Source of the DNA: Verrucomicrobiota bacterium
GTDB taxonomy: Bacteria; Verrucomicrobiota; Verrucomicrobiia; Chthoniobacterales; Terrimicrobiaceae
Length of the DNA stretch: 64,000 bases
Direction: 5' to 3'
Assembly (NCBI GenBank): GCA_018970255.1
Contig: JAGWWS010000003.1
Location: 1-64,000, forward strand
Both the position numbers and the translations under genes were made by a program. The notes under the pieces are model-generated. The model did not search any database. It was not told the DNA's origin and saw only the letters and a list, made by a program, of their open reading frames with translations. Positions 1 through 64,000 of this stretch are shown here, in pieces; the first letter of the stretch is position 1; each line of letters starts with the position of its first letter.

Positions 1-735
1 GGAGCCGCAGAGGTCGAGGATGACGACGGCCGCCAGGATGCACGCGAGGACGGCGGCGAATTTGTCCCACTCGTAGAATTCCTGGTAGGTGTGCAGCCAA
101 ACGCCAATGCCGCCCGCGCCGACATAGCCGACGATCGAAGCGGAGCGGATGTTGTATTCGAGCATCCAGAGGGCGTGGCTCCAGGCGAGCGGGGCGGCGT
201 GGGGCCAGATGCCGTATTGGAAAGCCTGCAGGCGCGACGCCCCGCCGGCGCGCAGGGCCTGGCTCACGGCGGGATCGGCGCTCTCGAAGGCGTCGCTGAA
301 AAATTTGCCGAGGTAGCCGAGCGAGTAGACCGCGAGCGCCACCACACCCGCGCCGGCATTGGCCCCCAGGACCGCAACGGCGATGAGCGCCCAGATGAGG
401 CCGGGGATGGAGCGGATGGCGTTGAGCAGCATCCGGACGATGGCCACCACAAAACCGGGCGCAATGTTTTTGGAGGAGGCGATCGCCACGGGAATGCCAA
501 GCAGGCAGGCGACCACCGTGCCAAGCACTGCGATTTGGAAGGTCTCGACCAGCGAGGGGAAAATGGCCGGGAGAATCGAAAAGTCCGGCGGCCAGAAGCG
601 CGAGAGGAAGCGGGCGAGGTTCGCCGCGTAGTCGAGTTCGCGCCCGGAGGTTTGGATGACCGGCAGCGAGAAAATGACCGCCAGCAAAAGGAACAGGGAC
701 GCCACGCGCGGCGCATCCAGGCGCGGGAGGTTCAC
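1..735 (-). CDS. phnE: PhnE-type ABC transporter permease (3' end cut by window edge)
   Basis: Inner-membrane permease of a phosphonate/phosphate-type ABC importer. I translated the minus strand from a GTG at 735; the frame stays open for 245 codons to the window edge, so the last part of the protein is missing. The N-terminus carries a hydrophobic segment (ASLFLLLAVIFSLPVI) and the middle shows the inner-membrane-component core with the segments RSIPGLIWALIAVAVLG and VGYVGAGGIGVWL, as in the PhnE family. The GTG overlaps the phnC stop codon as GTGA, so the two are probably translationally coupled. It is the third gene of a phnD-phnC-phnE operon. The real substrate (phosphonate, phosphite, phosphate or other) cannot be told from sequence. 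Confidence 0.85.
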   Translation of the reverse strand, partial: MNLPRLDAPRVASLFLLLAVIFSLPVIQTSGRELDYAANLARFLSRFWPPDFSILPAIFPSLVETFQIAVLGTVVACLLGIPVAIASSKNIAPGFVVAIVRMLLNAIRSIPGLIWALIAVAVLGANAGAGVVALAVYSLGYLGKFFSDAFESADPAVSQALRAGGASRLQAFQYGIWPHAAPLAWSHALWMLEYNIRSASIVGYVGAGGIGVWLHTYQEFYEWDKFAAVLACILAAVVILDLCGS

Positions 736-1436
736 TGCGGTTTTTCGGAGGTGAGCTGCCAATCGCATCCCCCGCCGAGCCGCAGGCGGAGGTCGGAAAA
801 CTCGCCGCTCAAATCGGAATCGTGCAGGGCGCAGACCACGGTGCAGCCGGTCTCGGCGCAGTGTTTTTTCAACAGGCCGAGAACCTCGCGGGCGAGTTCG
901 GGGTTGAGGTTCGAAACCGGTTCGTCGGCCAGCAGGCACTCGGGGCGGGAGATCAAGGCGCGGGCGACGGCCACGCGCTGGCGTTCGCCGCCGGAAATCC
1001 GCGAGACGGGCTGGTCGGCAAGGTGGGCGATGCCGAGTTTCTCGAGGAGTTCCCCGGCGAGGCGGTGGTCGGATTTGGGAAATCCAAAGAGCGTCCGGAG
1101 CGGCGAGCGGTGCGGGAGGAGGCCGCAGAGGACATTCGTTTTCACGGTGGCATTCGGCGTGAGCGCGAAATGCTGGAAGACGCAGCCGATGCGTTGGCGG
1201 AATTGGTCCGGCGAATGTTCGCAGCCTTCGCGGCAACGGTAGGAAATGCGGCCCTCGGCGGGCTCCAGCATGCCAGCGAGGCAGGAAAGCAGGCTGGTTT
1301 TTCCAACGCCCGAACGCCCTTCGACCGAAAGGAAAGTGCCGCGGGGAAGGTTCATGTCGAGCCCCTGCAAAACCTGGCGCCCCCCGCGTTCCACGCCGAG
1401 GCCGTTGATGCGGAGTTGGGGTTCGGGCGTGGTCAT
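732..1436 (-). CDS. phnC: PhnC-type ABC transporter ATP-binding protein
   Basis: Cytoplasmic ATPase that powers the PhnDCE-type importer. The 234-residue protein has a Walker A GRSGVGKTS, a Q-loop region (CVFQHFALTPNATV), the signature ISGGERQRVAVARAL and a Walker B CLLADEPVSNLNPE. The H-loop histidine sits in CALHDSDL. I chose the ATG at 1436 because it overlaps the phnD stop codon (ATGA); the frame is open upstream, but that part lies inside phnD and looks non-coding. The length is normal for the family. The downstream permease starts on a GTG that overlaps this gene's stop. Confidence 0.9.
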   Translation of the reverse strand: MTTPEPQLRINGLGVERGGRQVLQGLDMNLPRGTFLSVEGRSGVGKTSLLSCLAGMLEPAEGRISYRCREGCEHSPDQFRQRIGCVFQHFALTPNATVKTNVLCGLLPHRSPLRTLFGFPKSDHRLAGELLEKLGIAHLADQPVSRISGGERQRVAVARALISRPECLLADEPVSNLNPELAREVLGLLKKHCAETGCTVVCALHDSDLSGEFSDLRLRLGGGCDWQLTSEKPQ

Positions 1437-2308
1437 GGGTTCGGAAGGACAGCCAAAGCCTCGACGACCGGGCGGAGGTGTTCCCCGGCGTTTGCCGTGG
1501 CCAGCGGGGAAGTGAAGACGGTGTTGCAAAGCGCCGGGTCGGCGGCGGCGAATTCCAGAAGCCCAGCCTGCAGGGCCTGCCGCGCGGCGGGGTCGAGGCG
1601 TTTCGAAACGGCCAGGACATGCGTGGGCACCGGTCCCTGGCGAGCGAGGATGCGGAGGCGTTTTTTTTGCCCCGGCGACATGTGTTTGTCCTTTTCAAAA
1701 ACATAATCGCTCACCGCGGCGGCCTCCGCTTCGCCAGCGAGGACGCGCTCGACGCCGCTCATGTAGCCCGTGCCGAACCAGACATTCCCGGCACCGAAAA
1801 ACTCCTCGGGGTCTTTGTCGATGAGCCCGCGTTTTTTCAAATCCAGGCGCGGAATGAGGTGCCCGGAAGTGCTGGTGCGGCTTGCAAAGGCAACGGGCTT
1901 TCCGCGCAAATCCCCGATCGAGCCATAGGGTTTTTCTGCGAGGCAAAGCCAGAGGCTGGAGTATTCCCGCTTCCCATCGATCTCGCCGACCAGCAGGAGT
2001 TCCGCCGCATCGCTCTTGCTGGCGTGGACCATGTCGGTCGCGCTGAGCCAGCCGAGGTCGATCGAACCGTTCGCCAATCCCTCGATGATCACCGCCGCCG
2101 AGAGCGGCACGATCACGCGCGCTTCGCGGCCGAGGATTTTCGAGAGGGATTTCGAAAGCGACTCCCGCTCCGCCAGCATGGCATCGGGGTTTTTGTCCGG
2201 CTTGAGCGCCACGACAATCGTCTCAGGCAGGGAACTCGCGCCAAGATCACTCACGCCCCCCGCAAGGAGGACAGCAACAAGGCACAGGCTGCGTCGAAGC
2301 AAGCTCAT
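1433..2308 (-). CDS. phnD: PhnD-type periplasmic substrate-binding protein
   Basis: Periplasmic binding protein of the phosphate/phosphite/phosphonate family (PhnD/PtxB fold). The 291-residue protein starts with a signal peptide (LCLVAVLLAGGVSDLGA). The family-typical pattern is visible: an early strand VVALKPDKNPDAM, then IDLGWLSATDMVHA, a hinge segment DLRGKPVAFASRTSTSG, and a late segment AAAVSDYVFEK. A TTG one codon upstream (2311) is a possible alternative start, but the ATG at 2308 is preferred. It is the first gene of the operon with phnC and phnE, and a dyad resembling a Fur box lies directly upstream. Substrate not determinable here. Confidence 0.85.
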   Translation of the reverse strand: MSLLRRSLCLVAVLLAGGVSDLGASSLPETIVVALKPDKNPDAMLAERESLSKSLSKILGREARVIVPLSAAVIIEGLANGSIDLGWLSATDMVHASKSDAAELLLVGEIDGKREYSSLWLCLAEKPYGSIGDLRGKPVAFASRTSTSGHLIPRLDLKKRGLIDKDPEEFFGAGNVWFGTGYMSGVERVLAGEAEAAAVSDYVFEKDKHMSPGQKKRLRILARQGPVPTHVLAVSKRLDPAARQALQAGLLEFAAADPALCNTVFTSPLATANAGEHLRPVVEALAVLPNP

Positions 2309-2313
2309 CAATT

Positions 2314-2345
2314 AATGAGAATGCATCTCATTCCCAATTTGCCAA
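2314..2345 (-). promoter_or_regulatory. Candidate Fur-family operator over the phnD promoter
   Basis: An inverted repeat AATGAGA-ATGCA-TCTCATT spans 2314-2332, and a further half-site AATGAGA lies at 2353-2359. Inside the dyad, TGAGAATGCATCTCA resembles the 7-1-7 layout of Fur-type boxes. Read on the minus strand, TTGGCA (2345-2340) and CATTCT (2323-2318) are separated by 16 bases and could be the -35 and -10 elements, which places the dyad over the -10 region. No Shine-Dalgarno sequence is visible between the dyad and the ATG at 2308, so the message may be almost leaderless. The regulator is an inference. Confidence 0.4.
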
Positions 2346-2385
2346 GTTTTAGAATGAGAAATTTGTCGGCAGGCCGATTTTGCGC

Positions 2386-2468
2386 AGGCGGGGAAAAGGG
2401 AGACCCGCCTTGAAGAACGGGTCCAAGCCGGACGTTGTTCAGAGCGACGGTTTACAAATCGCGTCGCT
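2386..2468 (-). other. Two stem-loops downstream of gcvH
   Basis: Two inverted repeats lie in the gap between gcvH and phnD: AGCGACG/CGTCGCT (2443-2449 and 2462-2468) and AGGCGGG/CCCGCCT (2386-2392 and 2404-2410). They sit where a transcript of gcvT-gcvH would end. Neither is followed by a T-run on the minus strand, so they are not classical intrinsic terminators; they may stabilise the 3' end or mean nothing. Confidence 0.3.
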
Positions 2469-2477
2469 ATGCGGTGG

Positions 2478-2858
2478 TCACCCTCCGATTTGTTCGCGGT
2501 AGGCTGCGGCGTCCTTGAGGGATTCGACTTCGGCGGGGTTGGCGAGGCGGATTTTGAAGATCCAGCCGGCGCCGAAGGGGTCGGTGTTGAGGAGCGAGGG
2601 GTCGGCTTCGATGGCGGCATTGCGTTCGACGACTTCGCCGCCGACCGGCGAGTAGATGTCGCTCGCGGCTTTGACGGATTCCACCACGGCGGCGACTTCG
2701 CCGGCTTTCACGGTTTTTCCGACAGGAGGGGGTTCGGCGAAAACGATGTCGGTGAGTTCGGCCTGGGCGTGGTCGGTGATGCCGACGGTGCCAGTGCCGC
2801 CTTCGGCGAGGATCCATTCGTGGGTGGTGGCGTAGCGGAAGTTTTCTGGGACGTTCAT
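2478..2858 (-). CDS. gcvH: Glycine cleavage system H protein
   Basis: Lipoyl carrier protein that shuttles the aminomethyl group between the P, T and L proteins of the glycine cleavage system. The 126-residue product has the usual length and the lipoylation motif ESVKAASDIYSPVGGEV, with the modified lysine at residue 63. The N-terminal RYATTHEWI and the C-terminal GAGWIFKIRL are also family hallmarks. I chose the ATG at 2858 because it overlaps the gcvT stop codon (ATGA) and gives the standard N-terminus; the long open frame upstream lies inside gcvT in another frame and is not coding. No gcvP lies in the window. Confidence 0.96.
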   Translation of the reverse strand: MNVPENFRYATTHEWILAEGGTGTVGITDHAQAELTDIVFAEPPPVGKTVKAGEVAAVVESVKAASDIYSPVGGEVVERNAAIEADPSLLNTDPFGAGWIFKIRLANPAEVESLKDAAAYREQIGG

Positions 2859-3916
2859 GGTTTTTTCAGGAAAGGTTTTTTGACGACCTGCGCGCGGAAG
2901 CGGCGCTCGCGGATTTCGATTTCGAGTTCCTGCCCGGGGTCGCAGTAGGCGGGGGGAAGGTAGGCAAGGGCAATGCCGCAGCCAAGCGTGGGGGACAGCG
3001 CGCCGCTCGTGGTCTCGGTGACTGGTTCGCCGTTCGCGAAGACTCGGTAGTGCGGGCGGAGGGGCGGGGATTTTTCGGTAGCGCGGATGGCGCAGAGTTT
3101 GTGGGGCAGGACGGAATGTTGTTTCTGGGCGAGCAGGGCTTCTCGGCCGGTGAAGGCGGGTTTTTTCAAATCGACGAAAAACCCGAGCCCGGCTTCGAGC
3201 GGGGTGCGGTCGGGGGAGAGGTCTGAGCCGTTGAGTGGGTAGCACATTTCGAGGCGGAGAGTATCGCGCGCGCCGAGCCCGCATGGGACGGCGCCCGCTT
3301 CCAGTGCGGCTTTCCAGGCAGCGGTGGCTTCGGTGGCGGGCATGATCCATTCGAAGCCGTTTTCGCCGGTGTAGCCCGTGGTGGCGGTGTAGGAACCGCC
3401 CGGCATTTCCAAAACGCGGTTGCGCTCCGCGGGCATCGGGCGGTGGAAAAGTTTTTCGAAAACGGCGGGGCTTTGCGGACCCTGGATGGCCAGGGCGGCG
3501 AACTCCGAACTGCGGTCGGCGAAGGCAACGCCAGCGGCGCGGTATTTTTCAAACCATGCGGCATCCTCGGCGATCTTTGCGGCATTCACGACGAGCAGGA
3601 ATTTTTCGGGCGCGAGCCGGTAGGCGATGAGGTCGTCGATCACGCCGCCGCGTTCGTTCAGGAGCAGCGTGTATTGGGCTTGGCCTGCGGGGAGGGGCGC
3701 GAGGTGGTTCGTGAGGAGCGAGTCGAGCCAAGCGGCGGCGCCGGGGCCTTCCACGAAAAACTCGCCCATGTGCGAGATGTCAAAAACGCCGCAGGCTTCG
3801 CGGACGGCTTTGTGCTCCTGCATGATGCCCGCGTATTGGACCGGCATTTCCCAACCGGCGAACTCCACCATGCGCGCGCCGGCATCAAGGTGGGCTTGGT
3901 AAAGAGGCGTGCGCAT
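2855..3916 (-). CDS. gcvT: Glycine cleavage system T protein (aminomethyltransferase)
   Basis: Tetrahydrofolate-dependent aminomethyltransferase that releases ammonia from the H-protein-bound intermediate and forms methylene-THF. The 353-residue protein begins with the family N-terminus (RTPLYQAHLDAGARMVEFAG) and shows VFDISHMGEF, the folate-binding GYTGENGFE and LGARDTLRLEM. The C-terminal barrel follows, ending in KKPFLKKP. It is slightly shorter than many bacterial GcvT proteins but looks complete. It is the first gene of a gcvT-gcvH pair coupled by a four-base overlap. I looked for a glycine riboswitch in the 136 bases upstream and saw none. Confidence 0.96.
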   Translation of the reverse strand: MRTPLYQAHLDAGARMVEFAGWEMPVQYAGIMQEHKAVREACGVFDISHMGEFFVEGPGAAAWLDSLLTNHLAPLPAGQAQYTLLLNERGGVIDDLIAYRLAPEKFLLVVNAAKIAEDAAWFEKYRAAGVAFADRSSEFAALAIQGPQSPAVFEKLFHRPMPAERNRVLEMPGGSYTATTGYTGENGFEWIMPATEATAAWKAALEAGAVPCGLGARDTLRLEMCYPLNGSDLSPDRTPLEAGLGFFVDLKKPAFTGREALLAQKQHSVLPHKLCAIRATEKSPPLRPHYRVFANGEPVTETTSGALSPTLGCGIALAYLPPAYCDPGQELEIEIRERRFRAQVVKKPFLKKP

Positions 3917-4052
3917 GGCGCAGGAGAATATGCGTGGCGGGGAACGGGTGTCGAAAGAGATTTAGCGTTCGCAGAAAAATGGCGTGCCGATGGGTTTTCC
4001 GGCGTAGATTCCCTCAACACATGCCCGCCCCCGGAGGTCAAACCTTCCCAAA

Positions 4053-7000
4053 ATGAGTCCCAAAACACTGCGCAAGATTGGTGTTGCGTTGGCGGTTGCA
4101 GCCGGTGCGGTGGTTGCGTTTGTGGTTTTTTCCTCTCCGGGGAGCTCTCGGACTCCTGAATCTTTTTCGCCTGAAACCACTGAACCGGATAGGATTCTTA
4201 AGCAATCTCCCCGCGCTGCCGGTTCGGCTCCCGCCGGTCCTGCGGGCGCCCATGTCTCGCTGCAGCCACTGCCGCCGGCGCGGAGCCCGGATTGGGTTTT
4301 GCTGGAATGGGATGTCCGACCTTCGGCGGGCGAGCCCGGTGTTTTCGTGCGTTCCGCCATGTTCCAGGCCGATGGGAAATACCCGTTCACGCGGGTGGAG
4401 GAACGGATCACGCTCGATGCCGCGGGGAATCTCGCCACCGTCCTCTCCTCGGTCGAGATGGTCGCCGACCAAATCATTGCAAAGGTCCGCCCCGGATTCG
4501 GCCGCGGGGAAGTCGTTCGCATCGCGGAAAAAATCGGCGGGGTTCCCGCGCAGAATCCTTTTGCCCCGGATTCGTGGCTCGTGGGATTGGCGCCCGAATT
4601 GGATGCGGTGCCGGATGCGCTCGAGGTTTTCTCGCGCGAAACACGAACCATCGATTTCGCTGAACCGAATTTCCTCATGCGCAGCTCGGCCACGCCGAAC
4701 GATCCGCGTTACACGGACAACTCAATTTGGCACCTCCCGAGAATTTCCGCACCCACCGCCTGGGATTCAAACACCGGTGCTGGAAACATCACCGTGGCGG
4801 TCATCGATACCGGTGTGCGTTACACCCACGAGGACCTGGCTGCCAACATGTGGGTGAATCCGGGCGAAACCCCCGGCAACGGAATCGACGACGACCGCAA
4901 TGGCTATGTCGACGACATCCACGGCATCGACGAATTCGCCAATGATGGGAATCCCATGGACGAAAGCGGGCACGGCACGCATGTGGCCGGTTTGATTGGG
5001 GCGGTGGGAAACAACGGCCGGGGCGTTTCGGGCGTCGCGTGGAACGGAATCCGGATCATGGCACTGCGCTTTATCGGAGAGACCGGTTCCACATCGGACA
5101 ATGTCCGCTGTATCGATTACGCCATTGCAAAAGGCGCAAAAGTTCTCAACGCCAGCTACGGAAGCAATTCCTCTACAAATATTGGCAGCAGCTCGGAGGC
5201 GGCGGCGATTTACCGTGCCCAGCAAGCGGGCGCCATCATGGTCGCAGCGGCCGGAAACTTTGCATCCAACAATGATTCAAAGCCCTTTTTCCCTGCCAGC
5301 CATACGCAGTATTTCGGCACCACGCTGAACAACATCCTTTCCGTTGGCGCCACGGACCGGAACGATAACCGCGCGGGCTTTTCGAATTTCGGCGCCGCCT
5401 CCGTGGACATCATGGCGCCCGGCGTCGAAATGTGGTCCACGACCAATGCCGCCAACAATTCCTACGGAAGCGGGCAGGGAACCTCTTTCGCGGCACCGGT
5501 GGCTTCGGGCGCCTTGGCGATGCTGAGGGCGTCGTTTCCGAACGACTCCGTTTCGCAACTCATGCAAAAAATGCGCGCGGGCGTGGATGCCGTCCCTGCG
5601 TTGAACGGGGTGTGCGCAACCGGGGGGCGCTTGAACCTGGCAAAAATCATCCCGGTGGTTGCGCCCACTGCGTTCCCGACGGCTTGGCACCGACCGGCAC
5701 ACAACGAAGCCTTGCTCGGAGGGATCACGATGCGGCTTCCGGCATTCGAGGTGGCCCAAGGCGGAGCGTTCACCGTTTTCCAAGGTCTCAAGAAATTCAA
5801 CAACCCCGGTTACGGGACGGCCGACCAGACCGGCGGGCGGCTTTTTTACCGATCCGGAACGAGCGGGCCATGGACGGAGGTGAATCTCGACTGGGACAAG
5901 AACGACGGGGATTTCCAATTTTGGAAAGCCACCGTCCCGGGAAGCGCCACGAGTGGAATCGTCCAATACTACCTGCGCCTCAATTTCTCCTCCGGCGTTG
6001 TGCCGGTTGCCTACCTTTACGGCACGGACCACGCTTCCACAGTCACCACGGACGAATCCACCGCGCAGGCGCAACCCTTCTCGCTGCGCGACCGCGTCTC
6101 GTGGATCTCGCATTCGGCTTCGGACGTGTATGTGCAGCCCGACCAGGTTTCGATTTACGCGCTGGTCGGATACGCCTCGCCGGACGGCACCACTTATGCC
6201 GGCGCAACCCACGGTGCGATTTACTACACGCTGGACGGCTCCGAACCCGCGGGTTCGCAAGGAAACTCCGGCAGCGGGGCCACCCAGGTTGCGCTTTTCG
6301 ATTTTGTCGAAATGCAATCCGACCCAAGCTCCGCCGGCGACAAGATGCTCTGGCGCGTTTCGCTGCGCGGGCTGCCGAATTCGACGAATGTCAAATACCG
6401 CATCGGATTTTGGAACGCCGCCACCGGCGAGGAGCAATTCTCCGGCTACAACACCGCAGGCGGCGTGAACCCGCCGCTTTCGTTCACTACGCCAGCCATT
6501 CCTGCGTCCACGCTAAGGGTCGCCACTGCCACGACGGGCACGCTCGATGCCGATTACACAACCTCGAAACTCTACCTCGACGAGGCTGCGGCGGGGCAGG
6601 TGCCCATCACCGTGACGCTCACGCCCGGCATCGCCAACGCCACCATCGCCGAAGTTTGGACGAACCTGAACAACCGCGACCGCGCTCGGCTCGATGCCGA
6701 TGGGGATTCCATCCACGACGGAATCGTCTCCCCTGCGGCACCGGCTGGCGCCCCGCCCGGAACCGCGCCATACCCCGCTAATGGCTACTTCCAAGCCCAC
6801 CGCATGGCTGCCTCGGGAGGGAATTTCACGCTCACGCTCAACGCCACAAAAACCGGGGCCTACAGGCTCACCGCCCGCTACTGGAACCCCGCCACGGGCC
6901 AGTGGGTTTGGTATGGCAAGCGCGACCACTGCATCACCGTTGCGCCGAAGCTCGCCCGCGAAATGAATGTTTACGAAATCAATGTCCTGAACATCGACGC

Positions 7001-7748
7001 CACCGGCGACACCTTTGCCACCCGCAGCACCTTCGAGAGCCTGACCGACAACACCCGCTGGAACCTCGATTACCTCCGCGCGCTCGGCGCGAACACGCTT
7101 TGGTTCCAGCCGATCCATCCGAACGGCATCTCCGGCCGCGAGCCGAGCGGCGGCTGGGACACCGCCACTCCGCCCTACGATCCGGGCTCGCCCTATGCGG
7201 TGAAAAATTTCTTCGAGGTCATGGAACAGATGAGCCAAGGCAACACCCGCAATTCCTCGATGGCCGCGTTCCAGGGTTTCGTGCAGGCCGCCGATGCGAA
7301 AGGCGTGCATGTGATGCTCGACGCGCCGTTCAACCACACAGCCCACGATGTGGAACTCGGGCAAAAAGGCATCGAACTCCTGGCCGCCGCGGGCGTGGAC
7401 ACTTCCGGTTGGTCCGCCACCGACCAGGTCCGCAACCGCGAGGCGCGCTTTTTCTCCCGCAACGATGGCGACTTCGCCTATTCCGGCCCCGCCAGCAGCG
7501 CGGAGAACGCGGCCGTGGCGCCGGACCGAAACGACTTCGGCAAATGGCGCGATGTTCTCGATGTCTTCTTCGGCCGCTACTCGACACTCGTGACCGGCTA
7601 CCCCAGCGCGCAAAACAGCCGCGACCGGGTGAACAACGAGGAGGATTGGATCAATTCCGACGACCTCAAGGGCGGCGCCAACAGCAACGGCGCAGTCACC
7701 CGTGCGGTGTGGCAGTATTTCGCGGCTTATACCACCTCTTCAAGATAA
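4053..7748 (+). CDS. Secreted S8 subtilase fused to GH13 amylase, N-terminal part (interrupted by IS630)
   Basis: First part of a very large secreted enzyme. Native sequence runs to 7731; the last codons to the TAA at 7748 come from the inserted IS element. Order of parts: hydrophobic signal segment (residues about 8-28), a propeptide-like region, then a complete subtilisin-like peptidase domain with Asp near residue 251 (AVIDTGVRYTHEDL), His near 307 (SGHGTHVAG) and Ser near 478 (GTSFAAPVASGA). Beta-sandwich-like linker domains follow to about residue 970. From MNVYEINVLNIDATG the start of a GH13 (beta/alpha)8 barrel is recognisable, including conserved region I, DAPFNHTAHD, near residue 1090. 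Conserved regions II-IV lie beyond the IS. As it stands the ORF could still make an active protease with half an amylase barrel. Intact, the protein would have been 1787 residues. Confidence 0.85.
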   Translation: MSPKTLRKIGVALAVAAGAVVAFVVFSSPGSSRTPESFSPETTEPDRILKQSPRAAGSAPAGPAGAHVSLQPLPPARSPDWVLLEWDVRPSAGEPGVFVRSAMFQADGKYPFTRVEERITLDAAGNLATVLSSVEMVADQIIAKVRPGFGRGEVVRIAEKIGGVPAQNPFAPDSWLVGLAPELDAVPDALEVFSRETRTIDFAEPNFLMRSSATPNDPRYTDNSIWHLPRISAPTAWDSNTGAGNITVAVIDTGVRYTHEDLAANMWVNPGETPGNGIDDDRNGYVDDIHGIDEFANDGNPMDESGHGTHVAGLIGAVGNNGRGVSGVAWNGIRIMALRFIGETGSTSDNVRCIDYAIAKGAKVLNASYGSNSSTNIGSSSEAAAIYRAQQAGAIMVAAAGNFASNNDSKPFFPASHTQYFGTTLNNILSVGATDRNDNRAGFSNFGAASVDIMAPGVEMWSTTNAANNSYGSGQGTSFAAPVASGALAMLRASFPNDSVSQLMQKMRAGVDAVPALNGVCATGGRLNLAKIIPVVAPTAFPTAWHRPAHNEALLGGITMRLPAFEVAQGGAFTVFQGLKKFNNPGYGTADQTGGRLFYRSGTSGPWTEVNLDWDKNDGDFQFWKATVPGSATSGIVQYYLRLNFSSGVVPVAYLYGTDHASTVTTDESTAQAQPFSLRDRVSWISHSASDVYVQPDQVSIYALVGYASPDGTTYAGATHGAIYYTLDGSEPAGSQGNSGSGATQVALFDFVEMQSDPSSAGDKMLWRVSLRGLPNSTNVKYRIGFWNAATGEEQFSGYNTAGGVNPPLSFTTPAIPASTLRVATATTGTLDADYTTSKLYLDEAAAGQVPITVTLTPGIANATIAEVWTNLNNRDRARLDADGDSIHDGIVSPAAPAGAPPGTAPYPANGYFQAHRMAASGGNFTLTLNATKTGAYRLTARYWNPATGQWVWYGKRDHCITVAPKLAREMNVYEINVLNIDATGDTFATRSTFESLTDNTRWNLDYLRALGANTLWFQPIHPNGISGREPSGGWDTATPPYDPGSPYAVKNFFEVMEQMSQGNTRNSSMAAFQGFVQAADAKGVHVMLDAPFNHTAHDVELGQKGIELLAAAGVDTSGWSATDQVRNREARFFSRNDGDFAYSGPASSAENAAVAPDRNDFGKWRDVLDVFFGRYSTLVTGYPSAQNSRDRVNNEEDWINSDDLKGGANSNGAVTRAVWQYFAAYTTSSR

Positions 7749-8874
7749 CCCGACGGCTAAGTTTTCGCAGTAGCGTTTGCTTGAGACTGGAGCCATGGGC
7801 GACCAATGAGCGAAAGGACCGCCTGGGCGTCATCCCAAAACCGTTGCAGGCCAGGGAGCAGTGCTTTTCTCAGATTTTCTATCGACTCAAAAAGCCCATT
7901 GGCGAAGCCTTCCGTGTCTTTGAGGACGTCCCACAGTTGCTCGCAAGGATTGAGCTCGGGACTGTATGGCGGAAGTGGCACAATATGCACACCCTCCGGC
8001 AAGCGCCCGTCACCCTCCCTGAGGTGGAACCCGGCTTGGTCGGCAATCACAACATGGTGGGCTTGCGGATCGCTTGAGCGGAGGTGTTCCAGGAAGAGCC
8101 GATTGCAATCCAGGTTCACCGTCGGCAAATGCAAAAACTCAGCCCGCCCCTCAACAACCTCCAGCGCCCCATAAAGGTAGTCCCACTCATAGCGTGTCTG
8201 CCGCCGAACCTCGGGGCGGACCCCCTTGCTGATCCACACCCGGCGCATCTCGGTGTGCAAACCGAATCGCGCTTCATCCATGACCCACACACGCACCCGG
8301 CTCCCTTGTGGCAAGGCAAGCGCCTCGAGTTTCGCCCCCAACTCCCTCTTGAACCTGTCCGCCGCCCCGGGATCATTTCCGGGGTGTCTGGGCCGCGGCA
8401 CCCGCAGCACCCCTCCCAATTTTTTTAGCCATGACCAGACCGTCACATACGGGCGCTTGATGCCATGCTCCCTGCGGAGCCAAATGCGCGCCGCCTCCGC
8501 CGTGGCCCATCGACCGCTTTCCACTCCAGCGCGCAGTTCCTTGACCACCGCCTCCGGCACTCCCCGGAACCCCATTCCTTTGGGTCCCGGTTTCTCCCGT
8601 TCCAGCAGCGCATCGAATCCCCCTTCGCGAAAAGACCTCGCCCATTCAAAAAAAGTCGCCCGCGAGACCCCGCAAACATCCGCGATGTCTTGTGAGGCAT
8701 ACTCCCCACTGGCTCCCATCCTCATGGCAAGCAACCTGACTTTGTTGCGTGCATCTTTTTCCTGGCGGTAACGCTCCTCAAGTTGAGCGCTTAGATCAGG
8801 CCTCCCGAGTTTGAAATGTTGTTTTCTCACCCACCAATTTTACCGGACTGAATTTATTGTGTCCAGATGTTTTG
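7732..8874. mobile_element. IS630-family insertion sequence
   Basis: A 1143-bp element flanked by TATA on both sides (7728-7731 and 8875-8878), as expected for the TA target-site duplication of the IS630/Tc1-mariner superfamily. Deleting 1147 bases, that is the element plus one TATA, joins ...GCGGCTTATA to GATGGTATTAC... and restores the open frame of the surrounding gene as AAYRWYYIPYW. The ends have only weak inverted similarity: both begin TATAC and share blocks such as AC-TCT and CGG-TAA. The exact ends are therefore uncertain by a few bases. It carries one transposase gene, antisense to the host gene. Confidence 0.88.
7757..8830 (-). CDS. IS630-family DDE transposase
   Basis: Full-length 357-residue transposase. 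The N-terminal third holds a helix-turn-helix (YASQDIADVCGVSRATFFEWAR) of the winged type used by the IS630 family. The catalytic triad is visible as Asp185 in VWVMDEARFG, Asp264 in VVIADQAGFH and Glu297 in YSPELNPCEQLW, a spacing and sequence context typical of IS630. No frameshift or stop interrupts it, so the element may still be active. It fills nearly the whole IS and lies opposite to the gene it interrupts. The TTG or ATG used as start lies close to the right end of the element. Confidence 0.93.
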   Translation of the reverse strand: MRKQHFKLGRPDLSAQLEERYRQEKDARNKVRLLAMRMGASGEYASQDIADVCGVSRATFFEWARSFREGGFDALLEREKPGPKGMGFRGVPEAVVKELRAGVESGRWATAEAARIWLRREHGIKRPYVTVWSWLKKLGGVLRVPRPRHPGNDPGAADRFKRELGAKLEALALPQGSRVRVWVMDEARFGLHTEMRRVWISKGVRPEVRRQTRYEWDYLYGALEVVEGRAEFLHLPTVNLDCNRLFLEHLRSSDPQAHHVVIADQAGFHLREGDGRLPEGVHIVPLPPYSPELNPCEQLWDVLKDTEGFANGLFESIENLRKALLPGLQRFWDDAQAVLSLIGRPWLQSQANATAKT

Positions 8875-8878
8875 TATA

Positions 8879-10563
8879 GATGGTATTACATCCCGTATTG
8901 GCTCGAAAAGACCGGCCTGCCCGCGGGCGCTCCGGCCGCCGAGCAAACCACCAAGGGCATCGACGGGCTGCGCGCCGATTTCGGCCAGGGGATGCCGCCG
9001 CAATTCTGGGAATACACGGTCAATGTCGCCCGATCGCACAAATGGAGTTTCGTCTTCATGACCGAATCGCTCGACGGCGGTGCGGTGACCTACCGCTCGA
9101 ACCGCCATTTCGACATCCTCAACGAGAACATCGTTTTCCCGTGGCAGTCCGCCAACAACACCACCGCCCACCGCGCGATCTTTGAGAGCCGACGCACTGC
9201 CTACGGGCAGGGGCTCGTGCTTTTGAACAACACTTCGCACGACGAGGCGGGCTACGCCGACCCTTGGCAGGCGTTCATCCGCTACGCGGTCGGCGGGGCG
9301 ATCGATGGAGCGCCGATGGTCATGTATGGCCAGGAAATCGGGACTTCGAACCTCGGCAGCTTCAACCACTACGAATTGAACTTCGGGAAACAAATCCCGC
9401 ACTTCAAACGCTACAACTCGATGCAGCCGCAGTGGACCGCCTGGGAGAACAACACCTTCGGCGTGCGCAACCTCATGCCCGCCTACAGCGGCGTGGGGCT
9501 GGCACGCGAATTCAGCCCCGCGCTGCGTTCCAGCCACCGCTGGTTCCTGAATCCGGCGGGCTCGAATGCACCCGACGAGGAAATTTTCGCCGTGGCGAAA
9601 TACGAAACCCCCGGCGGCACGCCATCGACCAGCGACGCCGTCCTCGCGTTCCAAAACCTCGACCGCTCCAGCGCGCAAGCGAACACCTTCGGCATCCCGC
9701 CGAACCTCGCCAACCAACTCGGGTTGAAACCCGGCCGCACTTACAATGTCCGGAACATTGCCGCCTACCTGGGGCCCAACAACGAATACCCCGGCCGCCG
9801 CGACGCGCTTCTCTGGCCGGGCGGGAAAACGCGCGCGCAACTTGAGAACGAAGGCGTCTTCGTTTCGCTCAACGCGATCCCATCGAGCAACGCCGCCTGG
9901 TCCACGGCGCCGTTCGAGCCGCAGTATCTGAAGATCTACGACACCACGGCGCCTTCGGGAATCTCCGGCGGGGTGTCGTTCGATATTTCGGGAAATTTTT
10001 CCATCTCATCGAATGCGACCTTCACTTGGAACGCCGTTCCGCCGAGCGAGGGCATCACGCCGCTCTACCGCGTCACCACCACCGCGAACGGCGTGGCTTC
10101 TTCCCAAATCGTTTCCACAACCAGCTACACATTCGAAGCCGTGGGCGATGTCGCAGTTTCGGTCTCGGTCGAAGCCGTGAACCCGAACGACCCCTCGCAG
10201 GCCAGTTCTCCCACGGTGCCCACGCCCGTGAAGTATTTGCTCACGGCGGACGGGGATTTCGACGGCGACGGGCAGCCGAACGCGGCCGATGCCGACCCGC
10301 TCGCGGCTTCGGACCTGCCCCGGATCGCGGTTGCCAGTGTGGGGACGGCTTTGCTGGAAGGGAATTCCACCACTGTCACGCACGGCTTCTCCGCCGAGCC
10401 GGGCAAGGTTTTCAACCTGCAATTCACAGGCGAACTTTCGCAGCCGTGGGGAACGGTTCCGGATGTTTCGACCGGCAACGGCTCGTTCAGCGTCGATTTC
10501 TCGAAACCCGGCGACCACCGGCAGGATTGGAACGGCAGCATGTTCTTCCGCGCGGTGCGTTGA
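8879..10563 (+). pseudogene. C-terminal part of the S8-GH13 fusion, cut off by the IS
   Basis: Native continuation of the disrupted protease-amylase gene. It carries the rest of the GH13 barrel: region II GLRADFGQG with the nucleophile Asp (residue 1260 of the restored protein), region III FMTESLDGG with the acid/base Glu (1289), and region IV NNTSHDEAG (His-Asp at 1347-1348). A beta-rich C-terminal domain follows, then a calcium-binding-like DGDFDGDGQPNAADADP stretch and a terminal domain. The open frame continues a few codons into the IS (a TTG at 8857), but there is no signal peptide, so any product would lack export and half of the barrel. I regard it as a gene remnant. Confidence 0.85.
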
Positions 10564-10609
10564 GATTTTCTTTCCCGCACGGGACGGGTTCGGGTTTGAT
10601 GGGCGTCCA

Positions 10610-11905
10610 ATGATCGAACGCTATTCACTGCCCGCCATGCGGTCCATTTGGACCGAGAAGAGGAAACTCGAGATCTGGCTCGAGATCGAAACGCTCGCCT
10701 GCGAGGCCATGGCGGCGATCGGGCAAATCCCGGAGGCCGACGCCCGCGAAATCCGCGCCAAGGGCGGCTTCGACATCGAAAAAATCCGCGAGATCGAAAA
10801 GCGCACGAACCACGATGTGATCGCCTTCCTCGAGGATGTGGCGTCGCGGGTGGGGCCGGCCTCGCGCTGGATCCACCAGGGTTTGACCTCGTCCGACCTG
10901 CTCGACACCACGCTCGCGGTGCAGATGGCCGAGTCGCTGGCGATCCTCGAGAAGGATCTTCTCGAGCTGCGGGCGGCCGTTGCCGAACGCGCGCGGGAGC
11001 ACAAATTCACGCCGATGATCGGGCGCAGCCACGGCATCCATGCGGAGCCGATCACCTTCGGGCTGAAATTGGCGCTCATGTATGACGAGTTTTCCAGGGC
11101 GCTGGAACGCTTGCGCGAAATGCGCGAGCGGGTCCGGGTGGGCAAGGTGAGCGGCGCGGTGGGCACGCATGCGCACCTCGACCCCCGCGTGGAGCGCAGC
11201 GTTTGCGAAAAGCTCGGGCTCAAGCCGGCGGCGCTTTCCACGCAAATCCTCCAGCGCGACCGGCACGCCGAGTTCATGGCGGTGCTGGCGCTGGTGGCTT
11301 CGAGCATCGACCGCTGGGCCACGGAATTCCGGCACCTCCAGCGCACCGAGGTCCTCGAGGTGGAGGAATTTTTCAGCGAGGGGCAGAAAGGCAGCAGCGC
11401 CATGCCGCACAAGCGCAACCCCATCACGGGCGAGAGGCTCAGCGGGTTGGCGCGGGTGATCCGGGGCAATGCCATGGCGGCGCTTGAGAATGTCGCCCTC
11501 TGGCACGAGCGCGACATCAGCCACAGTTCGGTCGAGCGCATCATCCTGCCGGACAGCTGCACGCTGCTCGACTACATGCTGGTTTTGCTGAAAAAACTGG
11601 TCGCCGGTTTGGTCGTGTATCCCGAAAACATGAGGCGGAACATGGAGGCGACCCGCGGGCTCTATGCCAGCCAAGCGGCGCTGTTGATGCTCACGGAGAG
11701 GGGATTGGAGCGAAAGGATGCCTACGAGGCGGTCCAGCGGGCGGCGATGAAAACCTGGCGCGAAGGCGGGGCGTTCGCGGCGAACCTCGCTGCCGAACCC
11801 GCGGTGGCTGCAAAACTCGGGGCGGACGAAATCGCCGACGCCTGCGCCACCGAGCGCCACTTCCGCCATGTGGACGAAAAGTTCCGCGCGGTGGGGATCG
11901 ACTGA
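10610..11905 (+). CDS. purB: Adenylosuccinate lyase
   Basis: Catalyses two steps of purine synthesis: SAICAR to AICAR plus fumarate, and adenylosuccinate to AMP plus fumarate. The 431-residue protein has the fumarase/aspartase-superfamily signature SSAMPHKRNP, the early TNHDVIAFLEDVA, and the conserved HQGLTSSDLLDT and RSHGIHAEP segments. Length is normal for the short bacterial form. I chose the ATG at 10610 (MIERYSLPAMRSIWT), which fits the family N-terminus. It stands alone between the split protease-amylase and the RRM gene; purC lies 11 kb away on the other strand. Confidence 0.96.
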   Translation: MIERYSLPAMRSIWTEKRKLEIWLEIETLACEAMAAIGQIPEADAREIRAKGGFDIEKIREIEKRTNHDVIAFLEDVASRVGPASRWIHQGLTSSDLLDTTLAVQMAESLAILEKDLLELRAAVAERAREHKFTPMIGRSHGIHAEPITFGLKLALMYDEFSRALERLREMRERVRVGKVSGAVGTHAHLDPRVERSVCEKLGLKPAALSTQILQRDRHAEFMAVLALVASSIDRWATEFRHLQRTEVLEVEEFFSEGQKGSSAMPHKRNPITGERLSGLARVIRGNAMAALENVALWHERDISHSSVERIILPDSCTLLDYMLVLLKKLVAGLVVYPENMRRNMEATRGLYASQAALLMLTERGLERKDAYEAVQRAAMKTWREGGAFAANLAAEPAVAAKLGADEIADACATERHFRHVDEKFRAVGID

Positions 11906-12172
11906 CCGAAAATCGACCTTGAGTTCGCGGCGGGGTTATGGGACTTTCCCCATGCCTAGGGCGCCTCAGAGTATGCAAAACGGTTCCTGCGACCCAATTC
12001 ACAGCGGTCATTGGTCTGAATTCATCGCGCCATTCTTGTTCCTTGCGGTCGGCCTTGTCGCCGCCATTTCAAGGGGATGCGCAACGCCCGGGTCCAACCG
12101 CGGGGCGAGCCGGATTCGCCGGGAGGAATTTCCCGGCCGGCAGTCCCGCCCAGAAACGAACAAACAAACACC

Positions 12173-12760
12173 ATGTCATCAGAATACACGCCAAGCGGTT
12201 CGCGACGCCCGTCGCGCCGCGGATCCAGCCGCCGCGGAGGGCGCGGCGAACGCACCAGGTCGGGAAGAACGGAGCACAAGGCTCCAGAAAAGAAATCACT
12301 GCTCTCCAAAATCTTCGGGTTTTTCAGTGGAAAATCCGAGTCGAACGGTTCGCATGAACCCGTTTCCGCACGCCGGGAGGATTCCGCAGAGCCGTCCCGT
12401 GGCGGACGCGAGCGGTCATCGCGGGGTTCGCGCCCCACGGGAATGCGTTCGCCCGAGGTGGTCGAAGTCACTTCGCCCCGCCTCTATGTCGGCAACCTTT
12501 CGTTCGACGCTGGCGAGAGCGACCTGTTCGACCTCTTCAACGGGGTCGGGTCCGTCCAGAATGTCGAGGTCGTGGTGAACCGCCACACGATGCGCTCGAA
12601 GGGATTCGCCTTCGTGCAAATGCAGGGCATCGACGAGGCGAAGCGCGCCGTTTCGGAACTCCACGACAAGGAGTTCATGGGCCGCAAGCTCGTGGTGAGC
12701 GGCGCCAAGGCCGTGGAGGAGCGCCGCTCCGAGCGCGCCCCTGCGGAAGCCGCTGAATAA
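12173..12760 (+). CDS. RRM-domain RNA-binding protein
   Basis: A 195-residue protein with a long basic, low-complexity N-terminus (Arg/Ser/Gly-rich, residues 1-100) and one C-terminal RNA-recognition motif. RNP2 is LYVGNLSF and RNP1 is KGFAFVQM, both intact, so the domain should bind single-stranded RNA. Proteins of this kind are common in Cyanobacteria and Verrucomicrobia, where they are often cold-induced; that role is not shown here. The ATG at 12173 follows an A/C-rich leader (aacgaacaaacaaacacc). The 267-base gap upstream holds short hairpins (ATGGG/CCCAT at 11938-11953) but nothing I can name. miaA begins right after it. Confidence 0.85.
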   Translation: MSSEYTPSGSRRPSRRGSSRRGGRGERTRSGRTEHKAPEKKSLLSKIFGFFSGKSESNGSHEPVSARREDSAEPSRGGRERSSRGSRPTGMRSPEVVEVTSPRLYVGNLSFDAGESDLFDLFNGVGSVQNVEVVVNRHTMRSKGFAFVQMQGIDEAKRAVSELHDKEFMGRKLVVSGAKAVEERRSERAPAEAAE

Positions 12761-12797
12761 CCGGCCACCCATCTCCGAAGGGCCCCGCGCACTCGTT

Positions 12798-13682
12798 GTG
12801 GCGGGGCCCACTGGAGTGGGAAAATCTTCGTTCGCCGTCGCGCTCGCACGGCGGGTCGGGGGGGAAGTCATCGGGGCCGACGCCTTCCAGGTTTACAGGG
12901 GAATCCCGGTCCTCACTTCGCAACCGGGCGAATCCGAACGCGGCGGTGTGCCGCACCATTTGATCGGATTTTTGGACCCCGCCGAGAGGTTCGATGCGGG
13001 AAGGTTTTTGCGGGAGGCAACGAGGCTGGTGGGGGAAATCCGGGCACGGGGCAATGTGCCGGTCGTTGCCGGAGGAACGGGGTTGTATTTGAAGGCGCTG
13101 GCGAAAGGCTTGGCTGCGCTGCCCGAGCCCGATGCGGAATTGCGGGCGGCGGTTTCTTCGATGCCGTTGGGGGAAGCGGTCCGCCTGCTTGCCGAGAAGG
13201 ACCCGGCGGTGCCCGGCGCTTTGGATTTGAAAAACCCCGCGAGGGTGCGCCGCGCGCTGGAGCTGGTTTTGCAAACCGGCCGGCCGCTGGCGGAATCGAG
13301 GTCCGGCGGGGAAGGTGGGATCGATTGCGCCGGGGTTTGCCTGGTGCGCGAACGCGGGGAATTGCGGCAAAGGATCGGCACGAATGTTTCCGCTATGCTC
13401 GCCGGCGGGGCTGTGGAGGAGGTGGCGGAGGTTTCCAAAGGCCCATGCGCGGGGGCGCGCCGGGCGATCGGCTTCCGGGAAATCGAAGCGCTGCTCTCCG
13501 GCGCTTCCAGCCTGGAAAACTGCCGAGATGCCATCCAATCGGCAACGCGCCAATATGCGAAGCGCCAGTTGACCTGGTGCCGCACGCAACTTAATTTTCC
13601 CCAAGTCGATTTGAGCGAACACCCTTCCCCCGATTCCGCACTGGGCGCCGTGCTTGGCTTGCCCGGTTTTGGCTTGGCATGA
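12798..13682 (+). CDS. miaA: tRNA dimethylallyltransferase
   Basis: Transfers a dimethylallyl group to N6 of A37 in tRNAs that read UNN codons. The P-loop GPTGVGKSS opens the protein, followed by IGADAFQVYRGIPVLT, HHLIGFLDP, VVAGGTGLYLKAL and a C-terminal RQYAKRQLTWCRTQ. The start is odd: the first standard start codon is the GTG at 12798, only two codons before the P-loop, while homologues have a few more residues that form the first beta strand. Those residues (ISEGPRALV) are encoded in frame upstream, but no ATG, GTG or TTG precedes them before the in-frame stop at 12696; a CTG at 12753 is the best non-standard candidate. It overlaps hflX by ATGA. Confidence 0.9.
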   Translation: MAGPTGVGKSSFAVALARRVGGEVIGADAFQVYRGIPVLTSQPGESERGGVPHHLIGFLDPAERFDAGRFLREATRLVGEIRARGNVPVVAGGTGLYLKALAKGLAALPEPDAELRAAVSSMPLGEAVRLLAEKDPAVPGALDLKNPARVRRALELVLQTGRPLAESRSGGEGGIDCAGVCLVRERGELRQRIGTNVSAMLAGGAVEEVAEVSKGPCAGARRAIGFREIEALLSGASSLENCRDAIQSATRQYAKRQLTWCRTQLNFPQVDLSEHPSPDSALGAVLGLPGFGLA

Positions 13683-14953
13683 CGCAGACCGCCACCGCTG
13701 CAGGCCGCGAGAGGATCATTTTGGTGGGGCTCGAGCACGACGGCGTGTCGAGGTGGGACCTTGAGGATTCCATGGAGGAACTTGCGCAGTTGGCGGATAC
13801 GGCCGGCGCGGAGGTGGCCGGGCGCGTTGTCCAGCGCCTTGACCGGCCGACAGCGCCTTTTTACATCGGCCGCGGGAAGGCGGAGGAAGTCGCGCGCGAT
13901 TCGAAATCCAAGGGCGCGGCCTCGGTGGTTTTCGACGACGAGTTGTCGCCTGCGCAGAGCCGCAACCTCGAAGAGGCGATGCATTGCAAGGTCATCGACC
14001 GCACGCAGCTCATCCTCGACATTTTCGCCTCGCGGGCGCGGACGCGCGAGGGGCGGCTGCAAATCGAACTGGCGCAGCTGCAATACCTGCTGCCGAGGCT
14101 CACGCGGATGTGGACCCACCTCTCGCGCCAAACGGGTGGCATCGGCACGAGGGGGCCCGGCGAAACCCAGCTCGAAGTGGACCGCCGCCGCGTGCAGGAC
14201 CGGATCGCCCGCCTCGAGCGGGACCTGGCGGAGGTCCGCAAAAACCGCGGCGTCCAGCGCGAAGGGCGCATGAGGCACAATTGGCCCTGTGCCTCGCTCG
14301 TCGGCTACACGAACGCAGGGAAATCCTCATTGCTCAACCGCCTCACCGGCGCCGGGGTCCCCGCCGACGACCGGCTTTTCGAAACGCTCGACCCCACCAC
14401 GCGCCACATCGTCCTTCCTAACCACCAGAAGGTCCTCTTGACCGACACGGTCGGTTTCATCCGCAAGCTCCCGCACACGCTCATCGAATCGTTCAAATCC
14501 ACACTCGAAGAGGTGTCGCTCGCGAACCTGCTCCTGCATGTGGTGGACCTCTCACACCCAAGGCACCTCGAGCACATTGCGGCGGTGGATGCCGCGCTCT
14601 CCGAACTCGGCGCGCAGGGGAAGCAAACCATCATGGTCTTCAACAAATGCGATGCCCTGGCAGACCCCGGCCTGGCCGAATCCCAACTCGCCAGGTTCCC
14701 CGGAAGCGTGGCGGTTTCCGCAAGGACGGGCGCCGGCTTCGGTCAGCTCATCGAGGAAATCCAAGTCCGGCTCGCCGCGTGGCGCATGCGCGGGCGCTAC
14801 CGCATTCCGCTTTCCGAACCCGCGTTGCTCGCCGAAATCCACCGCGTCGGGCATGTGCTCGACATCGCCTACGAAAACGATTTCGCTTTGGTGACGGCAC
14901 ACATTCCGCCGGAACTCGCCGGCCGTTTGTCGCCCCACGAAGCCGCCCCCTGA
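13679..14953 (+). CDS. hflX: GTPase HflX
   Basis: Ribosome-associated GTPase that in other bacteria splits or rescues stalled 70S ribosomes. The 424-residue protein has the N-terminal HflX domain (residues about 20-190) with the glycine-rich GGIGTRGPGETQLE loop, then the G domain: G1 GYTNAGKSS, G3 DTVGF and G4 NKCD. The start ATG overlaps the miaA stop codon, so the two are probably co-translated. The miaA-hflX neighbourhood resembles the miaA-hfq-hflX order of Proteobacteria, but without hfq. An RlpA-like lipoprotein gene follows after two bases. Confidence 0.95.
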   Translation: MTQTATAAGRERIILVGLEHDGVSRWDLEDSMEELAQLADTAGAEVAGRVVQRLDRPTAPFYIGRGKAEEVARDSKSKGAASVVFDDELSPAQSRNLEEAMHCKVIDRTQLILDIFASRARTREGRLQIELAQLQYLLPRLTRMWTHLSRQTGGIGTRGPGETQLEVDRRRVQDRIARLERDLAEVRKNRGVQREGRMRHNWPCASLVGYTNAGKSSLLNRLTGAGVPADDRLFETLDPTTRHIVLPNHQKVLLTDTVGFIRKLPHTLIESFKSTLEEVSLANLLLHVVDLSHPRHLEHIAAVDAALSELGAQGKQTIMVFNKCDALADPGLAESQLARFPGSVAVSARTGAGFGQLIEEIQVRLAAWRMRGRYRIPLSEPALLAEIHRVGHVLDIAYENDFALVTAHIPPELAGRLSPHEAAP

Positions 14954-14955
14954 CC

Positions 14956-15507
14956 ATGGCAAAAAATTTCCCAAAACTGGCCGTTGCGGCGCTTTGCGCA
15001 CTCCTGCTCGGCGGTTGTGCCTCCTTGGAGGAAATGATGCCGGTCACGGGCCCCGACGGGCGCGAGGTCAAGCATGTCTATGTCACCCAACCCTCGTTCG
15101 TCCAAACCGGCATCGCATCGTGGTATGGCGGGCGGTGGATCGGGCGGTTGACCGCGAACGGCGAGACCTACCAGCAGGGCGACATGACGGCGGCCCACAA
15201 AAGGCTGCCGTTCCACACCCATGTGCGCGTGGTGGATTTGAAAACCGGGAACTCCGTGGTCGTCCGCATCAACAACCGCGGCCCTTTCATCAAGGGGAGG
15301 ATCATCGACCTCAGCGTTGCGGCGGCCCAAAAACTGGGCACCTACGACCGGGGAATCGCCAAGGTCCGCATCGAGGCCCTGCGCGAAGTGCCCGTGCTCT
15401 CGAAACCAAACCGCAAATTGCCCCCGCGCCCGAAACCCAGCCCAACCCCGGCGCCCGCCAAGGCAGAGAACGCCCAGCCGAAAAAACGCTGGTTCGGGCT
15501 TTTTTGA
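14956..15507 (+). CDS. rlpA: RlpA-like septal ring lytic transglycosylase lipoprotein
   Basis: A 183-residue outer-membrane lipoprotein with a clear lipobox (LLGGC, Cys21). The double-psi beta-barrel domain of RlpA follows: GIASWYGGRWIGRLTANGE, AAHKRLPFHT, VVRINNRGPF and RIIDLSVAAA, which contains the catalytic Asp position of the family. In Pseudomonas RlpA cleaves naked glycan strands at the septum; here the function is inferred by family. No SPOR domain is present; a Pro/Lys-rich tail ends in KKRWFGLF. It follows hflX with a two-base gap and probably ends the miaA operon. It converges with the NusG-like gene. Confidence 0.88.
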   Translation: MAKNFPKLAVAALCALLLGGCASLEEMMPVTGPDGREVKHVYVTQPSFVQTGIASWYGGRWIGRLTANGETYQQGDMTAAHKRLPFHTHVRVVDLKTGNSVVVRINNRGPFIKGRIIDLSVAAAQKLGTYDRGIAKVRIEALREVPVLSKPNRKLPPRPKPSPTPAPAKAENAQPKKRWFGLF

Positions 15508-15513
15508 AAAGCC

Positions 15514-16062
15514 TCAGCGCGGCGCGAGTGGGTGCGCCACATCGGGGAGCACGCCGCTTTCATCGACCAGAACCTCGCGCTCCATCCCGAGGAGTTCGAG
15601 CAGCACCTTCACGCGCTGTTGTGCAGGCATCACCTGAGTGACCACTGCACGGATCCCCGCAAAGGGACCCTGAAGCAATTTCACTTCCTGCCCGGTTTCG
15701 ATGGAGGATTTGATCTCGACGGTTTCCTCGTCCACCACCGCCGCACGGAGTTCGTGGATGATGGAATCGGAAACGATCGAGGCCACGCCGCCGAATTTCA
15801 CGATGTGGGAAACGCCGATCGACGCGGCCACATGCCGGTATTTTTCCCGGTAGCCGAAGCGGGCGAAAATGTATCCGGGGAACATTGCTTCGGTGACCTT
15901 CACCTTGCCGCTCCGCCGCGCCCTTTCGAACCGCAGCATCGGGCAAAAAACCTCAAGCCCCACATCGCGGACGAGGCTGCGCTTCGCAGCGGATTCCTGC
16001 CGCGGCTTTGTCTTGATGCAAAACCAAAAAGATTCCGTGGATTCGAAAAGGTCGACGCTCAC
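15514..16062 (-). CDS. NusG/RfaH-like transcription antitermination factor
   Basis: A 182-residue NusG paralogue. The NGN domain starts at FWFCIKTKPRQESAAKRSL and includes VFCPMLRFERARRSGKVKV and MFPGYIFARF; a KOW-type segment (VKLLQGPFAGIRAVVTQV) follows near residue 130. Specialised NusG proteins of this size (RfaH, UpxY, LoaP types) help RNA polymerase read through long polysaccharide operons, which fits its place at the end of the export locus. Unlike the usual arrangement it is the last gene, not the first. Its ATG overlaps the Wza-like stop codon (ATGA). I did not find an ops-like element upstream of the locus. Confidence 0.85.
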   Translation of the reverse strand: MSVDLFESTESFWFCIKTKPRQESAAKRSLVRDVGLEVFCPMLRFERARRSGKVKVTEAMFPGYIFARFGYREKYRHVAASIGVSHIVKFGGVASIVSDSIIHELRAAVVDEETVEIKSSIETGQEVKLLQGPFAGIRAVVTQVMPAQQRVKVLLELLGMEREVLVDESGVLPDVAHPLAPR

Positions 16063-16622
16063 CAGAAACTCTGGGGAACCTCGATTTTGTCGCCGGGCTT
16101 GAGGCGGATGTCTTTCGAGGGATCCCTGCGGACATCCTTCACATTGATCACCGTCACTTTTCCATCGCGGAGGAGGCGGACCTTGCTTTGGTCGGCGAAC
16201 TCGGTGAATCCGCCCGAGGCGCTGATGGCGCTGAGGACCGTGATGTCCGGCGTGAACGGAACGCGCTGTGGCGCCTTCACTTCACCACCGGTGTTCACAA
16301 ACCTGGCCTCCATCGGAATACTCAAAGTGATCGATGGATTGGTGTAGATTTGCTGAGACCGATAAGCATTCTCGATGGCAGCTTGTAACTGAGATTGACT
16401 CGACGCAGCGGCCCTGACGCGACCGATATGGGGAAGGTTTAGAAAGCCTTCTCCATCAATTGTGTATGGTCCAGAAACAGCAAGTATTTCCTCGCTTGGA
16501 ACTCCACCCAGCTTTATTTCGATGGTGTCACCAGGTCGCAAGACAGCATCTTGCGCAAAGCCGATGCTGCATATGAAAACGAAGACCAGAAAGATGGAAT
16601 ACAACTTAATACTCCCCTTCAT
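16059..16622 (-). CDS. Wza-type polysaccharide export protein
   Basis: A 187-residue periplasmic/outer-membrane polysaccharide export protein. A signal peptide (FLVFVFICSIGFAQ) precedes the Poly_export domain (DAVLRPGDTIEIKLGG, FLNLPHIGRV) and an SLBB domain (GGEVKAPQRVPFTPDITVLSAISASGG). It is much shorter than E. coli Wza (about 380 residues) and lacks the C-terminal amphipathic helix region, as is common in this class. The ATG at 16622 lies 17 bases inside the upstream kinase gene. Base composition changes within the gene: roughly the first half is AT-rich like the kinase, the second half GC-rich like the NusG gene. Confidence 0.85.
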   Translation of the reverse strand: MKGSIKLYSIFLVFVFICSIGFAQDAVLRPGDTIEIKLGGVPSEEILAVSGPYTIDGEGFLNLPHIGRVRAAASSQSQLQAAIENAYRSQQIYTNPSITLSIPMEARFVNTGGEVKAPQRVPFTPDITVLSAISASGGFTEFADQSKVRLLRDGKVTVINVKDVRRDPSKDIRLKPGDKIEVPQSFW

Positions 16623-18774
16623 TGGTATCTGATTTTTTTGTGGATGCTGCCAGTAGGGGGCCTTTTTTGGCTTGGGCATCCGCTTTAGATTTAGAGCCCT
16701 TGCCGGCGGGCTTATGGTAGTAGTTATAATAGCTTGTGTAATACTCGTAATACTGGTCGTGACGGACATCCACATTGTTCAAGACCACGCCGAGGATGTT
16801 TCCTCCTACATTTTCAACCGCCTGCTTGACTCGCTGAAGCATCGATTTCGGGAATCGGCGGTGTTGCACAACGATGATCGTTAAATCCATTTCACTGGAG
16901 AGCACCGAGGCATCGCTAACTCCAAGGATGGGGGGAGAGTCAAAGAACGCGATGTCGAACCGGCCCTTGACCTCCTTGATGAGGTCGAGCATGCGTTGAG
17001 AGTTCAGCACCCCGACCGCATCTCTTGGCATTTCACCGCTGGTCATGAGGTAAAGGTTATCAACTTGTGTCGCGTGAACCGTATCTTCTAGAGAGACCTC
17101 TTTTGTAAGAAAGTCGCTCAGTCCCATTGAGTTTTGAACTCCAAAAATCGTATGCTGCGAAGGGCGCCGCAAATCGGCGTCCACAATCAAGGTTGTGTAA
17201 CCGCCTTTTGCAAAAGTATACGCTAAGTTGTTCAGCGTCGTTGATTTACCCTCCCCTGCCCCTCCACTGACAAGTGTTATCGTGCTAGCGGAGGGCGATT
17301 TGCGATTGAATTCGATATTTGTCCGCATGATCCGATAGGCCTCGGCATCGGGATGGTCATCCGGTTGCCGGATGAGAAGCGAAATGTCCTTGGGAATAAC
17401 CGATAGAACAGGCACTTGGAGAAGCGTCTCAACCTCTTCCATGGTTTTCACGCTTGTGTCAAGATACTCAATGAAGAATGCCAATCCGACCGCAAAGCCA
17501 ATACCCACAACCACCCCGAGGATCATGTTGAGTAAAATTCTTGGGCTGGCCGGGATGTTTGAGGGCTCGGCTCGCTCCCAGATCGTTGCAGGGTCTTGGG
17601 GCATGGTTCGCTGCATGGCCTCCGTGGAAAGGCGGAGTTCGGCCGCTTCCAGAAGGCGCTTGGCTTGAATGTAGTTGTTTTTTGCTTCGTAGTAACCGGA
17701 GGCTCTAGTTTTGGAAACCTGCTGCTCGGATTGTGACTCCTTGAGCCGCTTTTCAAGTTCTTTTAGGGACTCTTCGGCGATGAGAAGGTTGGCCTCCATG
17801 CTTGCACGGAGAGAGGAAATTTGGGCCGCCAATTGATTTTCCATGACAGCCTTTTTAGCACGGATCGACTTAACCGTCGGATGGTTGGGACCCAATCCGC
17901 TATTGAGAACACGTGCCTCCTCAGACGAGACCTCTTGAAATTGGGGAAGCATCTGCTGGATGGTCGGATCTTGAACATCCAAGGTCGTGATGCTCCTCAT
18001 GATTTGATCATCAGTCAGTCGGCTGATTTGCTCGTATTTCGCGCGAAGGCTTGAGACCTTGAGACGCTCTGCACTGACTTGTTGCTCCACCGATAAGAGG
18101 ACTTCATTCGCTGCCTGCATGGGGTCTTCCACACTGTCAGGGTTCAAATCCTGAATTTGATTTTCCACCCTGATTCTTTGGGCCTCGGCACGAAGTTCAT
18201 CGACTTTTCGACTTTGCTTTGCGACCTCCTCTTGAAGCTGGAAGAGAGATGATGACACGAGCTTCTGCTGCTCGCTAACGCGGCGATCGCGGTATTCCTC
18301 AGCAATGCGATTGGCGATGTCGGCAGCCTCCTGAGGGTCTTGCGACATCACGACGATTTGAATTAGTTCGGTGTTTCTGATTTCGCGAACATCAATCATC
18401 TTCCGCAGACGGAAAAATGCCTGCTCTTTACCGGCGGTTCCGTAAAGCTTCTTCCATTTTTGTTCGAGCCCCAAGGACTCAATCACTGGATAGAGAATTT
18501 CCTTTCGTTGGATGATCTCGAACTGTGTAGTGATAAACCTTGGATCAAATCCTTGGCCGCCACCCCGATCGTCGAAAACGCGCAGATAGGTGTCATTCTG
18601 CTTGATTTGCATGGTTACGCTTGAAGCATATTGCTTTGGAAGAAAGTATGTAACGACCCACGCTGTGATCACCACTAGCAAAAACACCAAAAGAATCAAC
18701 GGGAGCCGGATTTTTATGACACGCCAGTAATCAAGGAAGTGCAGTTTCGCTTCGCCGGAGTTTTCTTGGCTCAT
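16606..18774 (-). CDS. Wzc/CpsCD-type polysaccharide co-polymerase and tyrosine autokinase
   Basis: Inner-membrane protein of 722 residues that couples chain-length control to a bacterial tyrosine kinase. Parts in order: N-terminal Wzz domain with a first membrane helix (LILLVFLLVVITAWVVTYF), a long coiled-coil periplasmic region (residues about 180-370), a second helix near 417-440 (MILGVVVGIGFAVGLAFF), and a cytoplasmic kinase with Walker A GGAGEGKSTT near residue 500, Walker A' LIVDADLRRP and Walker B AFFDSPPILG. A tyrosine cluster (QYYEYYTSYYNYYHK) near the C-terminus is the expected autophosphorylation site. A TTG just upstream (18777) is an alternative start. The gene is AT-richer than its surroundings: one 60-base line (17461-17520) has 30 G+C. 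Confidence 0.93.
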   Translation of the reverse strand: MSQENSGEAKLHFLDYWRVIKIRLPLILLVFLLVVITAWVVTYFLPKQYASSVTMQIKQNDTYLRVFDDRGGGQGFDPRFITTQFEIIQRKEILYPVIESLGLEQKWKKLYGTAGKEQAFFRLRKMIDVREIRNTELIQIVVMSQDPQEAADIANRIAEEYRDRRVSEQQKLVSSSLFQLQEEVAKQSRKVDELRAEAQRIRVENQIQDLNPDSVEDPMQAANEVLLSVEQQVSAERLKVSSLRAKYEQISRLTDDQIMRSITTLDVQDPTIQQMLPQFQEVSSEEARVLNSGLGPNHPTVKSIRAKKAVMENQLAAQISSLRASMEANLLIAEESLKELEKRLKESQSEQQVSKTRASGYYEAKNNYIQAKRLLEAAELRLSTEAMQRTMPQDPATIWERAEPSNIPASPRILLNMILGVVVGIGFAVGLAFFIEYLDTSVKTMEEVETLLQVPVLSVIPKDISLLIRQPDDHPDAEAYRIMRTNIEFNRKSPSASTITLVSGGAGEGKSTTLNNLAYTFAKGGYTTLIVDADLRRPSQHTIFGVQNSMGLSDFLTKEVSLEDTVHATQVDNLYLMTSGEMPRDAVGVLNSQRMLDLIKEVKGRFDIAFFDSPPILGVSDASVLSSEMDLTIIVVQHRRFPKSMLQRVKQAVENVGGNILGVVLNNVDVRHDQYYEYYTSYYNYYHKPAGKGSKSKADAQAKKGPLLAASTKKSDTNEGEY

Positions 18775-18846
18775 CAAATTGGAGGGTTAATCAAACACAC
18801 ATGCATGAATGCCGCAAATGAATCCAACAATCAGGCGGCAAAAAAC

Positions 18847-20145
18847 TCAAAAATTCGAATTGAGGCCAACGAAGTAAACGTTTCTTTGGTAGCTCAGCTC
18901 CGCGGACGCAGGAGCCATATCCACCGTTCGAGCAAATCCGCCTTGAAAAACAAAGTTATCGTTCAACTTGAAATTAGCTCCTAAGGCAAACTCCAAAATG
19001 TTTTCATAAAAATTGGTTAGATTCTCTCCTCTGTCAAATTCATTGTAGTAGTTATTCAAGTAATTTAATCCTGCATTAAGCGAGAGTTTGGGGGTGAATC
19101 CATGAACTGCATTGAGGCCGATTCTGAATGTCTGACGAGTTGCAGATCCTTGAATGCCAGACTGTTCAGTAGAATATCGCAAATTAAGGGAAAGGTTGGA
19201 AAACTTTTTGTAGTCATACACAACAGCAAGTTCTCCAGCGGGGCCGAAGTAGTCGGGGTTGTCGTTGGTTGATGTGTAGGTGCGATATTCAACACCAGCC
19301 CTTGCAAGCGCTTTAAACTTTGGATTAAAAATTTGATCCACACCGAGAAGGAAATATTGACCGAAGTTGTTAGACGATGGAGAAAAATAAAGAGCCGCAT
19401 TCGCGCGATATTCTAAAACCGCAGTGGTCGTTGGTAAAACAAGCCAATTAAAGGACTGGGAAGCTGTCTGGTCGATTCTCCCCTGACTGTTATTGAGAGC
19501 AGATTCAACGTAAACTAATGGAGTAAGAGTATATGTGGTTTCAGTCGAAAATTTCTCAGTCCATTGGTAGGCACCGCCGACCGTGGTGGCCGAGTAAAAG
19601 TAATCTCCGTTTTGGCGATTCGTTCCGCCCGCAATGGTCAAATCGGGTTGAGCAAGATAAGCGGTATTTGTGGAAAGTGTGAGCGTGAGGCGAGGAGACA
19701 ACTCGTAAGCGGCCTCCAACATCACAGCTCCGGTGTAGTCAAATTGGTTTCCTGGTCGTGTGTAGTAGTAAGTCACCCCACCGGTCAATGAAGCCGTCAA
19801 ACTCAACCGAGGGGTTCCCGCCTCATAGTCAACTCCGCCGGCGAAGTTTGTGTAAAAGCTCCCATATCGGTTCGTCTCTGTGGTAAAGAGGTTGTCGTCA
19901 TACCCTTCACGAACCGCGAGTGAGAAACTGAAGGGCTTCTCTTCGAAAACCCCCGGCGACTCCAGAGATTCCGACATTTCGAGGGCATCGGAAAAATTGT
20001 CGATCGGAACTCCCTCTTCTTGAGGGTAATCTGCAGGTGCCGGCGATCCATAAAACTCCTCCGCAGAATCTTGCGAAAAAGCGCTCGATGCAATAGCCGC
20101 GATTGCAACAAGGGATACGGCAAAAAGTTTACTACAAGTGGTCAC
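18847..20145 (-). CDS. Outer-membrane beta-barrel protein of the polysaccharide locus
   Basis: A 432-residue protein with a signal peptide (LFAVSLVAIAAIASSAFSQ) and a long run of alternating hydrophobic/polar strands rich in Tyr, Thr and Asn, ending in an aromatic residue (VYFVGLNSNF), as outer-membrane barrels do. It resembles the putative beta-barrel porin family often found beside Wza/Wzc genes. Its place at the head of the export locus suggests a role in secretion of the polymer or anchoring at the surface. The start is a GTG at 20145. It is the most AT-rich gene of the locus (line 19321-19380 has 23 G+C of 60), a sign of transfer. Confidence 0.75.
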   Translation of the reverse strand: MTTCSKLFAVSLVAIAAIASSAFSQDSAEEFYGSPAPADYPQEEGVPIDNFSDALEMSESLESPGVFEEKPFSFSLAVREGYDDNLFTTETNRYGSFYTNFAGGVDYEAGTPRLSLTASLTGGVTYYYTRPGNQFDYTGAVMLEAAYELSPRLTLTLSTNTAYLAQPDLTIAGGTNRQNGDYFYSATTVGGAYQWTEKFSTETTYTLTPLVYVESALNNSQGRIDQTASQSFNWLVLPTTTAVLEYRANAALYFSPSSNNFGQYFLLGVDQIFNPKFKALARAGVEYRTYTSTNDNPDYFGPAGELAVVYDYKKFSNLSLNLRYSTEQSGIQGSATRQTFRIGLNAVHGFTPKLSLNAGLNYLNNYYNEFDRGENLTNFYENILEFALGANFKLNDNFVFQGGFARTVDMAPASAELSYQRNVYFVGLNSNF

Positions 20146-20297
20146 AGGGCGAATTAGGGGCTGTCACTTATTCGAGTTAGTCGGCTGGGCGTCACGAGTC
20201 GATAACAATTTTGGGGAATTTTTTCCGCAGGTCCATGTAGTAGTAGAGGGATTTTGCTTGTCTTGCAAAAAACATTCGGATGCCGAAAAGTGCCCAC

Positions 20298-20810
20298 ATG
20301 CCCTCCGATCAAGCTTCAAGTTGGTTCCTGAAAAAACACGGCCAGAATGAAACCTTCGGGCCAGTGAATTTTGGCCAGATTCAGTCTTGGGCGAACTCCG
20401 CTTACATTCACCCGCAGGATACGGTTTCGCCGGATGGGCAGACTTGGAACAAGGCGCCGATGGTGGTGGATCTCGGCATGGATTGGCTCGTCGAGGTTCC
20501 AGACAACCCGCTTTATGGTCCGACCACTCCCGGCGCGGTGATGGAGTTTTTGCGGATGGGCGAGATCAACACCACGACCGTGATCGTGAACTGCTGCACC
20601 GGTGAGACGATGCCTCTTGCGCAGGCTCCGTTTTTTGTTGCGGCCGCCGAGTCCGAAGATGCGAAGGCTGCGCGGGAGGGGCTTCGGAAAAAGGTGATGG
20701 AGTTGCAGTCGTCGCTGCTTCAGAAGCAATCGGAATTGAATCTTGCGAATCAAACGATCGAGTCCCTGCGCGCAGTGGTGGGCCGACTCGAGGCGAAGTT
20801 GCAGGGCTGA
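20298..20810 (+). CDS. GYF_2 (DUF4339) domain protein with C-terminal coiled coil
   Basis: A 170-residue cytoplasmic-looking protein. The N-terminal half shows a GYF_2-like pattern (WFLKKHGQNETFGPVNFGQI ... VSPDGQTWNKAP), and a second, weaker copy may follow (DNPLYGPTTPGAVMEFLRMG). The C-terminal 60 residues form a predicted coiled coil (MELQSSLLQKQSELNLANQ). Such domains bind peptides or act as adaptors in many Planctomycetes and Verrucomicrobia; the partner is unknown here. An ATG at 20280 is an alternative start. It is divergent from the polysaccharide locus across about 150 bases with no clear promoter motifs. Confidence 0.7.
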   Translation: MPSDQASSWFLKKHGQNETFGPVNFGQIQSWANSAYIHPQDTVSPDGQTWNKAPMVVDLGMDWLVEVPDNPLYGPTTPGAVMEFLRMGEINTTTVIVNCCTGETMPLAQAPFFVAAAESEDAKAAREGLRKKVMELQSSLLQKQSELNLANQTIESLRAVVGRLEAKLQG

Positions 20811-20876
20811 GTCCCCAATGCTCTGCGGGTTTCTTGCGGCTTGCGCAGCGGCGCGGCAGGAATAATTTCACACCGC

Positions 20877-21737
20877 ATGAACGACAAAAATTACGCACAC
20901 CCCGAGGCACTTGTTTCCACCGAGTGGGTCGCAGAGCACCTTGCCGATCCCGGCGTGCGGCTCGTGGAGAGCAACGAGGACATTCTCCTTTACGATACCG
21001 GCCACATCCAGGGCGCCGTGCACATCGATTGGCGCTCCGACCTGCAGGACCAAACCGTCCGCGACTACATCACGCCCGCGCAATTCGCCGACCTCTGCTC
21101 GCGCCACGGGATTTCGAACGACACGACGGTGGTTTTCTACGGCGACAAATCCAACTGGTGGGCCTGCTACGCGCTTTGGGCGTTCCGCCTTTTCGGCCAC
21201 ACGAAAGTCAAGGTCATGGACGGCGGGCGCGACAAGTGGGTCGCGGAGAACCGCCACCTCACCCGCGCCGTTCCGCACTTCGTCCATGCGAAATACACCG
21301 CGCCGGAGCGTCGCTTCGATCCCGAGATCCGCGCGTTTTTCGAACAAACCCTCGCCCACAGCCGCGATGGCAAGGCGCTGATCGACGTTCGCTCGCCAGG
21401 CGAATTCCGCGGCGAAGTCACCCACATGCCCGAGTATCCGCAGGAAGGCGTCCTGCGCGGCGGCCATGTGCCCGGCGCCGCCAGCGTGCCTTGGAAGATG
21501 GCGGTGAACGAAGACTCGACCTTCAAATCCGCCGACGAGCTCCGCCGCATTTACGAGACCGAGGCCGGCCTCAAGCCCGGCGAGGATGTCGTGGCCTACT
21601 GCCGCATCGGCGAGCGTTCCAGCCACACTTGGTTCGTGCTCACCTATCTTCTCGGCTACAAAAATGTCCGCAACTACGACGGCTCCTGGACCGAGTGGGG
21701 CAACCGCGTGGGCGCGCCGATCGAAAAGGGCGGTTGA
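20877..21737 (+). CDS. Thiosulfate/3-mercaptopyruvate sulfurtransferase
   Basis: A 286-residue protein with two rhodanese domains. The second carries the catalytic Cys242 in the loop [10 protein letters not shown]; the CRxGxR pattern fits thiosulfate sulfurtransferases better than the CGSGVTA loop of mercaptopyruvate enzymes. The first domain is inactive, as usual, and shows the motif [14 protein letters not shown]. The ATG at 20877 is preceded by ggcagg-aataatttcacaccgc. Its stop codon overlaps the start of sufE (TGATG), so the two are probably co-translated, which suggests delivery of persulfide sulfur toward Fe-S cluster assembly. Confidence 0.92.
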
Positions 21738-22201
21738 TGGCCTACCCGGAAAAACTCGAAAAAATCATCGCCCTCTTCGAGTCGCTCCCCGACTCCGGCA
21801 AGCGCGAGGCGCTGATTTCCTATGCCGACTCCGCGCCGCGCCAAGGGCCGCGCGAAGGCGAAACCTTCGACCTCGAGGATGTGCGCAAGGATGAAGAGTG
21901 CACCGACACGGTTGGCGTTTTTTTGAAAGTCTCGCCCGAACGCCATTGCCAGTTCCGCGTCACGCTCGGGCCGCAGGTTCAAACACTCACCAAGGCGATG
22001 ACCTCGATTCTTTCCAAGGGACTCGATGGCCTCTCGCCCGAAGGCGTGATGGATGTTCCCGCCGATTTCGTGCCGCGCATCGTGGGTGCAGACCTCGTGC
22101 GCCAACGCAGTCAGACGGTTTACTACATTCTCACCCGGATGAAGGGCATCGCGAAAGTGTGGCTGAACCGCGAACGCGCGGGAAAAGCCGCAGCGAACTG
22201 A
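21737..22201 (+). CDS. sufE: SufE-family sulfur acceptor protein
   Basis: A 154-residue SufE-fold protein that takes persulfide sulfur from a cysteine desulfurase and passes it on for Fe-S assembly. The conserved acceptor cysteine is Cys55 in RKDEECTDTVGVFLKV, equivalent to the Cys of the GCQS loop in E. coli SufE, though the loop sequence is divergent. The C-terminal half (LDGLSPEGVMDVPADFV, LVRQRSQTVYYILTRMKG) matches the family. It is coupled to the rhodanese gene by a one-base stop/start overlap. No sufBCDS genes lie in the window. Confidence 0.85.
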   Translation: MAYPEKLEKIIALFESLPDSGKREALISYADSAPRQGPREGETFDLEDVRKDEECTDTVGVFLKVSPERHCQFRVTLGPQVQTLTKAMTSILSKGLDGLSPEGVMDVPADFVPRIVGADLVRQRSQTVYYILTRMKGIAKVWLNRERAGKAAAN

Positions 22202-22207
22202 TTTTAT

Positions 22208-23089
22208 TCAGCCCAATTTCAGGCCGCTGAGTTTTTCGTAGGCCTCGATGTATTTCAGCGAGGTTTTCTCGGCGACCTCCGGCGGGAGCGCGGGGGCGGG
22301 CGGGGATTTGTCCCAGCCGCAGGAGTCCAGCCAATCGCGCACGAATTGCTTGTCGAAGCTCGGCGGGTTTTTGCCCGGCTCCCAGGAATCCGCCGGCCAG
22401 AAGCGCGAGGAATCCGGCGTGAGGCACTCGTCGATGAGGATCGTCTCCCCGTCCGCGATGCCGAATTCGAATTTCGTATCGGCAATGAGGATGCCGGCGC
22501 GCGCCGCATGGGCGCAACCGTAGCCGTAGAGTTCCAGCGTGAGGTCGCGCACCTGCGCGGCCAACTCGTCGCCGAGGGCGGAGCGGCACTGCCGCCAGGT
22601 GATGTTTTCGTCGTGGCCGGATTCGGCCTTGGTGGCGGGCGTGAAAATCGGCGCGGGCAGGCGGTCGGATTGCTTGAGCCCGGGTGGCAGCGCATGCCCG
22701 CCGGCCGTGCCCGATTCGCAGTATTCCTTCCACCCCGACCCCGCGAGGTAGCCGCGGGCGACGCATTCGACCGGGAGCGGCCGCGCCTTGCGGACGAGCA
22801 TCGAGCGGCCGCGCAGTTGTTCCTCGAACGGGTGCAGCTCCCGCGGGAACGCCTCGAACCTTGCGGTGATGAAATGCGTCGGGACGAAATCCAGCACGCC
22901 ATACCAGAAGGCCGTCATTTGCGTGAGCACCTCGCCCTTGCGCGGGATGCCGGTGGGCAGCACGCAATCGAACGCGGAAATCCGGTCCGTGGCCACGATG
23001 AGCAGGCAATCCCCGAGGTCGAAAACCTCGCGCACTTTTCCGCTGCGGAGTTTTTTGATCCCCGGCAGGTCGCATTCCAGCAGCATCAT
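22208..23089 (-). CDS. purC: SAICAR synthetase (phosphoribosylaminoimidazole-succinocarboxamide synthase)
   Basis: Joins aspartate to CAIR in purine synthesis. The 293-residue protein shows KLRSGKVREVFDLGDCLLIV, the family motif ATDRISAFDCVL, VECVARGYLAGSGW and LIADTKFEFG, with DECLTPDSSRFW near the end. Length fits the longer, yeast-like class. The ATG at 23089 overlaps the stop codon of the upstream beta-glucosidase gene (ATGA); a second ATG follows immediately. Coupling of a purine gene to a secreted glycosidase is unexpected. It converges with sufE. Confidence 0.95.
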   Translation of the reverse strand: MMLLECDLPGIKKLRSGKVREVFDLGDCLLIVATDRISAFDCVLPTGIPRKGEVLTQMTAFWYGVLDFVPTHFITARFEAFPRELHPFEEQLRGRSMLVRKARPLPVECVARGYLAGSGWKEYCESGTAGGHALPPGLKQSDRLPAPIFTPATKAESGHDENITWRQCRSALGDELAAQVRDLTLELYGYGCAHAARAGILIADTKFEFGIADGETILIDECLTPDSSRFWPADSWEPGKNPPSFDKQFVRDWLDSCGWDKSPPAPALPPEVAEKTSLKYIEAYEKLSGLKLG

Positions 23090-24408
23090 GGCTCGGGGTT
23101 CGCGCGGATGAAGTTCCGGAACCACTGGCCGCTGGGCTCGAGCACGAGTTCCATTTTTTTCCGGTCCACATGCGTGAGGCCGAAGTTCGCCGCGTAGCCT
23201 TCCGCCCACTCGTAGTTGTCGATGAGCGTCCACGGGAAATAGCCGCGGATGTCCACTCCATCGGCCATCGCACGGCGCATTTGCGCGATGTGCTCGCGGA
23301 AGTAGCGGATTTTTTTCTTTTCGCTCTGCGTGCCGATGCCGTTTTCGGAAATGACGATCGGCTTGCCGTAGCGCTTGGAAACGGTGCGGAGGACCGAGTG
23401 GAGCCCCTCGGGGTCGATGAGCCAGCCGTTTTGCGTGTAGTTCGAGCTTTGCTCGCCATCCGGCCGGACGATGAAGCGACGCGCGGAGGCGACCTGCGAG
23501 TAGTAGTAATTCACGCCGATGAGGTCCATGGCATCGGCCGATTGGTCAAGGTGGTCGTAGTTCTGCCGCTGCATCATGTTGTAGACAAATGCGGTCGGGT
23601 CCTGCAGGTGGCTGCGCTGCCAGTTCGGGAGCGAATAAATCCCCATCACCAGTGCACCGGGGTCCTTCCCGCGGATGGTGCGCGACGCCTCCCGGAACAT
23701 TTCCACGGAAACCTTCGTGGCTTTTTTCAACGCGCCGGGCGTGAGCAGCAGCCCGGGCGGCCAGTGCCCGCCGAAGTAGGAAATGTAAAGGTCGCCATTC
23801 GGCTCGTTCTGCGGCACCCACACATCCACATGCGGGCCGAGCGCCCGGACCATCCGGCCGACATATTCCTTCCAGCGCACCGGCGCATCGGGGTGCAGGA
23901 AATTCGAGCGGGATTTTTTCCGCGAATCGTAGAGCCAGGAGGGGAAGGTGAAATGCCACAGCGTCACGACCGGCTCGATGCCGGCGGCGCGCAGCTTTTT
24001 CGCCATTTCCACATAGCGGGCGATGGCGGCCTCGTTGTAAACGCCTGGCTTCGGCTCCACGCGGGCCCACTCGATGCCGAACCGGTAGTGGTTCACGCCG
24101 ATTTTTTTCAGGGCGGCGAGGTCCTTCTCGAAATGCGTCCACGAGAATGTCGCGTCGTCACCGCGCGGCGGGATGTGCCCCTCCTCCGCGAAGAGGTCCC
24201 AGTCGGTCTTGAATGCCCAGGGGGAATCCGCCGGCACGCCGCGGTCCTCGTTTTGGAAACTCGCCGTGGAAGTGCCCCACCAGAACGGACCGGTCTCCAC
24301 CGGGCGCTGCGCCGCGGGTTTTTTGTAGGGCTTCGGCGGCAGCACGCAGCCGGTGGCAAGCAGGCACGCCGCCAGCAGGGCGGCCGCGCGAATCGGATTG
24401 AGCGGCAT
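23086..24408 (-). CDS. GH1 beta-glucosidase-like lipoprotein
   Basis: A 440-residue glycoside hydrolase family 1 protein that is exported as a lipoprotein (lipobox LLATGC, Cys21), which is unusual because most GH1 enzymes are cytoplasmic. The acid/base Glu202 is in PQNEPNG and the nucleophile Glu355 in VISENGIG, so the active site is complete. FWWGTSTASFQNE and YRFGIEWARVEPKPG are further GH1 hallmarks. The substrate is probably a beta-glucoside or beta-galactoside, not decidable here. I chose the ATG at 24408 because it gives a proper signal peptide; a longer frame to 24435 would overlap the divergent gene. It is translationally coupled to purC. Confidence 0.9.
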   Translation of the reverse strand: MPLNPIRAAALLAACLLATGCVLPPKPYKKPAAQRPVETGPFWWGTSTASFQNEDRGVPADSPWAFKTDWDLFAEEGHIPPRGDDATFSWTHFEKDLAALKKIGVNHYRFGIEWARVEPKPGVYNEAAIARYVEMAKKLRAAGIEPVVTLWHFTFPSWLYDSRKKSRSNFLHPDAPVRWKEYVGRMVRALGPHVDVWVPQNEPNGDLYISYFGGHWPPGLLLTPGALKKATKVSVEMFREASRTIRGKDPGALVMGIYSLPNWQRSHLQDPTAFVYNMMQRQNYDHLDQSADAMDLIGVNYYYSQVASARRFIVRPDGEQSSNYTQNGWLIDPEGLHSVLRTVSKRYGKPIVISENGIGTQSEKKKIRYFREHIAQMRRAMADGVDIRGYFPWTLIDNYEWAEGYAANFGLTHVDRKKMELVLEPSGQWFRNFIRANPEP

Positions 24409-24433
24409 GGTGGCAGGCTTATAGGTTCGCCCC

Positions 24434-25333
24434 ATGCCGCCATCAACGACGAAGTGGGCCGCCGCCGTATTGCTCGCCTCATTGCCCCCCGCGCTCCCCG
24501 CCCTCGAAGCCTACGCCGAACCCGACACCGTCATCCTCAAGGACGGAACCAGCATCCGCGGCACCATCGTGCGCAACGCCGCGAAGGAAGTCGTGGTGCA
24601 GGAGGAATTCGGCGAAACCACGGTCCCGAAATCCGAAATCGTCCGGATCATCGACCTCAGGAACGCGGGCATGGAGTTCACCGCCGCCAACCGCCCCGGC
24701 GACTTCCCCCCTTGGCGCGTCATCGTCAACGACCTCCGCCTGAACGATGCCGTCCGCTCGCTGGAACAAATCCCCGCCACCGCCATCGACAACGGATTGT
24801 TGAAAAACGTGCCCTACCTGAGCTTCCGCGTGAACGAACTCATGGAACTCAATATCTACGGCGACCCCGAGGACCCCGCCGCGGTGGAATTCGGGATCTA
24901 CGGGCGGAGGTCGGGCGACGACCGCCTGCGCCGCACGCTGCGCAGTTTCCTGGCCGGATTCCTTTCCTCCCGGGAATCGATCGCCGCCCTTTACGCGCTT
25001 CCATTTTCGGGCGGCTCCAGCACGGGTCGCGACTGGGGCGTTTCCGTCATTCCCAAATCCGCACCCGATTCCTACGGGGGCTGGTGGATCAACCTTTACA
25101 ACCCCCGGCGCCTTGAAGCCGCCCGCCTCGGCGACGCGGAATACGCCGCCCTCACCCGCCCGTTCGGGGAGGTTGTCGGGAAAGGCGGGCACGTCCGCCG
25201 CGGGACATGGGCCGATGAAGACATCCATAATTCCGTCCGCCTCCGCCGTTCCGGCGAAGAACCACCCGTCTTCCTCCGCGGCTTCTACCGCGACGCCCAA
25301 GGAAACTTCCGCCCCGTCACCTCCGGCGGGTGA
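24434..25333 (+). CDS. Exported protein of unknown function
   Basis: A 299-residue protein with an N-terminal signal peptide (WAAAVLLASLPPALPALEAYA). The first 50 mature residues, TVILKDGTSIRGTIVRN ... TVPKSEIVRI, follow the pattern 'strand - DG - GxI - strand - I.kseI..I' seen at the front of many exported proteins in Planctomycetes and Verrucomicrobia. The remainder (about 210 residues) includes VPYLSFRVNELMELNIYG and SYGGWWINLYNPRR and matches no family I recognise. It starts only 25 bases from the divergent beta-glucosidase ATG. TATAGG (24420-24425) lies eight bases before its ATG, so the transcript may be leaderless. Confidence 0.65.
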   Translation: MPPSTTKWAAAVLLASLPPALPALEAYAEPDTVILKDGTSIRGTIVRNAAKEVVVQEEFGETTVPKSEIVRIIDLRNAGMEFTAANRPGDFPPWRVIVNDLRLNDAVRSLEQIPATAIDNGLLKNVPYLSFRVNELMELNIYGDPEDPAAVEFGIYGRRSGDDRLRRTLRSFLAGFLSSRESIAALYALPFSGGSSTGRDWGVSVIPKSAPDSYGGWWINLYNPRRLEAARLGDAEYAALTRPFGEVVGKGGHVRRGTWADEDIHNSVRLRRSGEEPPVFLRGFYRDAQGNFRPVTSGG

Positions 25334-25393
25334 ACCTGGTTGACCATGGCGTGGCAGCTATCGACAGCAGCTCGCCTGATAAAAATGAAAGGA

Positions 25394-26164
25394 CTATGCT
25401 CTACGCCGTGCAAAACAGCACATGAGACCGATTGCCACGAGCAGCATGGCGTAGGTTGAAGGTTCGGGAATGCTCAGTATGGCGCTGGCACCGCCCAACC
25501 GAATCCCGTTGATTTGATCATTGGAAAGATAATCGTCGAAAACGAACACGTTATCCGCGCCGCCATCGAAGGGCATGTCGAACGACGGATTGCGCCCCAG
25601 CGCGAGACTCGTCCAACCACTGCCGAATGTAACGCCGGTCGCGGAGATGACCTCATCGTTGACAAACAGCGTGAGTTGCCCGTTAGCCTGATCATGCCGG
25701 ACGGCAACAAACGTCCATGCGCCGATCACAACCGGAGCACCGCCGACAACGCCGCCATTTGAGTTGCCGCGGAATGCCGACCAACCTGAAGGATTGCCGC
25801 GCGAATCAATGTCGATAGTGCGGTCGAAAAAACCGCTGTCATGACTCAACACGCCTCGGATCGGTGAGGAAAGGTCGGCCCTAAACCAGCCACCAAATGT
25901 GATCCGGGGCATGACTCCTGGGTTGATGTCGAGATTGTCGAATGAGACATACTGGCTGTCGGCGGCAACAAGATCGATTGCCCTGCCCTCATAGCCGACG
26001 GTAAATCCGGGATCATTGACCGGTTTCCCTACATATCCGTTACCCGAAATATCAGAAAAGGAGTCTTCAAAAGTGTAGAACGCTTTCAAAGAAGCCTCAG
26101 CCGACATGCCTATAATCGCCATGTGGATGACCAACAAAAGTCTAAGCAATGTCAGTTGGTGCAT
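25394..26164 (-). CDS. LamG-domain protein with PEP-CTERM sorting signal
   Basis: A 256-residue exported protein: signal peptide (LLRLLLVIHMAIIGMSAEA), a concanavalin A/LamG-like domain beginning KAFYTFEDSFSDISGNGY and including ITFGGWFRADLSS and TFVAVRHDQANGQLTLFVND, then a PEP-CTERM tail (IPEPSTYAMLLVAIGL plus CCFARRRA). The tail would be cut by an exosortase after membrane insertion; no exosortase gene is in the window. The gene is AT-rich compared with its neighbours (line 26041-26100 has 24 G+C of 60), which suggests acquisition. Upstream on the minus strand TTGGGT and TAAAAC, 16 bases apart, are possible promoter elements. Ligand unknown. Confidence 0.85.
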   Translation of the reverse strand: MHQLTLLRLLLVIHMAIIGMSAEASLKAFYTFEDSFSDISGNGYVGKPVNDPGFTVGYEGRAIDLVAADSQYVSFDNLDINPGVMPRITFGGWFRADLSSPIRGVLSHDSGFFDRTIDIDSRGNPSGWSAFRGNSNGGVVGGAPVVIGAWTFVAVRHDQANGQLTLFVNDEVISATGVTFGSGWTSLALGRNPSFDMPFDGGADNVFVFDDYLSNDQINGIRLGGASAILSIPEPSTYAMLLVAIGLMCCFARRRA

Positions 26165-26343
26165 TTTGTTTTTTGTATGCGCACATTGGAGTAACCCATA
26201 AGGCTTTTCAAATTGTTTTATGCATGTCGCTTGCAAACCCAAAATCATTTTTGACTGGCGAGGCTCACTGGAGGCGACAGGTTGTTGAAAAGTTGCCGGA
26301 ATGCGCCTCGACAGGCGAATCGCTGCGCGGCTAAACAAAAACC

Positions 26344-27210
26344 ATGACGAGCATGACCGGACACGGGCGCGGGGAGGCTTCCACCAAGGCCTGGGGAGCC
26401 GTGGTCGAATGCCATTCGGTCAACCGCAAGAACGCGGATGTGGTTTTCCATTCGGACCGCAACCTCGCCTGGCTCGAGCCTTCGATCCGCGAGCGCGTGC
26501 TGGCGAAGGTCGCGCGCGGGCGGGTGCAGGTGAACTTGCTTCTGTCCTGCCGCGAAAACGGCACGGCGCATTTTTTTGACGAGAAGCGTGCGGAGGCGTT
26601 CGCCAAAAGCGCGGCGGCGTTGGCGAAAAAACTTGGGCTCGCGGGCGGCATCACCCTTGCGGATGTGCTGGCAGCGCCCGGAGTAGCGAGGGCGGCAGAG
26701 CCCGATACCGAGACCGCGCGGGCGATTGTGCTGCAGGCGCTCGACCGGGCGCTGGAAGGGCTTTGCTCCACGCGGCGGACCGAAGGCGCGGCGTTGAAGA
26801 AGGCGCTCTCGAAGGGCGCCGACCAACTCGCCGCGATCGTGCGCAAGATTGCCCCGCAGGCGAAACGCGTTGTGAAACTCCACCGCGACTCGCTTGCGAA
26901 GCGCATTGGGCGGGCGGGGCTGGGGGTTTCCGCCGACGATCCGCGCATTGCCACCGAGGTTGCGATTTTCGCCGAGCGTTGCGACACGACCGAGGAACTC
27001 GAGCGCGCGGCAAGCCACATTGCGCAGTTCCGCGAAAAGCTCGCGGCGGAGGGACCCGTCGGGCGCACGCTGGAATTCCTTGCGCAGGAACTCGGGCGCG
27101 AATTCAACACGGTCGGATCGAAATCGCAGGACGCCGCCATTTCCCGCCTCGTGATCGAGGCGAAATCCGAACTCGACCGCATCCGCGAACAACTCGCCAA
27201 CATTGAATAG
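26344..27210 (+). CDS. yicC: YicC-family endoribonuclease
   Basis: A 288-residue member of the YicC family, recently characterised in E. coli as an endoribonuclease that acts on small RNA. Both halves are present: YicC_N (MTSMTGHGRGEA ... VECHSVNRKNADV) and the C-terminal DUF1732 domain (AERCDTTEELERAASHIAQF, GRTLEFLAQELGREFNTVGSK). Length is normal. It overlaps the guanylate kinase gene by eight bases, and the yicC-gmk-coaC order is a common bacterial cluster (often with rpoZ, which is absent here). Confidence 0.93.
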   Translation: MTSMTGHGRGEASTKAWGAVVECHSVNRKNADVVFHSDRNLAWLEPSIRERVLAKVARGRVQVNLLLSCRENGTAHFFDEKRAEAFAKSAAALAKKLGLAGGITLADVLAAPGVARAAEPDTETARAIVLQALDRALEGLCSTRRTEGAALKKALSKGADQLAAIVRKIAPQAKRVVKLHRDSLAKRIGRAGLGVSADDPRIATEVAIFAERCDTTEELERAASHIAQFREKLAAEGPVGRTLEFLAQELGREFNTVGSKSQDAAISRLVIEAKSELDRIREQLANIE

Positions 27211-27823
27211 GCTGAAAATCCAACGCACCGGCATCCTCTTCGTCCTCTCCGCCCCGTCGGGTGCGGGGAAGACAACGCTCATCAGTTCGCTCCGGCAGAA
27301 GCCGGATTTCGTTTACTCCGTTTCGTGCACCACGCGCCCGCCGCGCCGCGGCGAGGTGGACGGCGAGGATTATTTTTTCCTCACCGAGGAACAATTCGAG
27401 GAGCGCGCTGCACACGGCGACTTTCTCGAGCACGCCCGCGTGCACGGGCATCTCTACGGCACGCCGAAGTCCACGGTGGTCGGGCACCTCAAGCGCGGCG
27501 TGGATGTGTTGCTCGACATCGATACGCTCGGGGCGGCGGAGGTGCGCGCGAACCCCGACCCGTTCATCCAGGGCGCAATCGCGGATGTTTTCATCATGCC
27601 GCCGGGGCTTGACGAACTCGGGCGCCGGCTCCGCAAGCGCGGCACCGAGGGGGAGGAACAAATCGCCACGCGGTTGCGCAACGCCGCCGCCGAAATGTCG
27701 AAGTGGCGCGAATACCGCTACACGATCATCAGCGGCTCGATGGAGGAGGACATCGAAAAATTCCGAGGCGTGATGCGCGCCGAGCGCTACCTGAGCCGCA
27801 GGCTCGAACTCGATTTCGAATGA
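27203..27823 (+). CDS. gmk: Guanylate kinase
   Basis: Phosphorylates GMP to GDP. The 206-residue protein shows the P-loop SAPSGAGKTTL, the GMP-binding segment SVSCTTRPPRRGEVDGEDY, and VLLDIDTLGAAEVR followed by IFIMPP-like VFIMPPGLDEL. In most guanylate kinases the DIDxQGA motif has Gln-Gly; here it is DIDTLGA, a mild deviation. I accept the TTG at 27203 as start because it gives the standard N-terminus and lies at the end of yicC. The stop overlaps the coaC start (ATGA). Confidence 0.93.
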   Translation: MNRLKIQRTGILFVLSAPSGAGKTTLISSLRQKPDFVYSVSCTTRPPRRGEVDGEDYFFLTEEQFEERAAHGDFLEHARVHGHLYGTPKSTVVGHLKRGVDVLLDIDTLGAAEVRANPDPFIQGAIADVFIMPPGLDELGRRLRKRGTEGEEQIATRLRNAAAEMSKWREYRYTIISGSMEEDIEKFRGVMRAERYLSRRLELDFE

Positions 27824-28365
27824 ACGCGAAAAAAATCGTCCTCGGCGTCGGCGGCTCGATTGCCTGCTTCAAGGCTGCGGAACTCGCGAGCCGGCTCGTG
27901 CAGGATGGATTCGACCTCTCGGTGGTGATGACCGCGCACGCGGCGGAATTCGTCACGCCGCTCACTTTCCAAACGCTCTCAAAAAATCCGGTGACCACCG
28001 GAATCTTCGATGAAAAGGAATCGTGGCATCCCGGTCACATCGAACTCGCGGATTCCGCCGACCTGTTGCTCATCGCGCCTGCGACGGCGAACATCATCGC
28101 GAAACTCGCATGCGGCATCGCCGACGACGCGCTGACTTCCATCGCGCTCGCCACGCCCGCACCGGTGCTCGTCGCGCCGGCGATGAACGGAAAAATGTGG
28201 CTGCATCCCGCCACGCAGGAGAACACGGCGAAACTGAAATCGCGCGGCGTGCGCTTCATCGGACCCGCGGAGGGATTGCTCGCCTGCGGCTACGAGGGCG
28301 TTGGCAGGCTCTGGGATGTCGCCGGAATCGCCGCCGAAGCGCGCGCGATTTTGGCAAACGCGTGA
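27820..28365 (+). CDS. coaC: Phosphopantothenoylcysteine decarboxylase (stand-alone CoaC)
   Basis: Flavoprotein that decarboxylates 4'-phosphopantothenoylcysteine in coenzyme A synthesis. The 181-residue product corresponds only to the N-terminal half of the usual bacterial Dfp/CoaBC fusion: ILGVGGSIACFKAAELA-like start (VLGVGGSIACFKAAEL), the histidine in PGHIELADSADL, LLIAPATANIIAKLACGIADD and the PAMNGKMW motif. It ends in EARAILANA with no CoaB domain, so the synthetase must be encoded elsewhere. Split CoaB and CoaC occur in some bacterial groups and eukaryotes. The start overlaps the gmk stop. Confidence 0.9.
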   Translation: MNAKKIVLGVGGSIACFKAAELASRLVQDGFDLSVVMTAHAAEFVTPLTFQTLSKNPVTTGIFDEKESWHPGHIELADSADLLLIAPATANIIAKLACGIADDALTSIALATPAPVLVAPAMNGKMWLHPATQENTAKLKSRGVRFIGPAEGLLACGYEGVGRLWDVAGIAAEARAILANA

Positions 28366-28425
28366 CCGGATTTTTTCCGCGCGAAAATTTTTTCAAAAAA
28401 AGTGCGAATGTTTGCGAAAAATTTG

Positions 28426-28511
28426 TTGACGCAGTGCGAGCGCGAACTTATTCACACCCGCCAGTGAGTTATTCACAATCTTTTCACAACAACACTTTCC
28501 CGCATTTGCGG
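28426..28511 (+). promoter_or_regulatory. Promoter region of the histone-like gene with DnaA-box-like nonamers
   Basis: TTATTCACA occurs twice, at 28448-28456 and 28469-28477, 21 bases apart; both match the DnaA box TTATNCACA exactly. A third, weaker match (CTTTTCACA) is at 28480-28488. TTGACG (28426-28431) and TATTCA (28449-28454), 17 bases apart, could be a promoter whose -10 region overlaps the first box. A small hairpin CCGCA/TGCGG (28500-28511) follows. Upstream, 28371-28425 is rich in A and T tracts. Possible readings are DnaA control of the small gene or part of a replication origin. Confidence 0.4.
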
Positions 28512-28531
28512 AGAGAAAGGGGGGATAACCA

Positions 28532-28669
28532 ATGCCAGTGAAGAAGAAAGCAGTCAAAAAAGCAGCCGCCAAGAAACCCGCCGCCAAGAAAGCGGTGAAG
28601 AAGGCACCTGCCAAGAAAGCGGCCGCCAAGAAGCCCGCGGCGAAGAAAGCCGTTAAGAAAAAGAAATAA
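28532..28669 (+). CDS. Lys/Ala-rich histone H1-like mini-protein
   Basis: A 45-residue protein made almost only of Lys, Ala, Pro and Val in [13 protein letters not shown]-type repeats, ending in four lysines. It resembles the C-terminal tail of histone H1 and the bacterial AlgP/Hc1-like proteins, so it should bind DNA or RNA by charge. Evidence that it is real: a strong ribosome-binding site (gagaaagggggg, ending eight bases before ATG), a promoter-like upstream region and a strong terminator just downstream. The repeats differ at wobble positions (aaa/aag, gcc/gcg), as in real coding sequence. It follows the yicC-gmk-coaC group after 166 bases. Confidence 0.8.
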   Translation: MPVKKKAVKKAAAKKPAAKKAVKKAPAKKAAAKKPAAKKAVKKKK

Positions 28670-28674
28670 CACCC

Positions 28675-28741
28675 CCTGTTTTAAAACAGGTTTGAAAAAA
28701 CGAGTTGGGAGAAGCCGTAAGGCTTCTCCCAATTTCTTTTT
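28675..28741 (+). terminator. Rho-independent terminator after the histone-like gene
   Basis: A perfect palindrome CCTGTTTTAAAACAGG (28675-28690) begins six bases after the stop codon. A stronger hairpin follows: TTGGGAGAAGCC (28705-28716), loop GTAA, GGCTTCTCCCAA (28721-28732), then a T-rich run TTTCTTTTT (28733-28741). The second hairpin has a 12-base stem and is a classical intrinsic terminator. Confidence 0.85.
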
Positions 28742-28758
28742 GGGGGGAAAGAAGGGGG

Positions 28759-28853
28759 AACGGTCGTCCCGACCGTTTGGAGACTGGCTGACTTTTTTGC
28801 GCCACCCATCCGAACCATGATTCTCTCCGACTCCCACAGGCGGGACGCCTGTG
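28759..28853. repeat. Two short palindromes in the non-coding stretch after the histone-like gene
   Basis: The stretch 28742-29113 has no gene I accept. It holds two compact hairpins: AACGGTC-GTCCC-GACCGTT (28759-28777) and CACAGGCG-GGA-CGCCTGTG (28835-28853), followed by the 77-bp element at 28922. A 62-codon open frame across them (28817-29005) only reflects the palindromes. Their density suggests dispersed intergenic repeats. Confidence 0.55.
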
Positions 28854-28921
28854 CCCCTCTCATACCGAATCTGGAGGTGAGCTGGAGCTTTCAGGGGCTC
28901 CTTACCAAAAACGGAATGACC

Positions 28922-28998
28922 AGGAGGGCGCCGCTTGTCGGCGCCGGGGCGGTTTTTCCAAACACACCAATTCCGGCGCTGACAAGCAGCGCCCTCCT
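28922..28998. repeat. 77-bp palindromic intergenic element, copy A
   Basis: Two 26-base arms (28922-28947 and 28973-28998) form an imperfect inverted repeat around a 25-base centre. Each arm is also a hairpin: GGCGC-CGCTTGTCG-GCGCC in the left arm and GGCGC-TGACAAGCA-GCGCC in the right. A second copy of exactly the same length lies at 44434-44510. The left arms of the two copies are identical over 26 bases. Confidence 0.85.
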
Positions 28999-29113
28999 CG
29001 CATAGCGGCAAACAAAAATTCCCTCAGCATTAGTGAGTCCAAAACCAAATTTCCTTTGGCGCGAGGAGGGTTTTCTGGCGCGGGGGGCGGGGGCGCGGTA
29101 GTTTTTGGGAGCC

Positions 29114-29524
29114 ATGCCGGGCGGGGAATTCGAAATCGTCGACAACGACAAGAGGCAACTCGCGCGCCACTCGTTGGAGAGGTTGAAGGCGCTCGCGCCG
29201 ACTTTCGCGGAGGGTTCTTCGAGGCGGCTCGCGTGCATGGAACTCATCGCAGAGCGCGAGCAGGCGGCGCTTCTCCATGCGCAGCGCACGGCGCTTCGGC
29301 GTTCGACAGCGGCACTGGTGGTTTCAGTCGTCGCGCTCGTGGGACCGCCGAGCGCATTTGTGGCATGGTGGTTGTCGCAACCCGCGGAGCCGCTGCCACA
29401 GCGGGTTCCCGCGGTGGAGAGAAAAACGGCTACTGTGCCGCGACCGCTTCCGAAACCATCGCCTTCGCCGTTCGAGGCGGCGCCCCTTCCTTCGAGCCTC
29501 AGCGAGCCGCCGGTGGCGCCGTGA
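29114..29524 (+). CDS. Small single-pass membrane protein of unknown function
   Basis: A 136-residue protein with a cytoplasmic N-terminal part (FEIVDNDKRQLARHSLERLK, 55 residues), one membrane helix (ALVVSVVALVGPPSAFVAWWL) and a Pro-rich outer tail. I do not recognise a family. It overlaps the end of the convergent rsmE gene by 26 bases. The opposite strand is also open, but this frame has the better start (ATG at 29114), a balanced composition and a membrane topology that makes sense. A TTG at 29105 is an alternative start. Function unknown; an anti-sigma-like or FecR-like anchor is conceivable but not supported. Confidence 0.5.
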   Translation: MPGGEFEIVDNDKRQLARHSLERLKALAPTFAEGSSRRLACMELIAEREQAALLHAQRTALRRSTAALVVSVVALVGPPSAFVAWWLSQPAEPLPQRVPAVERKTATVPRPLPKPSPSPFEAAPLPSSLSEPPVAP

Positions 29525-30245
29525 AGAGTTCGTGCGCGAGCACGCTCAGGCAATAAATCGCCGCCGTTTCGGTGCGCAAAATGATTGGACCGAGTGTGAC
29601 GGGCAGGCAGCCGTGGCTTTTCGCGAGCGCGATTTCGGCGGGGGTGAAATCGCCCTCGGGTCCGACGAGGATGGTGGCGGCAGAGGGCGCCGCGCCGTGT
29701 TCGGCGAGGACGGTTTTGATGGGGCGAGCGTCGGGTTGGAGCGAGGCGATGAGGAGCAGACCCTTTTTTTCCTCGCGCTCGAGGAAGGCGCGGACGGTGA
29801 GCGGTTCGGAGACTTCGGGAAGGTGGTTTTGACCGCACTGCTTGCAGGCTTCGAGCGCGACCGCCTGCCATTTGGAGCGCTTGCGGTCGGTGTCGTTGCC
29901 CTCGAGTTGGACGACGGTGCGGTCGGAGAGCAGGGGTGCGATGCGCGCAGCGCCGAGTTCCACCGCCTTTTGGACGATGAGGTCCATGTTTTTCCCCTTC
30001 GGCACGGCTTGTGCGAGCGTGATGCGGCACGGTGGAGGCGGGGTTTTTGCGGGGGCGGAAAATTTCAGCGAGATGCGACCGCGCTCGACCGAGGAAATTT
30101 CCGCGCGGGCTTCGCGACCGCAACCGTCGAAGACAGCGACCTTGTCGCCGGGCGAGAGGCGGAGCACATCGGCGCAGTGGTGGGATTCGGATTCGCCGAG
30201 GACCGCGGAGTCCCAGGCTTCAGGCGGCAGGTGGAACCGGTGCAT
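29499..30245 (-). CDS. rsmE: 16S rRNA (uracil-1498-N3)-methyltransferase
   Basis: SPOUT-class methyltransferase that modifies U1498 in the decoding region of 16S rRNA. The 248-residue protein has the N-terminal PUA-like part (MHRFHLPPEAW ... SHHCADVLRLSPGDKVAVFDG), LAQAVPKGKNMDLIVQKAVELG, and the SAM-binding knot VGPEGDFTPAEIALA plus LGPIILRTETAAI. It starts inside the end of rmlD (26-base overlap) and converges with the small membrane protein gene. The pairing with rmlD and the PAS gene has no obvious functional link. Confidence 0.94.
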   Translation of the reverse strand: MHRFHLPPEAWDSAVLGESESHHCADVLRLSPGDKVAVFDGCGREARAEISSVERGRISLKFSAPAKTPPPPCRITLAQAVPKGKNMDLIVQKAVELGAARIAPLLSDRTVVQLEGNDTDRKRSKWQAVALEACKQCGQNHLPEVSEPLTVRAFLEREEKKGLLLIASLQPDARPIKTVLAEHGAAPSAATILVGPEGDFTPAEIALAKSHGCLPVTLGPIILRTETAAIYCLSVLAHELFTAPPAAR

Positions 30246-31128
30246 AGAGATGGAAGATGTGTTCGCGCAGGGCTTCGTGCCAATGGCGTGGCGCGTAGCC
30301 GAGCGTTGCGGCGAGTTTCGCGGTATCGAGGACGGAGTGGACCGGGCGCGCGGCGACGAATTGTTTCATGTCGGCAAGCGTGACGGAGCCGACCGATGTG
30401 GCGAGGAGTGGCACGCCCGCTTCCGCGGCGAATTCCAGGGCTTTCGCACCGTAGTCGCGCCAGGAGCAGGAGCCGGAATTGCACGCGTGGAAGAGACCGC
30501 CGGGCGCATCGGGTTCGAGGAACGGCTCGAGCCAACCGGCGACATCCTCGGTGTAGGTGGGCGAGGAAAATTTGTCCGCGACCGCTTCGACCTTGGGTTC
30601 CTTGCGGGCTTTTTCGACGAGCCACTCGATGAACGACGGCTTGCCGGGACCGAAGACCCACGAGACGCGGAAGACGAGGTGGCGCGGGTCGCGGGCGAGC
30701 ACGCGGTTCTCGCCCTCGAGTTTGGTTTGCCCATACCAGCCGCAGGGGTGTGCGGGGCTGCTCTCCGAAAGCGGCGCATCGGTTTTTCCGTCGAAGACAT
30801 AATCCGTGCTGAAGTGGATGAAACGGGCGCCGCGGGCGGAGGCGCATTCCGCCATGATGGCGGGCGCGTCGGCATTGATGCGCCCGGCTTCGGCGCGCTC
30901 GGACTCGCAACGGTCTACATTCGTGGCGCCGGAGCCGTTGACGAGGACATCGAATTCGCGGGACTGCAACGCGGCGCGAAGGGTGTCGGGGTTGGAAACA
31001 TCGCACTTCTGGCGCGGGAGCGAGGCGACTTCATGCCCGCGGGACCAAATGCGGGCGAGGGCGGAGGCGAGGCGACCGTTGGCGCCGAGGACAAGGATTT
31101 TCCTGCGGCGGCTCAGGGGATTCTCCAC
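30220..31128 (-). CDS. rmlD: dTDP-4-dehydrorhamnose reductase-like protein
   Basis: A 302-residue short-chain dehydrogenase of the RmlD family, which makes dTDP-L-rhamnose for surface polysaccharides. The Rossmann motif is LVLGANGRLASALA, the catalytic YxxxK is YGQTK, and FIHFSTDYVFDGKTDAP and VFRVSWVFGPGKPSF are family signatures. I chose the GTG at 31128, which gives the normal N-terminus (ENPLSRRRKILVLG) and overlaps the PAS gene by 16 bases; the frame open further upstream lies inside the PAS gene. No other rml genes are in the window, so an alternative sugar reductase role is possible. Confidence 0.85.
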   Translation of the reverse strand: MENPLSRRRKILVLGANGRLASALARIWSRGHEVASLPRQKCDVSNPDTLRAALQSREFDVLVNGSGATNVDRCESERAEAGRINADAPAIMAECASARGARFIHFSTDYVFDGKTDAPLSESSPAHPCGWYGQTKLEGENRVLARDPRHLVFRVSWVFGPGKPSFIEWLVEKARKEPKVEAVADKFSSPTYTEDVAGWLEPFLEPDAPGGLFHACNSGSCSWRDYGAKALEFAAEAGVPLLATSVGSVTLADMKQFVAARPVHSVLDTAKLAATLGYAPRHWHEALREHIFHLYAPVPPAA

Positions 31129-31514
31129 TCGGCGGCGCGGAATCCCGCGAGGGCGCCGTTTTTCTTGAAGAAGGGTTTTAGCTCGATCCGGACATGATAG
31201 GTCGAGCCGTCCTTGTGGTAATTCACCATCGTCGCGGTGCAATCGGTGCGGTTGCGGATGGCTTTGCGGAGTTTTTCCACACTGGAATTATCGGTTTCGG
31301 GACCCTGCAGGAAATCGCCGGGCTTTTTGCCACGGACTTCTTCAAAGGTGTATCCGCAGATGGCTGAGAACGCCGGATTGATGGAGGTGATGCGACCACG
31401 GGCGTCGGTGACGACGCGGGCGGGCTCGTTTTGGATGCGGACAAGCACGGCGGATGCGAGCGTGTCGATGTCCGAGGTGAAACTTCCACAGCAGTCTGTC
31501 AGATCGGCGATCAT
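31113..31514 (-). CDS. Stand-alone PAS-domain protein (LOV-like without the photoactive Cys)
   Basis: A 133-residue protein that is almost only one PAS domain: ARVVTDARGRITSINPAFSA, ICGYTFEEVRGKKPGDFLQG, PETDNSSVEKLRKAI and MVNYHKDGSTYHVRIELKPF. The sequence is close to LOV domains, but the NCRFLQG motif reads PGDFLQG, so the cysteine that forms the flavin adduct is missing and light sensing by the classical route is unlikely. No output domain is attached; it may act as a partner of another sensor. The N-terminus has two adjacent cysteines (TDCCGSF). It lies between cobA-hemD and rmlD. Confidence 0.8.
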   Translation of the reverse strand: MIADLTDCCGSFTSDIDTLASAVLVRIQNEPARVVTDARGRITSINPAFSAICGYTFEEVRGKKPGDFLQGPETDNSSVEKLRKAIRNRTDCTATMVNYHKDGSTYHVRIELKPFFKKNGALAGFRAAEWRIP

Positions 31515-31550
31515 TTTTGCGAAATTGGGTCCACTTTCCTACTACGCGTG

Positions 31551-33086
31551 TCAACCCCCCGAGGGTTTCGGGGTTTTTTCGCGTTGGAAGAATTTTTCAA
31601 TGGCGGCGACGATCCCTGGGATGTCGTGGGTCTCCGCCTCGAGGTCCACGCGCATGCCGAGTTGGCGCATGGCGGCGGAGGTGACGGGTCCGATGCTCGC
31701 GAATTTCGTGGAGGAGGAGACCGGGAGACCGAGTTTTTGGAAGTTTTCGGCGGTGGAGCCGCTGGTGAATGTGACGAGGTCGGCGCCGTCTTTTTGGAAA
31801 CGCGCGATGCCGGCGGCGTTGGCTTCGGTCTCGGGGACCGTGCGGTAGGCGATGGCTTCGTCCACGATGGCGCCGAGTTTCGAGAGTTGGTCGGAAACGA
31901 CATCGCGACCGCCTTCCGGGCGGACGACGAGGATTTTGAGGTTCTCGACCGAGGTTTCCTTGGCGAGTGCGGCGACGAGGTTTTCGGCGGTGTGTTTTTC
32001 GGGCTGGATGTCGACTGTGAAGCGGAAGGAATTCACGCGGGCGGCGGTGGCGGGTCCGACCGATGCGATGCGCACGCCGCCGAGGTCGCGGGCGTCGCGG
32101 TAGATTTCGTAGAACGCGCCGAAGAAGGCATCGGCGCCGTTCGGGCTGGTGAAGACGAGCCAATCGTAGCCGTGGGCGTAGGCGACGAGTTCGTAGAAGG
32201 CGCGTTTGTCGGGGGCGGGCTCGGTGCGGATGGTCGGGAGTTCGTAGGCGTCGGCGCCGAGTTCTCGGAGGCGCTCGGTGAGGGCGCCGGCTTGGGAGCG
32301 CGTGCGGGTGACGGCGATGCGCTTTCCAAAAAGCGGGAGCGATTCGAACCAACGGAGCTTCGGGTCGAGGGTGGCGACTTCGCCGAAGATGGCAACGGCG
32401 GGTGCCTTGAAGCCGGTGGATTCCGCTTGGGCGGCGATGTCGGCAAGGGTTCCGCGCAGGGTTTGTTGGCGGGGGGTGGTGGCTTCGCGGACGAGTGCGA
32501 CGGGGGTTTGGGGGTCCATTCCGGAATCGAGCAGGCTTTGGGAAATCGTTTTGAGCCGTTCGATCCCCATGAGCATGACTTTCGTGCCCGGTGCGGCGGC
32601 GATGGCGCGGAAGTCGAGCGACGAGCCTTCCTTCGCGGGGTCTTCGTGCCCGGTGAAAATCGTGAGGGTGGTGTTGTGCGAGCGGTGGGTGACGGGAATT
32701 CCCGCGTAGGCGGGTCCGCCGATGGCGGAAGTGATGCCGGGGACGATTTCGAACCGGCAGCCAGCCGCCGCGAGGGCTTCGGCTTCCTCGCCGCCGCGCC
32801 CGAAGAGGAACGGGTCGCCGCCTTTGAGCCGGACCACGGTTTTTCCGGCGAGGGTTTCGCGGACGAGCAGGGCGTTGATGTCCTGCTGCGGCATCGTGTG
32901 GTCGCCTGCGCGCTTGCCGGCGTGGATTTTTTCGGCGCCAGCCGGCGCGAAATCGAGGAGTTCGGGATTGCACAGGCTGTCGTAAACGACGACCTGCGCG
33001 CGCCCGAGGCGGGATTTCCCTTTGAGCGTGAGGAGTAGCGGGTCGCCGGGACCGGCGCCGACGAGGTAACAGATTCCTTGGGACAT
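31551..33086 (-). CDS. cobA-hemD: Uroporphyrinogen-III C-methyltransferase / uroporphyrinogen-III synthase fusion
   Basis: A 511-residue bifunctional protein of tetrapyrrole synthesis. The N-terminal part (residues 1-250) is a CobA/SUMT methyltransferase: VGAGPGDPLLLTLKG, VVRLKGGDPFLFGRGGEEAE, PGITSAIGGPAYAGIPVTHR and VMLMGIERL. The C-terminal part is HemD: IAVTRTRSQAGALTERLREL, DWLVFTSPNGADAFF and TFTSGSTAENF. Together they close uroporphyrinogen III and methylate it to precorrin-2, for sirohaem or cobalamin. The fusion occurs in several phyla. The ATG at 33086 gives the standard start. It is divergent from cdsZ across 85 bases. cysH, a sirohaem-dependent pathway neighbour, lies 6 kb away. 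Confidence 0.95.
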   Translation of the reverse strand: MSQGICYLVGAGPGDPLLLTLKGKSRLGRAQVVVYDSLCNPELLDFAPAGAEKIHAGKRAGDHTMPQQDINALLVRETLAGKTVVRLKGGDPFLFGRGGEEAEALAAAGCRFEIVPGITSAIGGPAYAGIPVTHRSHNTTLTIFTGHEDPAKEGSSLDFRAIAAAPGTKVMLMGIERLKTISQSLLDSGMDPQTPVALVREATTPRQQTLRGTLADIAAQAESTGFKAPAVAIFGEVATLDPKLRWFESLPLFGKRIAVTRTRSQAGALTERLRELGADAYELPTIRTEPAPDKRAFYELVAYAHGYDWLVFTSPNGADAFFGAFYEIYRDARDLGGVRIASVGPATAARVNSFRFTVDIQPEKHTAENLVAALAKETSVENLKILVVRPEGGRDVVSDQLSKLGAIVDEAIAYRTVPETEANAAGIARFQKDGADLVTFTSGSTAENFQKLGLPVSSSTKFASIGPVTSAAMRQLGMRVDLEAETHDIPGIVAAIEKFFQREKTPKPSGG

Positions 33087-33171
33087 CGAGGGACTCTCGC
33101 AAATCCGGGTGCGGCGAAGAAATCCTTTTGATTGGCTGGATAAATTCCGCGCGCCTGCGCATTCTCCCCGG

Positions 33172-33876
33172 ATGCTGCAGGAAGTCGAAAAGCTACTCGC
33201 ACTCCAGGACCGCGACCAACGGCTCCGGAACCTTCGCCAGGAATACAAGTCGGTGCCCGGGGAATTGGCGGCACTGAAGAAACTCGTCGCCGACTCCACC
33301 GCCAAGCTCGAAGCCTCGAAGGCGCGCGCAAAGGCGATCGAGGTGGAGAAAAAATCGCTCGAAATGGAGGTCGCCGCGAAGAAGGAGCAAATCGCCCGCT
33401 ACAAGACCCAGCAGCTCCAGACGCGCAAGAACGACGAATACATGGCGCTCTCGCACGAAATCTCGGCGGCGGAAAAATTCATCCGCGGGATCGAGGACAA
33501 GGAACTCGTTTTGATGGAGGAAGCCGATTCGCTCGCGCCGCAAATCGCGGAGGCGGAAAAAACCTTCGCCGACGAAAAGGCGCGCATCGACGGGCGCATC
33601 GCGGTCCTGGGCGAGCGGGAGGCGAACTTGAGTTCGCGCATTTCCGAAATGGAAGCCGCCCGCCCGGCGTCCACCGAAGGGATCGACGAGGATTTGCTCG
33701 AGCAATACGAACACCTTTTCGAGAGCAAGAACGGGCGCGCCGTGGTGCCGGTGGAGCACGATGTCTGCGGCGGTTGCCACATGAAGGTCACCGCGCAAAC
33801 AGGGCTCGCGCTGCGTTCCGACAAATCCGTCATTTCCTGCCCGCAGTGCGGCAGGATCCTTTACCTGCCCGCCTGA
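33172..33876 (+). CDS. CdsZ-like coiled-coil protein with C4 zinc ribbon
   Basis: A 234-residue cytoplasmic protein: a long coiled coil (residues about 10-170, rich in Lys, Glu and Ala) followed by a C4 zinc ribbon (CGGCH ... CPQCGRI). The family (formerly DUF164) includes the chlamydial CdsZ, described as a chaperone or scaffold for type III secretion, and many proteins in bacteria without that system. I see no secretion genes here, so its role is open; RNA or nucleic-acid binding has been suggested for the family. The ATG at 33172 fits the conserved start LQEVEKLLALQDRDQRL. A WD40-like gene follows after ten bases. Confidence 0.88.
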   Translation: MLQEVEKLLALQDRDQRLRNLRQEYKSVPGELAALKKLVADSTAKLEASKARAKAIEVEKKSLEMEVAAKKEQIARYKTQQLQTRKNDEYMALSHEISAAEKFIRGIEDKELVLMEEADSLAPQIAEAEKTFADEKARIDGRIAVLGEREANLSSRISEMEAARPASTEGIDEDLLEQYEHLFESKNGRAVVPVEHDVCGGCHMKVTAQTGLALRSDKSVISCPQCGRILYLPA

Positions 33877-33886
33877 GCCGAGCGCC

Positions 33887-34861
33887 GTGAAGAGCCCGGG
33901 AAGCGTCCACTGCGCCGACCACATCGCGCACCTTTCGTGGAACCCGGAGGGGACGCAATTCCTCGCCGTGCCGGCATCGGGACCTGTGCTGGTGGTGGAT
34001 TGCGCGGCAGAAAAGACCGGGGAAATGCCCGGGCACGCGATGGGGAATGGTTTTTGCGATTGGTTCTGCGGCGAGCCGGCGACTTGCGGTTTCGATGGCG
34101 CGGTGCGTTTCGGAGGTCGGGAATTCAAGCCCGGGCGCGGGGTGGTGGAGCGCGTCAAAACCAGCCCCGATGGAAAATTCCTCGCGGCTTCGCAGGGCAA
34201 GGTTCTCCATGTTTTCGATGCCGCCGGGGGCTCGGAAAAAAGCATCCGCCAGATGCCGGTGCCTGCGGCCGACTTTGCATGGAATCCCACGAAGCCCGGC
34301 GAGATTGCCACCGCTGGAGCGGGCGGGGCATTGCTTTGGCGGCTCGGGGAGGCGGAGCCGTTTGCGAGGTTCGATTGGGGCGGCGCGTGCCTGTTGGTGG
34401 ACTGGAGCGGCGACGGGCGCTGGATTGCGACGGGCGACCAAACGCCGAGCGTTCATGTTTACGATGTCCCGCGGGACCATCCGCTCCACATCCAAGGGTT
34501 CGAGTCGAAAGTCCGCGCGCAGGCTTTTTCTCCCGATGGCAAAAAACTCGCGACGGCGGGGAGCCCGGTGGTGACCGTTTGGCCGTGCACCGGCAAAAAG
34601 GGACCCGAGGGCGCGAAGCCGATCCAAGTCGACGGCAGCGAAACGGAGGTGGCGGCGATTGCGTTTTCGCCGGCGACCGGGCAAATGGCGACGGGCGATG
34701 GCGCGGGAACGCTCTTGGTGGTGACCTTTGAGAGCGGGCAACTCCGCCGCAAGCGGGCTCGGTTGCAGGCGGGGATTTCGGCGCTTGCTTGGAATCCGGT
34801 GAAGCCGTTGCTCGCCGTGGGATTCGAAACGGGCGAGGCGATGTTGCTCTCGCTGGAGTAG
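33887..34861 (+). CDS. WD40-like beta-propeller protein
   Basis: A 324-residue protein without signal peptide that contains about seven short beta-propeller blades with WD40-like ends, for instance SPDGKFLAASQGKVLHVFD, WSGDGRWIATGDQTPSVHVY, FSPDGKKLATAGSPVVTVW and FSPATGQMATGDGAGTLLVV. No catalytic motif is visible; such proteins serve as interaction platforms. The start is a GTG at 33887, ten bases after cdsZ, so the two probably form an operon and might act together. It converges with nadE, leaving four bases between them. Confidence 0.75.
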   Translation: MKSPGSVHCADHIAHLSWNPEGTQFLAVPASGPVLVVDCAAEKTGEMPGHAMGNGFCDWFCGEPATCGFDGAVRFGGREFKPGRGVVERVKTSPDGKFLAASQGKVLHVFDAAGGSEKSIRQMPVPAADFAWNPTKPGEIATAGAGGALLWRLGEAEPFARFDWGGACLLVDWSGDGRWIATGDQTPSVHVYDVPRDHPLHIQGFESKVRAQAFSPDGKKLATAGSPVVTVWPCTGKKGPEGAKPIQVDGSETEVAAIAFSPATGQMATGDGAGTLLVVTFESGQLRRKRARLQAGISALAWNPVKPLLAVGFETGEAMLLSLE

Positions 34862-34865
34862 CGCG

Positions 34866-36488
34866 TCAGCCGCGCTGGAAGCCCTGTGCGATCGGCATGC
34901 GGCGGCCGATTCCGAATGCGCGGCTCGTGACTTTCAAGCCCGGCGCAGCCTGCTCCCGTTTGTATTCGTTGAAGTCCACCTTGCGCGCAACCCAACGGAC
35001 GGTTTCCCGGTCGAAACCGCGGGCGGCGATTTCTTCGATGCCCAGGTTTTCCTCGATGTGGAGTTTCAGGATGGCGTCGAGCGTGTCGTAGGGCGGCAGG
35101 GTGTCCTGGTCGGTCTGGTCCGGGCGCAACTCCGCGCTCGGGGGCTTCTCGATCGTGCGCTGCGGGATTTTTTCGCCACCGCGGTTCAGGAATTCCGCAA
35201 GGCGGTAGACCATTGTTTTCGGGACATCCGAAATGACCGCGAGCCCGCCGCACATGTCGCCGTAGAGCGTGCAATAGCCGACCGCGAGTTCGCTTTTGTT
35301 GCCGGTGGTGAGGAGAAGGCTGCCGAATTTGTTCGAGAGCGACATGAGCGTGAGCCCGCGCAGGCGCGCCTGCATGTTTTCCTCGGTGGTGTCCTCGGGG
35401 CGGCCGGCGAATGCGGGCTGCATTTGGTTTTTGAAGGCGTCGAAGCTTTCGCGGATGGGAATTTGCAGGCACGCGATGCCGAGGTTTTTGGCGAGGGCAA
35501 GGGCGTCCTCGACGCTGTGGGGGGACGAGAATTGCGAGGGCATGGCAACGCCGGTGATTTTATCCGGACCGAGCGCCTCGGCGGCGATGCAGGCGACCAC
35601 TGCGCTGTCGATCCCGCCGCTCAAACCCAGCACGGCAGACTGGAAACCGCACTTCCGTGCGTAGTCGCGGAGTCCGATGACAAGGGCATCATGCAGGTCG
35701 GCGATTTCGTTGTCCGTGCGCTTTTCACAAGGATCGGAAACGAGTGCATTCTCGCTGCAAAAGCCAACCCAGCGGCGGAGGATGGTTCCATCCGCGCCGA
35801 CAGCGAGGGAGTTGCCGTCGAACACGAGCTGGTCGTTTCCGCCTACGGCATTGCAGTAGTAAAAAGGCACGCCGTGTTTTTTCGCCTGGCTGCGGATCAT
35901 TTCGGTGCGCGACGCCGGCTTGCCGACCTGGAATGGGGAGGCGCTGAGGTTTAGGATCGCCTTCGCCCCGGCGGCGACGAGCGTTGCCACCGGGTCCTTC
36001 GCGTAGAGGCGGCGCGGAAGGTATTCCGGGGTCCAAATGTCCTCGCAAATCGTGACGCCGAACAGGGTGCCGCGGATTTCGAGCGGGCTGGGATCGGCGC
36101 AGGGTTCGAAATAGCGGGTTTCGTTGAAGACATCGTAGGTCGGCAGGAGGGTTTTGTGGGCGAAGCGGGCGGGTTTTCCTTTCTCGAGGATGGCGGCGGC
36201 GTTGAAAAAACCGCGCCCGCGCGGATCGGGGTTGGGAAGCACGCAGCCGACGATCCAAGCGGCGGAACCAACACCGGCATGGATTTTTTCCAGCGCGCGC
36301 AGGCTCGCGGGAACGAAGTCAGATAGGAACAAGAGGTCCTGCGGCGGGTAGCCGGTGAGGGCGAGCTCGGGCGTAAGGACAATGTCGGCGCCGCGGGTCT
36401 CGAGTTCGCGCGCGGCATCTGCGATGAGGCGGGCGTTGCCTTCAAGGTCGCCGACCGTGGTGTTGATTTGCGCGAGCCCGATCTCCAT
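34866..36488 (-). CDS. nadE: Glutamine-dependent NAD+ synthetase
   Basis: Converts deamido-NAD to NAD with glutamine as nitrogen source. The 540-residue protein has an N-terminal nitrilase-type glutaminase domain with the triad Glu41 (TPELALTGYPP), Lys112 (AHKTLLPTYDVF) and Cys148 (GVTICEDIW), and a C-terminal synthetase domain with the PP-loop LGLSGGIDSAVVA near residue 290 and LLTTGNKSELAVGYCTLYGD. Length is typical of the short two-domain form. It lies one base downstream of the CPBP protease gene and probably shares its promoter. Confidence 0.96.
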   Translation of the reverse strand: MEIGLAQINTTVGDLEGNARLIADAARELETRGADIVLTPELALTGYPPQDLLFLSDFVPASLRALEKIHAGVGSAAWIVGCVLPNPDPRGRGFFNAAAILEKGKPARFAHKTLLPTYDVFNETRYFEPCADPSPLEIRGTLFGVTICEDIWTPEYLPRRLYAKDPVATLVAAGAKAILNLSASPFQVGKPASRTEMIRSQAKKHGVPFYYCNAVGGNDQLVFDGNSLAVGADGTILRRWVGFCSENALVSDPCEKRTDNEIADLHDALVIGLRDYARKCGFQSAVLGLSGGIDSAVVACIAAEALGPDKITGVAMPSQFSSPHSVEDALALAKNLGIACLQIPIRESFDAFKNQMQPAFAGRPEDTTEENMQARLRGLTLMSLSNKFGSLLLTTGNKSELAVGYCTLYGDMCGGLAVISDVPKTMVYRLAEFLNRGGEKIPQRTIEKPPSAELRPDQTDQDTLPPYDTLDAILKLHIEENLGIEEIAARGFDRETVRWVARKVDFNEYKREQAAPGLKVTSRAFGIGRRMPIAQGFQRG

Positions 36489-36489
36489 G

Positions 36490-37173
36490 TCACCAGAAGC
36501 CCCATTGCCGCGTCGCCATGATATAGAAGCCCAGCCCGAGGTTCGTCAGCGCGTGGGCGAGGACGCAGGCGGCCAGGCTGCCGGTGCGGACGGCGAGGAA
36601 GTTGTAGGCGAGCCCGCAGAGGAGAGCCGCCGGCCAATCCGCCATCCCGTGCACGAACATGAAAAACACCGCCACCAGGAGGAAGGACTTCCATTGGAAC
36701 GCCCCCATCGGAACCGAGGTGAAGTCCTCCTTGATGAGGTAGCGCATGAGGAACCCGCGCCAGAAAATCTCTTCGATGAGGGGCACAATAACCACCAACC
36801 TCGCGAAGCGGGCGGCCACCGTCATCCAATACAGCGCGGGGTTTTCGGCGAGCAGGGTCGGGTTGAAGCCGTCGTTCCTGGGTGCCGCGCCTAGGAATGC
36901 CTGCGGGGCGATCCAGATGGCAAGGACCACCGCGCCGGCCGCCACGGCGAGGCCGGTGCCGCCGCGTTTCCCCCAATCGTAACTCCGCCAATAGAAAACC
37001 AGCGCGCCAGCGCAAAGGGCGGTTTGGAGCGGGTAAATCCAGAATTCCGGATGCGCGATCCAAAGCGAGGGGCTTTCGGGATTTTTGACGAGGGAGACAA
37101 GGACGAGCCCCGCCATGAAAATGAAAAACGGGGCTGTGTATGCTGCGGTCTTGGACCGTAGGTCGAGTGCCAT
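36490..37173 (-). CDS. CPBP intramembrane protease, possibly the exosortase-associated CAAX-like type
   Basis: A 227-residue integral membrane protein with about six helices. The glutamic protease motif is complete: EEIFWRG (Glu134, Glu135, Arg139), His175 in FVHGMADW, and His207/Asn211 in LAHALTN. The N-terminal part (YTAPFFIFMAGLVLVSLV ... WIYPLQTALCAGALVFYWRSY) resembles the CAAX-protease-related proteins that occur in genomes with PEP-CTERM/exosortase systems, as does the size. A PEP-CTERM substrate is encoded at 25394. The link is inference from family and context. The ATG at 37173 is preferred. nadE follows directly; tkt is divergent. Confidence 0.8.
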   Translation of the reverse strand: MALDLRSKTAAYTAPFFIFMAGLVLVSLVKNPESPSLWIAHPEFWIYPLQTALCAGALVFYWRSYDWGKRGGTGLAVAAGAVVLAIWIAPQAFLGAAPRNDGFNPTLLAENPALYWMTVAARFARLVVIVPLIEEIFWRGFLMRYLIKEDFTSVPMGAFQWKSFLLVAVFFMFVHGMADWPAALLCGLAYNFLAVRTGSLAACVLAHALTNLGLGFYIMATRQWGFW

Positions 37174-37282
37174 TGCGCGAGCATAGGCGCGGACGGCGCG
37201 GGATTTAAGACATATTCTTCGGGGGGGCGCGCTTGCCTTCGCCGCTGCGAACCGCTTTGCTGGCGGTCCACCCGAAAATTCC

Positions 37283-39265
37283 ATGACAATCGACACACCC
37301 TCTCTCGAACTGGCCGCACGCGACGCACGCGGGCTCGCCATGGACGCCGTTGCAAAATGCAAATCCGGCCATCTCGGCCTTCCTCTCGGCGCCGCCGAAA
37401 TCGGCGCCGCGCTCTTTGGCACCGCCTTGAACTACAACCCCGACGAGCCGCGCTGGCTGAACCGCGACCGTTTCATCCTCTCCGCCGGGCACGGGAGCAT
37501 GTTCCTCTACGGCTGGCTCCACCTCTCCGGCTACGCGGTTTCGCTCGAGGACCTGAAAAATTTCCGCCAGCTCCACAGCATCACGCCCGGGCACCCGGAA
37601 TTCCACGAAACGCCCGGGGTCGAAGCCACCACCGGTCCGCTCGGGCAGGGCGTGTCGAATGCGGTCGGGTTCGCGATCTCTTCGAAAATGTGCGAGGCGC
37701 GGTTCAACACGGCGGCGCACCGGATTTTCAACCACCATGTGGTCGCGCTCGCGGGCGACGGTTGCCTGCAGGAAGGCGTGGCGCAGGAGGCGAGCGCACT
37801 CGCCGGGCACCTCGGGCTCGACAACCTCATCCTCATTTACGACTCCAACAATGTGACCCTCGACGCGATGGCGCCGGTCACGCAGAGCGAGGACACCGCC
37901 GCGCGCTATGCCGCATACGGTTGGGAGGTCCACCAGATCGACGGGCACAACCTGCATGAAATCGCGGAAGCCGTGCAAAAGGCGAAGGATTCCACCAGCG
38001 GCAAGCCGCAGTTCATCATTGCCAAGACGATCATCGGAAAAGGCATTGCCGAGGTTTGCGGGACGAACAAGGCGCACGGCGAGGCTGGCGTCAAATTCGT
38101 CACTGAATCGCGCAAGGCGCTTGGTTTGCCCGACGAGACCTTCTTCGTCTCGCCCGAAACGCGTGCGTATTTCGAAAAACGGAAAGCGGCGCTGAAAGCG
38201 GAATACGCCGCGTGGGAAAAAACCTACGCCGCCTGGCGCGCCGGCAACGCCGACCTCGCCAAGGAAATCGACGACGCGCTCGCCGGCAGGACGCCCGACC
38301 TCTTGAAGGCGATCCCGCCATTCGACCCGTCCGTGAACATCGCGACCCGCAAGGCGGGCAGCGATGTGTTGCAACCCGTCTGCGCCGCCATGCCGCTCGT
38401 CGTCAGCGGCAGCGCCGACCTGCACGGGTCCACGCTGAACTACATCAAGGACGGCGGCGACTACACGCGCCAGAACCACGCCGGGCGCAACCTGCACTTC
38501 GGCATCCGCGAGCACGCAATGTGCGGCATCATGAACGGCATCGCCTACGACGGGATTTTCCGCCCGAGCGGCGCGACCTTCCTCGTCTTCAGCGACTACG
38601 GGCGCCCTTCCATCCGCCTTGCCGCGCTCTCGCACCTGCCGGCGGTTTACATTTTCACCCACGATTCCGTGGGCGTGGGCGAGGACGGTCCCACGCACGA
38701 GCCGGTGGAAACGGTCGCCGCCTTGCGCGCGATTCCCGGGCTCGATGTCATCCGCCCCGGGGACCCCGAGGAAACGGCTGGCGCATTCGCCGCGGCGTTC
38801 ATGAAAACCGACGGTCCGACCATGCTCGTCCTCACGCGCCAGAATTTGCCGACCCAGAATGACATTCCGGTCGCCACGCGCCGCGAGGGCGTGGTGCACG
38901 GCGGCTACATTGCCAAAAAGGAAACCGGCAAACTCGAGTTCATCCTGCTCGCGAGCGGCAGCGAATTGCAGCACGCGCTCAAAGCGGCGGAAACGCTCGG
39001 CGCCGGTGCGCGCGTCGTTTCCATGCCGTGCTTCGAGCGCTTCGAGCGCCAGTCGGCGGAATACAAGGAAAGCGTGTTGCCGAAATCCTGCCGCAAGCGC
39101 GTCTCGATCGAGGCGGGCATTTCCGACCCGTGGTTCCGCTATGTCGGGCTCGATGGGAAAACCGTGGCGATCGACCGCTTCGGGCTCAGCGCCCCGGGCA
39201 ACATCGTGATGGAGCAACTCGGCATCACGGCGGCGAAAGTCGTCGAAGCCGCGAAGTCGATTTGA
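37283..39265 (+). CDS. tkt: Transketolase
   Basis: Thiamine-diphosphate enzyme of the pentose phosphate pathway that moves two-carbon units between sugar phosphates. The 660-residue protein shows the N-terminal substrate motif [42 protein letters not shown], the TPP-binding motif AGDGCLQEG ... DSNNVTLD, and the pyrimidine-domain segments [16 protein letters not shown] and [18 protein letters not shown] with [14 protein letters not shown]. All parts are present. The ATG at 37283 follows a purine-poor leader. cysH follows 51 bases later; the gap includes a tight hairpin GCCCGCC-C-GGCGGGC. Confidence 0.96.
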
Positions 39266-39316
39266 GGACGGCGGCGGAAAGGCGCAGCGCCCGCCCGGCG
39301 GGCAACCCGTAGCCGC

Positions 39317-40045
39317 ATGCCATCGCTCGGCGACAGGGAAATGGTCCGCCGCAAGGCGGAGGAGTTCGAGGGCGCGCCCCTGCGCGACATCCTTGCGTGG
39401 ACCTGGGAAACCTACGGCGCCCGCGCGGCGATCGGCACGAGCTTCCAGGGCGCGGGGCTCGTGGTGATCCACGAAGCCTACACAAACGGATTCCGGTTCC
39501 CCGTGTTCACGATCGACACCGGTCTTTTGTTCCCCGAGACGCTGGAATTGAAGGTGCAAATCGAGGCGAGGTTTGGGATCGCGATCGAATCGCTGCGCCC
39601 CGAGCAGACTCTCGAACAACAGGCGGCGGAACTCGGACCCGAACTTTGGAAAACCAAGCCGGACCTCTGCTGCTCGCTGCGCAAGGTCGTGCCGCTGCAA
39701 AAAAAACTTTCCTCGCTCGATGTCTGGATCACCGGCGTGAGGCGCCAGCAAAACGAGTCGCGCGAAAAAACGGGCATCGTCGAGCTCTACCACTTCGACG
39801 TCCTGCGGGACCTTTACATCATCAAACTCAACCCCCTCGCCGCATGGACGCGGGACCAGGTGCAGGCGCGCATCCGCGAGCACGGGCTTCCCGTGAATTC
39901 CCTTTCCTCGCGAGGCTACCGCTCGATCGGCTGCATGCCGTGCACGCGACCGGTCGCCGAGGGCGAGAGCGAGCGCGCCGGGCGCTGGACGGGCTTTGAC
40001 AAAAGCGAGTGCGGCATCCACACATTCCTCGGGAGCAACATTTGA
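39317..40045 (+). CDS. cysH: Assimilatory adenylylsulfate (APS) reductase, CysH family
   Basis: Reduces activated sulfate to sulfite. The 242-residue protein has the PAPS-reductase fold (AIGTSFQGAGLVVIHEA, VFTIDTGLLFPET) and WITGVRRQQNESR. The catalytic Cys is in ECGIHTFLG near the C-terminus. The pairs DLCCSLRKV and GCMPCTRP are the ligands of a [4Fe-4S] cluster, which marks the APS-using type rather than the cluster-free PAPS-using type. Its stop codon overlaps an in-frame TTG (40042) of the following dxr frame. The rest of the sulfate pathway is not in the window. Confidence 0.93.
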   Translation: MPSLGDREMVRRKAEEFEGAPLRDILAWTWETYGARAAIGTSFQGAGLVVIHEAYTNGFRFPVFTIDTGLLFPETLELKVQIEARFGIAIESLRPEQTLEQQAAELGPELWKTKPDLCCSLRKVVPLQKKLSSLDVWITGVRRQQNESREKTGIVELYHFDVLRDLYIIKLNPLAAWTRDQVQARIREHGLPVNSLSSRGYRSIGCMPCTRPVAEGESERAGRWTGFDKSECGIHTFLGSNI

Positions 40046-40113
40046 AGGCGATCAACTGGCGAAACTTGAAGTTCCGACCGAATGTCCGCAAGCCGCGCGG
40101 GCTCGACACCTTC

Positions 40114-41223
40114 ATGCAAACCCGCACGCGCAAGGTTGTCGTGCTGGGTGCGACCGGTTCGATCGGCAAAAGCGCGCTCAAGGTTGCCAAGGACATCCCG
40201 GACCGAATGCGCATCGTCGGTATCTCCGCCCATAGCAATGCCGACGCCCTCGCGGAAGCCGCCAAGGAATTTCCAAATGCAAAGACCGCCCTGTCTTCCG
40301 GCGATGGCGGGCAAGAGCGGTTGGTCGAGTTGGCGACAATGCCGGAGGCGGATTTGGTTTTGATCGCAATCGTCGGCACGGGTGGCTTGAAACCCGCTCT
40401 GGCGGCGATCGAGGCGGGCAAGGACATCGCCGTTGCAAGCAAGGAAATCCTCGTGATGGCTGGCGAAGTCGTGATGGAAGCCGCGCGGCGCAAGGGCGTG
40501 CGCGTGTTGCCGGTGGACAGCGAACACAGCGCGATCTTCCAATGCCTCGACGGGCAGGACCCGCAAAGCGTGCGCCGGTTGATCCTGACCTGCTCGGGCG
40601 GTCCGTTCCGGAAAACCCCTTCGCACGAACTCGCGCATGCCACGCCCGAGATGGCGCTCCGACACCCGACCTGGAACATGGGGCGCAAGATCACGGTCGA
40701 TTCCGCCACGCTGTTCAACAAGGCGCTCGAGATGATCGAGGCGCGCTGGCTTTTCGACATCGGCGTCCACCGCGTGGAGGTGGTCGTGCACCCGCAGAGC
40801 ATCGTGCATTCGATGGTCGAATTCGTGGACCGCTCGGTGATCGCGCAGTTGAGCCACTCGGACATGTGCCTGCCGATCCAATACGCGGTCACCTACCCCG
40901 AGCGCGTGGCGAATTCGCTCGAGCCGCTGGATTTCACGAAACTCGGGAGCCTCGAGTTCGAGGCGCCGCGCCGCGAGGATTTCCCGGCGCTCGACCTTGC
41001 GGAAGCCGCCGGAAGCGTGGGCGGCACCCGCCCGGCGGTCCTGAATGCCGCAAACGAAGTTGCCGTGGAGGCGTTCCTCGCGGGCAGGATTCCGTTCCCG
41101 GGGATTTGGAAAACGGTCGCCGAGACCTTGCAGCGCTGCCCGCAGGTGCCGAAGCCGGACCTCGACGCGATCCTCGCGGCGGATGCCGAGGCGAGGTCGG
41201 TCGCCGCGTCGCTCGCGAATTGA
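40114..41223 (+). CDS. dxr: 1-deoxy-D-xylulose 5-phosphate reductoisomerase
   Basis: Second enzyme of the MEP isoprenoid pathway; makes 2-C-methyl-D-erythritol 4-phosphate with NADPH. The 369-residue product has the NADPH motif VVLGATGSIGKSALKV, the metal/substrate motif VDSEHSAIFQCL, LTCSGGPFRKT, WNMGRKITVDSATLFNKALE and HPQSIVHSMVEF. I chose the ATG at 40114, which gives the usual short lead before the Rossmann motif; the frame is open upstream to a TTG at 40042 that overlaps the cysH stop (TTGA), an alternative in line with the coupling style of this genome. rseP and ispG follow. Confidence 0.95.
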   Translation: MQTRTRKVVVLGATGSIGKSALKVAKDIPDRMRIVGISAHSNADALAEAAKEFPNAKTALSSGDGGQERLVELATMPEADLVLIAIVGTGGLKPALAAIEAGKDIAVASKEILVMAGEVVMEAARRKGVRVLPVDSEHSAIFQCLDGQDPQSVRRLILTCSGGPFRKTPSHELAHATPEMALRHPTWNMGRKITVDSATLFNKALEMIEARWLFDIGVHRVEVVVHPQSIVHSMVEFVDRSVIAQLSHSDMCLPIQYAVTYPERVANSLEPLDFTKLGSLEFEAPRREDFPALDLAEAAGSVGGTRPAVLNAANEVAVEAFLAGRIPFPGIWKTVAETLQRCPQVPKPDLDAILAADAEARSVAASLAN

Positions 41224-41257
41224 TTTTTCCCGCAATCGGTGGATTGTGGACGCCCAC

Positions 41258-42634
41258 ATGGTTTTTGACGCCTTGAAATTCCTCTTCATCTGCCTGGAGG
41301 TCCTTTTGATCTTCAACCTGCTCATCGTCGTGCACGAACTCGGGCACTTCCTCGCGGCGCGCTGGCGCGGGCTGGTGGTTGAAAAGTTCGCCATTTGGTT
41401 CGGCAAGCCGATCTGGAGCAAAACGATCGGCGGCGTGGAATACCGTCTCGGCTCGATCCCCGCCGGCGGCTTCGTCGCCATCCCACAGCTGGCACCCATG
41501 GAGGCGGTGGAAGGCGAATCGCAGCACAAACGCGAGGAACTCCCGCCCGTAAAACCGCTCGACAAAATGATCGTCGCCGCGGCGGGACCGATCTTCAGCC
41601 TCGGGCTGGCATTCGCGATGGCTGTGATTGTTTGGTTCGTCGGCAAGCCGCAGAGCGAGTTCGACACGACCGTGGTCGGCTTCGTCCGCGAGGGCGGACC
41701 CGCTGCGGAGGCAGGATTGAGACCGGGCGACAAAATCCTCGCGGTGGACGGGCAGCCGGTGAAGCACTTCCTCAGCGGCACCGATAGCGTCAAATGGCGC
41801 GTGGTCCGCAGCGAGGGCGAGAAAATCCCGTTCACCGTCCTGCGCGAGGGGCAGGAAATCAGGATTGAATCCGGCTGGACGAAACCCGAGACCTCGAGTT
41901 GGCGGCGCCCGGCGTTGCGCGAAGTCCAGATCGGTCCGCGGATTTCCCCCGGGGTGGGATTCGTCGTCCGCGGCAGCCTCGCCGACAAATCCGGTCTCCG
42001 CGCAGGCGACCTCGTCACCGAGGTCAATGGCGAACCGATTTTCAACCTCAGCGACATGGGTCCGATCATCGACGCCAACCGCGGGAAGGAAGTCGTCTTC
42101 GGCATCGAGCGCGGGGCGGAAAGCTTGAAAGTTCCGGTAGCCCTGCCACCTGCAACCGCCGAGGGCGGACCAGTGGACTTCGGAATCGAGTGGGGGCGCA
42201 CCAAGCTCGTTCACCCCGATCCGTTCACCCAAGTGAAGGATGCCGCGCTGTCGATTTTCCGCATGGTAGACGCGCTGTTCTCGCCGCAATCCGATGTGAA
42301 AGCCGCCCACTTCAGCGGACCCGTGGGCATCATGCGGCTCTACTACCAGATTTTCGAATCGCCGGACGGCTGGAGAATCGCCCTTGCCTTCAGCGTGCTC
42401 ATCAATGTGAACCTCGCCTTGTTGAACCTGCTTCCATTCCCGGTCCTCGACGGCGGTCACATCACGCTGGCGGTAATAGAGGCGATCCGCCGTAAGCCGA
42501 TCAATGTGCGTTTGCTCGAGGCGGTTCAGACCGCATGCGCGCTGCTCCTGATCGGGTTCATGCTTTACCTCACCTTCTACGATGTCGGCGACATCGTGGC
42601 GCCGAACCCGCCCGCCGCCGAAAAGGCGAAGTAG
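41258..42634 (+). CDS. rseP: RseP/site-2 intramembrane zinc metalloprotease
   Basis: Membrane protease that cuts transmembrane anchors such as anti-sigma factors or signal peptides. The 458-residue protein shows the zinc motif HELGH in the first helix (FNLLIVVHELGHFLAARW), two PDZ domains (GGPAAEAGLRPGDKILAVDG and SLADKSGLRAGDLVTEVNG), and the C-terminal LLNLLPFPVLDGGH that supplies the third zinc ligand. A GTG at 41246 is an alternative start four codons upstream. It sits between dxr and ispG, two enzymes of isoprenoid synthesis, an order also seen in other bacteria where rseP neighbours dxr. No sigma/anti-sigma pair is nearby. Confidence 0.95.
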   Translation: MVFDALKFLFICLEVLLIFNLLIVVHELGHFLAARWRGLVVEKFAIWFGKPIWSKTIGGVEYRLGSIPAGGFVAIPQLAPMEAVEGESQHKREELPPVKPLDKMIVAAAGPIFSLGLAFAMAVIVWFVGKPQSEFDTTVVGFVREGGPAAEAGLRPGDKILAVDGQPVKHFLSGTDSVKWRVVRSEGEKIPFTVLREGQEIRIESGWTKPETSSWRRPALREVQIGPRISPGVGFVVRGSLADKSGLRAGDLVTEVNGEPIFNLSDMGPIIDANRGKEVVFGIERGAESLKVPVALPPATAEGGPVDFGIEWGRTKLVHPDPFTQVKDAALSIFRMVDALFSPQSDVKAAHFSGPVGIMRLYYQIFESPDGWRIALAFSVLINVNLALLNLLPFPVLDGGHITLAVIEAIRRKPINVRLLEAVQTACALLLIGFMLYLTFYDVGDIVAPNPPAAEKAK

Positions 42635-42636
42635 GG

Positions 42637-44388
42637 ATGCCGCGCTTCCGCAGCCATCCCTCGCGCCGGAAGAGCCGCGCCGTTGCGATCGGCGGGACAG
42701 CCGTGGGCGGCGAAAATCCGCTCCGCATCCAATCGATGCTGACGAGCGACACGATGGACACCGCCGCCTGCGTGGCGGAGACGCGGGGGCTTGTGGAAGC
42801 CGGCTGCGAGGTGGTCCGCATCACCGCGCCGACCGTAAAGGATGCCCGCAACCTCGAAGCGATCCGCGGTTCGCTGCGCTCGGGCGGCATCGATGTCCCG
42901 CTCGTGGCGGATATCCATTTCAAGCCCGAGGCGGCGATGGAGGCGGCGAAGTGGGTTGAGAAAGTGAGGATCAACCCGGGGAATTTCGCCGATTCAAAAA
43001 AATTCAATGTCCGCGAATACACGGATGCGGAATACGCGGCGGAAATCGAACGCATCCGTGAAAAATTCACGCCGCTCGTGCTGCTCTGCAAGGAGCGCGG
43101 GATCGCAATGCGGATCGGCACGAACCATGGCAGCCTGAGCGACCGCATCATGAACCGCTTCGGCGACACGCCGCTCGGAATGGTCGAGAGCGCGCTCGAG
43201 TTTGCGCGGATCGCGCGGTCGCTCGATTACCATGACTTGGTTTTTTCGATGAAGGCATCGAACCCGAAGGTGATGGTGCAAGCCTACCGCCTGCTCGTGG
43301 CACGGCTCGAGGAACTCGAGGGAACCGATGGCACGGGGTGGAACTATCCAATCCACCTTGGCGTGACCGAAGCCGGCGACGGCGAGGACGGGCGCATCAA
43401 GAGCGCGATCGGAATCGGCAGCCTGCTTGCGGATGGAATTGGCGACACGATCCGCGTTTCTCTCACCGAGGATTCCGAGCACGAAATTCCCGTGGCGCGA
43501 GCCATCGCCCGAATCGCAGTCCCCGGCGGATGGACGGAGGGGCTGGATGAGTTTCCGCTCGACCCTTTCAGCTACTCGCGTCGGGCATCCGAAAAGATTT
43601 TGCGCGATGGAATCGCGCTCGGCGGCGGCGAACTCGTCCGCGTGGTGGTGCGCCGCGAGGTCTGGGACAAACTCGCCCACAAGATTGACGCGCTCGGCGA
43701 CTACAAACCGGAGTTGGTTTACGGGGATATCGGCGTCGTGGAAATCGATCCGCGGGATTGCGATGCCATCTCGCGCGCAAATTCCTCCACCGAACCGCTG
43801 CTTGTCGCCATTCCCGACGGGTGCGACTTGCCGGTGATTGCCGCCCACCGCCTTCTTGCAGCCAAGCTCGATGCGCGGCATCCGATTTTGCTCAAAGACA
43901 CCTTTGGTGCGCAGGGCGGGGATTTTTTGGAGAACCTAGTGCGCGCCTCGGTCCACATCGGCTCGCTGCTCTGCGACGGGATCGGCGATGCCGTCATGGT
44001 GCAAGGCGAACCGGCGCCGGGGCAATCGCTCCGCATCGCCTACAACATCCTGCAAGCCTCCGGGGTGAGGATTTTCAAGACCGACTATGTCGCCTGCCCG
44101 AGTTGCGGTCGGACCCTTTTCAACCTGCAGGAGACCACCGCGCGCATCAAAGCGGCGACCTCCCACCTCAAGGGCGTGAAGATTGCAATCATGGGTTGCA
44201 TCGTTAACGGACCGGGTGAAATGGCGGACGCCGACTTCGGCTATGTGGGCGGTGCGCCTGGAAAGGTGAACCTCTATGTCGGCAAGACACCGGTGAAATT
44301 CAACATCCCGCAAGCCGAAGCCGTCGACCGCCTCGTCGACCTCATCCGCGAACACGGGCGCTGGATCGAACCGGCTAAAAAACTTTAG
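42637..44388 (+). CDS. ispG: 4-hydroxy-3-methylbut-2-enyl diphosphate synthase, long three-domain form
   Basis: [4Fe-4S] enzyme of the MEP pathway that reduces ME-cPP to HMBPP. With 583 residues it is the long form, which has an inserted domain between the TIM barrel (IGGENPLRIQSMLTSDTMD, VADIHFKPEAAMEAAKWVEK) and the cluster domain. The cluster ligands are in ACPSCGRTLF and MGCIVNGPGE. E. coli IspG has about 370 residues; the insert (residues about 290-470) includes YGDIGVVEIDPRDCD. The start follows the rseP stop after two bases. It closes the dxr-rseP-ispG operon. The long form is a useful phylogenetic marker. Confidence 0.95.
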   Translation: MPRFRSHPSRRKSRAVAIGGTAVGGENPLRIQSMLTSDTMDTAACVAETRGLVEAGCEVVRITAPTVKDARNLEAIRGSLRSGGIDVPLVADIHFKPEAAMEAAKWVEKVRINPGNFADSKKFNVREYTDAEYAAEIERIREKFTPLVLLCKERGIAMRIGTNHGSLSDRIMNRFGDTPLGMVESALEFARIARSLDYHDLVFSMKASNPKVMVQAYRLLVARLEELEGTDGTGWNYPIHLGVTEAGDGEDGRIKSAIGIGSLLADGIGDTIRVSLTEDSEHEIPVARAIARIAVPGGWTEGLDEFPLDPFSYSRRASEKILRDGIALGGGELVRVVVRREVWDKLAHKIDALGDYKPELVYGDIGVVEIDPRDCDAISRANSSTEPLLVAIPDGCDLPVIAAHRLLAAKLDARHPILLKDTFGAQGGDFLENLVRASVHIGSLLCDGIGDAVMVQGEPAPGQSLRIAYNILQASGVRIFKTDYVACPSCGRTLFNLQETTARIKAATSHLKGVKIAIMGCIVNGPGEMADADFGYVGGAPGKVNLYVGKTPVKFNIPQAEAVDRLVDLIREHGRWIEPAKKL

Positions 44389-44433
44389 GATTCGCGTTTC
44401 CTTTCCATCGGAACGCTTGGTCGGCGCTTTGCG

Positions 44434-44510
44434 AGGAGGGCGCCGCTTGTCGGCGCCGGAATTGTCGTAGTTGCGCAAGCCGCTCCGGTCCTGACAAGCA
44501 GGACCCTCCT
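44434..44510. repeat. 77-bp palindromic intergenic element, copy B
   Basis: Same length and layout as the copy at 28922-28998: arms 44434-44459 and 44485-44510, centre 25 bases. The left arm is identical to that of copy A over 26 bases; the right arm differs at four positions. Two pairs of these differences are compensatory, so its inner hairpin remains paired: GGTCC-TGACAAGCA-GGACC here versus GGCGC-TGACAAGCA-GCGCC in copy A. It lies between ispG and the efflux genes, 45 bases after the ispG stop. Confidence 0.85.
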
Positions 44511-44598
44511 GGGTGTTCCATTTGGCGAGCGAACCGGTGAGCAAGGATGGGACTTTCACCTTATTTTCCGGAAACCGTTGCCGGAATAATCCAGGTTC

Positions 44599-45561
44599 GT
44601 GAATTGGTTCCTCGAGCGCGGCTTGGTTGCCGCTGCGGTGCTTTGCGGCTTGGCGGGGTGTGGGAAGGTCGATCCGTCGCTCATGCAGGGATACATCGAG
44701 GGGGAGTTTGTTTATGTCGCGGCGCCATTCGGGGCGCAGTTGGTGGAACTTCCGGTGGAACGCGGGCAGCAGGTTTTGCAGGGCGCGCCGCTTTTTTCGT
44801 TGGACGCCTCCGTGCAGCGGGCGGCAATGGACGAGGCAACGGCGCGGGTGGAACAGGCGAAGGCACAACTCGAGGATGCCCGGACCGGGCAGCGTCCGAG
44901 CGAGATCGAAGCGTTGGAGGCGGAATTGGGGCAGGCAAGGGCGGCGCTGGCGCTTTCCGAAATCGAATGGGAGAGGCAACGGAAACTCGCGGAATCGAAT
45001 GTCTCGTCGCGCGAGGAATTCGACATCGCGCTGGCGCAACGCGACGGGGACCGCCAGCGCGTGGCGGAGTTGGAGGCGAATTTGAAAACCGCCCGTCTCG
45101 GTTCGCGGACCGGGCAGGTGGAGGCGGCGGAGAAAAACCTGCGCGCACAGGAAGCGGCGTTGGCGACCGCGGAATGGAACCTTTCGCAGATGTCGCAATC
45201 GGCGCCGCAGGGCGCACTGGTGCACGACACGCCCTACCACCAGGGGGATTGGGTGCCGGCGGGGAACCCCGTGGTGGTCCTGCTCCCGCCGGGGAATGTG
45301 AAGGTTCGGGCTTTCGTGGCGCAAGGCGTGGTGGGGCGGCTTAAACTTGGCGGCGGGGCGGAGGTTTTCGTGGACGGCGTCTCGAAGCCGTTCCGCGCGG
45401 TGGTTTCGTTCATCTCGCCCCGGGCGGAGTTCACGCCGCCCGTGATTTTCAGCAGCCAGATGCGGGAGAAGTTTGTTTTTCTGGTCGAGCTTTCGGTAGA
45501 CCCCGAAACGGCGAAGGCTTTGCATCCGGGGCAACCGGTGGATGTGAGGCTGGAGTTTTAA
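44599..45561 (+). CDS. HlyD-family membrane fusion lipoprotein
   Basis: A 320-residue periplasmic adaptor of an ABC exporter. A lipobox (LCGLAGC, Cys21) anchors it to a membrane. The half-lipoyl motif region (EGEFVYVAAPFGAQLVELPV), a long coiled-coil hairpin (residues about 70-190, rich in Ala, Glu and Gln) and the barrel domain (GNPVVVLLPPGNVKVRAFV) are in the expected order, similar to E. coli YbhG/YhiI. The start is a GTG at 44599. The ATP-binding and permease genes follow with spacings of three bases and a one-base overlap, making one operon. Substrate unknown. Confidence 0.88.
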   Translation: MNWFLERGLVAAAVLCGLAGCGKVDPSLMQGYIEGEFVYVAAPFGAQLVELPVERGQQVLQGAPLFSLDASVQRAAMDEATARVEQAKAQLEDARTGQRPSEIEALEAELGQARAALALSEIEWERQRKLAESNVSSREEFDIALAQRDGDRQRVAELEANLKTARLGSRTGQVEAAEKNLRAQEAALATAEWNLSQMSQSAPQGALVHDTPYHQGDWVPAGNPVVVLLPPGNVKVRAFVAQGVVGRLKLGGGAEVFVDGVSKPFRAVVSFISPRAEFTPPVIFSSQMREKFVFLVELSVDPETAKALHPGQPVDVRLEF

Positions 45562-45564
45562 ACC

Positions 45565-46491
45565 ATGGAAGGTCCGCCGGTGATCGATGTGCAGGGGATG
45601 ACGAAGCGGTTCGGCGGGCGCACGGTGGTGAACCGGATCGCCATGCGTGTTTGCGAAGGGCAGGTGTATGGCTTTTTGGGACCCAACGGCAGCGGCAAGA
45701 CGACCTTTATTCGGATGCTTTGCGGTTTGCTGAGGGCGGATGGCGGAAGCGGGACCGTGCTCGGGCGCGATGTCATCCGCGAAAGCGCGGCGATCAAGCG
45801 GCAGGTCGGCTACATGACACAGCGGTTCAGTTTTTACGGCGACCTCACGATCGAGGAGAACCTCGACTTCGTTGCGAGGGTTTATGGGGTGCCGCAGCGA
45901 GTGGATGCGGTGCGGGCGAGCCTTGAACACCTGGGGCTGCACGACCGGCGCAGCCAGCTTGCCGGCGAGCTGTCCGGCGGCTGGAAACAACGCCTTGCGC
46001 TCGCCGCCTGCCTTCTCCACAAGCCGCGCCTGCTTTTGCTCGACGAACCCACGGCGGGCGTGGACCCGAAGGCGCGGCGGGACTTTTGGGATGAAATCCA
46101 CGAACTCGCCGCGCAGGGGCTCACCTTCCTCATTACGACGCACTACATGGACGAGGCGGAGCGCTGCGACCGGCTCGCCTACATTTCCTACGGGGACCTG
46201 CTGGTGGACGGGACGGTGGACGAGGTCATCGATACCGCGCGGCTGACGACCTGGTCGGTCGAGGGCGGGGATGCGCTGGGGCTGGCGCCACGGCTGCGCA
46301 GATGCGCCGGCGTAGGGCAGGTGGTGGCTTTCGGAAAATCGCTGCATGTGAGCGGTGCCGATGCCGGGGCACTGGAAGGTGCGATCGCTCCCTTCCGCAC
46401 GCCGGGATACGAGTGGAAGCGCGTCCGCTCCGGTTTGGAGGATGTTTTCATCCACCTCATGGAATCCTCCACCGACAACTTTTCGCGGTGA
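45565..46491 (+). CDS. ABC-2-type exporter ATP-binding protein
   Basis: A 308-residue ATPase of the drug/polymer export class (YbhF/CcmA-like). Walker A is GPNGSGKTT, the signature ELSGGWKQRLALAA, and Walker B LLLLDEPTAGVD; the H-loop is ITTHYMDEAERCD. The C-terminal 80 residues after the ATPase core (TWSVEGGDALGLAPRL ...) are typical of this class. Its partner is the permease that follows, whose ATG overlaps its stop codon (TGATG). Only one ATPase domain is present, in contrast to the double ATPase of RbbA/YbhF. Confidence 0.92.
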   Translation: MEGPPVIDVQGMTKRFGGRTVVNRIAMRVCEGQVYGFLGPNGSGKTTFIRMLCGLLRADGGSGTVLGRDVIRESAAIKRQVGYMTQRFSFYGDLTIEENLDFVARVYGVPQRVDAVRASLEHLGLHDRRSQLAGELSGGWKQRLALAACLLHKPRLLLLDEPTAGVDPKARRDFWDEIHELAAQGLTFLITTHYMDEAERCDRLAYISYGDLLVDGTVDEVIDTARLTTWSVEGGDALGLAPRLRRCAGVGQVVAFGKSLHVSGADAGALEGAIAPFRTPGYEWKRVRSGLEDVFIHLMESSTDNFSR

Positions 46492-47630
46492 TGGGTGGCG
46501 GCATTTTTTCATTCCGCCGCCTGTGGGCGATGATCGTGAAGGAATTCATCCAGATGGCGCGCGACCGCATGACCTTCGCGATGATCCTTGGAATCCCGGT
46601 GATGCAGTTGCTGGTTTTCGGTTTCGTCATCAACACCGATCCCCGGCACATGGCGACGGCGGTGTTGCTGGCGGACTCGGGTCCGCACGGGCGCACGCTC
46701 CTCGAGGGGCTGAAGAACAGCACCTACTTCGATTTCGTGAAACAAGTCGCCGACGAGGCGGAGGGCAGGATGCTGCTCACGCGCGGGCGGGTGCAATTCC
46801 TGGTGCAGATTCCCGAAAACTTTTCCCGCGACCTTTTGCGCGGCGACCGCCCGGCGGTTCTGTTGGAAGCCGATGCGAGCGACCCGACCGCCACAAGCGG
46901 CGGGATTTCCGCACTGGGCGGCATCCTGAACACGGCGCTGCTCGCCGACTTCAAGGGTCCACTTGCCAGGCTCGCGCAGGACCCGCCGCCAATCGAGATG
47001 CGGGTGCATGCGCTCTACAACCCCGAGGCGATCACGCAATACAACATCGTGCCGGGATTGATGGGCGTGGTGTTGATGATGACGCTGGTGCTCGTCACGG
47101 GCTTGGCGATCACGCGGGAAACCGAGCGCGGGACGATGGAAAACCTCCTCTCGATGCCGCTTCGACCGATCGAGGTGATGGTCGGGAAAATCACGCCCTA
47201 CATTTTCGTGGGCTACATCCAGATCGGGATCATCCTCCTCGCGGCGCGGTTTGTTTTCGATGTGCCGGTGCAAGGGAACCTGTTGCTGCTCCTGGCGGCA
47301 TCGCTCTTCTACATCGCGGCGAACCTGGCGATGGGAATCACCTTTTCCACAATCGCAAAAAACCAACTGCAGGCGATGCAGATGTCCGCCTTCGTGTTCC
47401 TGCCGTCGATCCTGCTCTCGGGCTACCTCTTTCCGTTCCGCGGGATGCCCGGCTGGGCGCAGGCGGTGGGCGAGGTTTTGCCCATCACGCATTTCATCCG
47501 GATCGCGCGCGGCGTGATGCTGAAGGGCATCGGCTTCGGGGACCTCGGGTTCGAATTGTGGCCGATCGCGCTGTTTGCGGTCGTGGTCCTTTTTATCGGC
47601 GTGGCGCGCTACCGGCAGACGCTGGATTGA
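46491..47630 (+). CDS. ABC-2-type exporter permease
   Basis: A 379-residue membrane protein of the YbhS/YhhJ type. A first helix near the N-terminus (MILGIPVMQLLVFGFVI) is followed by a large extracytoplasmic domain (residues about 50-180) and then five helices, including IVPGLMGVVLMMTLVLVTGLA, LSMPLRPIEVMVGKITPY and a late segment SAFVFLPSILLSGYLFPF. It contains the family pattern ITRETERGTMENLLSMP. In E. coli this kind of pump uses two permeases; here only one gene is present, so it probably works as a homodimer. It converges with ugd; 41 bases separate them. Confidence 0.9.
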   Translation: MGGGIFSFRRLWAMIVKEFIQMARDRMTFAMILGIPVMQLLVFGFVINTDPRHMATAVLLADSGPHGRTLLEGLKNSTYFDFVKQVADEAEGRMLLTRGRVQFLVQIPENFSRDLLRGDRPAVLLEADASDPTATSGGISALGGILNTALLADFKGPLARLAQDPPPIEMRVHALYNPEAITQYNIVPGLMGVVLMMTLVLVTGLAITRETERGTMENLLSMPLRPIEVMVGKITPYIFVGYIQIGIILLAARFVFDVPVQGNLLLLLAASLFYIAANLAMGITFSTIAKNQLQAMQMSAFVFLPSILLSGYLFPFRGMPGWAQAVGEVLPITHFIRIARGVMLKGIGFGDLGFELWPIALFAVVVLFIGVARYRQTLD

Positions 47631-47671
47631 AAGCAGCTTCCACGGCGAATCCGGGGACCGCGCCCCACCGG

Positions 47672-48976
47672 TTAGCTGCGGCCGATGCTGGTGTAGGTGA
47701 AGCCGGCTTCGCGGGCGGTTTTCGGGTCGAGGAGGTTGCGGCCGTCGAAGAGGAGCGGGGTGTGCATGGCTTTGCGCAACTCGGCGAGGTCCACGGCGGC
47801 GAATTCCTTCCACTCGGTGGCGATGACCAGGGCTTCGGCACCCTGGGCGGCTTCGAGCGGGGATTTGGCGATTTTTGCGCCCCCGATGAGTTTGAACTCG
47901 ACGGCTTTTTCCGCGCCCTTCGGGTCGTAGGCGGTGACTTCGGCGCCTTCGTTGAGGAGGTCGTTGACGAGGTCGATGGCGACGGAGGAGCGGACATCGT
48001 CGGTGTCGGGCTTGAAGGCGAGGCCCCAGACGGCGATTTTTTTGTCCTTCAGCACCCAGAGGGCTTCGCGGATTTTCGCGAGGAAGCGGTCGCGCTGGCC
48101 GCGGTTGATTTTTTCAACCTCCTTGAGGAGCGTGAAGGGGACGCCGAGGTCTTCGCTGATGGCGATGAAGGCGGCGATGTCCTTCGGGAAGCAGGAGCCG
48201 CCGTAGCCGATGCCGGCGTTGAGGAAGTTGCGGCCGATGCGCTTGTCGGAGCCGATGCCGTCGGCGACCTTCTCGACATCGGCGCCGCTGGCTTCGCAAA
48301 TGCGGGCAACGGCGTTGATGTAGGAGATTTTCAGTGCGAGGAAGGAATTCGCGGCGTGCTTGATGAGTTCGGCGGAATTGATGTCCGTGACGAGGACGGG
48401 CGCCATGAAGGGTTCGTAGATTTTTTGCATCATGGCGATGGCGCGCTCGCTGTTGCCGCCGATGACGATGCGGTCGGGCTTCATGAGGTCCGGGACGGCG
48501 CAGCCCTCGCGCAGGAACTCGGGGTTGCTGACGACATCGAACTCGGCACCGGTCTTGTTGTAGCGGCGGATGGTGTCGGCGACCTTCTCGCCGGTTTTCA
48601 CTGGGACGGTGCTCTTGTCGACGATGACGCGGTATTGACCCTGTTTCAGGACGGCGGCGATTTCGCGAGCGACCTTCTCGATGTAGGAGAGGTCGACGCT
48701 GCCATCCGGCTGCGGCGGCGTGGGGACTGCGATGAACACGACATCGGAGCCGTCGACACCCTCCTCGGTGCTGGTGGTGAAGTGGAGGCGCTTCGCGGCG
48801 ACATTCCGGTGGATGAGGTCCTCTAGGCCGGGCTCGTAGATGGGGATTTGCCCCTTGAGGAGCTGCTGGACTTTCTTTTCGTTGTTGTCGACGCAGATGA
48901 CATTGTGGCCGACCTCGGCGAAGCAGGCGCCGGAGACGAGGCCGACATAGCCGGATCCGATAATGCAGAGTTTCAT
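47672..48976 (-). CDS. ugd: UDP-glucose 6-dehydrogenase
   Basis: Oxidises UDP-glucose twice to UDP-glucuronate, a precursor of acidic surface polysaccharides. The 434-residue protein begins with the NAD-binding motif IIGSGYVGLVSGACFAEVGH. FIAVPTPPQPDGSVDLSYI, NPEFLREGCAVPDLMKPDR and the catalytic Cys in GIGYGGSCFPKDIAAF are all present, as is the C-terminal domain (VWGLAFKPDTDDVRSS). I chose the ATG at 48976, which gives the standard N-terminus. It follows lptD after 20 bases and could share its transcript. Confidence 0.96.
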   Translation of the reverse strand: MKLCIIGSGYVGLVSGACFAEVGHNVICVDNNEKKVQQLLKGQIPIYEPGLEDLIHRNVAAKRLHFTTSTEEGVDGSDVVFIAVPTPPQPDGSVDLSYIEKVAREIAAVLKQGQYRVIVDKSTVPVKTGEKVADTIRRYNKTGAEFDVVSNPEFLREGCAVPDLMKPDRIVIGGNSERAIAMMQKIYEPFMAPVLVTDINSAELIKHAANSFLALKISYINAVARICEASGADVEKVADGIGSDKRIGRNFLNAGIGYGGSCFPKDIAAFIAISEDLGVPFTLLKEVEKINRGQRDRFLAKIREALWVLKDKKIAVWGLAFKPDTDDVRSSVAIDLVNDLLNEGAEVTAYDPKGAEKAVEFKLIGGAKIAKSPLEAAQGAEALVIATEWKEFAAVDLAELRKAMHTPLLFDGRNLLDPKTAREAGFTYTSIGRS

Positions 48977-48996
48977 GTGTTTTTTTGGAGAGTGGC

Positions 48997-51303
48997 TTAC
49001 TCGACGGCTCCCGCGGGCTGCTGCGAGGTGCCCTGGCTGAAGGCGAGCGGGAGGGTGACCTGCGGGGCGTCCTTGAGCGTCATCATGAACATGACGCCGA
49101 ACTGCTGGTCGCCGCCTTCGTTGTCGCGGACCTCCGCGCCGATGGAGGCGACCCAACTGGTGAGGTCGCGGTTGATGAAGTAGCGCTGGTATTGCATGAC
49201 CTGCGAGTTGAACTCGTATTGCTCATAAAGACTGACGCTCCAGTTTTCGTTGATGCGCCAGAAGGCATAAAAATTGAGTTGGCTGTCGTCGCTGAAAAAA
49301 TCGTTGCCGTCGATGTAGCGGTGGCCGATCGCGAATCGGGTATCGCGTGTGGGCATAAAGCTGAGTGTGGTGTTGACCTCTGTGAAGCCCTCCTCCATGA
49401 CGGGGATTTGGGAGGCAACCGCGAGGGAAGACCACGGGACAGGATTGAATTGGAGATTGTTGAAAAGATTCGAGACGCCGGCAGACGAGTAGGGATTGTC
49501 GATATTGGCATCCATGAAGGAATTGAAGGAGAGCCAGTTCATCGTGTCATCATCGCGGCGTGTTTGCAGGCGTTGATTCAGGCCGATGCGGACGATGTTC
49601 CAACTATCGATGGAATCGATCGCGGTGAACTGCGGGAAGTCGAGTGGGAGGAGTTGGGTGGAAGGAACGATGCGGTCGAACTGGTAGATTTCGTCCGGTC
49701 CGGGGCCCATGTTGTAAACGCCTGAGTAGTTCACAAACGGCTCAAGCACATGGCGGAGCCCGTCGAGGCCGAGCCAGCGGCTCTGGACCTGCTCGAAAGC
49801 GCGGGAGATTTTTGTCGAGGCTGTGATGCCATAGTTGGCGACAGGGCGGAAGACGGCGCCATTTTGCTGCAGATTGGTGCTGGGAAGGTTGGGAGGATTT
49901 TCCGATGTGGCGCTACCCTGGAATGGAACTAATTGACCGGAGACTGGGTCGAAGACTGGCGTGCCGCCGGCTGGCTGGATGAAGGTGCCGCTCGCGCTAT
50001 ACCAAGTGCCGCGAAAACCAGCACGAGGCGTAATATTTAACCAATTGAAAGCCGATGTGGGCAGCGAGATTTGATGGAACGAATCCAAGCGGGTCGCGCC
50101 ATAATCCTGAAAGTTTTGCTGACCGAGCGCCGGATCGTTTGAAAAAGAGCGCTCGAGAGAGGCCACCCCCGTTTCGCCGTCGTATTGAATCGGCAGACCA
50201 AAGAGTGGTTGCTGTTTGAAATCAAAAACGAACTCCGGCTTGCGTTCGGTGACGTCTTGAAAGTCGTTTACCTGCCAGCGGCCGATCAGGTTCAGTGTGT
50301 AAACCTCATCCCACTTGGTGAGGGAAAGCACGTTGTCGGGTTGGGGGTTGATTGCATATTGCGCCGGGTAAAAATCTTCGAGAAAATCGACATCACTTAG
50401 GACGTTGATATCTGCGGTGCCGTAAATGTCGTCAGTTAGAAAAAGTCGCTGCTGGAAAGAGACCCGATAACGGTTTGTGGTCTTGGTTTCCGGTGGTTCG
50501 CCCGGCGCCTCGACGCTGGTGACATCGGTGTTTTCAAACACGTAATCGGCGCTGAATTTTCCGTAGTTCCGGTTGTCCGGACCGTAAGCCATTTCCAGAT
50601 CGATTCCGACCGAGGGGCCAAACTCTGTGCGCTCTTCAAAGCGGACGGTGGCATCCACTCCAGAGACCACCGGAAAACTGTATCCAAACAGCAAATACGC
50701 ACCCCACCGCGAATCGTATCCCGGAAGGAACTGAAAGCCCGTGTTGTCCAAATTTGCGAAGAGATACGGGAACCAGAAGATCGGAGTCTGCCCGACATAC
50801 ACGGTGCTTCCGGTGATGACCACGCGATCGTCAGGATAAAACCTCATGTGTCGCGGACGGACATGAAAATCGGGCTTGGACGAATCGTGCGTGGTTGCGG
50901 AACCATCGGTGATCCGAAATTCCCGCTGGGACATGGCCCGGAAGTTGAAAGCACGGAAATACATCGGGAACTCCGAACCCGAAACCTCGAGGGCGCGCAT
51001 CTGTTTGGTTTCGAGGTTGAAAAGGGCCCGCTGCGCCGTGAGAAGTTGATTCGGGGTGTAAAAACGGATGTTGCCGGAGAGCAAAACATCACGGGTCTCC
51101 GGGTTGTATTCCGCGTAGTCGCAAAAAATACTGTAGTCGCCGTAATGGATTTGCACATTGTCCTCGGCGATGGCGACGCCTTGGTCGAAGCGCGTATTCC
51201 CATCGGCCGTGATCTCAACCGGAATGTCCCCAAAATTTCCGAACTGCGCGAAGGCACAAGGCACGGCGACAGCGGCGCACAGTCCGAGAAGGAACTTCCT
51301 CAT
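48997..51303 (-). CDS. lptD: LPS-assembly protein LptD
   Basis: Large outer-membrane barrel that inserts lipopolysaccharide into the outer leaflet. The 768-residue protein has a signal peptide (FLLGLCAAVAVPCAFAQ), an N-terminal OstA/LptA-like jellyroll (GVAIAEDNVQIHYGDYSIFCDYAEYNPETRDVLLSG) and a long barrel with many aromatic strand ends such as YGPDNRNYGKFSADYVF. Its presence implies an LPS-type outer membrane. The disulfide cysteines of E. coli LptD are not all recognisable. The gene overlaps nothing; a glycosyltransferase gene lies upstream. Composition drifts from GC-rich at the C-terminal end to moderately AT-richer at the N-terminal end. Confidence 0.88.
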   Translation of the reverse strand: MRKFLLGLCAAVAVPCAFAQFGNFGDIPVEITADGNTRFDQGVAIAEDNVQIHYGDYSIFCDYAEYNPETRDVLLSGNIRFYTPNQLLTAQRALFNLETKQMRALEVSGSEFPMYFRAFNFRAMSQREFRITDGSATTHDSSKPDFHVRPRHMRFYPDDRVVITGSTVYVGQTPIFWFPYLFANLDNTGFQFLPGYDSRWGAYLLFGYSFPVVSGVDATVRFEERTEFGPSVGIDLEMAYGPDNRNYGKFSADYVFENTDVTSVEAPGEPPETKTTNRYRVSFQQRLFLTDDIYGTADINVLSDVDFLEDFYPAQYAINPQPDNVLSLTKWDEVYTLNLIGRWQVNDFQDVTERKPEFVFDFKQQPLFGLPIQYDGETGVASLERSFSNDPALGQQNFQDYGATRLDSFHQISLPTSAFNWLNITPRAGFRGTWYSASGTFIQPAGGTPVFDPVSGQLVPFQGSATSENPPNLPSTNLQQNGAVFRPVANYGITASTKISRAFEQVQSRWLGLDGLRHVLEPFVNYSGVYNMGPGPDEIYQFDRIVPSTQLLPLDFPQFTAIDSIDSWNIVRIGLNQRLQTRRDDDTMNWLSFNSFMDANIDNPYSSAGVSNLFNNLQFNPVPWSSLAVASQIPVMEEGFTEVNTTLSFMPTRDTRFAIGHRYIDGNDFFSDDSQLNFYAFWRINENWSVSLYEQYEFNSQVMQYQRYFINRDLTSWVASIGAEVRDNEGGDQQFGVMFMMTLKDAPQVTLPLAFSQGTSQQPAGAVE

Positions 51304-51359
51304 CAAGCCTTCATTTAACACGAGTCGCGTTTGCCATGGCAAGATTGGTCTGGGTGGGC

Positions 51360-52928
51360 TCAGGGGGCGCCGGGCTGCGGCGGAGAATAGGACTTCCCGA
51401 GATAAACGAAAACCGGATGCGTTCCCGGGACATGGATTTTCCCGAGCGCTTCATGTGACTGGAAAAAACCCAATTCGGTCTTGGGCTCCTCGTTCCAAGA
51501 AAGGACAAGCGCATTTTTTCCAATCCAGGATTGATGGTTGATCCATCGCAAACGCTTGGGGCCCTCGCGGGGAAGCCAAACGAGGTTTTTCAACTCTGGA
51601 GCGTAAAAGGCGGTGATGGCCGCGAGTTGGTAATTCGCAGCACACACGAACTCCGCACCGGACGATTGAAATTTTTTCTCAATCGCGGCGGCGGTTTGGC
51701 GAGTTTCTAAGATTTCGCCGAGCTTGAGTCGCAGATCGCCAAGTTGCTTTTGAACCAACGCAGAAAAACCCGCAGACGATCGGACCTCGGGCGGAGCTGG
51801 CAGGAAGTTCCTCGGGGAAAGGGGCGAGTTTGGCGGCATGGCCGCCAAGGAAATTCCGACCGCGGCAACGAGATCTCCTGCCACGAGAATGCCCAGCGCC
51901 CACTTTCGCCAAAGCGCGCCAAAGCGATCCCAATTCCCAGCAACGAGAATCAAGCCGCCGAGGAAAGCAGACATCGGCCAATTGGCCTCGATTTTGGCTT
52001 TCGCTGCTGAAAAAGCGAAGAAGGCCACCACCACCCAGAAAAAGGCGGCGGGAAAAAGAAATACAGGCTCGCGAAGTCGTGATGTCGCCGAACGAAAGCA
52101 CAACAACCCGAGAACCGGCGAGACGATCACCACGAGGTAAACGATGTAGTTTCCCAGCTTGTCGAAGTTAATGAGTGACTCCTGTTGATTGCGGAAACCA
52201 TGGCGCAATTGAAATCCGAACGAGGCCCAGTCGTTTTGGGCGTTCCAGATGATGACCGGCGAGAAGATCGCGAGTGCGACCAGTCCCGCCAAAAGCGTTC
52301 CCCAGAAAATCCGTATCCGTTTGCCGGGACTGGCGAGCCAGAGCAGCCCGAGCCCCCCGAAGAAAAGCACCATCGTGTATTTCGAAAGGGCGCCGACACC
52401 TGCAGCCAATCCAGCTCCGAGCCACCACATCCAAGACCCGCCAGACTGGACGCCTTTCCAAGCACACAGCATCGCCACAGCGAAGGCAGGAATGAGCAAG
52501 GTATCCGGCGTGGTTAGGAAAGCATTGCCGGAAAAAATCGGGGCCAGCAGCAGGAAAATCCCGGCACGATTGCCGGCGGCCATTCCATAAAGCGAAGAGG
52601 CCAGCGCCCGCCCCGCGAGTGCGACGACCACTCCCGAAAGCACGGAAAAAAAGCGGACCGCAAATTCAGAGTGGCCGAAAAGAGCAGACCCGGCGGCAAT
52701 CGACCACGCAACCAGCGGAGGATGGTCATAGTAACCGAGTTGCGGATGAAGCGACCAGAGCCAGTAGTAGCATTCATCGTAAATGAGACCCAGGGACGAC
52801 GCGGCCCAGAACTTCCATAAAGTTGTTGCGAAAAGAACTGCAAAGAAAATGCCCGTGGCATCGATGGCCCGTGTCCAGTCTTGCTTGGACAGGCTGTTAT
52901 CTGATGGCTGGCCGTTCGAGAGACTCAA
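51360..52928 (-). CDS. ArnT/PMT-like membrane glycosyltransferase
   Basis: A 522-residue polytopic membrane protein of the GT-C class that takes sugar from a lipid-linked donor. The catalytic loop is visible after the first helix (LGLIYDECYYWLWSLHP, YYDHPPLVAW), with about eleven helices following and a periplasmic C-terminal domain. Targets could be lipid A, a glycan or a protein. Two starts are possible: a TTG at 52928 that overlaps the galE stop as TTGA, which I prefer, and an ATG at 52967 inside galE. It lies between galE and lptD, which supports a role in envelope glycans. Confidence 0.85.
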   Translation of the reverse strand: MSLSNGQPSDNSLSKQDWTRAIDATGIFFAVLFATTLWKFWAASSLGLIYDECYYWLWSLHPQLGYYDHPPLVAWSIAAGSALFGHSEFAVRFFSVLSGVVVALAGRALASSLYGMAAGNRAGIFLLLAPIFSGNAFLTTPDTLLIPAFAVAMLCAWKGVQSGGSWMWWLGAGLAAGVGALSKYTMVLFFGGLGLLWLASPGKRIRIFWGTLLAGLVALAIFSPVIIWNAQNDWASFGFQLRHGFRNQQESLINFDKLGNYIVYLVVIVSPVLGLLCFRSATSRLREPVFLFPAAFFWVVVAFFAFSAAKAKIEANWPMSAFLGGLILVAGNWDRFGALWRKWALGILVAGDLVAAVGISLAAMPPNSPLSPRNFLPAPPEVRSSAGFSALVQKQLGDLRLKLGEILETRQTAAAIEKKFQSSGAEFVCAANYQLAAITAFYAPELKNLVWLPREGPKRLRWINHQSWIGKNALVLSWNEEPKTELGFFQSHEALGKIHVPGTHPVFVYLGKSYSPPQPGAP

Positions 52929-53899
52929 TCGCCGTAACCGTTGGGGTGTTTCGTGTGCCAAGCCCACGCGCTTTCCACGATGGGCAGGATGTTTTGAAAC
53001 TTCGGTTGCCAGCCGAGATCAGCGCGGATTTTTTCGGACGATGCGATGAGCCGGGGTGGGTCGCCGGGGCGACGCGGTTTTTCCACGGCTTTGATCTCGC
53101 GGCCGGTGACTTTCCGGCAAGTGTCGATGACTTCGCACACGGAAGTTCCGCCACCAGTGCCGAGATTGTAGAATCCGGATTTTTCAGACTGCACCGCGAG
53201 GATGTGGGCCACTGCGAGATCGAGAATGTGAATGTAGTCGCGAATGCAAGTGCCATCCGGAGTGGGGTAGTCCGTTCCGTAGATTTCGACAGACTCCCGC
53301 TGGCCGAGTGCGACTTTGAGGATGTTCGGGATCAGATGCGTTTCGATGCGATGGTCCTCGCCAAAGGTGGCGGAGGCACCGGCCGCGTTGAAGTAGCGCA
53401 GGGCGACGAACGAAAGACCGTGAATCTCGCGATACCAGCCGAGGATTTTTTCGAACATCAGCTTGGATTCGCCGTAAGGGTTGATCGGTCGCTGCGGGAG
53501 TGATTCATCGATCGGCATACGCTCCGGGATTCCGAAGGTGGCGCAGGTGGATGAGAAAACGAACTTCCGGACATTCGCGGCAACGGCGGCGTCGAGCAGG
53601 TTGATGCCGTTGGCCACATTGTTTCGAAAATACTTCGAGGGGTTCTGCATCGATTCGCCGACGAGGGCGTTGGCCGCGAAATGCATGACGGCTTCGGGAC
53701 GGAAGGAGTTGAAAGCCGCTTCCAGTCCGGCGCGGTCGGAGAGATCGCCCTGGAAAAAAACCGCCCGCGGGTCGATCGCGCGCTTGTGTCCTTCGCTGAG
53801 ATTGTCGAAGACGGCGACTTCGAATCCGCGATTGAGCATCTCCTCGACGCAAATGCTGCCGATGTAACCGGCGCCGCCGGTGACCAGAATTTTTTTCAT
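52925..53899 (-). CDS. galE: UDP-glucose 4-epimerase
   Basis: Interconverts UDP-glucose and UDP-galactose (or the N-acetyl forms). The 324-residue protein has the NAD motif LVTGGAGYIGSICVEEML, the serine/threonine segment FSSTCATFG, the catalytic YxxxK in NPYGESK, and RYFNAAGASATFGEDH plus DGTCIRDYIHILDLA, all typical of GalE. I chose the ATG at 53899 because it gives the standard start KKILVTGG. The glycosyltransferase gene overlaps its end. The stop of the upstream rodA lies 57 bases away. Confidence 0.95.
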   Translation of the reverse strand: MKKILVTGGAGYIGSICVEEMLNRGFEVAVFDNLSEGHKRAIDPRAVFFQGDLSDRAGLEAAFNSFRPEAVMHFAANALVGESMQNPSKYFRNNVANGINLLDAAVAANVRKFVFSSTCATFGIPERMPIDESLPQRPINPYGESKLMFEKILGWYREIHGLSFVALRYFNAAGASATFGEDHRIETHLIPNILKVALGQRESVEIYGTDYPTPDGTCIRDYIHILDLAVAHILAVQSEKSGFYNLGTGGGTSVCEVIDTCRKVTGREIKAVEKPRRPGDPPRLIASSEKIRADLGWQPKFQNILPIVESAWAWHTKHPNGYGD

Positions 53900-53956
53900 G
53901 AAGAGCGCGAGTATTGGCGGGCCTGAAGCAGGCGGGCAATCAAATCCCAATGCGTC

Positions 53957-55057
53957 TCAGCGCGGAGACCGCCGATAGATCCAAATACTTTGCAGGAGTC
54001 CGAAACCTACCAGTGTGACAAGAACGAAGGACCCGCCGTAGCTCACGAGCGGAAGGGGAAGACCCGTGATTGGCGTGAGCGAAATCGTCATGCCGATGTT
54101 CATGAAGGTGTGGGTGAAGAAAAGCAGTGTGATGCCCACAGCCAGCAAGCGCCCGAGCTCGTCTTCGGCCTGCAGCGCGACCAGAACCATGATCAAAAAA
54201 AGAATGGTGAATGCCGCGATCAGGATGACCCCACCCACAAATCCATGTTGCTCAGCCATAACGGAAAAAATGAAGTCGTTGTGAACAATCGTGTGCGGCA
54301 GGAATCCCAATGCGTTTTGTGAATCCGGCGCCATGTATCCCTTGCCCGCCCAACCGCCGGAGCCGATTGCGATGAGTGATTGCATGATATTCCACCCGTC
54401 TCCAAGCGGATCGGCCTCGGGGTGCAGGAATGTGGTGATGCGCGAGTATTGGTAGGGCTTTAGCCCGAAGTGAACGACAAGCGGGATGAGCGCCACGCCA
54501 ATCACGATCATGAGAATCAGCCAGCGCTTCGGAATGCGGCCGATATACATCATCGCCATCAATACCGGGATCCACACGATGCAAGAACCAAGGTCGGGTT
54601 GGATCAGAATCATGACCCAGGGCGCCCCGACGATCGCGCCGCAGCAGAGAATTCGCAAAAACGCCGGCATCGCGCGAGAGGTCGAGAGAAACAACGCGAG
54701 CGACATGATTCCCGCGATGATGGCGAGCTGGGAGGGTTGGAAACTTATCGGTCCAAGGTCGATCCAGCTTCGCGCGCCGTAGCGTTTTTCGCCGAAGAAC
54801 ATGGTTGCGACGAGTCCAAGCAAGCTCACGACATAGAGCGGAATCGCGCCGAATCGAACCCAGCGGTAGTCGAGAAGCGAAACCACGAAAAAGACCGGCA
54901 GACAAACCATGATCCAGGTGACCTGCGATTTCGCAAAGTCCTGATCGCGCATCCAGGTGGCGCTGTGGATCGCGTAAACCCCGAACGCCAGCAGGCCCAT
55001 CATCAGGCCGAACAGCGGCCAGTTCATCCGGAGAAAGTGGCGCAACAACGGTTGCAT
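53957..55057 (-). CDS. rodA: Rod-shape-determining glycosyltransferase RodA
   Basis: SEDS-family peptidoglycan polymerase of the elongasome. The 366-residue membrane protein shows about ten helices and the family motifs YGARSWIDLGPISFQPSQLA, IQPDLGSCIVW, GSGGWAGKGYM, LPHTIVHNDFIFSVMAEQHG and ITGLPLPLVSYGGS. The motif set fits RodA better than FtsW. Its ATG overlaps the stop codon of the upstream OppF-type ATPase gene (ATGA), an unusual partner. mreBCD and the cognate PBP2 are not in the window; a bactofilin, another shape factor, lies at the right edge. Confidence 0.93.
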   Translation of the reverse strand: MQPLLRHFLRMNWPLFGLMMGLLAFGVYAIHSATWMRDQDFAKSQVTWIMVCLPVFFVVSLLDYRWVRFGAIPLYVVSLLGLVATMFFGEKRYGARSWIDLGPISFQPSQLAIIAGIMSLALFLSTSRAMPAFLRILCCGAIVGAPWVMILIQPDLGSCIVWIPVLMAMMYIGRIPKRWLILMIVIGVALIPLVVHFGLKPYQYSRITTFLHPEADPLGDGWNIMQSLIAIGSGGWAGKGYMAPDSQNALGFLPHTIVHNDFIFSVMAEQHGFVGGVILIAAFTILFLIMVLVALQAEDELGRLLAVGITLLFFTHTFMNIGMTISLTPITGLPLPLVSYGGSFVLVTLVGFGLLQSIWIYRRSPR

Positions 55058-55845
55058 CAGGCGAGCGACGGGACCGCGGCGAGAAGCGACTTCGTGTATT
55101 CGTTCTGAGGGTCCTTGTAGATCGCTTCGGCGGGCGCCGATTCCACAATTTTGCCGCGATGCATGACAAGCACATGGTCGCTGATGTGCTCCACCACCGC
55201 AAGGTCGTGGGCGATGAACAGGTAGGCGATGCCGAATTGCTCTTGAAGGTCCTGCAAGAGATTGACGATTTGCGCCTGCACACTGACATCGAGCGCGCTC
55301 ACCGGCTCGTCGCAAACAATGAACTTCGGCTCCACCGCGAGCGCGCGGGCGATGCCAATTCTCTGGCGTTGCCCGCCGCTGAACTCGTGCGGGTAGCGGC
55401 GCATCATCTCCGGTTGAAGCCCGACAAGCAGGAGCAACTCCGCCACACGGTCGGCACGGTCGGATTTCGACATTTTCGGAAAATGAATTTCGAGCGCCTC
55501 GCCGACGATTTCGCCGATGGTGAATCGCGGGTTCAGTGATCCATAGGGATCCTGGAAAACCATCTGCATCTTACGCCGCAGCGGACGAAACTCCCTCTCC
55601 GGGAGCGGCAAAATTTCGCCCCCTTCGAATCGCACGCTTCCCGAGGTGGCCTGGATGAGTTTCAGAATCGTGCGACCGACCGTGGTTTTGCCGCTGCCGC
55701 TTTCACCCACGAGCCCGACGGTTTTGCCAGCTTCGACGGTGAACGAAACATCGTCCACCGCACGGAAATCGGAAACCTTCCGTCGCATAATCCCGCCGAA
55801 AACCGGAAACCAAGTGCAAAGGTTTTGAACCTCCAACAAAGGCAT
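55057..55845 (-). CDS. Orphan OppF/DppF-type ABC transporter ATP-binding protein
   Basis: A 262-residue ATPase of the oligopeptide/dipeptide importer class. Walker A is [12 protein letters not shown], the signature [16 protein letters not shown], Walker [17 protein letters not shown], and the Opp-type [13 protein letters not shown] is present. The family's C-terminal iron-sulfur or peptide-type cysteine region is absent. Normally it works beside OppD with OppB, OppC and OppA; none of these is in the window, and rpmB lies directly upstream. An upstream GTG (55860) is an alternative start. It is coupled to rodA by an ATGA overlap. Confidence 0.88.
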
Positions 55846-55917
55846 GACCGAGGTTGTCACGGATGGACCGGATTTGTCACCTGCGATCCGGCGCTCGGCC
55901 AGAAAGGGGATGGCGAA

Positions 55918-56184
55918 TTACTTGACCAACCCGGCTGCCGCAAGAGTGCGGTAGGCGCCGTTTTTAGTGATCGTCTTGAACGCGCGGGCTGTGGCCTTGA
56001 CGGTGACGAACTTTTTCAACTCGGGAACCCAGACGCGTTTGGTCTTGAGGTTCGGTTGGAAGTAGCGCGGCGTCACGGCGGTGACGTGCATGCCGATGCC
56101 GCCTTTTTTCTTGGCGAGGCCACGACGGTGGATCTTGGATCCGCGAACGGGCTTCGCCCCGGTGATGCTGCACTTTTTGGACAT
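55918..56184 (-). CDS. rpmB: 50S ribosomal protein L28
   Basis: An 88-residue ribosomal protein with the L28 signature SKKCSITGAKPVRGSKIHRR and the later segment RYFQPNLKTKRVWVPE, ending in the conserved YRTLAAAGLVK. I took the ATG at 56184, which gives the standard N-terminus; the open frame upstream of it is not coding. Only one cysteine is near the start, so it is the form without the zinc-binding pairs. It stands alone, upstream of the OppF-type gene and divergent from the phosphosugar mutase gene. Confidence 0.96.
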   Translation of the reverse strand: MSKKCSITGAKPVRGSKIHRRGLAKKKGGIGMHVTAVTPRYFQPNLKTKRVWVPELKKFVTVKATARAFKTITKNGAYRTLAAAGLVK

Positions 56185-56288
56185 AAATGGAGGCGAGAGA
56201 GTAGGAGGGCTTTTCCAGCCGTCAACCCAAATTTCCCGAAAGAGCAGGCTGTGGACACCGCGCCGCGCCGCGTGGTAGTCGTTCCACC

Positions 56289-58250
56289 ATGAGCCAGCTC
56301 CCTTCCCGGATCGAACAAGCCGCCGCGGACGGCAAACTCCTCCCCGAATCCGCCAAGAACATCCTCTCCCTCCTCTCGAAAAGCAACTCGCCCATCGATG
56401 CAGCCTCGGTCGCAGAACTCGCGGATGCGGGGGATTGGCCCGAACTCGACAACCGCTTCTTCCGCACCCTCGCCTTCGGCACCGGCGGGCTCCGGGGGAA
56501 AACCATCGGCGCCGTTGTGACAAAAGCCGAGCAGGGCCGTCCACAGCCGCTCGGCCGGCCGGAGTTCCCCTGCGCGGGAACCAATGCGATGAATTCCTTC
56601 AACATCAGCCGCGCCACCCAGGGGCTCGTCCAATATGTGGTGGAGCACTTCGCAAAGGGCGGCCGCACCGGGAAGCCCGCCATCTGCCTTTGCCACGACA
56701 CCCGCTTCTTCTCGCGCGAGTTCGCGGAGCTGGCCGCAAAAATCATCACCGAGCACGGTTGCGACGCCTACCTGTTCGAGGGGCCGCGCTCCACGCCCGA
56801 ACTTTCCTTCGCCGTCCGCCATGTCGGCGCGCAGGCGGGCGTCAACCTCACCGCAAGCCACAACCCGCCGCAATACAACGGCTACAAGGTCTACTTCGAG
56901 GATGGCTGCCAAGTCACCGAACCGCACGCCTCCGCCATCATCTCGCGGGTCAACGCCGTGGCGGGCGAGGGCTATGAACCCGTGCCGGAAAACCGGCGCG
57001 GCCGCGTGGTCCCGATGGGCGCCGACATTGACGAAGCCTACATGGGGCGCCTCGCCACTCTGCCGATCGACCCCGAACTCATCCGCCGCGAAAATTCCCT
57101 GAAAATCGTCTACACCCCGCTGCACGGCGTGGGCGGCGTCATCATCAAGCCGATGCTCCAGCGCCTCGGCTTCCAATGCGACACCGTCGCCGAGCAGGAA
57201 ATCCCGGACGGCCGCTTCCCCACCGTCAAATCGCCCAACCCCGAAAACGCCGAGGCGCTTTCCATGGCGATCGCGCAGGCCGACCGGACCGGCGCCGACC
57301 TCGTCATTGCCACCGACCCCGACGACGACCGCATGGGCATCGCAGCCCGCGGCGGCGACGGGAAAATGCAGCTCCTCACCGGCAACCAAATCGGCTCCAT
57401 CCTCGCGTGGTATCGCGCCTCGCGCTTTTTCGAAACCGGGGTCCTCAACGCCTCGAACCGCCACCGCGGTGTGGTCATAAAAACTTTCGTCACCACCGAT
57501 CTCCAAAAAGCCATTGCGGAAAAATTCGGCCTCCGGTGCGTGGAGACGCTCACCGGCTTCAAATACATCGGCAGCAAACTCGGCAAATACGAGGCCGCCA
57601 TCCCCGCCGAACTCCGCCGGGACTACGCGCACATGCCCGAGGCCGAAACCCGCCGGCTGCGCCTCGCGCACTCGAGCTTCTATGTTTTCGGCGGCGAGGA
57701 GAGCTACGGCTACAGCGCCTCGGACTTCGTGCGCGACAAGGACGGGAATTCCGCGGCCGTGCTCATCGCCGAAGCCGCCGCCTACGCGAAATCGCAGGGC
57801 ACCACTCTGCCGGGACTGCTCGACCGGATTTTTGCCGAGTTCGGCGTTTACCTCGAGCGCGGCGAATCGCTCACCATGGATGGCGCCGCCGGGGCCGCGC
57901 AGATCAAGAAACTCGTCGAATCCTACGCCGCCCGCCCGCCCGTGGAGGTCGATGGAGCGACAGTGGCCTCGGTCCGGAATTTCGCCACCGACGAAATCCA
58001 CGATTCCGAGAGCGACCGCATCCCCGCCGAGGCGATGCTCATGGTTTCGCTCGCAGACCGCCGCCGCATTGCCATCCGACCCTCGGGCACCGAGCCGAAA
58101 ATCAAATACTACATGTTCGGCGCCCGCCTGCCGGAGCCGGGCAAAACCTTCACCGCGGCCGAGGTCGCCGCCGCACGCGAATCCGTCGGTGCCTCGCTGG
58201 CGAGCCTCTGGGATTGGCTCGGGAAGGACGCCCAAGCCCGCCTCGCCTGA
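56289..58250 (+). CDS. Phosphoglucomutase/phosphomannomutase-type phosphosugar mutase
   Basis: A 653-residue alpha-D-phosphohexomutase. The phosphoserine loop is LTASHNPPQYNGYKVYF, the metal-binding loop TDPDDDRMG, the sugar-binding loop GGEESYGYSA, and the phosphate-binding loop RPSGTEPKIKYYMF. All four functional loops are intact. The size and pattern resemble the PGM2-like group of mutases. Glucose 1-phosphate/6-phosphate interconversion is the likely reaction; it would feed glycogen and nucleotide-sugar synthesis. glgX follows after 42 bases, which supports a role in glycogen turnover. Confidence 0.9.
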   Translation: MSQLPSRIEQAAADGKLLPESAKNILSLLSKSNSPIDAASVAELADAGDWPELDNRFFRTLAFGTGGLRGKTIGAVVTKAEQGRPQPLGRPEFPCAGTNAMNSFNISRATQGLVQYVVEHFAKGGRTGKPAICLCHDTRFFSREFAELAAKIITEHGCDAYLFEGPRSTPELSFAVRHVGAQAGVNLTASHNPPQYNGYKVYFEDGCQVTEPHASAIISRVNAVAGEGYEPVPENRRGRVVPMGADIDEAYMGRLATLPIDPELIRRENSLKIVYTPLHGVGGVIIKPMLQRLGFQCDTVAEQEIPDGRFPTVKSPNPENAEALSMAIAQADRTGADLVIATDPDDDRMGIAARGGDGKMQLLTGNQIGSILAWYRASRFFETGVLNASNRHRGVVIKTFVTTDLQKAIAEKFGLRCVETLTGFKYIGSKLGKYEAAIPAELRRDYAHMPEAETRRLRLAHSSFYVFGGEESYGYSASDFVRDKDGNSAAVLIAEAAAYAKSQGTTLPGLLDRIFAEFGVYLERGESLTMDGAAGAAQIKKLVESYAARPPVEVDGATVASVRNFATDEIHDSESDRIPAEAMLMVSLADRRRIAIRPSGTEPKIKYYMFGARLPEPGKTFTAAEVAAARESVGASLASLWDWLGKDAQARLA

Positions 58251-58292
58251 TCCATCCTTGCCGTGCCGCAGGCCCGAACTAACATCGCCCCC

Positions 58293-60407
58293 ATGCCATC
58301 CTCAAAGTCCGCGGTCCGCACCGTTGGCGGGCACAAGGTCAGCTGCGGACACCTTTTCCCGTTCGGCGTGAGCCATGTCCCGGCGGGTGTGAATTTTTCG
58401 ATCTTCAGCGCCCACGCCACCGGTTGCACGCTTGTCCTCTTCCAGCCCGACAAGGAAAAACCCGTCGCCGAAATCCCGTTCCCCGACGACTTCCGCCTCG
58501 GGCATGTCTGGGCGATGGTCGTCCACGATATCGATTACAACGACCTCGAATACGGCTTCCGCATGCACGGCCCGTGGAGCCCGAAGGAGGGGCACTATTT
58601 CGACGACTCGAAAATCCTGCTCGACCCCCACGCACGCGAAATCGTCGGGCGCGAGGATTGGATGCAGCCGCCGCCCGCATCCCGCAAGCCGGTCTTCCGC
58701 TCGCGCGTCCCCGGCGGCAAGGGCGTGATGGAGCCGAACACCGTCCGCCGCCTGGCGAACAGCGAGCTCGTCATTTACGAGATGCACCTCCGCGGCTTCA
58801 CGCGCCACCCCAGCTCGGGCGTCAAAAACCCCGGCACCTACGCGGGCCTCGCGGAAAAAATCCAGAGCCTCGCCGACCTCGGCGTGAATTGCGTGGAACT
58901 CATGCCGGTCTTCGAATTCGACGAAACCGAAAACCTCCGGACGAACCCAACGGACGGCGAGACGCTTTGCAACTACTGGGGCTACAGCACGGTCGGGTTC
59001 TTCGCGCCGAAAGCCAGCTACGCCGCCGGCGCCGCGCAAAAACTCCAGGTGGAGGAGATGAAACAGATGGTCCGCTCGCTCCACGGCGCGGGCATCGAGG
59101 TCATGCTCGATGTCGTTTTCAACCACACCGCCGAGGGCGGCGCCGAGGGCCCCGTCTTCTCGTTCCGCGGCATCGACAACAAAACCTGGTATATCCTCGA
59201 TGGCGCCGGGAATTTCGCGAATTACTCGGGCTGCGGGAACACGATGAATTGCAACTACCCGGCCGTCCGCGAGTTCGTCATCAGCTGCCTCCGCTACTGG
59301 GCCTCGGAATACCACATCGACGGCTTCCGCTTCGACCTCGCCTCCATCCTCGGCCGCGACACGCAGGGCGCCCCGCTCGCAAACCCGCCGCTCCTCGAGT
59401 TCCTCGCCCACGACCCCGCCCTCGCCGATTGCAAGCTCGTCGCCGAGGCATGGGATGCCGGAGGCCTCTACCAGGTCGGGAATTTCCCGAACTACGGCCG
59501 CTGGATGGAATGGAACGGGAAATACCGCGACTGCATGCGCCGGTTCCTCAAGGGCGACCAGGGCATGGTCGGCGAAGTCGTCCAGCGCATCCTCGGCTCG
59601 CCCGACCTCTACGCCGCCGCGGGCCGCAAGCCGACAGCCTCCGTCAATTTCATCACCTGCCACGACGGCTTCACCCTCCGCGACCTCTTTTCCTACAACG
59701 GCAAGCACAACCTCGAAAACGGCGAGTCGAACCGCGACGGCTCGGACGACAACCAAAGCTGGAATTGCGGCGCCGAGGGCGAGACCGAGGACCCCGCCAT
59801 CCGCGCCCTCCGCGTGCGCCAATGCAAAAACGCCATGACCCTCCTCATGGTCAGCCAGGGCGTCCCGATGCTGAACATGGGCGACGAATTCGGCCGCACC
59901 CAGCGCGGGAACAACAACGCCTATTGCCACGATGCCGACTGGAATTGGCTCAATTGGGACACCGACGCCGAGGGGCGGGAAATCCACCGCTACACGAAAT
60001 CCATCATCGCCTTCCGGAAGGCGAACCCCGTCCTGCGCCAGCCCGAGTTCCTCAGCGAGCGCGACCAGGTCGGCAGCGGCTACCCTGACATCAGTTGGCA
60101 CGGCGTCCTGCCCTGGCACCCGGACTGGAGCGCGAGCAGCCGCTCCGTGGCATTCATGCTCTGCGGGCGCCACAGCAAATCCATCGGCGGCCTCCCCCAC
60201 TTCATCTATGTCGTCTGCAACATGTATTACCAGCCGCTGAACTTCGGCCTCCCCGTCCTGCCGAAGTCGATGAAATGGCACCGCTTTGCGGACACCAGCC
60301 TCCCCGCGCCGGCGGACATCTGCGACATCGGCGGGGAAACGCTCCTGCCGGTCCAGAAAAGCTACACCGCCGCGGAGTGGTCCATCGCCATCCTCATCGG
60401 CAAATAA
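58293..60407 (+). CDS. glgX: Glycogen debranching enzyme GlgX (GH13, isoamylase type)
   Basis: Hydrolyses alpha-1,6 branches of glycogen limit dextrins. The 704-residue protein has the N-terminal CBM48 (FPFGVSHVPAGVNFSIFSAHATG) and a GH13 barrel with region I DVVFNHTAEGG, region II GFRFDLASILGRD (nucleophile Asp), region III LVAEAWDAGG (acid/base Glu) and region IV FITCHDGFTLRDL. NYWGYSTVGFFAPKASYA is typical of GlgX. A GTG at 58263 is an alternative start ten codons upstream; I prefer the ATG. It pairs with the mutase gene upstream. No signal peptide, so it is cytoplasmic. Confidence 0.94.
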   Translation: MPSSKSAVRTVGGHKVSCGHLFPFGVSHVPAGVNFSIFSAHATGCTLVLFQPDKEKPVAEIPFPDDFRLGHVWAMVVHDIDYNDLEYGFRMHGPWSPKEGHYFDDSKILLDPHAREIVGREDWMQPPPASRKPVFRSRVPGGKGVMEPNTVRRLANSELVIYEMHLRGFTRHPSSGVKNPGTYAGLAEKIQSLADLGVNCVELMPVFEFDETENLRTNPTDGETLCNYWGYSTVGFFAPKASYAAGAAQKLQVEEMKQMVRSLHGAGIEVMLDVVFNHTAEGGAEGPVFSFRGIDNKTWYILDGAGNFANYSGCGNTMNCNYPAVREFVISCLRYWASEYHIDGFRFDLASILGRDTQGAPLANPPLLEFLAHDPALADCKLVAEAWDAGGLYQVGNFPNYGRWMEWNGKYRDCMRRFLKGDQGMVGEVVQRILGSPDLYAAAGRKPTASVNFITCHDGFTLRDLFSYNGKHNLENGESNRDGSDDNQSWNCGAEGETEDPAIRALRVRQCKNAMTLLMVSQGVPMLNMGDEFGRTQRGNNNAYCHDADWNWLNWDTDAEGREIHRYTKSIIAFRKANPVLRQPEFLSERDQVGSGYPDISWHGVLPWHPDWSASSRSVAFMLCGRHSKSIGGLPHFIYVVCNMYYQPLNFGLPVLPKSMKWHRFADTSLPAPADICDIGGETLLPVQKSYTAAEWSIAILIGK

Positions 60408-60414
60408 CAACCCC

Positions 60415-60837
60415 GTGTCCGGGAACGCGCTCTTCGCCATCCACTGCGCCGCCACCTTCGCCATGTCGGGCATCATTTGGTTCGTCCAAATCGTCCACTA
60501 CCCGCTCATGGCGGAATTCCCCCCGGCGCGCTTCGGCGAAATCGAGCGCCGGCACTGCGACCTCACCGGCTTCGTGGTCGCCCCGCTCATGCTCGCGGAA
60601 ATTTCCACCCTCGGCCTGCTCCTGCTCGGCGGCATGGGCGGTTTTTGGTTTTTGGCGTCCGCCGCCCTGCTCGCGCCGGTGTGGCTCTCCACCTTCCTGC
60701 TCCAAGTCCCCGCCCACCGCGCCCTGCTCCGCGGCTGGGACCCCGCGGCCCACTCCCGCCTCGTCGCCACGAACTGGATCCGCACCGCCTGCTGGACTTT
60801 GCGAAGCCTCGCACTGGGCGCGATTTTGGTGAAATAA
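60415..60837 (+). CDS. Small four-helix membrane protein of unknown function
   Basis: A 140-residue integral membrane protein with about four helices (ALFAIHCAATFAMSGIIWFVQ, VVAPLMLAEISTLGLLLLGG, WFLASAALLAPVWLSTFLL, WTLRSLALGAILV). Conserved-looking charged residues are HYPLMAEFPPARFGEIERRH in the first loop and VPAHRALLRGW before the last helix; this pattern resembles small DUF1772-like membrane proteins, but I do not assign a function. The start is a GTG at 60415, eight bases after the glgX stop, so it is probably co-transcribed. Confidence 0.65.
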   Translation: MSGNALFAIHCAATFAMSGIIWFVQIVHYPLMAEFPPARFGEIERRHCDLTGFVVAPLMLAEISTLGLLLLGGMGGFWFLASAALLAPVWLSTFLLQVPAHRALLRGWDPAAHSRLVATNWIRTACWTLRSLALGAILVK

Positions 60838-60902
60838 TCCCCTTGCCGCCCCCAACCTTCTGGGCTATCTATCCCGCCCCTTTAACCAAAAACCGACCTC
60901 CA

Positions 60903-61664
60903 ATGGCGAAAAAATCCAACAAGCCCGCCAAGCCGAAAGCCGCCAAAAAGCCCGTGGCGAAAAAATCCGCTGCCAAGAAACCGGCAGCCAAGGCGAAGCC
61001 TGCTCCCCCCAAGAAAAAACCCGCCCCCGCAAAGAAGCCCGTTTCCAAAAAACCGGTTGCCAAAAAGCCCGCACCCAAGAAACCCGAGCCCAAGAAGCCG
61101 GCCCCGAAAAAACCCGCCGCCAAGGCGCCCGCGAAGCCGGCTCCCAAGAAACTTCCGCCGATCATCATCAAGAAAAAACCCGGCAAACCCGTGAAGCTCA
61201 GCGGCTGGGTCCTCAAGCAGCGCCAGCGCCTCCTCCAACTCAAGGACACGCTCCTCGACTCCATGAACGGCGTCGGCCGCGACACCCTCCGCTCGCGCGC
61301 CGAGGGCAGCGAGGCCTCCGCGTTCGGCATGCACACCGGCGATGCCGGCAGCGACGCCTACGACCGCGACTTCGCCCTCAGCCTCCTCTCCCAGGAGCGC
61401 GACTCCCTATTTGAAATCGACGCCGCGCTGAAAAAAATCGACGAGGGCAACTACGGCCTCTGCGAGATGTCCGGGCGCCCGATCCCCCACGTCCGCCTCG
61501 AGGCGCTCCCGTTCGCCCGCTACACCATCGAGTGCCAGTCCGAACTCGAAAAAACCAACCGCCTCCACCGCGTCCGCACCCCCGTCACCTCGCTCTTCGG
61601 CCTGAATGACGAGGACGGCGAGGACGGCGAGGAAGAGTCATCGACCACCGAATCCAAGGAATAA
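60903..61664 (+). CDS. DksA/TraR-like protein with a long basic N-terminal tail
   Basis: A 253-residue protein in two parts. Residues 1-95 are a Lys/Ala/Pro-rich tail ([21 protein letters not shown]-type repeats) like histone H1. Residues 100-225 are a DksA-type domain: a coiled coil ([20 protein letters not shown] ... [20 protein letters not shown]) and a finger-like end ([21 protein letters not shown]). The zinc finger is degenerate: of four cysteines only Cys187 and Cys211 remain, the others being Ser190 and Thr208. DksA binds the RNA polymerase secondary channel; the tail could add DNA or RNA binding. An acidic C-terminus ends it. rpmG follows after four bases. Confidence 0.87.
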
Positions 61665-61668
61665 AACC

Positions 61669-61842
61669 ATGCCACAGGAAAACATCACCCTCGAGTGCAC
61701 CGAGGCCAAGGCCGAGGGCAAACCCGCCTCGCGCTACATCACCACCCGCAACAAAAAGAGCCCCCGCACCCCGAACCGGCTCGAGAAAAAGAAATTCAAC
61801 CCCCACCTCAACCGCCACACGCTCCACCGCGAAATCAAATAA
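61669..61842 (+). CDS. rpmG: 50S ribosomal protein L33
   Basis: A 57-residue ribosomal protein. The core [20 protein letters not shown] plus [18 protein letters not shown] matches L33. The zinc-binding cysteine pairs of the C+ form are absent (NPHLNRHT instead of CPxCxxHT), so this is a zinc-independent C- form; many bacteria carry both. I chose the ATG at 61669, four bases after the DksA-like gene. rpsR follows after six bases, so all three are probably in one transcript. Confidence 0.92.
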
Positions 61843-61848
61843 CACGCC

Positions 61849-62088
61849 ATGCAGCCCAAAACGCCCCAACGCCGTTCGAACTTCCGCCGCGCCAACCGCT
61901 CGATGCCCCGCCGCCGCGTGGACATCAACACCGAGGCCATCGACTACAAAAATCCCGACCTCCTCAAGCGCTTCGTCACCGAGAGCGGCAAGATCCTTCC
62001 CCGCCGCGTGACCGGAATGTCCGCACGCCTGCACCGGAAAATCACCCGCGAAATCAAGCGCGCGCGCGCCGCGCTCCTCATGCGCTGA
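61849..62088 (+). CDS. rpsR: 30S ribosomal protein S18
   Basis: A 79-residue ribosomal protein with the S18 core [20 protein letters not shown] and [20 protein letters not shown], followed by RARAALLMR. Length and C-terminus are normal. It lies six bases downstream of rpmG. In many bacteria rpsR neighbours rpsF, ssb and rplI; here it is instead grouped with rpmG and a DksA-like gene. Confidence 0.96.
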
Positions 62089-62095
62089 TTTTTTC

Positions 62096-62117
62096 CGCGG
62101 CCGGAAAACCGGCCGCG
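62096..62117. other. Strong GC hairpin between rpsR and pal
   Basis: A perfect stem CGCGGCCGG/CCGGCCGCG with an AAAA loop starts eight bases after the rpsR stop. A T-run lies before it on the plus strand (62089-62094) and none after it, so it is not a standard intrinsic terminator in either direction. It may protect the 3' end of the rpsR message or attenuate read-through. Confidence 0.5.
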
Positions 62118-62153
62118 CTTGAATTCCGGGAAAATTCGTTCAACTTGCCCCGC

Positions 62154-62663
62154 ATGAAGAAATCCACGCTCGCCATCCTCCTCGCCGCCGCCACCCTCGC
62201 CCTCCCCGCCTGCAACAAGAAAAAGGGCGACCAGTTCGCAGGCGTCGACGGCGACTTCGTCACCAGCACCCCGCTCGGCGAACGCTTCGAAGGCGATTCG
62301 AATTTCTTCAGTGACAGCGTCGCCAAGGGCCAATTTTCCCCCGTTTATTTCGGATACGACAGCTACGCCGTCTCGCCCGCCGAGGCATCGAAAGTCCAGC
62401 AAGTCGTCACCGCCCTCAAGGACACACCCTCAAACCGCCTCATCGTCGCCGGGTTCACCGACGAGCGCGGCACCCAGGAATACAACCGCGGCCTCGGCGA
62501 GCGCCGCGCCCAAGCGGTCCGCCAAGCCCTCATCGACGCAGGCATTGCCGCCGACCGCATCCAAACCGTCAGCTTCGGCAGCGAAATGCCCGCCGACCCC
62601 GCCAGCAACGAACAAGCGTGGGCCCTCAACCGCCGCGCCGAATTCGGCATCGTCAAAAACTGA
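62154..62663 (+). CDS. pal: OmpA/Pal-family peptidoglycan-associated lipoprotein
   Basis: A 169-residue lipoprotein with lipobox LALPAC (Cys20). After a linker of about 40 residues comes an OmpA_C domain: SPVYFGYDSYAVSPAEASKV, LIVAGFTDERGTQEYN and GLGERRAQAVRQALIDAGI, which binds peptidoglycan and ties the outer membrane to the wall. The usual NxxLSxxRA motif reads GLGERRAQAV here. tolA and tolB are not in the window, so a Pal-like role is by family. I chose the ATG at 62154, which gives the signal peptide. Confidence 0.9.
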   Translation: MKKSTLAILLAAATLALPACNKKKGDQFAGVDGDFVTSTPLGERFEGDSNFFSDSVAKGQFSPVYFGYDSYAVSPAEASKVQQVVTALKDTPSNRLIVAGFTDERGTQEYNRGLGERRAQAVRQALIDAGIAADRIQTVSFGSEMPADPASNEQAWALNRRAEFGIVKN

Positions 62664-62838
62664 CCTTCAGCGGGTCCAGCGCTCCAAACTTGGCCCAACC
62701 TTCGGCAGCCCGCCGTAAAGGGGTTTGAAACCGCGGCTCCATCCCCCACCACAGACGGTTTGGGTCCCTCACCTCGCCCCCGCCGGCAATCCCGTGTCCC
62801 CATGCGCCCACCAGCCGAAAGAGACTCGTTGTTTGCGG

Positions 62839-63312
62839 TCAACCGAACTTCATCAATTTGACTTTATTTCCGGAAAGAACTGCTTCTCCGGATTTTTTCC
62901 ATCCGTGTTTTTCGAAAAATGCGGTGTCGTGCATGGTCCATAGCCAGAGAGGGCGCACGCCCAGTTTCCTCGCGTGTTCCATAGCGTGGTTCATCAAACG
63001 CGTGCCGATGCCCAGCCTACGAAACCCGGGTTCCACATAGAGCGAAGCCAGCCAAGGTCCGAGATGATCGAACCCAGCGAGATCTGTGGGGTCGAGCGAG
63101 ACAGTGCCAATTGGTTGACTGCCGGAAAGCGCAACAAATGTTGTGGGAATCGTCCGGCAACCGGAGTTTCGGCGCAGGCCCGTTTCGATTTCTTCCGCGG
63201 GGATGGCTTCCAAAGTTCCCCATTCGGAATGAATCCACGCGGCGAGCGTGGGGATGGCTTGCGGAAATTCCGCAAGTGACAGGATTTCAATTTGGGCGTG
63301 CCGCATCACCAT
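62839..63312 (-). CDS. GNAT-family N-acetyltransferase
   Basis: A 157-residue acetyltransferase. The acetyl-CoA-binding segment is LASLYVEPGFRRLGIGTRLM, followed by AMEHARKLGVRPLWLWTMHDTAFFEKHGWKK-type C-terminal strands. The N-terminal third (LSLAEFPQAIPTLAAWIHSEW) is like that of small-molecule or peptide acetyltransferases; the substrate is unknown. The start region overlaps the end of the bactofilin gene by 26 bases; ATGs at 63312 and 63306 are both possible. It converges with pal across a 175-base gap in which I see no gene. Confidence 0.85.
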   Translation of the reverse strand: MVMRHAQIEILSLAEFPQAIPTLAAWIHSEWGTLEAIPAEEIETGLRRNSGCRTIPTTFVALSGSQPIGTVSLDPTDLAGFDHLGPWLASLYVEPGFRRLGIGTRLMNHAMEHARKLGVRPLWLWTMHDTAFFEKHGWKKSGEAVLSGNKVKLMKFG

Positions 63313-64000
63313 CCGTGGCGGGCGCGTCGTTCGACTGGGAACTTGCTGCGGGTTCGCTGGAATCTTCCGTGACAGTTTCGGCGGCTTCTTGGGTTTCGGT
63401 TCCAGCTTCGATTTGAGGGGGTTCCTCGACAGGCGCGGGTTTGGCCGGGGGGCGGATCACGCAGGGACCGTGGAGGACGCCGCCTTTTTCCACCACGAGC
63501 GAGGTGGTTTCGATCCGGCCTTCCAGGCGGCCGTTTTTTAGGACGCGGACGATGCCACTGCAGCGGACATCCGCGTTGAGTTCCCCTTCGACCGTGATGG
63601 CGTCGCCTTCGACGGGTTGGCGGAATTCGGCGCGGGATTTTTTTTCCACGACCAGGTGGCCTGCGCTGATGCGGCCGGGGGAGGGCTTTTGAAGTGCGAG
63701 GCGCGCCTCACCTTCGCAACGCATGTGCCCGTGAAAAGTTCCTTCGACGCGGGCGGAGCCGCAGACGATCCAATTCGAGGAGAGGATTCCCTTGGGGCCG
63801 ATTTTCAGATGGCCGCGGGTGTCCACCGCGCGGGAGGCGCTGGCGTTGATCGAGACTTCGATGAGTTCGATGGGGGCGTAGCAGCCGGGGCAGATGGTGC
63901 TTTGGGCCTTCTGCGAAACCATGTGCGTGCGGCCGCACTTGAGGCAATGGACCGGGCGGGTGGCTTCCTGTTTTTTCCCGATGAAATTCGGGAGTTCGCT
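63287..64000 (-). CDS. Bactofilin with N-terminal zinc ribbon (5' end cut by window edge)
   Basis: The frame is open from the window edge, so the N-terminus is missing; 237 residues are visible. Counting from the edge, Cys19/Cys22 (HCLKCGRTH) and Cys37/Cys40 (ICPGCYAP) form a zinc ribbon. A bactofilin domain follows: a right-handed beta-helix with short repeats such as GPKGILSSNWIVCGSARVEG, ITVEGELNADVRCSGIVRVL and LEGRIETTSLVVEKGG. Bactofilins polymerise into cytoskeletal filaments that guide wall growth or stalks. A 55-residue acidic, Pro/Glu-rich tail ends it. An internal ATG at 63922 would cut the first Cys pair, so I regard the longer frame as real. Confidence 0.82.
   Translation of the reverse strand, partial: SELPNFIGKKQEATRPVHCLKCGRTHMVSQKAQSTICPGCYAPIELIEVSINASASRAVDTRGHLKIGPKGILSSNWIVCGSARVEGTFHGHMRCEGEARLALQKPSPGRISAGHLVVEKKSRAEFRQPVEGDAITVEGELNADVRCSGIVRVLKNGRLEGRIETTSLVVEKGGVLHGPCVIRPPAKPAPVEEPPQIEAGTETQEAAETVTEDSSEPAASSQSNDAPATDGDAARPN

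Follow-up and report, generated by a model that had tools for sequence, protein, structure and literature searches.

A bactofilin with a putative zinc-ribbon head, encoded next to a canonical bactofilin in Verrucomicrobiota

Bactofilins build their core polymer without nucleotide, and because its contacts alternate it lacks an overall polarity. It is therefore an open question how such filaments are ended, anchored and given partners. The cell biology of the Verrucomicrobiota has been little studied. According to the part available to us of a 2025 paper, canonical bactofilins polymerise via alternating N-to-N and C-to-C contacts, and the most impactful substitutions lie at the C-to-C interface: F130A in Caulobacter, L110S in H. 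pylori and F105R in Thermus (PMC12364344). The ends of bactofilins have been described, in the excerpts consulted, as short disordered tails, amphipathic peptides or, in some Gammaproteobacteria, transmembrane segments. The same kind of source assigns to the N-terminal parts roles in membrane binding, in localisation and, for CcmA, in the inhibition of client contact.

The window analysed here is a stretch of DNA of 64,000 bases (bases 1-64000 of contig C22, which has 109967 bases) from an assembly of 2.56 Mb that is 93.4% complete. A first-pass annotation had pointed to a CxxC-14-CxxC motif immediately before a bactofilin domain, in a minus-strand frame (63287-64000) still open at the window edge. 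Both points held. The motif is CLKC-14-CPGC, and the domain matched PF04519 with 60.2 bits for the part inside the window and 59.3 bits for the whole protein (Pfam cut-off, 27.9). The contig sequence carries the frame 147 bases past the edge to an ATG at position 64147, with no stop codon or frameshift just beyond position 64000; upstream of this ATG are two more codons and then a stop, giving a frame of 288 codons. The idea of a zinc-ribbon-like head fused to a bactofilin was thus well supported, but the head is larger than had been noted, with two ribbons, the first of which lies past the window. The internal ATG at 63922 sits, as first noted, between the two cysteine pairs of ribbon 2, and a start call there would hide the head of the protein. 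This start is ruled out by the open upstream frame together with the conserved N-termini of the relatives. The features are listed in Table 1.

Table 1. Position of the ribbon bactofilin, its parts and its partner on contig C22.
Feature	Position	Strand	Basis or remark
Partner gene, canonical bactofilin of 139 aa	C22:64154-64573, beyond the window	- (same strand)	PF04519, 89.0 bits
Ribbon bactofilin gene	63287..64000 in the window, to ATG 64147 on C22 (same numbering)	-	286 aa + stop; residues 50-286 inside the window
Ribbon 1 cysteines, CPVC-14-CRSC, residues 12-33	C22:64049-64114, beyond the window	-	Sequence
Inter-ribbon linker (residues 34-67), window part, residues 50-67	63947..64000	-	pLDDT 42-45 over residues 41-60
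Ribbon 2 cysteines, CLKC-14-CPGC, residues 68-89	63881..63946	-	pLDDT 85-91 over residues 61-90
Ordered segment from ribbon 2 to the canonical core, residues 90-130	63758..63880	-	Predicted structure and fold alignment
Canonical bactofilin beta-helix core, residues 131-232	63452..63757	-	Pfam PF04519; 6rib_A fold match
C-terminal tail, residues 233-286, Pro/Glu/Ala-rich	63290..63451	-	Mostly low model confidence

Homologues with the same head were looked for by a protein search of 58 genomes (the source genome and 57 relatives). Matches were obtained in 51 of them, the misses being G016, G031, G040, G045, G048, G049 and G057. For conservation we used the open reading frames (ORFs) of the best 30 matches by overall similarity (the source protein and 29 relatives), with no cysteine filter. 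All eight cysteines were kept in 30/30 of these proteins, which rules out chance cysteines. In alignment A1 (22 sequences), P13, Q19, E21, S27, T28, P87, I93, T110 and G112 were also invariant, and 22/22 members matched PF04519 at E <= 0.01. The source protein matched no known zinc-ribbon family over its cut-off: the best was RPB9 in Pfam, with 17.9 bits against 25.2, and the best NCBIfam match, NF047912, was likewise below (18.9 against 37). By E value, single members of A1 matched the TFIIB ribbon (one member, E 9.3e-6) and DUF5817 (E 2.9e-5). Profiles weakly similar to the ribbons were those of the Cas-phi zinc finger (E 4.5e-4) and, at E 0.035 to 0.066, of the ribosomal proteins S27 and L37Ae. 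The ribbons would bind zinc, to judge from the cysteine motif.

The family is widespread but patchy in the phylum. Among 387 sampled Verrucomicrobiota genomes, 119 were matched and 268 were without a match, some of the weaker matches being canonical bactofilins; the match began within the head (model position 72 or less) in at least 96 of the 387. A scan of named genomes with the pattern [LA][IVK]ST[NYF]CRxCG, which diverged heads would escape, gave 60 loci, including one in Chthoniobacter flavus Ellin428 (L094), and all their titles placed them in Verrucomicrobiota. The ribbon protein was without a match in plasmids. When the head alone was searched, matches were obtained in 53 of the 58 genomes, and those below E 1e-9 occurred only at ribbon bactofilin ORFs. 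Eleven weaker matches were found at E 5e-6 to 7e-4. Three of them (L180-L182) we take to be a short McsA-like protein; L178 and L179 are zinc-ribbon proteins of about 400 aa, and the one in G016 is a frame of 26 codons at the end of its contig.

The gene upstream was compared over a pool of 130 loci (30 from the 58-genome protein search, the 60 named ones and 40 fetched stretches). By profile and a loose cysteine pattern, 128 of these hold a ribbon bactofilin (L162 and L163 were dropped), and removal of duplicates left 104 non-redundant Verrucomicrobiota loci. In 102 of the 104, the ORF immediately upstream, on the same strand, was a bactofilin. At the source locus, 6 bases separate the partner stop from the ribbon bactofilin ATG; the partner matched the Thermus bactofilin with an E value of 2.4e-12, and these two ORFs are the only ones in the source genome that match PF04519. 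In 94 of the 102 loci the upstream ORF was identified with the partner profile, and the gap between its stop-to-stop frame and the ribbon frame was 166 bases or less, or the two overlapped. The other 8 upstream ORFs are short and either abut the ribbon frame or run into it; they match PF04519, seven of them above the cut-off and that of L122 with 26.9 against 27.9. The two loci where no upstream bactofilin was seen are cut short, L016 by the end of its contig and L141 after just 223 upstream bases. The ribbon protein was never seen without its partner where the contig permitted the check. At L118-L123, L150 and L160, some of which have Methylacidiphilales titles, the upstream partner matches PF04519 over only about 49 to 67 residues.

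A canonical bactofilin can occur without a ribbon paralogue. Six genomes were picked in which a bactofilin was present and a ribbon match had not been noted beforehand; five gave matches to the helix part only, and in the sixth, G447, the match includes ribbon 2. Two of these five, the 0.9 Mb genomes G031 and G040 of the same order, keep one canonical bactofilin and gave no match to the ribbon head.

Neighbouring genes were clustered by BLAST at 61 loci (the 60 named ones and the contig under study, many of the contigs being short), and clusters of frames antisense to real genes were disregarded. The only near-universal neighbour was the partner bactofilin (54/61), and no conserved third gene that would point to a docking target was near-universal among these loci. 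The next families, named by eye, were an oxidoreductase-like gene (23 loci) and a repeat-rich gene (18 loci). Another family, found in 9 loci, is presumably a gyrase B subunit. At the source locus, a 1267-aa Ser/Thr protein kinase is encoded just upstream of the bactofilin pair (L004:4641-8444, minus strand; on contig C22 past the window edge); its PAS, guanylate-cyclase and leucine-rich-repeat signals are weak and all below cut-offs. On the other side, the ATG of a GNAT acetyltransferase gene (62839-63312, minus strand) overlaps the 3' end of the ribbon bactofilin gene by 26 bases. Neither the kinase nor the acetyltransferase was recognised among the recurrent neighbours of the 61 loci. The window also encodes a DksA/TraR-type C4 zinc finger protein (60837-61664, plus strand; PF01258, 38.0 bits), whose long Lys/Ala/Pro-rich N-terminal tail weakly resembles histone-like HC2 (21.0 bits; cut-off, 40). 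Directly after it, at 61669-62663 on the plus strand, come the genes for ribosomal proteins L33 and S18 and then an OmpA-family gene.

The architecture of the head was then compared over the 104 loci. By pattern, 77 of the proteins have two ribbons and 27 have one, L124 among the latter being cut by a contig end; because the cysteine pattern was used in selecting these loci, their counts are no test of the cysteines, for which the unfiltered set of 30 serves. The cysteine pairs are spaced by 14 residues in 77/77 first ribbons and 103/104 second ribbons. In the one deviating protein, L024, an additional cysteine misled the parsing, and its sequence also has the spacing of 14. Ribbon 2 stands at a distance of 20 residues from the TxG motif of the helix in 93 of the 104 proteins, 21 in two, 23 in one and 11 in one (the motif was not found in seven). 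The linker between ribbons 1 and 2 ranges from 25 to 212 residues in the 77 double-ribbon proteins. This constant distance, taken with the variable linker, argues that ribbon 2 is fixed in place on the helix and that ribbon 1 is tethered. Ribbon 1 is absent from 26 of 103 loci (L124 set aside) and so cannot be essential to the core mechanism.

Other forms of the head were also seen. Many of the single-ribbon relatives (L125-L141, L143, L155-L159 and L161) have a short N-terminal motif such as KxxVVDGFxxxR where ribbon 1 would be; one pattern, around [D/G/S]G[F/Y/L], found it in 20 of the 26 single-ribbon proteins. A relative with four ribbons (G029, L177:621-1730, plus strand) has three tandem copies of ribbon 1 and then ribbon 2 before the bactofilin. 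We built a quick tree of 106 rows, with SH-aLRT support and no bootstrap, from 89 of the 104 ribbon proteins and 17 of the 94 partners; the 15 ribbon proteins left off were near-copies, truncated, or otherwise removed by hand. Sixteen of the 17 partners came together on a branch of their own, separate from the ribbon proteins (SH-aLRT, 100). The 17th, P_L144, with only 48% of its columns filled, grouped among the ribbon proteins. The ribbon number changes twice on this tree.

The fold was predicted with AlphaFold2 on alignment A1 (mean pLDDT, 80.8; pTM, 0.58). Order in the model extends from residue 61 to about residue 230, with a pLDDT of 94-98 over helix residues 101-230. VIA-align placed residues 131-232 of the model on the Thermus bactofilin 6rib_A (Z 14.0, rmsd 1.8, 98 aligned) and also matched Caulobacter BacA 2n3d (Z 12.6, rmsd 2.2, 101 aligned). 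Foldseek alone gave a weak best match, 6rib at E 0.074; the absence of a known family from fold-match lists proves nothing. Residues 91-130 are also ordered in the model. The N-terminal end of the canonical core, which is one of the two faces used in polymerisation, is thus preceded by ribbon 2 and by some 35 additional ordered residues, and some unrelated beta-helix proteins (for example 4kh3 and 6n2b; rmsd 2.8) align from residue 91-97 on. From the strand positions and the alignment ranges, we read residues 90-130 as additional beta strands, by which the helix would be extended at its N-terminal end, with ribbon 2 seated there. Strands surround each CxxC in both the model of the whole protein and that of the head alone. 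The head-only model (mean pLDDT, 70) had TMEM55B as its best match, with Z 5.7 but an rmsd of 11.2, the others being at 3.8 or less; the ribbons of ribosomal S27e, ZitP and LysW matched it weakly (Z 3.3-3.6).

We also compared the C-to-C interface in the two families. At the column of Thermus F105, the partner has Phe in 88 sequences, Ile in 3, Leu in 2 and Val in 1 (n = 94). The ribbon protein has Leu in 45, Phe in 29, His in 13, Tyr in 9, Val in 2, Ile in 2, Arg in 1 and a gap in 3 (n = 104), and the source protein has Leu. By sequence, the C-to-C face of the ribbon protein thus appears to be still mostly hydrophobic, with Phe no longer held. In the available part of the 2025 paper, H. pylori CcmA has a natural Leu at this interface position (PMC12364344). 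A Leu at the interface is therefore no sign of lost polymerisation.

That the two bactofilins are encoded together at almost all of the related loci examined points to a filament system of two parts, as yet undescribed. On the sequence anatomy, gene pairing and conservation shown above, and on the predicted fold, we propose the following. The first gene would give an ordinary self-assembling bactofilin. The second would give an accessory bactofilin that carries extra strands and ribbon 2 on the N-terminal end of its helix and ribbon 1 on a flexible tether. With its N-terminal end extended and covered, such a subunit should join only by its C-terminal face, hence the proposal that it caps or decorates the partner filament. 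The ribbons would then form a head to which another protein docks, probably in the organisation of the cell envelope or of polarity. We give a probability of about 0.4 to this reading, namely that the accessory bactofilin ends or decorates the partner filament via its C-terminal face and displays its ribbons as a docking head.

A tentative alternative, somewhat unlikely in our view, is a docking head without capping: the ribbon bactofilin would copolymerise freely with its partner, and the ribbons would recruit a client, as in the case of ZitP and PopZ. Since the N-terminal parts of known bactofilins have other jobs, a head at this end does not necessarily imply capping. H. neptunium BacA and BacD are reported, in the extract available, to copolymerise on co-expression and to co-localise (PMC10945521), and the ZitP zinc ribbon, according to a partly available source, interacts with PopZ and is a polar localisation signal in Caulobacter (PMC5182065). 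The conserved residues Q19, E21, S27, T28 and R31 of ribbon 1 could make a binding surface. The head-only model matched ZitP 2nb9 weakly (Z 3.6, rmsd 3.5 over 40), but many other ribbons score equally, and common arrangements reach such values too. However, the fixed distance of ribbon 2 to the extended N-terminal end suggests more than a loose head.

The head could instead be structural only: ribbon 2 would cap the beta-helix for folding, and ribbon 1 would be dispensable. Consistent with this, the model predicts ribbon 2 and the helix with confidence as a single block, and the 26 single-ribbon proteins retain the helix-adjacent ribbon, with a distance to TxG of 20 or 21 residues in 23 of them and 11 in one (TxG was not found in two). 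However, where ribbon 1 is present its four-cysteine spacing is the same in 77/77 proteins (a set picked by a looser cysteine pattern), and a triplicated ribbon 1 occurs in one relative, which would be unlikely for a dispensable part. We consider this explanation improbable. Least probable of all is a nucleic-acid-binding head that ties the chromosome or RNA to the bactofilin scaffold, for although the weak Cas-phi, S27 and L37Ae profile matches, RPB9 below its cut-off and the TFIIB match of one A1 member point that way, the net ribbon charge is near neutral (mean, +1.1 for 77 first ribbons and +1.0 for 103 second ribbons; +4 or more in only 7/77 and 5/103), and no DNA-segregation gene was recognised among the recurrent neighbour families of the 61 loci. 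The first-pass annotation had suggested that the head might bind partners or nucleic acid, or control polymerisation. Of these roles, this near-neutral charge, together with the position of ribbon 2 before the extended N-terminal helix end in the model, favours polymer control or protein docking over nucleic acid.

The proposal of an accessory subunit that ends or decorates the filament can be carried further, to a metal-dependent end-cap or anchor subunit. The zinc-ribbon cap would set the end, the length or the attachment point of the partner's filaments, with metal occupancy as a possible switch; we regard this version as doubtful. If the two genes do encode a conserved pair, a plain bactofilin together with one modified at its end, filament ending and anchoring would become directly testable with two small proteins, and the pair would supply a candidate morphogenesis system for Verrucomicrobiota.

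The Pfam and NCBIfam scans gave no model that joins a zinc ribbon and a bactofilin, and no zinc-ribbon or zinc-binding bactofilin was found among 5.39 million open-licence PMC papers. In Caulobacter ZitP, a zinc ribbon serves as a head that docks to a polar scaffold, according to the part of the source available (PMC5182065); ZitP differs in being a membrane protein with DUF3426 and without a bactofilin domain, and its likeness to the ribbon bactofilin is the weak fold match given above. The halofilins of Haloferax volcanii are likewise two bactofilin relatives in one organism, acting in cell shape, and the portion of the review available does not mention a zinc ribbon; they are set beside the ribbon bactofilin by description only. 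Closer is the pair BacA and BacD of H. neptunium (Hyphomonas neptunium), two bactofilin paralogues that interact and form a common polymer. In the available part of that paper, however, both have short unstructured ends and bacD is not in an operon (PMC10945521). The bacA gene adjoins an M23 peptidase gene, according to the material available, whereas none was recognised among the recurrent neighbours here. With the canonical bactofilins of Thermus thermophilus (6ria/6rib) and Caulobacter (BacA, 2n3d), the ribbon bactofilin has the beta-helix core and PF04519 in common. It differs from them in that the interface Phe is not kept and in that the short disordered flanks typical of bactofilins are replaced before the core: where the canonical proteins have a short disordered tail, the ribbon protein has about 35 more ordered residues and a ribbon, mostly with a second ribbon.
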